Below are positions 1-35,349 of a stretch of 35,349 nucleotides of DNA, one piece after another (positions within the stretch are counted from its first letter, which is position 1; each line of letters starts with the position of its first letter). The position numbers and the translations under genes were made by a program. The DNA comes from Candidatus Doudnabacteria bacterium (GTDB taxonomy: Bacteria > Patescibacteriota > JABMPQ01 > JAGQLO01), in assembly GCA_020429185.1 (NCBI GenBank), contig JAGQLO010000012.1, forward strand, positions 1-35,349, read 5' to 3'. The notes under the pieces are model-generated. The model saw nothing but the letters and a program-made list of their open reading frames with translations. It searched no databases and was not told the origin of the DNA.

Positions 1-481
1 CAGTATCAAGAAACAATGCGTTGTCGTTCAGAGTGAAATCTGAAGTCTCGTCGTTTGATGCAAATGCAGATGGATGAATAGAGATCACCCGAGTCTGTGC
101 ATCCCAACTCGGAGAGGACTGAGACACATACCGTGCATCTGCTTCGGTCTTTGTGTAGAGGTTGTCTGCAGTCACGTCTCCAGTCACAGCAAGATCCTGG
201 TCGAGTGTAACATCACCTGTCACGTTCAATCCGTCATCCACACGAACAGGCTTATCAGCTGTTCCATTGAGTCGAGTAATGACACCGTCGACACGAAGAT
301 CATCAGCGACCACAACAGGGCCGGATTCGTTCACGATGGAACCATTAAAGAAGGTTACTCCACCTTCGCCGGCAGTTCCGACACGAAGGGAAGCAAGGTT
401 GGTTGTCTGTGCCCAGGCAACTCCTCCAGCCAGAACGGCCACAGTAAGTGCAGGCAACAGCGTAAGCAAGCGCTTGCGCAT
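1..481 (-). CDS. Exported YTKTE-repeat protein, partial (C-terminus off the window)
   Basis: The reading frame opens at an ATG at 481 and runs off the left edge, leaving about 160 codons. It starts with a signal peptide (basic MRKR, a hydrophobic stretch, then an AWA cleavage-type site near residue 24). The next part is beta-rich and contains VTFFNGSIVNESGPVVVAD, followed by a YTKTEADARYV segment like the YTKTE repeats of phage tail fibres and surface proteins. It is a clear paralogue of the protein at 4826-5794, which shares signal peptide, FNGTIVN-type block, DDLRVDG block and YTKTE motif. I infer a secreted or surface-attached filamentous protein; the function is unknown. No Shine-Dalgarno is visible before the ATG. 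The gene follows fba on the same strand but is separated from it by a terminator. Confidence 0.8.
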   Translation of the reverse strand, partial: MRKRLLTLLPALTVAVLAGGVAWAQTTNLASLRVGTAGEGGVTFFNGSIVNESGPVVVADDLRVDGVITRLNGTADKPVRVDDGLNVTGDVTLDQDLAVTGDVTADNLYTKTEADARYVSQSSPSWDAQTRVISIHPSAFASNDETSDFTLNDNALFLDT

Positions 482-530
482 AAAGATTTCTGTTAGACCT
501 TGAAACTTCTTGAAGTCTAGCACCCACACA

Positions 531-565
531 AAAAGAGAGGGATTCAGCTGTGGAAACCCTCTCTT
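531..565 (-). terminator. Rho-independent terminator after the aldolase gene
   Basis: Read on the minus strand, a 9-bp perfect stem (AAGAGAGGG with CCCTCTCTT, arms 557-565 and 533-541) is followed directly by a T tract. It lies about 20 nt past the aldolase stop and separates it from the exported-protein gene at 1-481. Confidence 0.85.
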
Positions 566-585
566 GTTGTACGTAGATGTGTAGA

Positions 586-1509
586 CTATTTCACCTGCGT
601 CGCGTACACATCCATGACCTTCTGGAGGATCTTTGCTCCATCCTCCATAGGACGTTTGAAGGCATTGCGTCCCATAATAGAACCAAATCCGCCACCCTTC
701 GCGATTTCTTCGATCTCAGCAAGTACTTCTTTGTCTTCTTTCGCCTCTCCTCCAGAGAAAATCACGACACGCTTTCCATTGAAACAAGACTGCACCACGT
801 ACTCGATTCGCTTCTGAAGCGTATCGAACTTCAAGCCTGTTTCTTCAACAACCTTCCGTGCCTTCTCATCTTCGATGAGTTCACGCGGCGGCTTCACCTT
901 AATAATGTTCGCACCAAGCTGAGCTGCAATGTGAGCTCCATACGCAATCACATCAAGAGCCGTCTCCCCTTCTGCACTTATGTTTTCACCTCGAGGATAC
1001 GACCACACGATAGCCACCAGACCAGCATCTTTTGCCGCACGAATCAGCTCGCGCGCCTGATCATACATTTCCATGTTCATGCTAGAACCTGGATAGATTG
1101 TAAGGCCAATCGCCACACACCCAAGGCGAAGCGCGTCATCAATAGTTGCGGTCACCACCTGTGTTGGATTCTTCGAAGAATGCAACACCTCGTTGTTTGT
1201 GAGCTTGAGAATCAATGGAAGGTCTCCCGCGTAATCTGCAGCATGAGCCTCTAAAAATCCAAGCGGGGCTGCATAGCCATTCACACCAGCCTCAACCGCG
1301 AGATCAAAATGGTATTTCGGATCATGCGCTGGCGGATTAGGTTGAAAACTACGCAATGGTCCGTGCTCCCAACCCTGATCAACAGGAAGGATCACCATTT
1401 TCCCAGTTCCTCCTAAACGACCGTGATTCAACAAACGAGCCATGTTCGTTTTCGTTCCTGGATTTTCTGCGGAATACCACGAGAGAATTTCTTTGACAGC
1501 ATCAGTCAT
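586..1509 (-). CDS. fbaB: Class I fructose-bisphosphate aldolase (DhnA/FbaB type)
   Basis: A 307-residue cytoplasmic TIM-barrel protein of the DeoC/LacD/DhnA aldolase group, which cleaves fructose 1,6-bisphosphate to dihydroxyacetone phosphate and glyceraldehyde 3-phosphate through a Schiff base. Family-typical blocks are ILPVDQGWEHG (about 40-50), the WSYPRG block (about 169-174), ANIIKVKPP (about 200-208, with the likely Schiff-base lysine at 204) and the phosphate-binding SGG and GRNAF segments near the C-terminus. The length fits the short archaeal/CPR form better than the 350-residue E. coli FbaB. The ATG at 1509 has no Shine-Dalgarno. It is monocistronic, with its own terminator, and is divergent from the helicase gene. 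The substrate could be a related sugar phosphate, but central glycolysis is the most likely role. Confidence 0.9.
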   Translation of the reverse strand: MTDAVKEILSWYSAENPGTKTNMARLLNHGRLGGTGKMVILPVDQGWEHGPLRSFQPNPPAHDPKYHFDLAVEAGVNGYAAPLGFLEAHAADYAGDLPLILKLTNNEVLHSSKNPTQVVTATIDDALRLGCVAIGLTIYPGSSMNMEMYDQARELIRAAKDAGLVAIVWSYPRGENISAEGETALDVIAYGAHIAAQLGANIIKVKPPRELIEDEKARKVVEETGLKFDTLQKRIEYVVQSCFNGKRVVIFSGGEAKEDKEVLAEIEEIAKGGGFGSIMGRNAFKRPMEDGAKILQKVMDVYATQVK

Positions 1510-1604
1510 ATGACAACATGTGATTTTCTACATATCGAATATCCAGAGTGTACCGCAGAAGCACAGGGTCAAAAACAGCGCTGTGTGTAGTCATACACGA
1601 GAAG

Positions 1605-1633
1605 TTGACAAAATTACGCATTTCAATTACTAT
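1605..1633 (+). promoter_or_regulatory. Sigma-70 type promoter of the DEAD-box helicase gene
   Basis: TTGACA (1605-1610), 17-nt spacer, TACTAT (1628-1633). The start of transcription should be near 1640, giving a leader of about 110 nt before the ATG at 1752. Confidence 0.75.
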
Positions 1634-1639
1634 ATCGGG

Positions 1640-1751
1640 TACGTTCGTTATGCCGATTTTGCGCATAACAAGGCTTGAACCGCATGCAGTCCGTGACTGA
1701 GTGTGACGTGACGGATCGGGCCAACGTCATTTCATATCTCAGTTTTTTTGT
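1640..1751 (+). promoter_or_regulatory. Long structured 5' leader of the helicase mRNA
   Basis: The predicted leader contains a perfect 7-bp hairpin (GTTATGC 1647-1653 with GCATAAC 1663-1669, 9-nt loop) and ends with a T-rich run before the ATG, with no Shine-Dalgarno. Long leaders are known on cold-shock helicase genes of other bacteria; that this one is cold- or self-regulated is inference. Confidence 0.45.
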
Positions 1752-3038
1752 ATGCCAGAACATGACATGCATGATCCTACTGCTCACGCAGCAAACGAGG
1801 ATCCAACCACATTTGAGGAGATGGATATCTCCCCAAAACTAAAGGCAATCCTTGCCGAAAAAGGATTCACAACCCCTACGCCTATTCAGGCACAAGCCAT
1901 TCCCTCCGGCCTCTCAGGTACGGACATGATTGGTATTGCCCAAACGGGAACCGGAAAAACGCTCGCCTTTTCGATTCCAACGATTCAACGCATTGGAAAA
2001 GACGGCGGAAAAGGACTCATTCTTCTCCCAACGCGCGAACTCGCACTTCAGGTAGATGAAGAACTCCAAAAGATTGGAGGAAAGATTGGTCTGCGAACAG
2101 CTGTTCTAATTGGAGGCGCGAACATGGGTCGACAGAAGGACATGATTCGAAAGAATCCACACATCATTATCGCAACTCCCGGACGACTGATCGACCACCT
2201 CGAGCAGCGATCGATTAAGCTCGATTCAGTGAGCGTGCTCGTATTCGACGAGGCAGACCGCATGCTCGACATGGGGTTTGCCCCACAAATCAATCGCATC
2301 CTCGAAATGGTGCCGTCTCCAGAACAGCGTCAAACGCTTCTGTTTTCGGCCACCATGCCCGAAGAGATCACGCGTATCGCAGAAACGCACATGCGACTTC
2401 CTGTGCGTATTGAAATTGCGCGTGCAGGAACAACGTCAGAAAACGTAGAACAGGAACTATACGTCGTCGCAAAAACAGACAAGCAACAACTCCTTGAAGA
2501 ACTCCTGAGAGAGTACCAAGGAAGTGTGCTTGTGTTCTCGCGCACGAAACACGGCGCAAAACGAATCAACCGCAAACTGCGCGACGCCGGATTCACGTCT
2601 GATGAGATTCACGGAAACCGAACGCTCGGACAACGAAAGTCGGCGCTCAGCGGCTTCAAGTCTGGGAAGTATCGCGTTCTCGTTGCCACGGACATTGCGG
2701 CGCGCGGAATCGACGTGAAGGGTATCGAGCTCGTGATTAACTTCGACCTTCCAACCCAGGCAGAAGACTACGTACACCGCATTGGCCGTACCGGACGTGC
2801 TGGTCACGAAGGACGCGCCATCTCATTCGCGATGCCCGATGAAGGAAAAGAAGTGATGGCCATTCAACGTGTCACACAAGCAGAACTGCCAATCACAGAA
2901 CACCCAACACTCCCAAAGCATCACCTCCATCGAGGGGCTCGTGGCTCGAAGGGTCGAGGCGGTGGCCGCGGTGGTCGAGGCGGACGTAATCGAGGCGGCG
3001 GACGCGGTCGAAGCGGCGGCGGACGTCGGCGATGGTAG
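1752..3038 (+). CDS. DEAD-box ATP-dependent RNA helicase (RhlE/DeaD-like) with RG-rich tail
   Basis: The 428 residues carry the full superfamily 2 motif set: Q-motif region ([20 protein letters not shown]), Walker A AQTGTGKT (63-70), PTRELA (93-98), TPGR (142-145), DEAD (166-169), SAT (199-201) and [10 protein letters not shown] in the second RecA domain. The C-terminal 35 residues or so are an Arg/Gly-rich tail of RGGGRGG units, typical of RNA binding. The protein unwinds structured RNA in ribosome assembly or mRNA decay. It is compact, with no extra folded domain such as the DeaD RNA-binding module. It has a consensus promoter, a roughly 110-nt leader and its own terminator. A second RNA-binding protein with a Gly-rich tail and the same kind of promoter and leader lies at 30367-30675, so the two may respond together. 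Confidence 0.93.
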
Positions 3039-3062
3039 AACGGAACACCAAAGAACGCTACA

Positions 3063-3095
3063 GTAGAGGGGCAACCCTCTACTTTTCATTCTTTT
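3063..3095 (+). terminator. Terminator after the helicase gene, abutting the next start codon
   Basis: An 8-bp perfect stem GTAGAGGG/CCCTCTAC closed by a GCAA tetraloop (3063-3082), followed by TTTTCATTCTTTT. The T tract ends only 2 nt before the ATG at 3098 of the next gene. Confidence 0.8.
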
Positions 3096-3097
3096 GT

Positions 3098-3526
3098 ATG
3101 TCCATCGGAAAAGGACTCAAAGCCGGGCTTTTCACCGGTATCATTGCAGCGATCATCGTAAACATCTGGATTTACGTCTATTACGCTGTCGCAGACGTCG
3201 ACTTCAGTGAAGTAATCAACGTGGTCAGCGCAACGCTCGTTACACTCATTGCAAACCTGCTCGGTGGTATTTTCTTTGCTCTTATTGCCAAGAAAAGCTT
3301 CAAGGCGGCGACATGGTCATTTGCCATCATCACCATCTTGGTAGCAGCTGGGATGACATGGAACACCTATGCCGCACCAGCTGTGGAAGGATTTGAAACG
3401 GTTTCTTCTGTTTCGCACTACATTGTGACTCTGGTGTCGATCATTTTGATGCCACTCTTGTTCAAAAAGCACATGAAGAAAACAGAACTGGCAACACCAG
3501 AAACTCCAGAACAACCAACTGCGTAA
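3098..3526 (+). CDS. Small four-helix membrane protein, unknown function
   Basis: I do not recognise a family. The 142 residues from the ATG at 3098 form four hydrophobic segments (about residues 8-30, 40-65, 73-92, 106-124) joined by short loops, with a charged C-terminus ending in a run of Glu, Thr and Pro. An in-frame upstream start at 3032 would add about 20 residues, but these are encoded by the preceding gene's 3' end and terminator hairpin, so I reject it. There is no Shine-Dalgarno; the ATG follows CTTTTGT. The position right behind a terminator is odd: the gene is expressed either by read-through from the helicase promoter or from a promoter inside the helicase 3' end. A terminator follows at 3543. 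Confidence 0.7.
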   Translation: MSIGKGLKAGLFTGIIAAIIVNIWIYVYYAVADVDFSEVINVVSATLVTLIANLLGGIFFALIAKKSFKAATWSFAIITILVAAGMTWNTYAAPAVEGFETVSSVSHYIVTLVSIILMPLLFKKHMKKTELATPETPEQPTA

Positions 3527-3542
3527 GAAAAGGATACAAAAA

Positions 3543-3567
3543 GGACCGCGAACGCGGTTCTTTTTGT
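3543..3567 (+). terminator. Terminator after the small membrane protein gene
   Basis: Stem GACCGC/GCGGTT with a GAAC loop (3544-3560), followed by TTTTTGTT. Confidence 0.75.
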
Positions 3568-3685
3568 TAAGCTGGGTGTTGTGTTGTATGTCTTTTCTCA
3601 AGACCTCAAAATAATAGCACAGAATTGACACAAACGCAATAGTATTTCCTCATGAATAAGAAAAAGGCAAAGAAAAAAGGGCCCG

Positions 3686-4681
3686 TCAGTCGCCTCTTCG
3701 AGTACGACGTTCGGACGCCATCTGCTGAACAAGTGCCATGGCCTCTTCCGCCCCAACTGGCAGACTAGGATGTCGAGCGTCCCCGAGCACCAAGTCCAGG
3801 ATTAGCTCCTGCATAGCCTCGATATCGGCCACGCGCGCAACTAGAGACGAATGAATACCTCGACCCGTCGCAAGATACACAAGCGGCTTCAACAAACCCA
3901 GATCTTCTTGCGGCTGGTGAACCCCACGGAGAAACCGTGAATCGTCTGCGTCGCCAGTTCGGTACACAAGCCGAATGACAGGCTCCCGCTCATCGGTAGG
4001 AAAGCGAAGATCGAGACGAGTGCCCGGACTCGCAGACCAGATCGACACAGAGCGCAAACCAGCCACCGGAACTCCGAAGAGCGGGTACCGCCCACGGTTC
4101 GCCAGCATGGACTGCAGGCCAGCTAAGCCACCACCCGCCCCAAGCAACTGACGAGGAACATGGAGCGATCCGGGAGTGCCATCACCGAACGTGAACCGCG
4201 AGTCGATCTCCACCAGACCGACTCCTGGATCGAAGTACACATATCCAGGACGAAGTGCCTCACCAAAACGCGCTTCTGCATCTGCCATGACGTTGAGCAT
4301 GCCCACAACCGCTCGCACGTCGAACGAAGTGGCAATCAGCAGACTACCGGACTTCGGAGGCGACACGCCGCGACGATCAAACGGTTCGTCTTGCTCACGC
4401 GGCATCCACGAAGGGTGTGGTGCAACGATCCGCTGCGACCGACTACCCGGCGGAGCCGAGGGCTCCGGAGTTCTCCCACGCGGCGGCTCCGTCGCAACGG
4501 GCGGCGCAGACGGCGGCGGTCGACTCATCTCATGAGCTGCTCGCTGTCGCTGCGAACGAACAGGCTCGGGAGCAACCCGAGGGAGCGCCGCTCCTAATTC
4601 ATGATCCCCCTCCTGGGAATCGTCTTCCATCACATCATCAGTCCGCCGCGAAAACGGCCAGAACCAGCGCCCCTTGGACAC
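3686..4681 (-). CDS. GC-rich hypothetical protein with Pro/Arg-rich N-terminal region
   Basis: No family recognised. I start it at a GTG at 4681 because GGGAGG sits 5 nt upstream; a TTG six codons further up would include the Shine-Dalgarno itself. The 331-residue product begins with a short basic aromatic patch (KGRWFWPFSRR), then about 85 low-complexity residues rich in Pro, Arg, Ser and Glu. From about residue 105 there is a folded alpha/beta domain with no obvious catalytic motif. No signal peptide or clear membrane helix is seen. Base composition is visibly more GC-rich than in neighbouring genes (many CGN, GGN and GCC/GCG codons), and the strong Shine-Dalgarno is unlike them. It is one of four such solitary genes here. 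A T tract follows the stop at 3686, but I see only a weak stem before it. Confidence 0.75.
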   Translation of the reverse strand: MSKGRWFWPFSRRTDDVMEDDSQEGDHELGAALPRVAPEPVRSQRQRAAHEMSRPPPSAPPVATEPPRGRTPEPSAPPGSRSQRIVAPHPSWMPREQDEPFDRRGVSPPKSGSLLIATSFDVRAVVGMLNVMADAEARFGEALRPGYVYFDPGVGLVEIDSRFTFGDGTPGSLHVPRQLLGAGGGLAGLQSMLANRGRYPLFGVPVAGLRSVSIWSASPGTRLDLRFPTDEREPVIRLVYRTGDADDSRFLRGVHQPQEDLGLLKPLVYLATGRGIHSSLVARVADIEAMQELILDLVLGDARHPSLPVGAEEAMALVQQMASERRTRRGD

Positions 4682-4686
4682 CTTTG

Positions 4687-4692
4687 CCTCCC
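4687..4692 (-). promoter_or_regulatory. Shine-Dalgarno deciding the GTG start at 4681
   Basis: GGGAGG on the minus strand, 5 nt before the GTG. Native neighbouring genes lack such a site, so it is informative both for the start choice and for the gene's origin. Confidence 0.7.
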
Positions 4693-4825
4693 GACCCAAA
4701 TACAGGTCTCAGTCAATAAAAGACACGTACTTCGCCAAAAAAAAGATCTTGGCATTCAAATAACAAAAAGCGAACACAACACCGGAACTTCCGTAGACTG
4801 GCAGATTTTCGAAGCGAGTTCAAGC

Positions 4826-5794
4826 CTAGTATGGCTCCGTGTACGAGTACGCCACACGTGCCCAAAAAAGCGTCTGACTTGCACCAGAGAAGGTTACATT
4901 CGCCAAATACACACGATCAGACAGATCTACCGTTGTGTAGTCAGCATCAAGAGTTGGAGCAGTAAGCTCAATAGATGATCCCGTACTTCCCAACCCTTCA
5001 GTTGAAATCGTTCCAATGGTTCCAGTGCCCTCGCTCACACTCGTACTTGTAAACGTCAACACAGTGTCTTCATCTACCGTCGCCGAAAGGTCACCAATGT
5101 AGGCAGAAAGACCAGTGATTGTCGCACCATGAGGAACATCCACGGGTGCCGAATACAAAATCGTTTCTCCAGATTGTCCTGCAAGAATTGTTCCAAGCAC
5201 ATTCGCATTAAAACTACTCAGATCTAGCACAGGCCCGATACTTTGCGCTGGAGTAAAGGAAGGCGCTGTCAAAATTGAGTACCCTGTTCGAGCCGTCCAA
5301 GAAGGGCTTGCCTTCGACACATAATTCGCCAAATCCGTATCATCTGCCTTTGCCGCCAGTGAGGTATCTAATGCAGCACGGGAATAATACGCTGCATCCG
5401 ATTCTGTTTTGGTGTAATAGGAAGACAGATCAACCGACTCCCCTGTTTCGATCGCAGCGATCAGCGCATCTACTTCTGTCTTGGTGTATAGATTGTTAGC
5501 TTGTACATCTCCCTCTACGGTGAAGTCATCCGCCACAATCACCGGCTTATTACTTTCACCGGGCAATCGAGACAAGCGACCATCAACCCGCAAGTCATCT
5601 CCAATCGTAACGGGACCGTTTGCATTCACAATGGTTCCATTCAGAAACGAAACGCCACCTTGCTCTGTAGTTCCGACGTGCAGCGAATCAAAGGTTGGCG
5701 CAGAAGCCGCCGCCACCCCCGCAAACAAAAATGTTGCCACAACAGGAGCAACCAGAGAACGCAATCGACGTCGGGTTTGTATTTGTTCATTCAT
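4826..5794 (-). CDS. Exported YTKTE-repeat (tail-fibre-like) protein
   Basis: From the ATG at 5794 the 322-residue product has a basic start (MNEQIQTRRRLR), a hydrophobic signal segment ending AAASA near residue 29, then beta-rich sequence. Two YTKTE segments (LYTKTEVDALIAA, YYTKTESDAAYYS) resemble the trimeric coiled repeats of phage tail fibres and bacterial surface fibrils. The C-terminal 150 residues are Thr/Ser-rich and beta-like. It is a paralogue of the truncated protein at 1-481, about 4 kb away. I infer a surface-exposed fibrous protein, perhaps in host contact; its partners are unknown. An ATG 21 nt upstream is in frame, but the chosen one fits the pyrimidine-rich CTTGT-ATG context seen at other starts here. 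No Shine-Dalgarno is present. Confidence 0.8.
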   Translation of the reverse strand: MNEQIQTRRRLRSLVAPVVATFLFAGVAAASAPTFDSLHVGTTEQGGVSFLNGTIVNANGPVTIGDDLRVDGRLSRLPGESNKPVIVADDFTVEGDVQANNLYTKTEVDALIAAIETGESVDLSSYYTKTESDAAYYSRAALDTSLAAKADDTDLANYVSKASPSWTARTGYSILTAPSFTPAQSIGPVLDLSSFNANVLGTILAGQSGETILYSAPVDVPHGATITGLSAYIGDLSATVDEDTVLTFTSTSVSEGTGTIGTISTEGLGSTGSSIELTAPTLDADYTTVDLSDRVYLANVTFSGASQTLFWARVAYSYTEPY

Positions 5795-5882
5795 ACAAGA
5801 CAGAAAACTCACCATTTGCGGATTCTATCAAACTATACACCAAGAAACGACTCCGTAAGAAAACATATACACAGTCACACGT

Positions 5883-5913
5883 AAGAAGAGGAGTGATTTA
5901 CACTCCTCTTCTT
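5883..5913 (-). terminator. Hairpin after the LamG-protein gene, probable terminator
   Basis: A perfect 13-bp dyad (AAGAAGAGGAGTG with CACTCCTCTTCTT, 5-nt loop) lies about 20 nt after the stop at 5935. The pyrimidine-rich arm serves as a weak T tract. Confidence 0.65.
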
Positions 5914-5934
5914 CATTATCGCCTCACATCACGG

Positions 5935-8250
5935 TTACAACTCAGAACTCAGCGCCACTTCGTCAGTACTGAGGACACGATTGTACACGCGCACATCATC
6001 CACCCGGCCCTGGAAGTGATCAAGACTTGTTCCAGAGCGATCTCCCGAAGCGAACTTCGTATCGTTGTTAGTCGCTCCAACTCCAATGTCGCCCGTATGG
6101 CTCCATAACGCCGATCCAGCACCCTCCGCAACAAACTGACCGTTCAGATACGCCTTCAACGCACCTTCACGAAGCTCAGACGTTCCATCGAGCGTTAGAA
6201 CAACTTGCTGCCAGACGCCGGCCTCCACAGCCCCAGCGTCGAGATACGTTCCTTCCCATCCACTCTCAGCCACCGGTTCGTTCCATCCCGCCACATACAC
6301 ATGTCCATGTTCGATGTAGATATTCAGTCCACGAACCGTTCCCCCCTCTTCAAACAAGACCTGCCGAGCATCAACACGGTCAGGGTTAAACCACAGACTC
6401 ACCGAACGTTGATCGTGCTTCCCCTTATTGATCAACGCACTATCTGTAAACGACAGATAGTCATCAACTCCATCAAACTGAACAGCACCACCAAACACTC
6501 CTGCTTCCACAAGACGTGCACCGTTACGTGACGTCGCGTCTGTTGCATGCCCAGACAGATCGATCATGTCTTCATTGAAGCCAAGTTGCATCACCAACTC
6601 CGTTCGTGACAGTGGGTCGTTCACCACTTCTGGAGGTAACACAAGCTCTTCTGTAAATCGATACAGGGAATAGACCTCTACATCTGTGAGTGAACGATTG
6701 TAGATGCGAACATCATCAAGCCTACCTTGAAGTGCAGCCGTACCTGTTGCTAGGTTTTGACCATCATGGAACAAGATACCGTCATTGACGGCTCCAAGGC
6801 CGATGTCGCCACTATGAGCCCACAACTGAGAGCCTGCGCCAGACGCAAACTCGTCACCGTCTAGGTATGCACGAAGGACATCTTCTTGTAGCGTCGCATC
6901 ACCGTCGAGCGTAAGCACAACATGATGCCACGTATTTGATTGAAGACGATCTGTCGAGAGATACGTTCCTTGCCAGCCACTTTCGTTCGCGGGCGTATTC
7001 CACCCCGAAACGTACAACCGACCCGCGTCGAGATACATCGCCAATCCGCGCACCTGCGCTCCCTCTTCAAACAGCACCTGACGCGACTGCACGTCTTGGG
7101 CGTTAAACCACAGACTCACCGAACGCTGACCATGCGTTCCAAGATTAACGTCTGTACTGTCTTTAACGTGCACGTAGTCACCCTCTCCATCCAACAACAG
7201 CGCACCATTCACCTGACCATCTGCCGTAAGCGAAGCATCACCACGAAGGACACCATGATGCCCCCGCCCAGAAACATCCGCTGCGTTCGTATCAAACTTC
7301 ATATGGGTCACAAGCTGGTCGTTCGATACTTCCACAACCTCACGCTCTGGTTCCGGATACACAACAGGATAGTCGACGACTCGCGAAATAGATTTCTGAG
7401 AGTCAGAAGCAAAATAGACATCAACGCGCTCATTCGGTGGATCAGTCAAAACTACCACTCCTTCTTGATCAGCTGTAGGTACGTCCTCATAGTCGTTCAC
7501 CACTTCGCCCGCAGGAGTCAGCTCCACAAGCCGATTTGGCCCGTCATACAACACATAGATCAATCCCGTAGCCGGATTAAACGAAAGGTCTGAGACATCG
7601 TTTGTTGGCGTTCCAGCTGGAACAGGAATACCCCACCAATTCACAATCTGACCGCTCTGCGACAGATCGATATCAAACGCATAGATTAAATAATCATCTC
7701 TCACATCCCCACCGGGCACAGGCGTTCGCTGCACTGCAGCATAAAACAATCCGCCAGAAGCACTCGGCTCCATAACCTCCGGCACAAAAGCATTCGGCAC
7801 AAACGTGAGTCCCTCTAATCCCTGATTGTTTGCACCGGTCAATACAGATGTCAGATCCCACTGTTTCTCTGCAAATGTCTGGGTGTCCCAGTTGTATTCC
7901 AAAATACTGTCTGGATGTTCAAGCCCGATATAGACCGTAGACGCTTCAGGATCAACTTGCGTGATCGCTTCAAAATCGCGACCCACACCTGCTTTAGAAA
8001 GGATGCGCGTCTCTTGCTCCGTTCCATCGAGCTGCATGCGCGTTATCTTGCCATCGTCTGACACGGTAAAAAGATGACGTGTCACGTCGTTCCACAACAA
8101 ACCACTCGGCTCGTAGTTATCTGCGTGTTCGATACGAATCGTTTGTGCAGCGACAGAACTGGCTGGCCAGGCAGTAGAAGCCTGCGCAAATCTTGGGAGC
8201 ACAAAAACACTTGCCGCAAGCGCAAGAGAAAGAAATGTTGGTTTGTTCAT
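5935..8250 (-). CDS. Large exported protein: SdiA-regulated/phytase-like propeller plus two LamG domains
   Basis: The 771-residue product from the ATG at 8250 has a signal peptide ending near AQAST. Residues about 30-300 look like the SdiA-regulated/esterase-like phytase beta-propeller family (EPSGLLW, SDDGKITR, DFEAIT, QGLEGLTF). Two tandem concanavalin-like LamG_3 domains follow (about 310-530 and 550-770); each opens with LxFxxxxxDxSG and contains RSVSLWFN, RQVLFEEG, SGWxGTYL and GRLDDVRIYNR or a close variant. The strong likeness of the two halves points to internal duplication. Likely a secreted or surface protein binding polysaccharide or another cell. TACTAT preceded by TGC lies 7 nt before the ATG, so the mRNA is probably leaderless. 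Which ligand it binds cannot be told. Confidence 0.8.
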   Translation of the reverse strand: MNKPTFLSLALAASVFVLPRFAQASTAWPASSVAAQTIRIEHADNYEPSGLLWNDVTRHLFTVSDDGKITRMQLDGTEQETRILSKAGVGRDFEAITQVDPEASTVYIGLEHPDSILEYNWDTQTFAEKQWDLTSVLTGANNQGLEGLTFVPNAFVPEVMEPSASGGLFYAAVQRTPVPGGDVRDDYLIYAFDIDLSQSGQIVNWWGIPVPAGTPTNDVSDLSFNPATGLIYVLYDGPNRLVELTPAGEVVNDYEDVPTADQEGVVVLTDPPNERVDVYFASDSQKSISRVVDYPVVYPEPEREVVEVSNDQLVTHMKFDTNAADVSGRGHHGVLRGDASLTADGQVNGALLLDGEGDYVHVKDSTDVNLGTHGQRSVSLWFNAQDVQSRQVLFEEGAQVRGLAMYLDAGRLYVSGWNTPANESGWQGTYLSTDRLQSNTWHHVVLTLDGDATLQEDVLRAYLDGDEFASGAGSQLWAHSGDIGLGAVNDGILFHDGQNLATGTAALQGRLDDVRIYNRSLTDVEVYSLYRFTEELVLPPEVVNDPLSRTELVMQLGFNEDMIDLSGHATDATSRNGARLVEAGVFGGAVQFDGVDDYLSFTDSALINKGKHDQRSVSLWFNPDRVDARQVLFEEGGTVRGLNIYIEHGHVYVAGWNEPVAESGWEGTYLDAGAVEAGVWQQVVLTLDGTSELREGALKAYLNGQFVAEGAGSALWSHTGDIGVGATNNDTKFASGDRSGTSLDHFQGRVDDVRVYNRVLSTDEVALSSEL

Positions 8251-8257
8251 ATGCAAA

Positions 8258-8266
8258 ATAGTAGCA
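8258..8266 (-). promoter_or_regulatory. Extended -10 (TGC TACTAT) placing transcription start at the ATG
   Basis: On the minus strand TGC-TACTAT ends 7 nt before the ATG at 8250. With normal spacing the first transcribed base is the A of the start codon. No convincing -35 was found. Confidence 0.5.
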
Positions 8267-8302
8267 TATGAACAACCGCGCAGTCTGAAGTCACATATAA
8301 AC

Positions 8303-8326
8303 AGATCTCCTCACGCGAGGAGATCT
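8303..8326. terminator. Perfect 10-bp dyad after the cupin gene
   Basis: AGATCTCCTC - ACGC - GAGGAGATCT. It lies about 20 nt past the cupin stop at 8346 and also upstream of the promoter at 8258. The T tract on the minus side (TGTTTA) is poor, so this may be a weak terminator or an operator. Confidence 0.45.
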
Positions 8327-8345
8327 ATTGTTTACACGCCCACCA

Positions 8346-8732
8346 TTATTCCGTGGTCACACCGTCAAAATGTTCTTCACTCTCGTCGGCCTTCGTGGCA
8401 TGCACCACCCCGTCTTTGTGTTCTGGTGGAGAGTACACCGAATAGAGCTTCAACTCTTCGGTTCCGGTATTGATCACGTTGTGTTCGGTACCAGCCGGAA
8501 TCACAACAGCGAAATCGTCTTCCATGTTGTACTCCACGCCATCCAACATAGCGGTCGCCTCACCCTGCTCAATGCGAATGAACTGATCAAGATGATGCGT
8601 TTCAAGTCCGATTTCATCACCCGGCTGAATATTCATCAGCACGAGCTGACTGTTCTTTGCCGTATACAACACACGGCGATAATCCGTATTTTTGAGCGTT
8701 TCTTGCTCGATATTTGCAACGTATCCCTTCAT
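8346..8732 (-). CDS. Small single-domain cupin
   Basis: A 128-residue protein of the cupin_2 type. Motif 1 appears as ETHHLDQFIRIEQGEA (about residues 44-59) and motif 2 as VIPAGTEHNVINTG (about 77-90), giving likely metal ligands from the two histidines of THH and the histidine of TEH; the usual Glu of motif 1 is replaced by Gln. Small cupins of this type are widespread and may be isomerases, oxygenases or sugar-binding proteins, so the reaction cannot be assigned. It has no signal peptide. The ATG at 8732 has no Shine-Dalgarno. A TATAAT lies 34 nt upstream, so this gene should have a short leader of about 27 nt. It follows the C39 peptidase gene but is transcribed separately. Confidence 0.8.
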   Translation of the reverse strand: MKGYVANIEQETLKNTDYRRVLYTAKNSQLVLMNIQPGDEIGLETHHLDQFIRIEQGEATAMLDGVEYNMEDDFAVVIPAGTEHNVINTGTEELKLYSVYSPPEHKDGVVHATKADESEEHFDGVTTE

Positions 8733-8766
8733 AAGATTGATGATGAGTAAGACAAACGGATCTGCA

Positions 8767-8772
8767 ATTATA
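8767..8772 (-). promoter_or_regulatory. Consensus -10 (TATAAT) of the cupin gene
   Basis: TATAAT on the minus strand, 34 nt before the ATG at 8732. The -35 region (TTTTGG at 17 nt) is weak. Confidence 0.5.
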
Positions 8773-8822
8773 CAACAAATGACACAACCCCAAAAGACCC
8801 CTCAACGAAGCGCCTACAAGAC

Positions 8823-9995
8823 TTAACGACTTCCAAGTGGGCGAACAACAAGCATGAGCTTTTCAACGGAAGGTACGTATTCGTGATAGCCAGTCGGATA
8901 ATCACGAATAGAGTTAAACAGGACATCGCCCGCCACACGAAAATCCTCACCTTTTGTCACAGCGCCCGGCTCATGTACCAAAAAGGTTCCATCTGCATCA
9001 TAGCCACGCACAACCAGCACGTGATACGGCGGCCCAGGCGGAACATAAAATGGAAATGGCAACAACCGTCCATCAATTGGAAGTGCAACCAAGTGACCCG
9101 CCGCAAGCTCAGCACGAACAGCATTCTCGTTTTGAAGCGGCTGAACATGCACTTCGGGACTCAACGAATCAAACGCATGAAGAAGCGCGGCTGTATCGGC
9201 AATCGAAAGATCTGGCTGATACCGATTTCGATCTTTCTGCCATGCTGTCACATGCAACAGATCTGCTCGAGCAACAGAAGCAGGCACCGGCTCACCTTCA
9301 CCACGCAGCCAACGCATGGCCATCAATACAATCGCCTCTTCACATCCCTCCTGAAACGTTTCATTTCCCCATTCCCCAAGTGGCGCCTGTGAGATGAACG
9401 GAACCTCTAGCCGTACAGATGAAGGCAACGAAGACCGATCTACCGACGGTGCTAACTGTACAGGAATACGAACGAGGTTTTCCGACGTAATCCCAGTTCC
9501 AAATTCAGACATGATACGGAACGCGTCTGCTGGACGCCCCAGATAATGCCGGACTTTTGCAACTGGATCGACATACCACGCTTCTCCGTTGCGCTCGACC
9601 TGTAACAAAATACGACCAGCCGTTCGATCACGCATCGCCTGATCACCTACACCCTGTTCACCCACAACAGGAATGCGAGCTAAGTCGGCATTTGTAATGC
9701 CAACAGAATGTTCTCGCATAATCCGAAACGCATCGTCGGGACGTCCAAGATACGTACGAGTGGCTGAAGCAGGATCCACGTACCAAGCCTCTCCATTCCG
9801 CTCGACATCTAACAAGATCTGCCCTTTTGTTCGCTCGCCAAGTTCGTATGCAAAGACCGCCTCCACCCGACGCGGAACAGCAACGAGCAGCGCGAGAGAA
9901 ATCACGCCACAATACGCAAACAATCGAAACAAAAAAGGGAAGATAGTCCTAGATCTATTGAATAGATAAGATAGCACGCCGCAACAAGGACTCAT
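8823..9995 (-). CDS. Exported C39-like peptidase with two N-terminal repeat domains
   Basis: I start this at the ATG at 9995, which overlaps the TGA of the VOC gene (TGATG) and suggests translational coupling. The 390-residue product has a hydrophobic N-terminal segment (about 18-42), then two tandem repeats of about 55 residues (about 50-110 and 120-180), each with ILLxVERNGEAWYVDP and YLGRPxDAFRIM. The C-terminal domain is C39-like (VPFISQAPLGEW, GCEEAIVLM with likely nucleophile Cys218, YHVLVVRGYD with His325). The paralogue at 22449-23282 has QDPG where this protein has HEPG, so the third catalytic position differs. Similar architectures are common in CPR genomes. I infer cell-envelope proteolysis or peptide processing; the target is unknown. 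Confidence 0.8.
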   Translation of the reverse strand: MSPCCGVLSYLFNRSRTIFPFLFRLFAYCGVISLALLVAVPRRVEAVFAYELGERTKGQILLDVERNGEAWYVDPASATRTYLGRPDDAFRIMREHSVGITNADLARIPVVGEQGVGDQAMRDRTAGRILLQVERNGEAWYVDPVAKVRHYLGRPADAFRIMSEFGTGITSENLVRIPVQLAPSVDRSSLPSSVRLEVPFISQAPLGEWGNETFQEGCEEAIVLMAMRWLRGEGEPVPASVARADLLHVTAWQKDRNRYQPDLSIADTAALLHAFDSLSPEVHVQPLQNENAVRAELAAGHLVALPIDGRLLPFPFYVPPGPPYHVLVVRGYDADGTFLVHEPGAVTKGEDFRVAGDVLFNSIRDYPTGYHEYVPSVEKLMLVVRPLGSR

Positions 9996-10363
9996 CAATA
10001 CACACAAACTTCAACGTTGTTTCCATCACGATCACGGACAAACGCAGCGTAGTAGGTATCCGAATAGTCAGGTCGAGGACCAGGTTCGCCGTTCGTAGTA
10101 GCGCCTGCCTCTAATGCTACCTGGTAAAACGCATCCACCTGCTCCTTGTTCTTTGCACGAAATGCAATATGAACACGTCTATGCGGTGGATCCGACTCCT
10201 CCGGAACAGAGAGTTCAAATTCAGGATGTTCTCCCTCACCCCATCCCCAAAATCGACCCTCCTGACCAAGTACAATCTTCATGCCAAGCACCGCAAGCAC
10301 TTGATCATAAAAGAGCTTACTTTTCTCCAAGTCCGATACGCGAATTGTAAGATGATCAAGCAT
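9995..10363 (-). CDS. VOC/glyoxalase-fold protein
   Basis: The ATG at 10363 gives a 122-residue protein starting LDHLTIRVSDLEKSKLFY, the standard opening of the vicinal oxygen chelate fold, and ending FVRDRDGNNVEVCVY, the usual metal-ligand Glu segment. His3 (LDH), the VHIAF histidine and the Glu of NNVE are likely ligands. Substrate unknown: glyoxalase, dioxygenase and antibiotic-resistance relatives share the fold. It is a paralogue of 15438-15833. Its stop overlaps the start of the C39 peptidase gene, and it begins about 20 nt after the M23-like gene, so these three form one transcription unit. An in-frame TTG 24 nt upstream is less likely. Confidence 0.85.
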   Translation of the reverse strand: MLDHLTIRVSDLEKSKLFYDQVLAVLGMKIVLGQEGRFWGWGEGEHPEFELSVPEESDPPHRRVHIAFRAKNKEQVDAFYQVALEAGATTNGEPGPRPDYSDTYYAAFVRDRDGNNVEVCVY

Positions 10364-10383
10364 GTCCAAAGGATCTACTAGGA

Positions 10384-11721
10384 TCAAGTAGCTGTATTCG
10401 ATCGAGCCATCGTTGCATTCTGTCCACGATCATACAGCTTTGCATGTTCTGAAAACTCAGAAACTTGATCCGGAGTTTTACCAGAAACATATTCGACACG
10501 AAGCTGATCTTCTGGCAACACTTGAATCAGCAACGTTCCAACAACTGCACCCGGAACAAGCTGAACGCTCTCAGTAAAGACTGATCCATTCCAACCCACA
10601 CCGCGAGCATCGAGAAATTGTCGCTCAGCAAGTTGATACTTCACAACCCCTGAGGAAACATCAACATCTGCGAAATCAAGAGCCTCACCAGAGACCGTAA
10701 ATTGACGCGGCCGACCTTCGAAGTCACCGATCGAGACAGTAAGAGCATCTGTATCAAAGTTGTCATACGCAAGCGTCAAATGACCTTGGTAATACCCCTC
10801 AGATCCACCTCCAAATTGAGTCGATCCAAGATACCCATTGGTCCCTTCTGCAAACCAGTTTCCTATTGCCTTCCCAGCGATGTCGTAATCGAGTTTGCCG
10901 TCCGGGTCAGAGCTGTCACCCACATATTTCGGACGCAATTTAGCAGCAACATCATCCGAGAAATACGCTAGCGGAGAAACGGTATGAAGTTTCCAAGGCT
11001 CTGCGTTGTTGTAGGCAGTTGGATACAACAATCCCGGAAGTGACACTGTTGTATCCCAAACAGCAAAGTCGAGACTCTGTCCACCAACAGATCCAATCAC
11101 GTCTCCTGACTTCACAGGAATGCGAATGTTTCCTTGATTGTTCGGACCCCAGTCTGCCGGCAGCTGCGCCTGAAGCTCAGGAGCGAAGTCAGTTAGAAGG
11201 TCGTAGTAACTAAAGAATGTACAAGAGTACGTGATAACAATACGCCAACGCTCGTCTCCTTCTTCATGATGCTCCACCCCAACAACCATTCCATCCGCAG
11301 GAGCGTAGACCGGATAGGTATCTTTAGGGGCCGAAGGATTTGTTTGGTAGTAGTACTGGTGATCTACAGGAGTGACGTGCGTTGTGACCATCAACCCATG
11401 AGGAACGATGACCCCGATGTCGTTCGGATCCATCGGAACATGCGTCAGCTCCTTTGAACCTTCGCCCTCGCACTGACCTCCAGATAGAAAAAAACCCTTC
11501 TCTACAGGGTCCGTTGAATTCGCAAGTTCATCAGGATTTCCCGTAAATTGCATCTCAGAACTCGTCGTAAATTCAGACACGCCCTCAAAAAACGTATCGA
11601 TGCCCTTGCCCTTTGAAAGAAGAAAAAACACGCCTACCGCAGCGACAAAAATAACGACAACACTTACAACAACCATGACTCCATGTTTCATGGGCGCTTT
11701 TGACCGTACTTGGTCTTCCAT
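10384..11721 (-). CDS. Membrane-anchored protein with degenerate M23 (lysostaphin-like) domain
   Basis: The ATG at 11721 gives 445 residues; a TTG 12 codons upstream is also open but is close to the predicted transcription start. A membrane helix spans about residues 15-38. From about 110 to 250 the sequence follows the layout of an M23 peptidase beta-sandwich (YPVYAPADGMVVGVEHH, GDVIGSVGGQSLDFAVWDT), but the HxH zinc motif is replaced by LDFAVW, so it is probably not an active metallopeptidase. The remaining roughly 190 residues are not recognised. I infer an extracytoplasmic wall-binding or scaffold protein. The extended -10 TGCTATAGT about 40 nt upstream is a likely promoter for this gene and the VOC and C39 genes that follow. 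Confidence 0.65.
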   Translation of the reverse strand: MEDQVRSKAPMKHGVMVVVSVVVIFVAAVGVFFLLSKGKGIDTFFEGVSEFTTSSEMQFTGNPDELANSTDPVEKGFFLSGGQCEGEGSKELTHVPMDPNDIGVIVPHGLMVTTHVTPVDHQYYYQTNPSAPKDTYPVYAPADGMVVGVEHHEEGDERWRIVITYSCTFFSYYDLLTDFAPELQAQLPADWGPNNQGNIRIPVKSGDVIGSVGGQSLDFAVWDTTVSLPGLLYPTAYNNAEPWKLHTVSPLAYFSDDVAAKLRPKYVGDSSDPDGKLDYDIAGKAIGNWFAEGTNGYLGSTQFGGGSEGYYQGHLTLAYDNFDTDALTVSIGDFEGRPRQFTVSGEALDFADVDVSSGVVKYQLAERQFLDARGVGWNGSVFTESVQLVPGAVVGTLLIQVLPEDQLRVEYVSGKTPDQVSEFSEHAKLYDRGQNATMARSNTAT

Positions 11722-11756
11722 ATTGTTTATTCTGTGTTCAGTTAAAGGAAACTCCA

Positions 11757-11765
11757 AGCACTATA
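11757..11765 (-). promoter_or_regulatory. Extended -10 (TGC TATAGT) of the M23-like/VOC/C39 unit
   Basis: On the minus strand TTTTGC-TATAGT lies about 38 nt before the ATG at 11721. It sits in the roughly 110-nt gap after the permease gene. Position accurate to 1-2 nt. Confidence 0.4.
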
Positions 11766-11831
11766 GCAAAACGAAGTGGACGAGAATATCTCAACATCGC
11801 TATGCATCACACAACGATCGGTATGTAAGCC

Positions 11832-13355
11832 TCACGCGTCTCGCAACGCCACGACAGGATCCAGCGCCGCCGCTTTTCGAGCAGGGAAGAACGCGCCCAC
11901 GAACGCAGCCAAAGCTGTTGCCAACACGGAAATAAGTCCAGTGAACGGCGTAACACCAAAGAACGCAAAGGCTGGCGGATTTACGCTACTAATACCGCCC
12001 AGCGAGGCAAGCTGGAAAAACAGTACGTCACCCCATCCAATCGAAACGCCAATCGTCAGCGCGACACTCAACACAGAACTGATCACGAACGCGACAACAG
12101 CAATCACAGCTGCATACAGGAAGATAATCTTCACGACATCACGCTTCCGCGCGCCAACCGCGCGAAACACTCCGATTTCACGACGCGAATCGCGCACAAT
12201 GCGCGCCAACGACATCCACACCAACAACGACGAAATAAGCAACAAGAATCCGCCTATCCAGTACCCCGCATTCCGGGCAAAAGAGAGAAGTTCGCTAAAC
12301 ACCGCTTTTGAGTCAGCAATTGGAAATACGTTCACTCGCTCTTGAGACAACACAATTTCCTGAGGACTAAAGCTAAAGAAACTTGCACCTTCTTCGCCCA
12401 GAAAATCTGCTTGCATGTCGTCTTCGCTTGCATACTCAGCAATGATAGACGTTGCCACCGTTGTACTCTCAAGCTGAGAAGCAACTTCAGCATGCAACAC
12501 ATTGCCCACTAACAAGTCGGTCGTTCCAAAATCAGAAGCTCCTCCAAAAAAACTATCACCAGGCAACACACCAACTACCACTAACTCAATAGATGTAGTT
12601 TCGACATCTGATTCACTAGTCTCAACGTCTCGACCAAACTCCTCACGCGGCTCAGCAAATGATTTCCGTTGTAGGACAACAGGAAGTCCGATTGTGTCTT
12701 GTAATAGGCGGTTCTTCTTTTCAAATTCTTCCTGAGAACGACGCACACTCGGATCACGTGGCTCTACATACCCCTGAAGCGCCAATGCGGCAACGGCCGG
12801 CACCAACACTGGAACTCGACCATCAACCCGTTCCGAAAGCGAATACCCATCTTGAACGTACGGGTCCATAAATTGCGCATCAAGCGTGCTAACACGTAAC
12901 GATTGCAACAGATACGCGGAATCACTGTCGGACGAATCGAACGTCGAATAGGTCGTCGCACCTTCTGCAGTGTCTGAAAGACGTGTTGTAAGACCAAACG
13001 CAAACGTATCCTCAATCGATGTACGAACATACGTGTCGACCACAATGTCTCTCGCACTCATGTCTGTCGCAATGCGATCTGCTTGCTCAACGGAAAGATA
13101 CCGAGCATATGGATCAAATTCGGGTGCAACATCCTTCTGCTCGGGCTCGGCCAGCGTTACCGTCGTAAACCAGCGATCATTTGTAGGTGCCCTCAGCAGA
13201 TCAAACACCATGTTTTCAACGCCCTTAGCCGCAAAGCTTGCAGACATCAACACAACGATTCCAAGGGACATCATAATCGCCGTTCCAATACTTCGACCCT
13301 TTCTGGCTAACAACTTGGATTTGGTCAGTATGAACGCATCTCGAAGATTCAGCAT
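11832..13355 (-). CDS. ABC transporter permease, MacB/FtsX type
   Basis: A 507-residue membrane protein with the MacB-type layout: one N-terminal helix (about 22-45), a large extracytoplasmic domain (about 55-350) and three C-terminal helices in the FtsX fold (about 370-392, 415-445, 465-490). The cytoplasmic coupling segment SRREIGVFRAVGARKRDVV and the ending PARKAAALDPVVALRDA are hallmark sequences of the family. It starts 9 nt after the ATPase gene at 13365-14030, with which it forms a two-component transporter. MacB-like systems use a mechanotransmission cycle to move lipoproteins, peptides or antibiotics from the outer face of the membrane. The downstream M23-like and C39 peptidase genes suggest envelope or peptide-export work, but the substrate is unknown. 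Confidence 0.9.
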   Translation of the reverse strand: MLNLRDAFILTKSKLLARKGRSIGTAIMMSLGIVVLMSASFAAKGVENMVFDLLRAPTNDRWFTTVTLAEPEQKDVAPEFDPYARYLSVEQADRIATDMSARDIVVDTYVRTSIEDTFAFGLTTRLSDTAEGATTYSTFDSSDSDSAYLLQSLRVSTLDAQFMDPYVQDGYSLSERVDGRVPVLVPAVAALALQGYVEPRDPSVRRSQEEFEKKNRLLQDTIGLPVVLQRKSFAEPREEFGRDVETSESDVETTSIELVVVGVLPGDSFFGGASDFGTTDLLVGNVLHAEVASQLESTTVATSIIAEYASEDDMQADFLGEEGASFFSFSPQEIVLSQERVNVFPIADSKAVFSELLSFARNAGYWIGGFLLLISSLLVWMSLARIVRDSRREIGVFRAVGARKRDVVKIIFLYAAVIAVVAFVISSVLSVALTIGVSIGWGDVLFFQLASLGGISSVNPPAFAFFGVTPFTGLISVLATALAAFVGAFFPARKAAALDPVVALRDA

Positions 13356-13364
13356 AAAAATATG

Positions 13365-14030
13365 CTAAGCAACAACTTCACCGTCTTCCAGGCGAATAAT
13401 CCGATTCGCCGTCGCAGCCACATTTTCATCATGTGTCACCAGCACAAGTGTCATGCCACGATCTCGATTCAGATTTTGCAACAACGACAACACATCGGCG
13501 GTTGTGTTTTTATCGAGATTGCCCGTGGGTTCATCGGCAAACAAGATTTTAGGTTCATGCGCAACTGCACGCGCAATAGCTACACGCTGCTGCTGCCCAC
13601 CCGAAAGCTCAGAAGGCTTGTGAGAAAGACGATCCTTTAACCCAACAGCTTCAATAGCCGTTGCGGCAGCCGCTGCTCGCGCTTCCGGCGACTCAGAACC
13701 AAACATCATGGGCACCTCGACATTTTGCTGCAAACTCAAGAACGGCTGAAGATAAAAAGCCTGAAAAATAAAGCCCATCTTTTTATTGCGGAATGAGGAT
13801 AATTCCGCATCAGTCATGTCACGCAAACTAGTGCCATCAATACGTACCTCGCCAGAAGAAGGCTTATCAAGGCCCCCAAGCAATTGCAGCAATGTTGTTT
13901 TTCCAGAGCCCGAAGTGCCCACAATCGCCACAAACTCACCTTCTTCGATTGAAACGTCCACACCTTTTAACGCAAACACCGTATCGGACTTCATTTCGTA
14001 TCGCTTCTCAAGATCGGAACCGTAGATCAT
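13365..14030 (-). CDS. ABC transporter ATP-binding protein, MacB/LolD type
   Basis: From the ATG at 14030 this is a 221-residue nucleotide-binding subunit with Walker A GTSGSGKTTLLQ, Q-loop region FIFQAFYLQPFLS, signature LSGGQQQRVAIARA, Walker B ILFADEPTGNLD and switch histidine in VLVTHDENVA. These match the MacB/LolD/FtsE branch that pairs with FtsX-type permeases, and the permease follows 9 nt later. The longer open frame from 14060 lacks support; a TG-TATTCT extended -10 lies just before the chosen ATG, leaving a leader of only about 10-17 nt without a Shine-Dalgarno. It energises the transporter by ATP hydrolysis at the inner face of the membrane. Confidence 0.92.
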   Translation of the reverse strand: MIYGSDLEKRYEMKSDTVFALKGVDVSIEEGEFVAIVGTSGSGKTTLLQLLGGLDKPSSGEVRIDGTSLRDMTDAELSSFRNKKMGFIFQAFYLQPFLSLQQNVEVPMMFGSESPEARAAAAATAIEAVGLKDRLSHKPSELSGGQQQRVAIARAVAHEPKILFADEPTGNLDKNTTADVLSLLQNLNRDRGMTLVLVTHDENVAATANRIIRLEDGEVVA

Positions 14031-14101
14031 AGACGTATATTGGTGACCTAAGAATACCACGAAACGTCACCCACATCTTGGAGTCTGCGAGCTGCAGACA
14101 C

Positions 14102-14130
14102 GTGACAACACGGGGCCACCATGATACATC
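14102..14130 (+). promoter_or_regulatory. Candidate promoter of the GC-rich membrane protein gene
   Basis: GTGACA (14102-14107), 17-nt spacer ending in TGA, TACATC (14125-14130), which would act as an extended -10. Predicted leader of about 23 nt carries the Shine-Dalgarno. Confidence 0.35.
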
Positions 14131-14148
14131 TATCCCTTCCCTGCCCAA

Positions 14149-14154
14149 CGGAGG
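14149..14154 (+). promoter_or_regulatory. Shine-Dalgarno deciding the ATG at 14160
   Basis: CGGAGG about 5 nt before the ATG at 14160. An in-frame ATG at 14121 lies before it and is rejected. Confidence 0.75.
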
Positions 14155-14159
14155 ATCAA

Positions 14160-14672
14160 ATGGGATGTTTGCTTGTAGCCCTGTTCCTTGTAGTCGCCGC
14201 GGCGTTCGCACTGGCTATCGCATGGGGCGTGCTGCCCTTCGCGGTAATCGTTCTTGTGGTGACCGGCGTATGCATCCTGATCGGATATAGCACCAAAGAA
14301 GAAAAGGGTGCGGTCGCGGGTCTCGTGATCGGACTACTCCTCTCTGCACTGTCGTCCTATCTGTTCTTCCAACACGGATGGAACCAGTGGATGGGTGGCA
14401 AAGAGTCGGTGCACACGCAGTCGCAGCAACAAGAAGTTGTGAAAAAGGCGGAAGCGAACTACACCAAGCGACGCACCCGCGCACTCACAACGTATCGCGA
14501 CGTCAGCACCCGATCGTGCAAGAAGTACGCTGTTCCAGCGCGTGAACAGCAAGTGTTCGCAAATCACACGAAGGGTGAACGATTCACGGCACGTTGCTTC
14601 TGCTACCAGAGCAAGGAATGCCAAGGTAATGAGATCTGCAGAAACCGGCTCTGCTATCCCAAAGACTGGTAA
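14160..14672 (+). CDS. GC-rich small membrane protein with Cys-rich C-terminus
   Basis: No family recognised. The 170 residues from the Shine-Dalgarno-supported ATG start with two closely spaced hydrophobic stretches (about 3-23 and 24-44), a short charged loop (STKEEKG) and a third hydrophobic segment (about 52-73). A hydrophilic basic part follows. The end holds at least six cysteines (SCKKY, ARCFCYQ, KECQGNEICRNRLCYP), which suggests a disulfide-stabilised or metal-binding knob outside the cell, depending on topology. Composition is GC-richer than in flanking genes. It stands alone on the plus strand between minus-strand operons and has its own terminator, like the other three GC-rich genes of the window. 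Confidence 0.75.
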   Translation: MGCLLVALFLVVAAAFALAIAWGVLPFAVIVLVVTGVCILIGYSTKEEKGAVAGLVIGLLLSALSSYLFFQHGWNQWMGGKESVHTQSQQQEVVKKAEANYTKRRTRALTTYRDVSTRSCKKYAVPAREQQVFANHTKGERFTARCFCYQSKECQGNEICRNRLCYPKDW

Positions 14673-14675
14673 TAC

Positions 14676-14714
14676 CACCTTACTGTAGTTCGACACAGGA
14701 GGTGTTTTTCTTTT
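14676..14714 (+). terminator. Terminator after the GC-rich membrane protein gene
   Basis: CACCT (14676-14680) pairs with AGGTG (14700-14704) and CTGT with ACAG inside it, with a small internal loop; TTTTTCTTTT follows. Confidence 0.65.
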
Positions 14715-14729
14715 ATGAAGGCCGTGCCA

Positions 14730-14753
14730 AAACAAAACACCCCTCTCGGGGTG
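14730..14753 (-). terminator. Terminator after the S51 peptidase gene (part of repeat copy A)
   Basis: Minus strand: CACCCC-GAGA-GGGGTG stem with a GNRA-type loop, then TTTTGTTTTG. The same hairpin recurs at 21082-21101 inside another copy of the repeat. Confidence 0.85.
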
Positions 14754-14790
14754 CCTCGTCATGGCTCCAAACTGTGAAGGAGATTGGAAC
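14731..14790 (-). repeat. Dispersed repeat, copy A (conserved block plus terminator hairpin)
   Basis: Minus strand order: GTTCCAATCTCCTTCACAG, then TTTGGAGCCATGACGAGG, then the CACCCC hairpin. It matches copy C (21082-21150) almost base for base through the hairpin, and copies B and D more loosely. It starts about 7 nt past the S51 peptidase stop. Confidence 0.75.
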
Positions 14791-14796
14791 ACTCGT

Positions 14797-15432
14797 TCAC
14801 AACTCCTCGACAGCCCCATGAACCGTGACAACGTCACCATTTACTTCTACGGCACCACCATCCTGAATGGCATAGATGGGAACGCCCTCTTCGTTCCTAC
14901 GAACATCCAATTCATCGCGCTCAAGTCCAGGATCGTAATGAACGTGTGTCAAAAACGGAACCAGATGTAAGGCCGAAAAATCTTGAAGATTCGACATGTT
15001 CGGATCAGCCGCATCTCCACCCCACGTTGCTGCCACAATAGTGGGAGACGCCAATATTGAACCCGCGCTCGTTCCCCCATAACAAACACCATGCTCAACA
15101 ACTAACTCCCGCACCACATCTAGAAACCCTGTTTTACGAGCAACCTCAAGCAGATGGAACGTATTCCCACCATTCACCCAAATCACATCTGCCTGTGAAA
15201 GTTCCCGCTTGAGTTGCTCCCTCGTTTTATGTTTCAGCGCATACCAAACAGGGTTGAGCCCAACGGCTGCTAAATCATCCATTGACTTGCATGTGTAGAA
15301 CTTATTCTCTTCCACATCAGATGCAGTTGGAATGAAGAATAACTTCGTGTCTTGAACGGGCCGGTCTAGAAAATTCAAAAACGGATCACGAAGATTTTCG
15401 GAGATACAAGACGAAGTAAGAAACAACTTCAT
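14797..15432 (-). CDS. S51-family serine peptidase (dipeptidase E/cyanophycinase-like)
   Basis: A 211-residue cytoplasmic protein of the class I glutamine-amidotransferase-like fold. Signature blocks are FFIPTASDVEENKFY (about 32-46), IWVNGGNTFHLLE (about 84-96), YGGTSAGSIL (about 118-127, nucleophile Ser122) and a likely catalytic histidine in THVHYDPG (163 or 165). PepE-type enzymes hydrolyse dipeptides with an N-terminal Asp; cyanophycinases act on Arg-Asp polymers. The length suits PepE better than cyanophycinase. The gene starts about 5 nt after the VOC gene at 15438-15833, so the two are probably co-transcribed, and ends at a strong terminator within a repeat. No Shine-Dalgarno is present. 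Confidence 0.88.
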   Translation of the reverse strand: MKLFLTSSCISENLRDPFLNFLDRPVQDTKLFFIPTASDVEENKFYTCKSMDDLAAVGLNPVWYALKHKTREQLKRELSQADVIWVNGGNTFHLLEVARKTGFLDVVRELVVEHGVCYGGTSAGSILASPTIVAATWGGDAADPNMSNLQDFSALHLVPFLTHVHYDPGLERDELDVRRNEEGVPIYAIQDGGAVEVNGDVVTVHGAVEEL

Positions 15433-15437
15433 ATTCT

Positions 15438-15833
15438 CTATTCACCTAGTTTCACAACAGAGCAAGTCGCCTCAACATTGTTTCCATCGGGATCCAGTAC
15501 AAACGCACCGTAATATGCATTTCCGTACTCGGGCCGCATTCCAGGCGCTCCATTATCCTTTCCGCCTGCGGCAAGTGCAGCTTCAAAAAAAGCTGTAACT
15601 TGTTCCTCATCGTGAGCTGTAAAAGCAATGTGAACGCAAGAAACAGCTTTCAGATTACCCTCTTCAAACATCCAAAGATGCCCTGATGAATCTTCTTGAT
15701 GCTGACTGCCAAAACCAACAGCACCGTCAAAATCTCCTTCGAATCGCTTGTACCCTAATAGCAATAGCGCTTGCTCGTAAAATGCAGCACTACGTTCGAG
15801 ATCAGTAACCTTGATTGTGACATGATCGATCAT
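15438..15833 (-). CDS. VOC/glyoxalase-fold protein
   Basis: A 131-residue single-module vicinal oxygen chelate protein: opening MIDHVTIKVTDLERSAAFY, middle VHIAFTAHDEEQVTAFF, end FVLDPDGNNVEA. Likely metal ligands are the histidine of IDH, the histidine of VHIAF and the Glu of NNVEA. It is a paralogue of 9995-10363 (same layout, PGxRPxY segment near residue 100) and less like the third VOC protein at 26583-26981. Substrate unknown. It leads the S51 peptidase gene by about 5 nt. The ATG at 15833 lacks a Shine-Dalgarno and lies about 40 nt beyond repeat copy B. Confidence 0.85.
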   Translation of the reverse strand: MIDHVTIKVTDLERSAAFYEQALLLLGYKRFEGDFDGAVGFGSQHQEDSSGHLWMFEEGNLKAVSCVHIAFTAHDEEQVTAFFEAALAAGGKDNGAPGMRPEYGNAYYGAFVLDPDGNNVEATCSVVKLGE

Positions 15834-15874
15834 AAAGACGAGCTATGTTCCCACAGGAAGCGTAGCACATACGC

Positions 15875-15970
15875 GTCTCTCAGAGTGCCTCGTTCAAAAC
15901 AGAGGTCTGCTCGCCGCCTGAAGGCGATGCTCAGACCCATGGCTCCAAACTGTGAAGGACATCGGAACCA
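15875..15970 (-). repeat. Dispersed repeat, copy B, interrupted by a second hairpin
   Basis: Minus strand: GGTTCCGATGTCCTTCACAG and TTTGGAGCCATG match copy A, then about 45 nt holding a different hairpin are inserted, after which ACGAGGCACTCTGAGAG resumes as a decayed form of copy A's hairpin. This reads as an insertion into, or replacement within, the repeat. Confidence 0.6.
15904..15937 (-). terminator. Probable terminator of the copper operon
   Basis: GGTCTG/CAGACC outer stem (15904-15909 with 15932-15937) and TCGCC/GGCGA inner stem (15911-15915 with 15923-15927); on the minus strand TCTGTTTTG follows. It lies about 75 nt after the copA stop. Confidence 0.55.
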
Positions 15971-16011
15971 TCATCAGATCACACGACAATCTCTCAATAC
16001 ATGCTGAGACA

Positions 16012-18210
16012 TCAACGCCGAACTCGAAGTGAATTCAACACCACAGAAATAGACGAAAGAGCCATCGCTCCTGCCGCATAGGCAGGATGCAACAATCCAA
16101 ATGCGGCCACCGGAATGAGAACAAGATTATAGACAAACGCCCACCCCAAATTCTGCTTAATCAACCGCATCGTTACCCGCGAAATCTGGATTGCTTCTGT
16201 CGCCTTCAGTAAATCACCCTGAATCAACGTCATGCCAGCGACTTCACGTGCAATGTCTGTTCCGGCCCCCATTGCAATTCCCACATTGGCTTGTGCAAGA
16301 GCAGGTGCGTCGTTCACACCATCACCCACCATCGCCACTACCTCCCCTTCTTGTTGTAAGCGAGAAATAGCAGTCAGCTTTTCTTCCGGACGCATATCCG
16401 CAGTATACGTCTCAATACCCACCTCTGAAGCCACAGCACGCGCCGTAGCCTCTGCGTCCCCCGTAAGTAATGAACTCCGTATTCCCATCCGCTTCAGAAC
16501 TTGAACTGCTTCGGCAGACGTATCTTTTACAGGATCAGTAATAGCGAGCGCTCCAAGAAGGGCTTCTCCGCGAGACACAAACACAACGGTCTGTGCAGCA
16601 GCCTCAAGCACTTGTGCCTGTTTTTCAATCTCTTCAGGAACGGCAACCGAACGCTCCTTCATAAATCGCAAGCTTCCAATGGCGGCAGCCTCACCATTAA
16701 CGACCCCCTGAACACCCTGCCCCGTTACCGCCTCAAATGCCTCTACGGTCGAAGTAGTCACACCCTGCTCTTGTGCGTAGTTCAATACAGCAGACGCAAG
16801 TGGATGTTCAGAAGCAGATTCTAATGCTGCCGCAACAGAAAGCGTTTGAGTAGCATCACCCAGCACCTGGGTCACCGTAGGACTTCCCTGTGTGATCGTT
16901 CCCGTTTTGTCGAACACCATTACGGACGTGTTCCGAGCATGCTGAAGTGTTTCTGCGTCACGCACAAGAATGCCGCGCCGAGCTGCATTCCCAACACCTG
17001 TAATAACAGCGGTTGGCGTCGCAAGACCAAGAGCACATGGACATGCGACAACCAATACAGAAACCAGCACGAGCACTGCACCAGAAACATCTGCAAATCC
17101 ACCCAACCACCAAACGAAAAAGGTTCCAATGGCAATCAGAAGCAAGGCCGGAACAAACACCGCAGAAATGGTGTCTGCTAGCTTTTGAATCGGCGCCTTC
17201 GACATCTGAGCCTCCTCAACCATGCGCGTCATTTGAGAGAGAACAGAATCCAAACCCAAGCCTTCTGCTCGCAACACAAACGTTCCTCGTTGATTCAGTG
17301 TTCCCCCGATCACCGAAGCTCCTATCTCCTTTTGAACAGGAAAACTTTCTCCTGTAATCAGCGACTCATCAACAGAAGAAGATCCTTCAACAACAACTCC
17401 ATCTACAGGGACCTGCTCAGACGCCTTCACACGCACACGATCTCCTACCTTTAGTTCAGACACAGACACATCGCGCATGTCACCTCCTTCAAGTACAAGA
17501 TGTGCCACCTGAGGTTGTAGGCGCGACAACTCCTGAAGAGCTGCAGACGCGCGCCCCTTTGCACGAGACTCCAACAACCGTCCCAACGCTACAAGCGAAA
17601 CAATGGCAACAGACGCATCCAAGAACAACTCTGGCTCCGAATGAATCAAAAGCGACACAAAACTATACGCATACGCCGTTGTCGAACCCAACGCAATTAA
17701 CGTATCCATGTTAGCTCGACCCCGCTTCAGCGGCCCCCACATTCCTTTGTAAAAGGTAGCTCCCACAACAAACTGAACGGGTGTAGCAAGCAAAAGCGCA
17801 ATCCATCCTTCATACGGAACATCTACCCAAAACTGAAAGACAATCAAGACGGCGAGCACGAAGAGTGCACCCACAACGGCAACGAGGGTTTTGCGATAGG
17901 CAGAACTTCCAGCAGCTGGCGCATGATCATGTTCTCCATCCCCACCCTGATGTGCACGATCACTCATCTGACCTGAATGATCAGCAGCGGAACCACCCGA
18001 AGATGCAATCACATAATCACCAGCGCGGCTCGTTGCTTCTTGAAGCGTTTCGATTGCAAGAGGTTGCTCTGACTCAATCAATGCCGTTTCTGTCACGGCA
18101 TTCACCTTGGCAGAAAGAACGCCCGGCACATCTGCAAGTTCCTTCTCAATATTGACCGCGCACGAAGCGCAATGCATGTTCGCGATCGTGTAGGAGGAAG
18201 AATGAGACAT
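16012..18210 (-). CDS. copA: Copper-transporting P1B-type ATPase
   Basis: 732 residues with one N-terminal heavy-metal domain (NMHCASC, metal-binding Cys14 and Cys17), a His/Asp-rich linker (about 78-97), membrane helices, actuator motif TGES (286-289), intramembrane CPC (390-392, VACPCALGLATPT), phosphorylation motif DKTGT (434-438) and the hinge motif GDGVNDAPAL. The HMA-CPC combination assigns it to Cu(I)/Ag(I) export across the cytoplasmic membrane. It begins 8 nt after the cupredoxin gene stop and is the last gene of the five-gene minus-strand run from 21048. There is no CopY/CueR-type regulator nearby. Whether it serves detoxification or loads copper onto the exported cupredoxin cannot be told, but the gene order favours a shared extracytoplasmic copper role. 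Confidence 0.94.
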   Translation of the reverse strand: MSHSSSYTIANMHCASCAVNIEKELADVPGVLSAKVNAVTETALIESEQPLAIETLQEATSRAGDYVIASSGGSAADHSGQMSDRAHQGGDGEHDHAPAAGSSAYRKTLVAVVGALFVLAVLIVFQFWVDVPYEGWIALLLATPVQFVVGATFYKGMWGPLKRGRANMDTLIALGSTTAYAYSFVSLLIHSEPELFLDASVAIVSLVALGRLLESRAKGRASAALQELSRLQPQVAHLVLEGGDMRDVSVSELKVGDRVRVKASEQVPVDGVVVEGSSSVDESLITGESFPVQKEIGASVIGGTLNQRGTFVLRAEGLGLDSVLSQMTRMVEEAQMSKAPIQKLADTISAVFVPALLLIAIGTFFVWWLGGFADVSGAVLVLVSVLVVACPCALGLATPTAVITGVGNAARRGILVRDAETLQHARNTSVMVFDKTGTITQGSPTVTQVLGDATQTLSVAAALESASEHPLASAVLNYAQEQGVTTSTVEAFEAVTGQGVQGVVNGEAAAIGSLRFMKERSVAVPEEIEKQAQVLEAAAQTVVFVSRGEALLGALAITDPVKDTSAEAVQVLKRMGIRSSLLTGDAEATARAVASEVGIETYTADMRPEEKLTAISRLQQEGEVVAMVGDGVNDAPALAQANVGIAMGAGTDIAREVAGMTLIQGDLLKATEAIQISRVTMRLIKQNLGWAFVYNLVLIPVAAFGLLHPAYAAGAMALSSISVVLNSLRVRR

Positions 18211-18218
18211 ACACGCTA

Positions 18219-18758
18219 TTACTCAACACGAATCGTTCCTTTCATACGAAGGTGGCCGGAGCCACACTGAATGTTACAACCAGCTATGTAGTCTCCAGGA
18301 ACCAACGGAGCGATAAAGTCAGCCTCATTTACCGTTCCCGGCCGTGCAACAAAGTTCACAACACCATCTTCCAACGCAACGGAGAACGTATGCTCTACAT
18401 CACGAGAGGTGAATCGAAACTTCACCTGTTCACCCGGACTCAACACAATAAGGCTCGGCTCGTACCCCCACTGATACACCTCGATATCAACTACACGCAC
18501 CCCAGAATCGGTTTGTACACTTGAACTACTCTCAACAGATTCACTCGTTTCTATCTCGAGTTCATCAGATAATTCCTGCTCTCCTTTAGACGCATCCGAA
18601 GAGGAGAAACTCAATCCCTCCTCTTCGGATATCGATTCAACAACAGGTTCATCTTGTTCCTCATCCTGCAGAGATTCATTCTTAGACAGCACGCTAAACG
18701 CGACCACTATTCCAGTAGCGCACAGCAGAATGAATACAAGGAGAATGAGTCGTTTCAC
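18219..18758 (-). CDS. Membrane-anchored cupredoxin with a CuA-type site
   Basis: I use the GTG at 18758 (MKRLILLVF, a clean signal/anchor); a TTG 18 nt upstream is also open. After the anchor comes an acidic Ser/Glu-rich linker of about 65 residues, then a roughly 90-residue cupredoxin domain. Numbered from the upstream start, ligand positions are His129 (VEHTF) and Cys167, Cys171, His175, Met178 in GCNIQCGSGHLRM. The spacing C-x3-C-x3-H-x2-M is the CuA binuclear copper signature of cytochrome oxidase subunit II and nitrous-oxide reductase. No oxidase subunit I or heme gene is in the window. It is linked to copA by an 8-nt gap. Likely role: extracytoplasmic copper binding or electron transfer; partner unknown. 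Confidence 0.85.
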   Translation of the reverse strand: MKRLILLVFILLCATGIVVAFSVLSKNESLQDEEQDEPVVESISEEEGLSFSSSDASKGEQELSDELEIETSESVESSSSVQTDSGVRVVDIEVYQWGYEPSLIVLSPGEQVKFRFTSRDVEHTFSVALEDGVVNFVARPGTVNEADFIAPLVPGDYIAGCNIQCGSGHLRMKGTIRVE

Positions 18759-18803
18759 GTAGGTCGTCGTTATCAACTTCTAGACTAACACAACGGAACA
18801 CCC

Positions 18804-19649
18804 CTATTCAGACGCGAGCAGCTCCGAAACTTCCGCAAAGGAATCGAGTGGATACGCTCCTTCAACAAGACGTGCTGCTCCAGTTGACTGATCTACCACA
18901 ATATTACCAGGCGTTCCGGTAACACCGTATGAAGCCCCCTCTTCCATGTCAGCCAACACGCGGTCTTCATACTTCCCTGAATCGATACAGGAATTAAACG
19001 CAGTAAGATTTGTTACCCCCGCCTCTCGTGCGAGCGCATCCCAATTCTCTTCACGCGGAAGACCTGTTCCGTTCGACTTCGTCTCTTCAAAGTATCGATC
19101 GGTGAATATCCAGAATCCATCATTCCCTGCAAGTTCCGCCACACACTCAGATGCCTCTGCAGCCTTCTGTGCATCTTCGTGGAAATCAAGCGGGTAATGT
19201 CGATACACCCACGCAACTGACTTCCCATCTATTCCCTGGTCAACAAGCTCTTGCGCTGTATCATGAAACTTCTGACAAAACGGACACTCAAAATCAGAAT
19301 ACTCAACAAGTAAGAGATCAGCGTCACGATCGCCACGTACATGATCATCTTCCCGGATAACAACCTCTCCAGTGACTTCTGGATACGGATCTGGAAGAAC
19401 GCCCGAGTCTTCTACAAACGTACTATCTGAATCATTGGTAGGAGTCGTAGACGCCGTAGAGCCATTCCGAATTCCAAAAAAGAGGAATAGGAACACAAAC
19501 AGTACCGCTGAAAGCAGCAATGCCCCACACATCATCCCCACGCGAAACGCGAGACGAGAGGCCATACGATCAATAAGACCGCGCATGGTTGATGCATTCA
19601 GGTCTTCACTCTTCGATTCAGTCTTCATATCTTTTTGTTCTCCATTCAT
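18804..19649 (-). CDS. Membrane-anchored DsbA-like thiol-disulfide oxidoreductase
   Basis: 281 residues: an N-terminal cytoplasmic stretch, a membrane helix (about 37-60), a Ser/Thr-rich linker, then a thioredoxin-fold DsbA/BdbD-like domain with EYSDFECPFCQKFH (active-site CPFC, 122-125) and the cis-proline loop VTGTPGNIVV. DsbA-like proteins with CPFC form or shuffle disulfides in exported proteins. It starts 11 nt after the DUF1573 gene and precedes the cupredoxin, whose two cysteines must be reduced to accept copper, so a role in maturing these neighbours is reasonable inference. A second ATG seven codons in is a possible alternative start. No DsbB or VKOR partner is visible. Confidence 0.88.
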   Translation of the reverse strand: MNGEQKDMKTESKSEDLNASTMRGLIDRMASRLAFRVGMMCGALLLSAVLFVFLFLFFGIRNGSTASTTPTNDSDSTFVEDSGVLPDPYPEVTGEVVIREDDHVRGDRDADLLLVEYSDFECPFCQKFHDTAQELVDQGIDGKSVAWVYRHYPLDFHEDAQKAAEASECVAELAGNDGFWIFTDRYFEETKSNGTGLPREENWDALAREAGVTNLTAFNSCIDSGKYEDRVLADMEEGASYGVTGTPGNIVVDQSTGAARLVEGAYPLDSFAEVSELLASE

Positions 19650-19660
19650 AGTAGTTATTC

Positions 19661-20617
19661 TTAATCAACATGTGGTCCCTGAAGGGTGTACGCTTCTGGA
19701 CCTAGATCCAAATCGATCTCTGCCCAAATCTTTACCTCTGCATCTGCTTGATCTCCCGCCGTTTCGAGTACCACCGACTTGTAAAACCTTCCTTCTGGTT
19801 CTTCATGAAGGTTCGGATCAAACACAACTGTTAGCACGCCCGTATCTCCAGATGCAAAGCTTGTACGATCAACAGAACCGGTTGTACAAGCACAGCTTCC
19901 CACAACATTCTCAATCTCCACCACTCCCTCTCCGTTGTATTGGAACGGAAAGTCGTGTGTCACCAGACCTCCACTTTGCAACACAACACCAAAGTCGTGT
20001 TCTATGTCAGCAAACTGGAACGGGCCTTCCTCAACATCGAACTGTGCCTCAACAGCTACAGGAGTCATCTCTTCATACGCAGCCACGGAAACAACTTCAC
20101 CGGTAAACGTAAGAGACACAACGGAACCATTTGGAACGCGTGAGTCTTCTTCGGCAACCGCCCCGTCCGGAGCAGCGCTCGTAAAGACATCAACCGTTCG
20201 ACGAATCGAACCCGTTCCCTCTGGTCCATGTGCTAACGGATCAAACACGGCTCGAACTTGGAAGGATTCCCCTGGAGCAACAACCTCTGAGTAGCCATCA
20301 AGGGAAGTGTGCATACCAAATACTGGAGAGATTGCCTCCGCCGTCTCAATGGTTGTTGTTGTACACATACACGAAGTCTGCGCACCACGAACCTCAAGCG
20401 GCTCACTCGATGTGTTCTGCAACTCGAACACATGTTCTACATTACCTCCCTCAATATTGATTACACCGAAGTCATGTGAGACAGCCTGCGCTGAAGCAAC
20501 TGTTCCAGACGGCCATCCTTCAACCTCTTCTCCAGCAAACCGCGAAACAAGCGTAACGCTTACTAACACGATAGCGACCACAAAGAGCCCTACCGCAACC
20601 ATAAATCGTTTTGTCAT
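19661..20617 (-). CDS. Exported protein with two DUF1573 domains
   Basis: 318 residues: N-terminal membrane anchor or signal (about 5-26), then two DUF1573-type Ig-like domains. Domain 1 has SHDFGVINIEGG, VFELQNTSSEPLEV and the Cys pair SCMCTTT (Cys83, Cys85); domain 2 has EHDFGVVLQSGG, VEIENVVGSCACTTG (Cys242, Cys244) and the VVFDPN ending block. The paired S-C-x-C-T in both domains is a family hallmark and a plausible Cu(I) or disulfide site. The function of DUF1573 is not established. It sits between the Cys/His-rich exported protein and the DsbA-like protein. TAGAAT ends 6 nt before the ATG, so this gene may also be expressed from a leaderless internal promoter. Confidence 0.85.
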   Translation of the reverse strand: MTKRFMVAVGLFVVAIVLVSVTLVSRFAGEEVEGWPSGTVASAQAVSHDFGVINIEGGNVEHVFELQNTSSEPLEVRGAQTSCMCTTTTIETAEAISPVFGMHTSLDGYSEVVAPGESFQVRAVFDPLAHGPEGTGSIRRTVDVFTSAAPDGAVAEEDSRVPNGSVVSLTFTGEVVSVAAYEEMTPVAVEAQFDVEEGPFQFADIEHDFGVVLQSGGLVTHDFPFQYNGEGVVEIENVVGSCACTTGSVDRTSFASGDTGVLTVVFDPNLHEEPEGRFYKSVVLETAGDQADAEVKIWAEIDLDLGPEAYTLQGPHVD

Positions 20618-20623
20618 ACATAC

Positions 20624-20629
20624 ATTCTA
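20624..20629 (-). promoter_or_regulatory. -10 (TAGAAT) at leaderless distance from the DUF1573 gene
   Basis: TAGAAT on the minus strand, 6 nt before the ATG at 20617. No good -35 is seen. Confidence 0.45.
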
Positions 20630-20661
20630 CAGATCTAACACCGTCAGAACGGAAGAATGCA

Positions 20662-21048
20662 TCACTCACGCAACACAAGAACATGTGTAGAAACGGGTGT
20701 AATCGGAACACGATCAATAGTACGCACATCGGCAGCTGCTATCACCAACGTACGAACGGGCACAAACGGAACGACAAGCGCGACAACTTTGGTAACAACA
20801 GGAACAGAAATAGACTCAACCGGATCGGAGACTGGTTGTTGCAAACAATGAAACGCACACTGCTCTTGCACACTTCTACACGCCTCTCCCTCACAGTGTG
20901 AACTGTGCCCCATCTCAGAAGAAGGATGTACAACAATGCCCAACGCATCTGCCTGAGGTACCGCAACAGATCCAGCCATTGGCAACACAAACGCTGCCGA
21001 AAGTACGGCAACAACAGACACGCGAATAATGGCCTTCCAGGTCTTCAT
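20662..21048 (-). CDS. Small exported Cys/His-rich protein, candidate metal binder
   Basis: No family recognised. The ATG at 21048 gives 128 residues with a signal peptide ending near PQADA. A mature N-terminal segment follows in which MGHSSHCEGEACRSVQEQC and then AFHC concentrate Met, His and four Cys in about 25 residues, a composition seen in copper- or zinc-binding peptides. The second half is hydrophobic and Val-rich, possibly a membrane segment. It is the first gene of the minus-strand run leading to copA, and its metal-ligand content fits that setting (inference). TATGCT ends 7 nt before the ATG, so the mRNA is probably leaderless. The longer open frame to 21144 runs into repeat copy C and its hairpin and is rejected. 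Confidence 0.7.
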   Translation of the reverse strand: MKTWKAIIRVSVVAVLSAAFVLPMAGSVAVPQADALGIVVHPSSEMGHSSHCEGEACRSVQEQCAFHCLQQPVSDPVESISVPVVTKVVALVVPFVPVRTLVIAAADVRTIDRVPITPVSTHVLVLRE

Positions 21049-21055
21049 GACAAAA

Positions 21056-21061
21056 AGCATA
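21056..21061 (-). promoter_or_regulatory. -10 (TATGCT) of the copper/thiol operon, leaderless
   Basis: TATGCT on the minus strand, 7 nt before the ATG at 21048 and directly downstream of the terminator in repeat copy C. Confidence 0.5.
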
Positions 21062-21081
21062 GCGCGGAACACAAGCAACAC

Positions 21082-21101
21082 AAAACACCCCTCTCGGGGT
21101 G
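21082..21101 (-). terminator. Terminator hairpin inside repeat copy C
   Basis: CACCCC-GAGA-GGGGTG followed by TTTTG on the minus strand, identical to the stem at 14738-14753. No minus-strand gene lies just upstream of it, so what it terminates is unclear. Confidence 0.75.
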
Positions 21102-21150
21102 CCTCGTCATGGCTCCGAACTGTGAAGGAGGTTAGAGCCGCCATTAGAGC
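21082..21150 (-). repeat. Dispersed repeat, copy C
   Basis: Minus strand: AATGGCGGCTCTAACCTCC, TTCACAGTTCGGAGCCATG, ACGAGG and the CACCCC hairpin. It matches copy A from TTCACAG through the hairpin with a single visible mismatch in the block before the hairpin. Confidence 0.75.
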
Positions 21151-21378
21151 TCCCCTCTCTCCAGCAGCTCAATGATTGAGCGTTTAGGAACAAAGACCTC
21201 CCATATGGAAGGCGCTTCGTTTCCATGCAATTTTCAGCGATTCGAGTCTAGCAGGGAGTTGTAGAAGAGATTAGAACGACCATTACAGAGTTCTCCTGGC
21301 CCACAAGCGCTGCATTGGACACATAACATCCACGCAACCAAACGACCTACAAGCTATTTGTCATGTGTCACAGATTAC
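21151..21378. other. Non-coding stretch between repeat copy C and the next promoter
   Basis: I see no supportable gene. The stretch holds a short palindrome GCTCAATGATTGAGC (about 21168-21182), an inverted pair ATGGAA/TTCCAT (about 21205-21225) and repeat copy D. It may be decayed mobile or duplicated sequence. Confidence 0.5.
21253..21295 (-). repeat. Dispersed repeat, copy D, decayed and without hairpin
   Basis: Minus strand GGAGAACTCTGTAATGGTCG then TTCTAATCTCTTCTACA aligns with the left part of copy C (GGAGCTCTAATGGCGG, CTCTAACCTCCTTCACA). The GGAGCCATG block and terminator are not recognisable. Confidence 0.4.
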
Positions 21379-21406
21379 TTGACAAAATATATAAGTGTGC
21401 TATTAT
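21379..21406 (+). promoter_or_regulatory. Strong promoter of the GC-rich gene at 21557
   Basis: TTGACA (21379-21384), 16-nt spacer, TATTAT (21401-21406), in an AT-rich setting. The predicted leader is about 145 nt long. Confidence 0.75.
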
Positions 21407-21420
21407 GTATATAGCACACT
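21394..21420. promoter_or_regulatory. 27-bp palindromic operator overlapping the -10
   Basis: Perfect 10-bp arms AGTGTGCTAT and ATAGCACACT separated by TATGTAT. It covers the -10 and start region, the classic position for a dimeric repressor. No regulator gene is adjacent. Confidence 0.7.
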
Positions 21421-21446
21421 AGTAATTCGTCGATTGCAAGCGGGCA

Positions 21447-21520
21447 CTGATGAACGGCGTCCCGGACCGCAGATCCCCTTTCTATTGGGATTCTATGCGA
21501 TTCGGAACGCCGTTCGTCAG
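21447..21520 (+). promoter_or_regulatory. Long leader hairpin before the GC-rich gene
   Basis: Outer stem of 14 bp: CTGATGAACGGCGT (21447-21460) with ACGCCGTTCGTCAG (21507-21520), one G-T wobble. Inside, CCG/CGG, CGCA/TGCG and ATCCC/GGGAT can also pair, so most of the 74 nt is structured. It ends about 24 nt before the Shine-Dalgarno. It could be a stabilising leader or a regulatory RNA; it matches no riboswitch I recognise. Confidence 0.55.
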
Positions 21521-21544
21521 CGATGACGTCGGAGACACAACCCC

Positions 21545-21550
21545 GAGGAG
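21545..21550 (+). promoter_or_regulatory. Shine-Dalgarno of the GC-rich gene
   Basis: GAGGAG 6 nt before the ATG at 21557. Confidence 0.75.
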
Positions 21551-21556
21551 AGAACG

Positions 21557-22078
21557 ATGAAGACCGAGTACACGACCGCCTGCGGCTGCACCATTCACCT
21601 GCTGCCCCACACCATCGAGCACCTGAAGGCCCACCCCGAGGCCTCGGATCTGCTCGGCGAGGCGATCGGCAAGGTGGAACTGCCTGAGGGCACGTTCTAC
21701 CTCAAGTCGATCGACATGGGGCGCGTGATCGGGCAGTCGGCCCTGGTGAACGCCACGGTGGTGAAGCCCTCCGAGACGTGCACGTTCGCGTACCGCGCCG
21801 GCCGCGACATCCCGTCCCGGGTCGTCCTCGACGTCGAGAAGCCGCAGACCAACCTCTTCACGGTCATCGCCGGCTACGACAACGAGAGCGAGCGCTGGGT
21901 GCTCTACACCGGGTTCGCGGGCACGAGCGCGGCCAAGGAGCCCACCGACCCCAGCCTCGAAGGCAACAACGAGGACGAGCTGGACTTCTGGTGCCGCCAC
22001 GCGCTGGTGCACGACGAGAGCTGCACGCAGCCCTTCGAGAGCACCTGGAACGAGGTGATCGCGAGCGCGGCCGAGTAG
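21557..22078 (+). CDS. Solitary, strongly GC-rich small protein; possible toxin-like nuclease fold
   Basis: No family recognised with certainty. The 173-residue acidic cytoplasmic protein has an N-terminal Cys pair (TACGCTIHLL), then PHTIEHLKAHPEA followed by a helix and KVELPEG. In the C-terminal half FTVIAGY and RWVLYTGFAG occur, then FWCRHALVHDESC. The order HxxxH/HP segment, predicted strand, and final W-x-L-x-T-x-F-x-G strand is reminiscent of RelE/colicin-D-like phage nucleases, but this is pattern-level only and no catalytic set is proven. Almost every early codon ends in G or C, unlike all neighbours, and it has its own promoter, palindromic operator, structured leader, Shine-Dalgarno and terminator. 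I infer recent transfer or an independently controlled accessory gene. No antitoxin-like partner is adjacent. Confidence 0.8.
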   Translation: MKTEYTTACGCTIHLLPHTIEHLKAHPEASDLLGEAIGKVELPEGTFYLKSIDMGRVIGQSALVNATVVKPSETCTFAYRAGRDIPSRVVLDVEKPQTNLFTVIAGYDNESERWVLYTGFAGTSAAKEPTDPSLEGNNEDELDFWCRHALVHDESCTQPFESTWNEVIASAAE

Positions 22079-22230
22079 CCCCTGGGAGCCCTTCCCATCC
22101 CGCTTTGGCAGAAGTGGATCACAACGCATCTTCCATACCTTCGCGGAGCGCTCGTCCGAGACGCTTCCACCGAGACGCTGCCACGTCTCACCTTCCCGAG
22201 CATTTGATCAACAGGTCGAATATTCAGGAA

Positions 22231-22259
22231 AAAAGACCTCCCAAAACGGGAGGTCTTTT
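22231..22259 (+). terminator. Strong terminator after the GC-rich gene
   Basis: Perfect 12-bp stem AAAAGACCTCCC/GGGAGGTCTTTT with loop AAAAC, flanked by A and T tracts, so it can work in both directions. Between the stop at 22078 and here is a tandem CCGAGACGCT (near 22154-22180) and no gene. Confidence 0.85.
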
Positions 22260-22293
22260 CTTTCCAAAAGACAATGAATTATCAAGTGATAGT

Positions 22294-22321
22294 AACAAAA
22301 AAACACCCCGTTAGGGACGTT
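22294..22321 (-). terminator. Terminator of the tRNA-Asn transcript
   Basis: Minus strand AACGTCCC pairs with GGGGTGTT (two wobble pairs, loop TAAC), followed by a T tract. It starts about 7 nt after the encoded CCA. Confidence 0.7.
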
Positions 22322-22327
22322 TTTTCA

Positions 22328-22402
22328 TGGCTCCGGGGATGGGGCTCGAACCCATGACCTACTGGTTAACAGCCAGTTGCTCTACCACTGAGCTACCCCG
22401 GA
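22328..22402 (-). tRNA. tRNA-Asn (GUU), CCA encoded
   Basis: A 75-nt cloverleaf on the minus strand: acceptor TCCGGGG/CCCCGGA, D-arm AGCTCAGTGGTAGAGC, anticodon stem ACTGG/CCAGT with loop CTGTTAA (anticodon GTT), T-arm GGGTTCGAGCCC, discriminator G and an encoded CCA. It has a consensus promoter 14 nt upstream and its own terminator. Confidence 0.95.
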
Positions 22403-22415
22403 ATGAACGTACAGA

Positions 22416-22444
22416 ATACTAAAAGAGTTCACCTAGAAGGTCAA
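22416..22444 (-). promoter_or_regulatory. Promoter of tRNA-Asn
   Basis: Minus strand TTGACC (22444-22439), 17-nt spacer, TAGTAT (22421-22416), about 13 nt before the mature tRNA 5' end. Confidence 0.75.
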
Positions 22445-22448
22445 CGAA

Positions 22449-23282
22449 CTACTCAAAACCACCCACAGGACTGTCTGCCGGACGCACCACAATCATCAGC
22501 TTGTCGGTACGCGTAATCGGCGCGTGATACCCAGACGGAAAGTCGCGAATCGATGCTACAAAGTCACTCGCGGCAAACACATAGTCCTCACCTTTCGTGA
22601 CGGTTCCAGGATCCTGAGTCACAAATCCACCATCGGCCGTATAGCCGCTCACCACAAGCATGTGTCGCTCTGGCCCAGGCGCTGTATAAAATGGACTCGG
22701 CAACACAGCCCCATTCATCGGCAAAATAAGGATATTGCCCTTCGCTAGCTCACGACGTAGATCATCTGCTACTTCTACCACACGTACTTCTGTATCGACA
22801 TAACCCGTATAGTCTTGCAGTAACGCGTTCGTGTCTTCTGTGGAAAGATCCAGTGTGTACCGACCACGCGTTTGCTGCCACGCAATCAGCTCCTCAATCT
22901 GCTGACGTGCCTGCGCAGGTGCTGGTTTCACCGTTTCTCCTCGCAACCACGCAGCTGCCATCAAGACAGACGCTTCTTCACACGCATCCTGAAAGTCCGG
23001 CAGATTCCATTCACCATTCGGCGCCTGCGAGATAAACGGCACCTCGATCGAAACAGCGTCTGGTAGGACGTCTTCTTGTTCCTCAAGCTCTTCTACAACA
23101 GGCTCTGGCGCAAGCTCTTCCTCATCAACAGAAGAATCTGCAACATCAGTTAACTCCTGCTCCGAATCTTCTACACCTACCGTCGAGCCCTCCTGCAAAC
23201 GCAACGCATACGGAACCACAACAACAAGCGCGCACAACACGAATGCCAGAACACAAAGCAGTACAACGCGACGTTTACTCAT
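22449..23282 (-). CDS. Exported C39-like peptidase
   Basis: 277 residues: a signal/anchor (about 5-25), a long acidic linker rich in Glu, Val and Pro (about 34-75), then a C39-like papain-fold domain with VPFISQAPNGEW, DFQDACEEASVLMAA (likely nucleophile Cys101), RHMLVVSGYTADGGF (likely His207) and TQDPGTVTKGEDY (Asp224). It is a clear paralogue of 8823-9995 without the two N-terminal repeat domains and with Asp rather than Glu at the third catalytic position. It starts about 40 nt after the rpoD stop, so it may be co-transcribed with dnaG and rpoD. The substrate is unknown; an extracytoplasmic protease anchored to the membrane is most likely. Confidence 0.82.
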   Translation of the reverse strand: MSKRRVVLLCVLAFVLCALVVVVPYALRLQEGSTVGVEDSEQELTDVADSSVDEEELAPEPVVEELEEQEDVLPDAVSIEVPFISQAPNGEWNLPDFQDACEEASVLMAAAWLRGETVKPAPAQARQQIEELIAWQQTRGRYTLDLSTEDTNALLQDYTGYVDTEVRVVEVADDLRRELAKGNILILPMNGAVLPSPFYTAPGPERHMLVVSGYTADGGFVTQDPGTVTKGEDYVFAASDFVASIRDFPSGYHAPITRTDKLMIVVRPADSPVGGFE

Positions 23283-23323
23283 ACACGTGCACTGAACGAA
23301 CCACGTTGTGTCGAACGGACATC

Positions 23324-24637
23324 CTAGTAATCCTCCAACTTCTTCACGAGGTCACTGCCACGGATCTTTTCGAGAGCCTTCGCCTCAATCTGACGGATAC
23401 GCTCACGCGTCACACCAAACTCCTGCCCCACTTCTTCCAGCGTGTGACCAATACCGTCTTTCAGTCCAAATCGCATTTCCAAAATCTTCTGTTCACGCGG
23501 CGTCAGCTCTACCACGATTTCGCCAATGTGATCCTTCAACAACTGCAATGACGCTGCGTCGTCTGGAGAAATCGTCTTCACGTCTTCAATAAACTCAGAC
23601 AAACGTGATTCGTCATCGTCGTCGTCACCCACAGACGTGTCGAGCGACACCGTGTCCTGCGAGATCTTCATAATGTGCCGCGCCTTGTCGAGCTCGATAC
23701 CCATTTCAGCCGCAATTTCTTCAGCCATCGGTTCACGTCCCAAATCCTGCACCAACTGACGCTCGATCTGCGTGAACTTGTTGATGGTTTCCACCATGTG
23801 AACCGGAATACGGATCGTTCGTGACTGGTCAGCCAACGCACGCGTAATCGCCTGACGAATCCACCATGTGGCATACGTCGAGAACTTGTATCCCTTTTTG
23901 TAATCGAACTTCTCAACCGCACGGAACAGTCCAAGGTTTCCTTCCTGAATAAGGTCCAGCAACGTGAGATTTCGTCCGGTGTACTTCTTGGCAATCGACA
24001 CCACCAAACGCAAGTTCGCTTCGATCAGCTTTCGGAAGGACTCACGGTCTCCTTCGTCTTTCGCCTTCGCCAACGTTACCTCTTCTTGAGCGGTAAGCAG
24101 GTCTACCTTTCCAATTTCACGCAAATACATCTGAATCGAGTCAGATGTAAGAGCTGCCTCCAAGTCCTTGAGTGATTTCTTGTCGATTTGTTCTACTTCT
24201 GGCTCATCAGAACGCTTGAGCCCAGGAACAGACAATCGACGCTTCTTTGGAGCCGCCTCAACAACTTCAATTCCAAATTGGTGAAACGTGTCGAGCAAGT
24301 CTTCCAACTCGTCCAAGTAATCTTCGAGGTGCGGCATCGCAAACAAAATCTCGTCGTTCGAAACACGACCTCGGTTATGCCCCTTTGAAACAAGGTAATC
24401 AATCTTTCCTTGATTAAGCGCTTCCACCTCTACTTCTACAGGCTTTTTTGCTCGAGTTGTCTTCTGTTTCGTAGAACGCGCAGACGTCGACTTCTTTGTC
24501 GATGCTCGCTTTGCCGACTTTTTCATCGTTTTCTTCGCTGAAGAACGCGAAGAGGTCTTACGCGACGTGGTCGATGTGCTCTTTCCCGCTCGCTTCTTCG
24601 AGGCGGTCTTCTTCGTTGTCTTCTTCTTTGCTGGCAT
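23324..24637 (-). CDS. rpoD: RNA polymerase primary sigma factor with Lys-rich N-terminal tail
   Basis: From the ATG at 24637 the protein has 437 residues. The first roughly 70 are almost only Lys, Thr, Ser, Ala and Arg ([16 protein letters not shown] and so on). After that come a short region 1.1-like part and region 1.2 ([22 protein letters not shown]), region 2 with [19 protein letters not shown] and [16 protein letters not shown], region 3, and region 4 with the helix-turn-helix [24 protein letters not shown]. This set is diagnostic for the housekeeping sigma. The chosen start overlaps the end of dnaG by 80 nt; an ATG at 24526 after the dnaG stop is an alternative and would shorten the tail to about 30 residues. 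No region 1.1 of normal length is present. Confidence 0.93.
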
Positions 24638-26516
24638 GAGAGAGGTTCTGCAAGAAATCGAGCATACGCTGGATCTTTTCAGAAAGAGCCGTAACGCGCT
24701 CGGGTAAGTCATTCTGTTCCGCTTCGGCAAGCGCATGTTGTGCCATGCGAAGCGCATCACGAACGTAGTCTTCCATCAGACGACGTTGCGCAACATCAAA
24801 AGCCTCGTGAAAGGCAGGCGCCGAATACTCGGTTGTGCCCCAAGACTCCTCGGCAGAGAGCAATAGGGCGTCGATACGAGAAGCGAGCGCGGGTAGTTCT
24901 TCCTGAATAGCTCGCCGAATGACTTCTTTCTCGTGAGAACCGTTTCCTGCAGAGTACGTATTCTGAAGCGTGCTGTAAAGAGGACGAAGTTCCTCAACAA
25001 GTGCTTCTTCCCTAAAACTGGGGATAATTCGACTAAGCAAGGAAGGCTCAAAGAGCAACAACGATAGAAGATTTTCAGACAATGTATGACGAAGCGTCTT
25101 TGCCACATGCTCTGTCACGATCTCAGAAGAAGTGCCGCGAGAAGAAGGCGGTAACGCGTCTGAACGCTGTTGCGAGCGCTGCTGCAATGCCTGACTACCG
25201 GTGCCCTGGGCTCGTACTGGCTGGCCCGAACGAGAGCTCTTTGTAAACTCATCCCGAAGAATGTTCTCGTCCATACGTACGAGTCCGGCCAACTTCTGCA
25301 GATAGTGCTCCCGTTCCACCACATCTGGAATCGCACGAAGCATTTCCATCACCTCTTCTACAATCTTCTTTTTGTCGTGCACGTCGTGCGGATCTCGACC
25401 CTGCTTCGAAAGCTCGAACACAAAATCCATCACCGTTTGACGATCTGCAATCACATCGCGCCACGTCTGCACGCTTTGGCGAATACATTCGTCTGGGTCC
25501 TTTCCATCTGGCACACGCGCCACGCGTACATCAAGCCCTTCTTGAATCGCTAACAAAATTCCACGCTTTGTCGCTTCACTTCCCGCCAAGTCCACATCGA
25601 ACGCCAAGATAATGCGGGGCGCAAAACGCTTGAGCAATTTCACCTGATGTTCTGTCAGCGCCGTTCCAGAAGAAGCCACAACATTGGTGACTCCGGCTGC
25701 ATGCGAAGAAATCACGTCCGTTTGACCTTCTACCAATACAGCCTCCCCCTCTTCTCGAATCGACTTCTTTGCCTTACTTAGCCCAAACAGAATACGACTT
25801 TTGTCGTACAGCACGGTTTGAGGCGTATTCACATACTTTGGTGAATCATCATCTGCCCCCGGAAGAACACGAGCGGTAAACCCAACGGTTTCACCATGAA
25901 CATCACGCAGCGGAAACATGACTCGCCGACGAAAACGGTCATAGAGTCCACCCTTCTTTCCATGATTCGCCAACCCAGCCAACACAATGTCGTTGTCTTT
26001 GATGCCCCGCTTATGTAAAAACCCAACCAAGGCGTCCCACGATTCAGGCGCAAACCCTATTTCCCAATCTTCTACAGTTGTCTTAGAAAACCCGCGAGAC
26101 TTCAAATAGTCACGCGCCAACACACCCGCCTCACTCTTTAACAACGCCTGATGATAAAACGCTTTTGCCAACGACATCACTTCCGCGGCTCGAGCGCGCT
26201 CTGTTCGCTCACGCTGTTGCGCAGGTGTCGGTGGCTTCAGTTCAATACCAGCCCGTGTTGCCAATAATTTCAACGCATCCACAAATTCCATTCCCTCAAT
26301 TTTCTGCACAAACGAAATCACGTCGCCACCCTCTGAACAGCCAAAACAATGCCAGATCTGACGTTCTGGATGCACATTAAACGAAGCCGACTTCTCGGAA
26401 TGAAAAGGGCACAGCCCCTTGAAGTTGGCGCCAGCTCGTTTGAGCTGCACGTACTCACCCACCACTTCCGCGATGTCGAGCGCGTCTTTTACTCGTTGTG
26501 CGTCGTTAGATGCCAT
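24558..26516 (-). CDS. dnaG: DNA primase
   Basis: 652 residues in the canonical bacterial layout: N-terminal zinc domain with CPFH (36-39) and CFGC (57-60), the RNA polymerase/TOPRIM core ([17 protein letters not shown]-like block containing the acidic catalytic residue, [18 protein letters not shown] and the DGKDPDE loop), then a C-terminal helicase-binding region that is shorter and more acidic than in model bacteria. It synthesises RNA primers at the replication fork and works with DnaB. It is followed by rpoD with an 80-nt overlap, the conserved core of the macromolecular synthesis operon; rpsU is not upstream. A TTGCGA-17-TACTGT promoter ends 8 nt before the ATG, so the mRNA should be nearly leaderless. 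Confidence 0.95.
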
Positions 26517-26524
26517 AACAGTTC

Positions 26525-26553
26525 ACAGTACGTGGCCACAGCGGTTCTCGCAA
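26525..26553 (-). promoter_or_regulatory. dnaG promoter, overlapping the divergent VOC promoter
   Basis: Minus strand TTGCGA (26553-26548), 17-nt spacer, TACTGT (26530-26525), 8 nt before the ATG. Its -35 overlaps the -35 position of the plus-strand promoter. Confidence 0.5.
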
Positions 26554-26567
26554 TGGTCCACGTTCGC

Positions 26568-26573
26568 TACTAT
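26568..26573 (+). promoter_or_regulatory. -10 (TACTAT) of the VOC gene, leaderless
   Basis: TACTAT ends 9 nt before the ATG at 26583. The -35 position (26545-26550, TTCTCG) is poor and overlaps the dnaG -35. Confidence 0.5.
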
Positions 26574-26582
26574 GTGCACACT

Positions 26583-26981
26583 ATGACATTCCATCCGCAT
26601 CATGTCGCCCTCAGCGTGGGCACACTCGACCGCAGCGTGAAGTTCTACGAAAAGTTTGGATTCACGGAAGTAGGTCGATGGGAACAGCAAGATCCACAGG
26701 CAACTATTGCCCGTCTTGAACTCGACGGATTTATTCTTGAACTGTGGGACACGAATGGAGATCGTGGGCTTCCCATGTACCGACAAAACATGGTGAGTGA
26801 GCTCAAGGCACTTGGCACAAAACACGTTGCGCTTAGCGTCGACAATCTCGAAGAAGCGATTGAAGAACTGCAATCACAAGGGGTAACCATTTCGGGATCA
26901 CGCGAAGATAGCAGCGGCCTGAATCATGCGCTCATCTCAGACCCAGACGGCATTCTCTTAGAACTTGTAGAAACGAAGTGA
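26583..26981 (+). CDS. VOC/glyoxalase-fold protein
   Basis: 132 residues from the ATG at 26583. Two half-modules are visible: FHPHHVALSVGTLDRSVKFY with FILELWD, and KHVALSVDNLEEAIEELQ with HALISDPDGILLELVE. This internal symmetry and the His/Glu positions (HHVAL, LEL, KHVAL, LEL) fit a metal-dependent glyoxalase I-like or lactoylglutathione lyase-like protein, though CPR bacteria generally lack glutathione. It is only distantly like the two other VOC proteins here. Its TGA overlaps the ATG of the next gene (TGATG). The longer open frame from 26349 overlaps dnaG and is rejected. It is divergent from dnaG with overlapping promoters. Confidence 0.87.
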   Translation: MTFHPHHVALSVGTLDRSVKFYEKFGFTEVGRWEQQDPQATIARLELDGFILELWDTNGDRGLPMYRQNMVSELKALGTKHVALSVDNLEEAIEELQSQGVTISGSREDSSGLNHALISDPDGILLELVETK

Positions 26982-27448
26982 TGGCACGCAGAGTAGCCGG
27001 CCGAAAGATTACCTTCGATTCTGGCAATCGCCGGTCTCGATGGCCGTGGATCACAGGCGTTGCTGTGGTGATTCTTCTTGTTGCCGGCGAACTCTGGTGG
27101 TGGACTTCACAGCCCGAACCCGAACCCGAGCCCTCTACTGTTCCCACCGAAACGGTCCTAGAAGTAGACGAGGACGGCATCATCATTCCAAACCCAACGG
27201 AAGCCAAAATCGCCTGTGACCGAAGCGGGGGCGATCTTCGCACCACACCAGAAGGAACCACTGCGTGCGCCTCCCGCCTGGATGACGCTGGTACAGAATG
27301 CACCGACAGCAGTGAATGCATTGGCCAATGCATCGCCTTAGAAGATTCAGAAGAAACAGGCATTGGTGCCTGCCAAGAACTTTCTGTCTTAAGTGGTAGC
27401 CCTCCCACTGTCAGCAAGGGCGAAGTATTGAAGACGATTCTTGAGTAA
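26981..27448 (+). CDS. Membrane-anchored Cys-rich protein
   Basis: No named family recognised. 155 residues from an ATG overlapping the VOC stop. A basic N-terminus (ARRVAGRK, RRSRW) precedes one membrane helix (about 25-44), a Pro-Glu repeat (PEPEPEP) and an acidic linker, then a small domain with six cysteines: IACDRS, TTACAS, TECTDSSECIGQCIA, GACQE. The C-x6-C-x3-C pattern resembles small disulfide-knotted domains common in exported proteins of CPR and delta-proteobacteria. N-in, C-out topology is expected. Coupled translation with the VOC gene suggests co-expression, but no joint function is evident. It ends directly against the convergent F420-0 ligase-like gene. Confidence 0.75.
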   Translation: MARRVAGRKITFDSGNRRSRWPWITGVAVVILLVAGELWWWTSQPEPEPEPSTVPTETVLEVDEDGIIIPNPTEAKIACDRSGGDLRTTPEGTTACASRLDDAGTECTDSSECIGQCIALEDSEETGIGACQELSVLSGSPPTVSKGEVLKTILE

Positions 27449-28165
27449 CTACGCTCGACGAACAATACATAGCGGCGTCTGCTCAGAAGACTGTCCGAGC
27501 GGATTATCCTTAAAGATCTCTGCCGCAACTTCTGCAGAAGGCGCGTTCTTTGAACGACCCAACACATCTACTCCGAGATCGTTCGCGTCAATAATCACGA
27601 TTTCTACCCCAAACTGCTCAGCAAGCGTGCGCGCTACACCATTCGGATCCTTTGGCCCAAGGGTTGCACATGTGTTATATGGCGGAAGCGTGTAGTCGCA
27701 CGGTCCATCAATCGCGGCCGCCTCACGTCCAGCCACGCGATAAAACATGCCTCGAATGCCAAGTGGCTTTGTGACTGCCGCAACTGCCGCCGCAAGAAGA
27801 ATACGAAACGTTCCAACCTCACGGATCGCGAGCTCCATCGTCCACGGACTTCCCAACCCAATCCCGGCTGGCGTCTTGTGAACGTACTTCGAAAGCTTCA
27901 CAGCTAACGGACGAGCTTCAATGTCATCGATCTTATACGAACGTCCTTGCGTAATCGCCACCACACGTTCGCTCATAAACAACACATCGCCCTCTTTGAG
28001 ATGTGGTTTTGCATAATGATCCACCACAAGAGAGATCTCATCGTCCGGCATCACCACGTGCGTTTTGATCGGCCAACGCTCATAGCGAACACCCTCAACC
28101 TCGCGGATGAGTTCCTTTCCACTATTCGAACCAGGCAGGGTCAATGAATCGTTCATAGGCGACAT
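27449..28165 (-). CDS. Coenzyme F420-0:L-glutamate ligase-like protein (CofE family)
   Basis: 238 residues with the CofE/FbiB N-domain layout: WPIKTHVVMPDDEISLVVDHYAK near the start, LKEGDVLFMSERVVAITQGR, a central hydrophobic block, YRVAGREAAAIDGPCDYTLPPYN and a C-terminal IVIIDANDLGVDVLG. CofE adds glutamates to F420-0 in archaea and actinobacteria. Homologues are frequent in CPR genomes that have no other F420 genes, so a different amide-forming role is possible. No F420 gene occurs in the window. TATGAT ends 8 nt before the ATG, so the mRNA should be near-leaderless; it is divergent from the gene at 28225 and convergent, with no gap, with the gene at 26981. Confidence 0.85.
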   Translation of the reverse strand: MSPMNDSLTLPGSNSGKELIREVEGVRYERWPIKTHVVMPDDEISLVVDHYAKPHLKEGDVLFMSERVVAITQGRSYKIDDIEARPLAVKLSKYVHKTPAGIGLGSPWTMELAIREVGTFRILLAAAVAAVTKPLGIRGMFYRVAGREAAAIDGPCDYTLPPYNTCATLGPKDPNGVARTLAEQFGVEIVIIDANDLGVDVLGRSKNAPSAEVAAEIFKDNPLGQSSEQTPLCIVRRA

Positions 28166-28173
28166 GTAACTTC

Positions 28174-28179
28174 ATCATA
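28174..28179 (-). promoter_or_regulatory. -10 (TATGAT) at leaderless distance from the F420-0 ligase-like gene
   Basis: TATGAT on the minus strand 8 nt before the ATG at 28165; TAGACC lies about 18 nt further upstream as a possible -35. Confidence 0.5.
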
Positions 28180-28224
28180 CAAAGAAAGCGAAACATTGGT
28201 CTATACTCAGCACACAATATACCT

Positions 28225-28749
28225 ATGAAATCCATTCCCTTTTGGCAAGAGCAAGCAACGCTTACATCCTTACAAGACGTCATGTTCGACCTTCAAAAGA
28301 CGGCTCCGGAAAGTACATGGGCGACTCGGAGTCTCGGGTGGACAACACAAGCGATCGCAGAACTCACAGACGCAGGATTCACACAATGGTGGTATGTCCC
28401 AGCCTTTCCGGTGTCGGCACTGCAAACACTAGTGCTGCCAGAACATCGTCACCTCGTTTCAGAAGTCTTGCCGGCACCGCTGTTTGGAGACGGAACAACC
28501 GGTACGAAAGCAGTTGAGACCTATAAGGCACAGCGAGATTCTTATGTTCCAGAGTGCATGAACCTGATCGCAAGCCTAGAAGAATCAATCCGAACGCAGG
28601 GATTTACAACAAGTCTCACGTTAAAATGGGAAAATGAAATGGCCTCTCACATCGACGGATTACATCGAATCATTGCCCTTCTCAGTACATACAGCGCCAC
28701 ACATAATCCAACGACCGTTCCAACCTACATTGTGTGTAAAAACGCATAA
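28225..28749 (+). CDS. Hypothetical protein with a ParB-like DGxHR motif
   Basis: 174 residues, cytoplasmic, no signal peptide. I do not recognise a named family over the full length. Near the C-terminus HIDGLHRIIALLSTY matches the D-G-x-H-R motif of the ParB/sulfiredoxin nucleotide-binding fold, which is found in ParB, in phage ParB-like proteins and in orphan CTP- or ATP-using proteins. The first half (WATRSLGWTTQAIAELTDAGFTQWWYVPAFP) is helical with many Trp. TATACT lies 17 nt before the ATG, giving a leader of about 10 nt without a Shine-Dalgarno. It stands alone, divergent from the F420-0 ligase-like gene. The ParB link rests on one motif, so treat it as a lead. Confidence 0.6.
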   Translation: MKSIPFWQEQATLTSLQDVMFDLQKTAPESTWATRSLGWTTQAIAELTDAGFTQWWYVPAFPVSALQTLVLPEHRHLVSEVLPAPLFGDGTTGTKAVETYKAQRDSYVPECMNLIASLEESIRTQGFTTSLTLKWENEMASHIDGLHRIIALLSTYSATHNPTTVPTYIVCKNA

Positions 28750-28788
28750 AAAAAGACCGCCTTCAGCCCCCGATCAGGCTGTAGACGG
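28747..28788 (-). terminator. Terminator of the M50 protease gene, containing its stop codon
   Basis: A 12-bp imperfect stem (arms 28777-28788 and 28757-28768, one mismatch and one G-T wobble, 8-nt loop) followed by a T tract. The TGA stop at 28765-28763 lies in the 3' arm, so the last codons and the terminator share sequence. Confidence 0.75.
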
Positions 28789-29563
28789 AATCGCGGAACA
28801 CGAGGTCCGACACGCCGGCCGTGGCCAGCTCCTGCAGAGCAAAGCCAGAGGCACCGAGCGCGATGACGGCGAGCACGGCAGCAAACACGTACCACTTCGT
28901 ATGCCGCCCGCGAAGAGCTATCGGCGCAGGACGCTTCAGCACCAGCCACAGGACCTGCGCCAGCGCGAGCACGTTGATGACCGACAACACCCAGTACGTC
29001 CAGTGCGAACCCAAGAAGTACTTGGCCGACGCGGACGACACAAGGATGACACCCAAGCCGGTGAACAAGACTGTTCTGCGAGACGAACTCCCCGCGAGCA
29101 GCTTCACGAACTGAGTACCATCGGTGGGCGGAACGAGTGCCGGCAGCATGTTGATCAGCGTCAGCCACGAGAGCAGGTACACAACCGTCATGCTCTCTAC
29201 TACATGCGCCGGGAACATTGTCGTCAACACCAGAAGCGTGCCAACGAACACTGCGCTTGTCACCGGCCCCGCGAGCAGGATGGTGGCGTAACCATCTTCA
29301 GACACATCGTCGAGCGAAGCTCTCGTTCCGTTCATAAGTCCAGTCAGAAAGACGGAATCGACGGTCACGCAACAACGACGCATCGCACGAGCATGCGCCA
29401 GCTCATGTAACACCGTGAAGATCATGCCTACGAGCACGAGCCACCACGAGAACACGAGGCTCCACAGCGCAACCGACGCCGTAAACCCGTACACCGGGTA
29501 CGAGAACGGCGCGAACAACACACGGTCGAGCGGCGTTCGCGCCACCCATGAGAACCGACTCAT
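28763..29563 (-). CDS. GC-rich intramembrane metalloprotease of the S2P/M50 type
   Basis: From the ATG at 29563 (GGAG 6 nt upstream) the 266-residue protein has about six membrane helices, the zinc motif HELAH (53-57) inside a helix, and the second motif LINMLPALVPPTDG (138-148; Asn138, Asp148 third zinc ligand). These are the two signatures of site-2 proteases, which cut membrane-bound anti-sigma factors or signal peptides. There is no PDZ domain, so it belongs to the small, compact branch. Composition is GC-richer than in the neighbouring reductase gene. It is solitary, with a likely promoter overlapping the end of that gene. Its substrate is not evident: no anti-sigma factor is nearby. The in-frame start at 29605 precedes the Shine-Dalgarno and is rejected. 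Confidence 0.88.
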   Translation of the reverse strand: MSRFSWVARTPLDRVLFAPFSYPVYGFTASVALWSLVFSWWLVLVGMIFTVLHELAHARAMRRCCVTVDSVFLTGLMNGTRASLDDVSEDGYATILLAGPVTSAVFVGTLLVLTTMFPAHVVESMTVVYLLSWLTLINMLPALVPPTDGTQFVKLLAGSSSRRTVLFTGLGVILVSSASAKYFLGSHWTYWVLSVINVLALAQVLWLVLKRPAPIALRGRHTKWYVFAAVLAVIALGASGFALQELATAGVSDLVFRDSVYSLIGG

Positions 29564-29569
29564 TTTTGT

Positions 29570-29573
29570 CTCC
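29570..29573 (-). promoter_or_regulatory. Shine-Dalgarno deciding the ATG at 29563
   Basis: GGAG on the minus strand (in TGCGGAGACAAAA), 6 nt before the ATG. It favours the 266-residue form. Confidence 0.6.
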
Positions 29574-29640
29574 GCACGAGTAAAAGGTCCATCTCTGCAG
29601 AACACAGTCCACCTGAAAATACGTTTCAGCAGAGCCGAAC

Positions 29641-29669
29641 ATCAAACCACAGAACAAGTTTTACGTCAA
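29641..29669 (-). promoter_or_regulatory. Candidate promoter of the M50 gene within the end of the reductase gene
   Basis: Minus strand TTGACG (29669-29664), 17-nt spacer, TTTGAT (29646-29641). The -35 includes the last codons and stop of the reductase gene. Confidence 0.4.
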
Positions 29670-30179
29670 TGCACGTGAATACTGCAGCAGCACTGTTCCC
29701 GAGTCATTTATTTGCTCAACCGATTTCAGTGAAAAACGCTTGAGATAGTCTCCGTGATCCATCAATGAAATTCCTTTGCCAAACACAAGTGGCTCGATGG
29801 TGAGATACACCTCATCAACCAAATCTTGCTCGAACGCCCACTCATATACGGCACGACCACCCAAAATACACACGCGCTCAGCACCAAGACGTTTGAGCTC
29901 TGCCATCACATCAACCCCAGCCGGATTCATCCATGCCAAGCGACCATGTTCACGTTGAATACCAGAAACGGATTGCGTAAACACAAGAAGATTTCGAACA
30001 GAAAGCGGTTCTTTTGCGAGATCATAGGTTGCACGTCCAACGATAACCGCATCACTCACATCTAACTTTGAACGCATAAACAAAAAATCTTCCTCACTCG
30101 TCCACTCCGTTGTCAAAAACGAGGAAGATTTTGAAATCTTTCCATCAAGAGTCATCGCAGCCAGCACAAAACAGGTCAT
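29661..30179 (-). CDS. RibD C-terminal domain/dihydrofolate-reductase-like protein
   Basis: The ATG at 30179 gives 172 residues of the RibD_C fold, an NADPH-binding reductase fold shared with dihydrofolate reductase: TCFVLAAMTLDGKIS at the start, DAVIVGRATYDL in the middle, then VCILGGRAVYEWAFEQDLVDEVYLTIEPLVFG. Stand-alone proteins of this family are usually called DHFR-like or 5-amino-6-(5-phosphoribosylamino)uracil reductase-like; without the deaminase domain the riboflavin role is unlikely. TATGCT ends 6 nt before this ATG, which supports both the start and a leaderless mRNA and argues against the open frame up to 30212. The divergent neighbour is the RRM gene. Confidence 0.85.
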   Translation of the reverse strand: MTCFVLAAMTLDGKISKSSSFLTTEWTSEEDFLFMRSKLDVSDAVIVGRATYDLAKEPLSVRNLLVFTQSVSGIQREHGRLAWMNPAGVDVMAELKRLGAERVCILGGRAVYEWAFEQDLVDEVYLTIEPLVFGKGISLMDHGDYLKRFSLKSVEQINDSGTVLLQYSRALT

Positions 30180-30185
30180 GCACTC

Positions 30186-30191
30186 AGCATA
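30186..30191 (-). promoter_or_regulatory. -10 (TATGCT) at leaderless distance from the reductase gene
   Basis: TATGCT on the minus strand 6 nt before the ATG at 30179. Confidence 0.5.
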
Positions 30192-30229
30192 CGGAATTCG
30201 CTCCAAAATCAAAATAGGCCACGAAACCG

Positions 30230-30258
30230 TTGACCCGAAGCCATTTTTAGGGTAGAAT
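30230..30258 (+). promoter_or_regulatory. Sigma-70 type promoter of the RRM gene
   Basis: TTGACC (30230-30235), 17-nt spacer, TAGAAT (30253-30258). Transcription should start near 30265, giving a leader of about 100 nt with a small GCGC-GTGT-GCGC hairpin and no Shine-Dalgarno. Confidence 0.75.
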
Positions 30259-30366
30259 GTCCGGGAATGTACTTGCTGTAGCGGATTGCAAGAGGCGCGT
30301 GTGCGCAGTCTGCCTTGAACAAACCCAATTCAGCCCACATTCATTTGTAAGTGTTTTACCCAACCT

Positions 30367-30675
30367 ATGGGAAAGCGATTGTACGTCGGCAACCTGTCCT
30401 ACGACACAACTGACGAAACTCTCTCCGCCAAGTTTGGCGAATTTGGAGAGCTCGAGTCAGCTTCTGTTGTGATGGACAAGATGTCTGGCCGCTCACGAGG
30501 CTTCGGCTTTGTTGAGTACGCATCGGACGAAGACGCAGCCAAGGCTATTGAAGCCATGGACGGTGTTGACTTCGAAGGTCGTGAACTCAAGGTCAACGAA
30601 GCACGCCCACGCGAAGAACGCGGAAACGGCGGCGGAGGTGACTTTGGAGGAAACGGCGGCGGCGACAGCTGGTAA
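30367..30675 (+). CDS. RRM-type RNA-binding protein with Gly-rich tail
   Basis: 102 residues forming one RNA recognition motif: RNP2 LYVGNL (5-10) and RNP1 RGFGFVEY (about 44-51) with the aromatic residues that stack on RNA, then a Gly/Asn-rich tail (GGGGDFGGNGGGDSW). Proteins of this size and shape in cyanobacteria and other bacteria are glycine-rich cold-induced RNA-binding proteins that act as RNA chaperones. The consensus promoter and roughly 100-nt leader mirror those of the DEAD-box helicase gene at 1752. A strong bidirectional terminator follows. Cold or autogenous control is inference. Confidence 0.93.
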   Translation: MGKRLYVGNLSYDTTDETLSAKFGEFGELESASVVMDKMSGRSRGFGFVEYASDEDAAKAIEAMDGVDFEGRELKVNEARPREERGNGGGGDFGGNGGGDSW

Positions 30676-30716
30676 GCCGGCCGGGCGCAAGCCCGCACCA
30701 ACCACGCATTTGAACC

Positions 30717-30749
30717 AAAACCACCCGGCGCGCACAGGCGGGTGGTTTT
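30717..30749. terminator. Bidirectional terminator between the RRM gene and the converging operon
   Basis: Perfect 11-bp stem AAAACCACCCG/CGGGTGGTTTT (30717-30727 with 30739-30749), A tract on one side and T tract on the other. A smaller CGGGC-GCAA-GCCCG hairpin precedes it at about 30681-30694. Confidence 0.85.
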
Positions 30750-30780
30750 GTATTTCACAGGAATCTACAAACTCCGCTCG

Positions 30781-31482
30781 CTATTTCGAAGGACTCAACG
30801 AATAGGTTCCCAACATAACTCGAGATGTCTCCGCGAAAACAGCATTACATTGCACCAATTGAACTTGCGACACCTGAACCGTTTCGGAGATCACGTGCTC
30901 CAATCGCTCAACCTCTTTCAAGAACTGCTCAGAAGGCTCGTGCGACAACCTACACACCGTCATACTCATCCAAAACAGATCATCCCTCGCATAGACTTTA
31001 TCGTCAGGAACACCAACGCGCTCCAACCCCTCCCCCAGCGACGCCACCAGCTCAACATGCTCACGATTGGTGTATCCGATCAGAGCAAGACTCGTAGGAT
31101 AGCGCGCGAAACGATCAAACATCACCGGAAACACGACATGCTGAGGAACCTCTTCAGCGAACAACGCTTCCACCTTCTGCAAGTCCCCCTCCGAAAGATC
31201 ATCTGCATCAATCGTCCGTACATTCCGAATCGTCATGTGAAACGACGAGGTCGGATAGTAATAATGGTCTGGCTCTAGAGCGCGAAGCGGGGTAAGAATC
31301 TGCGCCTCAATACGATCCAATAACGCCTTTGGAGGAAGAGCAACGGAGGTCGTACAAATGGCAGGATCATTCTCGTAGTCCTGCCGCATCTCCACAACAG
31401 ACGGACGCAGCGTCCCAGCAGAAAAGCTGTCCAGCATCTGCTGAACAGCCTCTTCTTGCTGACGCCGAATGGAATCGCTCAT
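30781..31482 (-). CDS. 2H phosphodiesterase-like protein lacking the second catalytic His
   Basis: 233 residues, cytoplasmic. The central part follows the LigT/2H phosphoesterase fold: PTSSFHMTIRNV supplies the first H-x-T motif (His82, Thr84). The second motif region reads LFWMSMTVCRLS, with Ser173 where the second His is expected and Thr175 kept. 2H enzymes use both histidines to open cyclic or 2',3'-linked RNA phosphates, so this member may bind rather than cleave, or use an altered mechanism. The first 45 residues are helical and unrecognised. It starts 1 nt after the stop of the membrane protein gene and ends the minus-strand run that begins beyond the right edge. No Shine-Dalgarno is present. 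Confidence 0.75.
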   Translation of the reverse strand: MSDSIRRQQEEAVQQMLDSFSAGTLRPSVVEMRQDYENDPAICTTSVALPPKALLDRIEAQILTPLRALEPDHYYYPTSSFHMTIRNVRTIDADDLSEGDLQKVEALFAEEVPQHVVFPVMFDRFARYPTSLALIGYTNREHVELVASLGEGLERVGVPDDKVYARDDLFWMSMTVCRLSHEPSEQFLKEVERLEHVISETVQVSQVQLVQCNAVFAETSRVMLGTYSLSPSK

Positions 31483-31483
31483 G

Positions 31484-32365
31484 TTATGCCTTTGGCCGAG
31501 GTGTCATACCTGACTTCTTCGAGCGATCAGCCGGATGGCGATACGCACGAACAACCAGCCACGCCAGAACAACGATAAACACTAATCCCAACACGAGCGG
31601 CATGAAGACAGCAAAGAAAACAATGGCAAGAATCCCAAACGTGAGAATGATAATGCCGCCGACAATACCAGCGACCTCATCATCGTTGATGTTGTTGGAA
31701 AACAAGTTCGTATCTGAGTAATCCTCGGGATAGCTGTAATCGTATTCAAAATCGTAGTTTTCGTAGTGAACATCATCTGGATCGTACGTAGAGTTATACG
31801 CCTCTCCCTCCGTAACAGTTCCCGTCACAACGCCTGTCTCATCGGAACGCTTCAGATCTGTTGCTGCCAACAATGCTTCACTTTCCAAAGCGCCAGCAGC
31901 AATCACGGCTTCCGAAGCAGGAATATAGGACGTTCCTACCCACGCACCATCATCCAACGAGCCGGAATAACTTGCTGATATCAACTCAGAACCGAGTGTT
32001 GTAGGGTTCCCAGAACGCGTCAGATCAGTCAACTCGTACACATAGTTGAGTGTTCGATACACATACATCCATCCATCGTAGTAGTCTCCCGTAATTGTCT
32101 CCTCAACATCTACACGAATTGACCACTCTCCATCCGGATCTTCGGTCACCGTAGAACTGGAAGCAGTCTGTTTCACAACACTGTCATCAACAACCTCAAC
32201 CACAGGCGTCGAACCATCAACAAACAGAAGTGAATCAAAATCACCACCTATCTCAAGCGTAAACGTAGAAGGTTCCGGATCTGGCGGAGCCGAAAGCGCG
32301 TCAGCAGAGGCAGCCGGCACCACAACGGCGGCAGACAACAAGAAGAGAGAAAGAAGTTTGTACAT
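31484..32365 (-). CDS. Exported, C-terminally anchored hypothetical protein
   Basis: From the ATG at 32365 (293 residues). A signal peptide (MYKLLSLFLLSAAVVV, cleavage near ASADA) is followed by a beta-rich, Asp/Ser/Thr-rich extracytoplasmic domain of about 190 residues. A Tyr/Asp-rich stretch (YNSTYDPDDVHYENYDFEYDY) comes next, then a long double hydrophobic segment (about 232-280) and a short basic tail. I do not recognise the family. A cell-surface sensor or structural role is possible, since it lies between MsrA/DUF1653 and a 2H-like gene. The longer open frame to 32530 overlaps the DUF1653 gene and is rejected. It starts about 7 nt after that gene's stop, so translation is probably coupled. 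Confidence 0.75.
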   Translation of the reverse strand: MYKLLSLFLLSAAVVVPAASADALSAPPDPEPSTFTLEIGGDFDSLLFVDGSTPVVEVVDDSVVKQTASSSTVTEDPDGEWSIRVDVEETITGDYYDGWMYVYRTLNYVYELTDLTRSGNPTTLGSELISASYSGSLDDGAWVGTSYIPASEAVIAAGALESEALLAATDLKRSDETGVVTGTVTEGEAYNSTYDPDDVHYENYDFEYDYSYPEDYSDTNLFSNNINDDEVAGIVGGIIILTFGILAIVFFAVFMPLVLGLVFIVVLAWLVVRAYRHPADRSKKSGMTPRPKA

Positions 32366-32372
32366 ATGGGTA

Positions 32373-32609
32373 TTAAGGAGATTGCAACAGAAATCGCGGA
32401 CCAGAGTAAGAATGCTCAGGTTTCTCAACATGTTCAAGAAACATCGACGCAGGTCGCGTCCATACATCGGATGCGTCATCGATAGATCGATACACCACCA
32501 TGTCTTCACGTGTTTCCGAGTGCTTTGCAAGGGCGATCACTTCGTACACATGTCCCTTAAAGTGTTTGTAGATCGCACCCACCTGAATCACCGACGTATT
32601 CGTGGTCAT
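32373..32609 (-). CDS. DUF1653 domain protein
   Basis: 78 residues covering one DUF1653 domain: VGAIYKHFKGHVYEVIALAKHSETREDMVVYRS with the conserved K-G, E and V-V-Y positions, then WTRPASMFLEHVE, the W-x-R-P-x-x-x-F signature. The domain is common and uncharacterised; a nucleotide- or RNA-related role has been guessed from its SH3-like beta barrel, with no proof. It lies about 16 nt downstream of msrA on the same strand, and TATACT ends 6 nt before the ATG, so it may also have its own leaderless promoter. Confidence 0.85.
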   Translation of the reverse strand: MTTNTSVIQVGAIYKHFKGHVYEVIALAKHSETREDMVVYRSIDDASDVWTRPASMFLEHVEKPEHSYSGPRFLLQSP

Positions 32610-32615
32610 ACCACA

Positions 32616-32621
32616 AGTATA
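32616..32621 (-). promoter_or_regulatory. -10 (TATACT) at leaderless distance from the DUF1653 gene
   Basis: TATACT on the minus strand, 6 nt before the ATG at 32609, inside the short gap after msrA. Confidence 0.45.
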
Positions 32622-32625
32622 TCGC

Positions 32626-33120
32626 CTAGGCAGGAGAAGAAAAGCGATCGACGGGAACGTGACAATAGGGCGTTTTCCCTGTCTTTTTGTAGTACTCCTG
32701 ATGATACTCCTCAGCAGGATAAAACTTAGCCGCGGGTTCCAGCGTTGTCACAACGTCATAGCCAAGCTCCACGAGCTTATCAATGAGCTGTTGAGCTGTC
32801 TCGCGTTCTTCCTCAGATCCATAAAACACGGCGGAACGGTACTGTACGCCAATGTCTGGCCCCTGATGATTCAATTGAGTCGGATCATGAATCTCAAAAA
32901 AACGCTTCAGCACTGCTTCATACGAAACGCGCTCAGGGTCGTACTCAACCGCCACCGTCTCGGCATGACCTGTATCGCCCCGTACTACATCTTCGTACGA
33001 AGGATCAGTGAGACTTCCCCCCATAAAGCCAGACGTCGCGCCCAACACGCCGTCGAGCTCAGCAAGATAGTGCTCAACTCCCCAGAAACATCCTCCAGCC
33101 ACATAAGCAATAGCGCTCAT
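32626..33120 (-). CDS. msrA: Peptide-methionine (S)-S-oxide reductase
   Basis: 164 residues, full-length MsrA. GGCFWGVE (about 9-16, catalytic Cys11) opens the domain; later blocks are TSGFMGG, SYEDVVRGDTGHAETV, VEYDP, FFEIHDPTQLNHQGPDIGVQYRSAVFY and, near the end, AEEYHQEYYKKTG. It reduces methionine-S-sulfoxide in proteins, with thioredoxin as the usual recycler. No C-terminal resolving Cys pair is present; the only late Cys is in TPYCHVP, so recycling may use that residue or a mixed disulfide. It starts 3 nt after the STAS-like gene. Together with the DsbA-like and DUF1573 genes it points to active extracytoplasmic or oxidative-stress thiol chemistry in this organism. Confidence 0.95.
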   Translation of the reverse strand: MSAIAYVAGGCFWGVEHYLAELDGVLGATSGFMGGSLTDPSYEDVVRGDTGHAETVAVEYDPERVSYEAVLKRFFEIHDPTQLNHQGPDIGVQYRSAVFYGSEEERETAQQLIDKLVELGYDVVTTLEPAAKFYPAEEYHQEYYKKTGKTPYCHVPVDRFSSPA

Positions 33121-33123
33121 AAA

Positions 33124-33549
33124 TTAGGAATGAGATTGAATACCAGGTTGATCTGAAAACATCCAGGCAATAGCCCCCTCTTCACTTTCGAACAACCGAG
33201 CCTGCACGCCATCAGGAAGATTGAAGGTCAACAACACGTTTCCAAGAATGCGACTTGGGGAGTTACCAACCATGATGGCCACACGATCAGAAAACTCACG
33301 CACAGCACTCGTGCCATAACTTCGGCCCTCACGAGCTACAACACCCGTATTGCGAATATCCAACATCAATGGAAAACGCGTATCTCCCGCAAGTTGCTTC
33401 AGTGCCGCCATATCTTCTTTCACATTCTCTAGAGAAACTGAAGAGTCGTCTCGCGCATGCAACACAAGAAACCCACGTGGATCTAAAAACACATCCGAAC
33501 GCTCCGTCTGAATCATATTCGCACCTGCATCCGTTGAGTCTGTTGCCAT
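33124..33549 (-). CDS. STAS/SpoIIAA-like protein (DUF7793-like)
   Basis: 141 residues, cytoplasmic. After a 17-residue lead comes FLDPRGFLVLHARDDSSVSLENVKEDMAALKQL, then FPLMLDIRNTGVVAREGRSY, a helix, VAIMVGNSPSRILGNVLLTFN and RLFESEEGAIAWM. This layout is that of single-domain STAS/SEC14-like proteins often listed as DUF7793 or SpoIIAA-like. Some STAS proteins are phosphorylated by kinases; here the gene lies directly after the LRR-kinase gene (about 9 nt), so a kinase-substrate link is an attractive inference. A Ser in the usual phospho-acceptor loop (about position 60-65) is not conserved; the loop reads DIRNTG. Assignment is by pattern only. Confidence 0.65.
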   Translation of the reverse strand: MATDSTDAGANMIQTERSDVFLDPRGFLVLHARDDSSVSLENVKEDMAALKQLAGDTRFPLMLDIRNTGVVAREGRSYGTSAVREFSDRVAIMVGNSPSRILGNVLLTFNLPDGVQARLFESEEGAIAWMFSDQPGIQSHS

Positions 33550-33558
33550 ATCATTCGA

Positions 33559-34827
33559 TCAGCCAGTAAATTCCTCCAGTGCACCCAGTATCTCATAAAA
33601 CGAAGGTCGAGCAGAGCCATCCTCTACTAAGCAGGCATCTTTCAATTCAGACAGCTTGGCCATGGAAGACGAGCGCTGAAGCAGCTCTTCCATGAGATAG
33701 CCAAATGCGCGCACATCTAGCGCCTCACGAAAAGAGCCACTAGAGCCATCGTAGAGCGAAGCTGCCCCAAAATCTCCCAGTCGTGCAGTACCTTGCGGGT
33801 CAACAAGAATGTTGTGCGCATATAAATCGCCATGGGAAACACCTCGACTATGAAGATGTACCGCAGCCTCAGCAACAGATTGCAATACACGCGTAACAAC
33901 TGAAGACGAAAAGGTCGCGCTATCTGGATAGACATCACGACTATTGGTGCTCAAAGAAGGCGGAAGTCCAAGCGCCGTAAACGAATCAGGCACACGCTCA
34001 AGAACCAGTCCCTGGCGGCCATCTGGGCCGTCGGTTACGCGACCCAATAATTGAATCAACTGAGCATGACGACCCGCGACCAAAGCTGCGCGCATATCAT
34101 CACGCGGAAAACCATCACTCGTAAGCTCACCTCGATACAGTTTCAGAGCAACCTGCTCACCAGAAGGAGACACAGCCGCAAATACTTCGCTCGAAGGACT
34201 TTCTCCAAGCAACTCACCCACCCGAAACGCATCCCATGAATATTCCTGTACCGAACCTGCGTCGCGAACATCACTAAATGGGTTTCCAGCATCTCCATAC
34301 CAAGCAAGTTTCGGCAAGGAAAACACCCACTCTGCAGGCTCTTGAGTAAACGCATTCGCCGAAAGACGCAAAAACTCAATCTCCGTACAGAGCTGCATTT
34401 CTTCAGGAAGATAAAAAAGTTGATTCCCCGCCAACGACACTTTCTTCAGGTGCGACAATTCTCCAATAGAGTGAGGCAATTCCTTCAACGTGTTATCAGT
34501 CAGCACCAACCACACAAGACTCTTGGGCAGTGAATCCTCAGCAAAGGTGGAAATACGACAGGACTTAAATCCGGCCATGTACAAATTCGAACACTCCGCT
34601 AACACGGGCGGAACTTCTTCGAATAGATTGTTTGAACCGAACACAATCCTCAATCGCGAAAGCTCTGGAAGCCAATCTGGCAACTCCGTCAGCGTTCCGT
34701 CGTTGACATCAAGAACTTCAATTTCGTCCCTACATGCCAATAGTTCTTCAGGAAGATAAGACGCTCCCCGCAAACGAAGCCACTTCTGAACTGGATCGTA
34801 GCTATGGAAAAACGGAAGAGACTGCAT
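33559..34827 (-). CDS. Leucine-rich repeat protein kinase fusion
   Basis: 422 residues. Residues about 15-165 hold five or six leucine-rich repeats (LTELPDWLPELSRLRIVFGSNNL, LKELPHSIGELSHLKKVSLAGNQL and so on). Residues about 200-420 form a compact eukaryote-like kinase domain: a degenerate Gly-rich loop (LGESPSSEVF), VALKLY (Lys229), SHGDLYAHNILVD (Asp334, Asn339) and GDFGAAS (Asp352). All key catalytic residues are kept. There is no membrane segment, so it acts in the cytoplasm. It starts 2 nt after the GH114 gene and precedes the STAS-like gene by about 9 nt, which suggests one operon. Bacterial LRR-kinase fusions are known but rare; the substrate is unknown. Confidence 0.88.
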   Translation of the reverse strand: MQSLPFFHSYDPVQKWLRLRGASYLPEELLACRDEIEVLDVNDGTLTELPDWLPELSRLRIVFGSNNLFEEVPPVLAECSNLYMAGFKSCRISTFAEDSLPKSLVWLVLTDNTLKELPHSIGELSHLKKVSLAGNQLFYLPEEMQLCTEIEFLRLSANAFTQEPAEWVFSLPKLAWYGDAGNPFSDVRDAGSVQEYSWDAFRVGELLGESPSSEVFAAVSPSGEQVALKLYRGELTSDGFPRDDMRAALVAGRHAQLIQLLGRVTDGPDGRQGLVLERVPDSFTALGLPPSLSTNSRDVYPDSATFSSSVVTRVLQSVAEAAVHLHSRGVSHGDLYAHNILVDPQGTARLGDFGAASLYDGSSGSFREALDVRAFGYLMEELLQRSSSMAKLSELKDACLVEDGSARPSFYEILGALEEFTG

Positions 34828-34829
34828 GT

Positions 34830-35349
34830 CTATTCATCATCACACGCTTCTCGTCCCCCATCTAACTCGAGCGACATGCGCAGCCAACTCAGTCGCTGCT
34901 CTTGCGCCTCTTCACAGAATTCTGATGAATCAAGATTGTATTCAACGCCAAGTACTGCTTTGTCTTGCTGAATAAACAACTGCAGCACATCGCACTCTTC
35001 ATATTCGAAACATTGCTCATTCACAGCGAAATCAAAGTCGCTCACAAGCTCGGGGACTTGAGAGAGATTGTTTTTGAGCCCCACGCCCAAACCGCGTACA
35101 TGCGTTTCCCGCGCAAGCCAACGATTGTACTGCAACTGATCTTCCTCTGAAATCACAAATCCAGTGCTCTGCTCAAACGCATCGACGTTGTCAAACTCAA
35201 TCGCGTCGCACGCTTTCGTGACAGCAAGATCAAGACGATCTTCTATCACTTCTGAAAACAACTCGTAGCGAGACGCGTCGAGCCAACGCTCATCCTCCCA
35301 TTCAGCAAGTGTTGTGCCTAATACCTCGGAAGGAATACGTGTCGCATCA
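34830..35349 (-). CDS. Endo-alpha-1,4-polygalactosaminidase-like protein (GH114), N-terminal part off the window
   Basis: The frame stays open to the right edge; an internal TTG at 35261 would be the first start codon inside the window, but upstream codons read EWEDERWLDASRY, so the gene clearly extends beyond it. The visible 172 codons cover the C-terminal half of a GH114/TM1410-type barrel: AIEFDNVDAFEQSTGF, SEEDQLQYNRWLA, RGLGVGLKNNLSQVPELV, FDFAVNEQCFEYEECD, KAVLGVEYN and SSEFCEEA. GH114 enzymes cut galactosaminogalactan-like polymers; many bacterial members are exported, but the signal peptide would lie outside the window. It is the upstream partner of the LRR-kinase gene (2-nt gap). Confidence 0.88.
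   Translation of the reverse strand, partial: DATRIPSEVLGTTLAEWEDERWLDASRYELFSEVIEDRLDLAVTKACDAIEFDNVDAFEQSTGFVISEEDQLQYNRWLARETHVRGLGVGLKNNLSQVPELVSDFDFAVNEQCFEYEECDVLQLFIQQDKAVLGVEYNLDSSEFCEEAQEQRLSWLRMSLELDGGREACDDE

Follow-up and report, generated by a model that had tools for sequence, protein, structure and literature searches.

The window (the whole stretch of 35,349 nucleotides that was analysed) carries at positions 20662-21048, on the minus strand, an open reading frame (ORF) that translates into a leader peptide of 128 amino acids followed by a TGA stop codon. This leader heads a run of genes on the same strand that encode a DUF1573 protein, a DsbA-like thioredoxin, a cupredoxin/COX2-like protein and a CopA-type ATPase. 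The features of the locus are the following:

20662..21048, minus strand: leader peptide ORF, 128 aa plus TGA (from the translation; relatives found by search)
20944..21048, minus strand: signal-like N-terminus, residues 1-35, ending in ADA (by eye; a hydrophobic N-terminus is also seen in relatives)
20845..20895, minus strand: Cys/His cluster C52-x4-C57-x6-C64-AFH-C68 (C64 and C68 invariant in 23 aligned leaders)
20845-20859, minus strand: CxxxC core (C64-C68) of the window leader, within the Cys/His cluster
20665..20691, minus strand: C-terminal tail STHVLVLRE, abutting the TGA stop (20662-20664); putative ribosome-arrest site, proposed from the tail tallies
20621..20661, minus strand: RNA hairpin with an 8-bp outer stem, directly 3' of the TGA and 3 nt short of the DUF1573 ATG
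19661..20617, minus strand: DUF1573 protein with two DUF1573/Ig-like stretches, first gene after the leader (Pfam PF07610)
18804..19649, minus strand: DsbA-like membrane thioredoxin (Pfam PF13462, PF01323)
18219..18776, minus strand: cupredoxin/COX2-like exported protein (PF13473, PF00116, NF041074 and TIGR02866, all below cut-off)
16012..18210, minus strand: CopA-type copper P-type ATPase with an HMA domain (TIGR01511 above the NCBIfam cut-off; Pfam)

The sequence-only reading had placed copA four genes downstream of the leader, and the copA gene (16012-18210) is the fourth gene, past those of the DUF1573, thioredoxin and cupredoxin-like proteins. The DUF1573 and thioredoxin proteins (18804-20617) also gave matches below the cut-offs to the NCBIfam (seleno)protein models OS_HP2 (NF041425) and Rcas_1661 (NF041057). 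On the other side of the leader, a terminator-like hairpin lies on the minus strand at 21080-21107, about 30 nt upstream of the leader start codon, where it could act as an upstream terminator or as a further element of control. The divergent gene at 21557-22078 is preceded by a strong sigma70-like promoter (TTGACA-16-TATTAT), the -10 box of which is overlapped by a perfect inverted repeat at 21394-21420 (AGTGTGCTA-N9-TAGCACACT). This repeat was considered as a shared operator and rejected, as it occurs as a single copy in the genome when up to 3 mismatches are allowed.

Residues 41-68 of the window leader (HPSSEMGHSSHCEGEACRSVQEQCAFHC) contain four Cys, four His and one Met in 28 residues, so that the Cys/His richness noted in the earlier reading is borne out and its "several Met" was an overstatement. 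The cluster starts about six residues past the signal-like segment (ADA, residues 33-35, delineated by eye), in agreement with the earlier description of an exported peptide with its cluster right after the signal peptide; in the leaders at large the hydrophobic N-terminus was judged by eye together with a simple script count. A further stretch of about 60 residues separates the cluster from the C-terminal tail. The window leader matched no Pfam family and no NCBIfam family, no PDB sequence matched the leader profile at E up to 1, and a tRNA was the only Rfam match over the window. An AlphaFold model calculated from a six-sequence alignment (pLDDT 50.7, pTM 0.15) contained a helix at residues 3-18 only and no predicted fold, although so shallow an alignment makes this weak evidence.

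Relatives were collected within the phylum of the window, yielding a tally of 44 leaders in 44 genomes, in which CxxxC was a selection filter and its presence in 44/44 is therefore expected. A single-sequence search of 58 relatives of the window genome gave one further borderline match, G043, which contains a leader of the same plan; the matches L004, L005 and L007 were rejected on reading. A two-sequence profile (window and G043) matched nine genomes among 59 relatives of G043. Against 72 genomes from the order to which G395 belongs, a nine-row profile gave matches in 22, and a leader was read in all 22. L017 and L051 were rejected as leaders on reading. A second leader copy in G395 (L050, G395:C48), with a CLDHC site and located behind an HMA-like protein, reaches the contig end without a stop codon and does not enter the tally. 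Applied to 379 genomes sampled evenly across the phylum, the nine-row profile gave 12 matches with E no higher than 0.05; the window and G043 alone held up, and the other ten (L019-L028) displayed no leader when scanned.

Neighbouring genes were also used as anchors. Of the 379 sampled genomes, 158 encode the HMA-DsbD_2-cupredoxin fusion (e.g. L002:3-1337), and scanning 29 of 30 listed fusion loci identified five leaders by the CxxxC filter (G304, G262, G233, G299 and G187); at least 22 of the 29 are without a leader by this filter, which is blind to C-x4-C forms, and the fusion loci of G146 and G107, which it missed, are adjoined by C-x4-C leaders. DUF1573, which 45 of 379 genomes contain, gave 30 listed loci when used in the same way, and the CxxxC filter found a leader in none of the 29 outside the window, indicating that the leader does not simply accompany DUF1573. 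A three-leader profile (G233, G299 and G187) matched 15 of 96 genomes, eight of which pass the CxxxC filter; L119 (G187) had already been counted, L125 and L128 were not resolved, and L126, L127, L130 and L131 were excluded from the 44. These four are leader-like sequences with C-x4-C rather than CxxxC and the same type of tail (e.g. TIVLRQ, TVVLRQ). A 23-row profile matched 11 of 144 genomes, adding ten new leaders to G043. Scanning contigs with a five-row alignment returned five loci, all from Candidatus Uhrbacteria and in the same genomes as five already collected; five of the 44 leaders are identical to leaders of Candidatus Uhrbacteria, which NCBI places in the Patescibacteria group. No relative of the leader was found in the viral contigs searched, and no account of such leaders in the Patescibacteria group was found in open-access papers, a scope outside which most subscription papers and preprints fall.

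In all 44 cases the gene after the leader is on the same strand, and was of the HMA and/or DsbD_2 type in 33, DUF1573 in nine and DUF411-like in two, these classes having been assigned by eye with nine proteins checked against Pfam. The next genes of G409 and G423, counted within the 33, are CopA-type ATPases by Pfam, and behind the leader of G614 (tail NTVILRE) come genes for an HMA-DsbD_2-cupredoxin protein and for a CopA-like ATPase; three ORFs of G395 that were tested had no Pfam match. DUF1573 itself is not a copper family, and in that group the link to copper comes from three loci: the window has CopA, G590 carries a multicopper oxidase farther along, and in G420 an HMA fusion adjoins the pair. 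The nearest system to that of the window is G590, with the leader tail ETVILLE, a DUF1573 protein 49% identical to that of the window over 291 residues and, upstream of the leader in that genome, a thioredoxin 39% identical over 165 residues. Metal-handling neighbours and Cys spacing, for which a check in homologues had been proposed at the outset, are thus both retained in the relatives.

CxxxC lies at a distance of 56-67 residues from the last residue (mean 61.1, sd 2.5), and of 58-63 in 37 of the 44 leaders. This range is partly filtered, because some of the leaders were gathered by scripts set to a spacing of 45-80 residues; the first 23 leaders, read without a spacing filter, gave the same picture. 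In the main group of 25 leaders this distance was 61.7 +/- 2.6 residues, whereas that from the chosen start to CxxxC was more variable (57.4 +/- 7.7). In the 23-row alignment C64 and C68 are invariant. Across the leaders at large the residues between CxxxC and the tail are hardly alike. Right-anchored identity across the 25 leaders was 37% over the last eight residues versus 8% at positions -12 to -50. The final residue in this group was Glu in 19 and Asp in six, and the penultimate residue was Arg in 23 of 25, while none of the last 15 columns rose above 10/25 in 2000 shuffles. Among all 44 leaders the final residue was E in 25, D in six, N in five, Q in four, L in two and V in two, the penultimate Arg was present in 36 and absent in eight, and 32 end in Arg, then E/D/N/Q, then the stop, counts to be read in the light of related, non-independent sequences and of a collection that partly employed profiles including the tail or the 45-80 residue spacing filter. 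The codons used at the tail in 28 leaders comprised all six for Arg, both for Glu and both for Asp, followed by TAA (15), TGA (10) or TAG (3), which indicates that selection acts there on the peptide and not on the RNA. The tail matches no known arrest motif. Since Cys spacing and C-terminal tail alike persist in relatives from distant genomes, as does the location before metal-handling genes, the Cys/His cluster is more than a chance composition.

These features bear on the function first proposed for the peptide, that of a periplasmic-type copper carrier. A mature exported peptide of this kind, whether carrier or sponge, would bind Cu(I) through its Cys/His cluster and hand it to, or shield, the downstream machinery, as four Cys and four His past a signal-like segment and neighbours of copper type might suggest; CutF was itself first mistaken for a copper chaperone, according to the accessible text of one report (PMC9426467). 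However, the roughly 60 residues behind the cluster are hardly conserved although this stretch has a fixed length and ends in a conserved C-terminus, no fold was predicted by AlphaFold, the leader precedes several unrelated partner families, and a carrier would leave unexplained the hairpin at the stop codon described below. The carrier is therefore not favoured and we consider it unlikely, as the spacing, the tail, the hairpin at the stop and the varied downstream families fit a regulatory leader. In particular, a fixed distance over diverged sequence, together with a conserved C-terminus and a hairpin at the stop, is hard to reconcile with a mature carrier and is expected of a chain that is read across the ribosome and the Sec channel.

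RNA folding around the stop codon was assessed in 50-nt segments at 17 offsets for 27 leaders. The mean z was -3.15 at offset 0, where 19 of 27 leaders were below -2, -0.89 at offset -15, and between -0.29 and +0.42 at the remaining offsets. A hairpin with z below -2 starting no more than 4 nt from the stop was present in 17 of 27 leaders versus 12 of 232 controls (Fisher p 1.5e-12), and a U-tract (at least 7 T in 12 nt) followed the hairpin in 21 of 27 leaders versus 20 of 225 controls, the controls being 232 mechanical ORFs of at least 180 codons from the same loci and not curated genes. The arm sequences differ among leaders (e.g. ACACGAAA, CGCGAG, TGCGAAA, AGCCGGGCGG), and in 26 leaders the 5' arms pair far better with their own 3' side than with that of other leaders, a result equalled in none of 20000 permutations. 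Among 43 testable leaders, 33 had z below -2 over 50 or 70 nt; in the other ten no hairpin reached this value at either length, and G423 has none whatever. G379 was excluded from the fold counts owing to N in its intergenic region, and G401 was also excluded from the cross-pairing test.

A terminator-like hairpin with a U-tract in most relatives could also belong to an ordinary small gene with an intrinsic terminator that fixes a ratio, yielding much copper-binding peptide and less downstream protein without any sensing. Against this, the hairpin begins at the stop codon itself and not at a loose distance from it, the tail is kept at the peptide level, and the U-tract is absent from the window copy, so that we regard such a ratio-setting arrangement as very improbable. 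The window hairpin is weaker than in the relatives (z -1.5 over 60 nt, -1.9 and -2.6 over 50 nt, -0.3 over 70 nt; -2.5 once the stop codon is added, when 5 of 200 shuffles were equally stable), and its position relative to the stop agrees with theirs. It is followed by only 3 T in 12 nt, and DUF1573 in the window has no evident Shine-Dalgarno sequence. Lacking a U-tract, the window hairpin is read as one that would block initiation rather than terminate transcription.

Taken together, the comparisons indicate that the window peptide is probably a cis-acting leader that senses extracytoplasmic copper during its own synthesis, for which we infer that the chain is exported, binds copper and arrests the ribosome, as well as the direction in which the operon responds; an exported copper-sensing leader peptide is thus the probable identity of this ORF.

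The leader was compared with known regulators of related design. TnaC is a non-exported peptide that senses free tryptophan in the ribosome and acts on Rho; it arrests at the stop codon and has an Arg before its last residue. The present leaders resemble it in the penultimate Arg and, putatively, in arrest at the stop codon that controls downstream genes, and differ in that TnaC is not exported, responds to free tryptophan and works through Rho. Control of downstream genes by arrest on the TnaC leader peptide is documented (PMC8429421), here in the text available for that source.

Closer in function are CutF of Rhodobacter capsulatus and the CutF-like proteins, which the accessible part of their report describes as small exported peptides that head copper operons and sense copper on the nascent exported chain (PMC9973294). 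CutF is a DUF2946 member with a proline-rich, stalling-like end, its CxxxC lies 45 aa from the conserved C-terminus, and a stem-loop is located between the leader and the next gene (PMC9973294). The present leaders share with it the head of a copper operon, a putatively exported Cys peptide, a set CxxxC-to-end spacing and a stem-loop before the next gene, and the window hairpin that abuts the DUF1573 start codon can be likened to the initiation-blocking hairpin arrangement described for CutF and cutO (PMC9973294). They differ from it in having no DUF2946 match, no proline-rich end, a spacing of about 60 residues, a tail that ends at the stop codon and a hairpin placed at that stop and usually terminator-like; the host group, Patescibacteria, is also not among the phyla named for CutF-like proteins in the accessible text of that report. 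CopL and CzcI, for which cis action is suspected (PMC9973294), are likewise small exported metal-site proteins at the head of metal operons, a likeness by description only, as given in that text.

CruR of Bordetella pertussis is, in the accessible portion of its report, an exported Cys peptide that heads copper operons and responds to copper on the nascent chain, with a conserved spacing between its CXXC metal site and a C-terminal RAPP motif, and with Rho-dependent termination in a 162-nt gap, whereby copper turns the genes off (PMC9426467). Its arrest in vitro is reported in the part consulted of a further paper (PMC12992588), and the spacing from metal motif to C-terminus is 45 in both CutF and CruR according to the sections seen of their reports (PMC9973294, PMC9426467). 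With CruR the present leaders have in common the putatively exported Cys peptide, the copper-operon head, the conserved spacing and, presumptively, the nascent-chain response, and they differ in their CxxxC, the lack of RAPP at the end and the hairpin with U-tract. Membership in DUF2946 (Pfam PF11162) or the CutF-CruR family was rejected: the window peptide matched no family, the genome of the window contained no DUF2946 match, and one of 23 leaders matched at E 0.71 only; in NCBIfam the 23 leaders gave unrelated weak matches alone, to four families. RAPP/RGPP is absent from the window peptide and occurs within the last 60 residues of two of the 44 leaders (G435, G386), and PP within the last 12 residues of two (G434, L129). 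A Cys metal motif (CxxxC) in the putative exported part and a set spacing to the C-terminus are both found, the latter at a value unlike 45. The comparison points to a leader family that would work like CutF and CruR yet fails the DUF2946 family tests, the sensing logic being deduced by analogy.

The direct outcome of this analysis is a peptide family with a fixed spacing, a conserved tail, a hairpin in a defined position, a U-tract and characteristic downstream genes. A possible mechanism, advanced tentatively, is that these leaders form an undescribed copper-sensing family of the Patescibacteria, in which a metal-loaded, half-exported chain would use its tail of Arg, acid or amide residue and stop to halt the ribosome at the stop codon of the leader itself, and the parked ribosome would directly block the intrinsic terminator (in the window, the initiation-blocking hairpin) that begins there; it might then be the first metal-responsive attenuator of this kind. 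In the probable cis-acting leader reading, the signal sequence would bring the translating ribosome to the Sec channel. Once the stop codon is reached, the CxxxC/CxxHC site would be about 60 residues away, roughly the length of the tunnel and the channel, and would just be emerging outside. Copper at the Cys/His site would alter the pull on the nascent chain, and the conserved C-terminal tail (VLVLRE-stop in the window) would keep the ribosome at the stop codon, where it would mask the 5' arm of the hairpin. In most relatives the intrinsic terminator would thereby be prevented from forming and transcription would continue into the metal genes, while in the window, where the U-tract is absent, the DUF1573 start codon would be freed.

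The opposite direction of response, in which copper relieves the arrest and switches off an operon of acquisition genes, is counted as a share within the cis-acting leader reading. CruR itself acts in this way, as far as the accessible text of its report describes (PMC9426467), and HMA-DsbD_2-cupredoxin proteins could serve copper delivery and not efflux. However, the CopA-type ATPases in the window operon and in G409, G423 and G614, together with the multicopper oxidase in G590, look more like detoxification, and a response in the CruR direction appears highly improbable. A cis-acting leader that would switch the metal genes on thus remains the preferred reading.

To our knowledge, the Patescibacteria group represents a huge and mostly uncultured share of bacterial diversity, the regulation of which is experimentally almost unknown. 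If the proposed mechanism holds, these reduced genomes would use the ribosome and the Sec channel as a gauge of outside copper, without a dedicated receptor, and the family would provide a new type of arrest tail at a stop codon as well as ready-made copper switches. The finding also cautions against labelling such Cys-rich exported peptides as copper chaperones.
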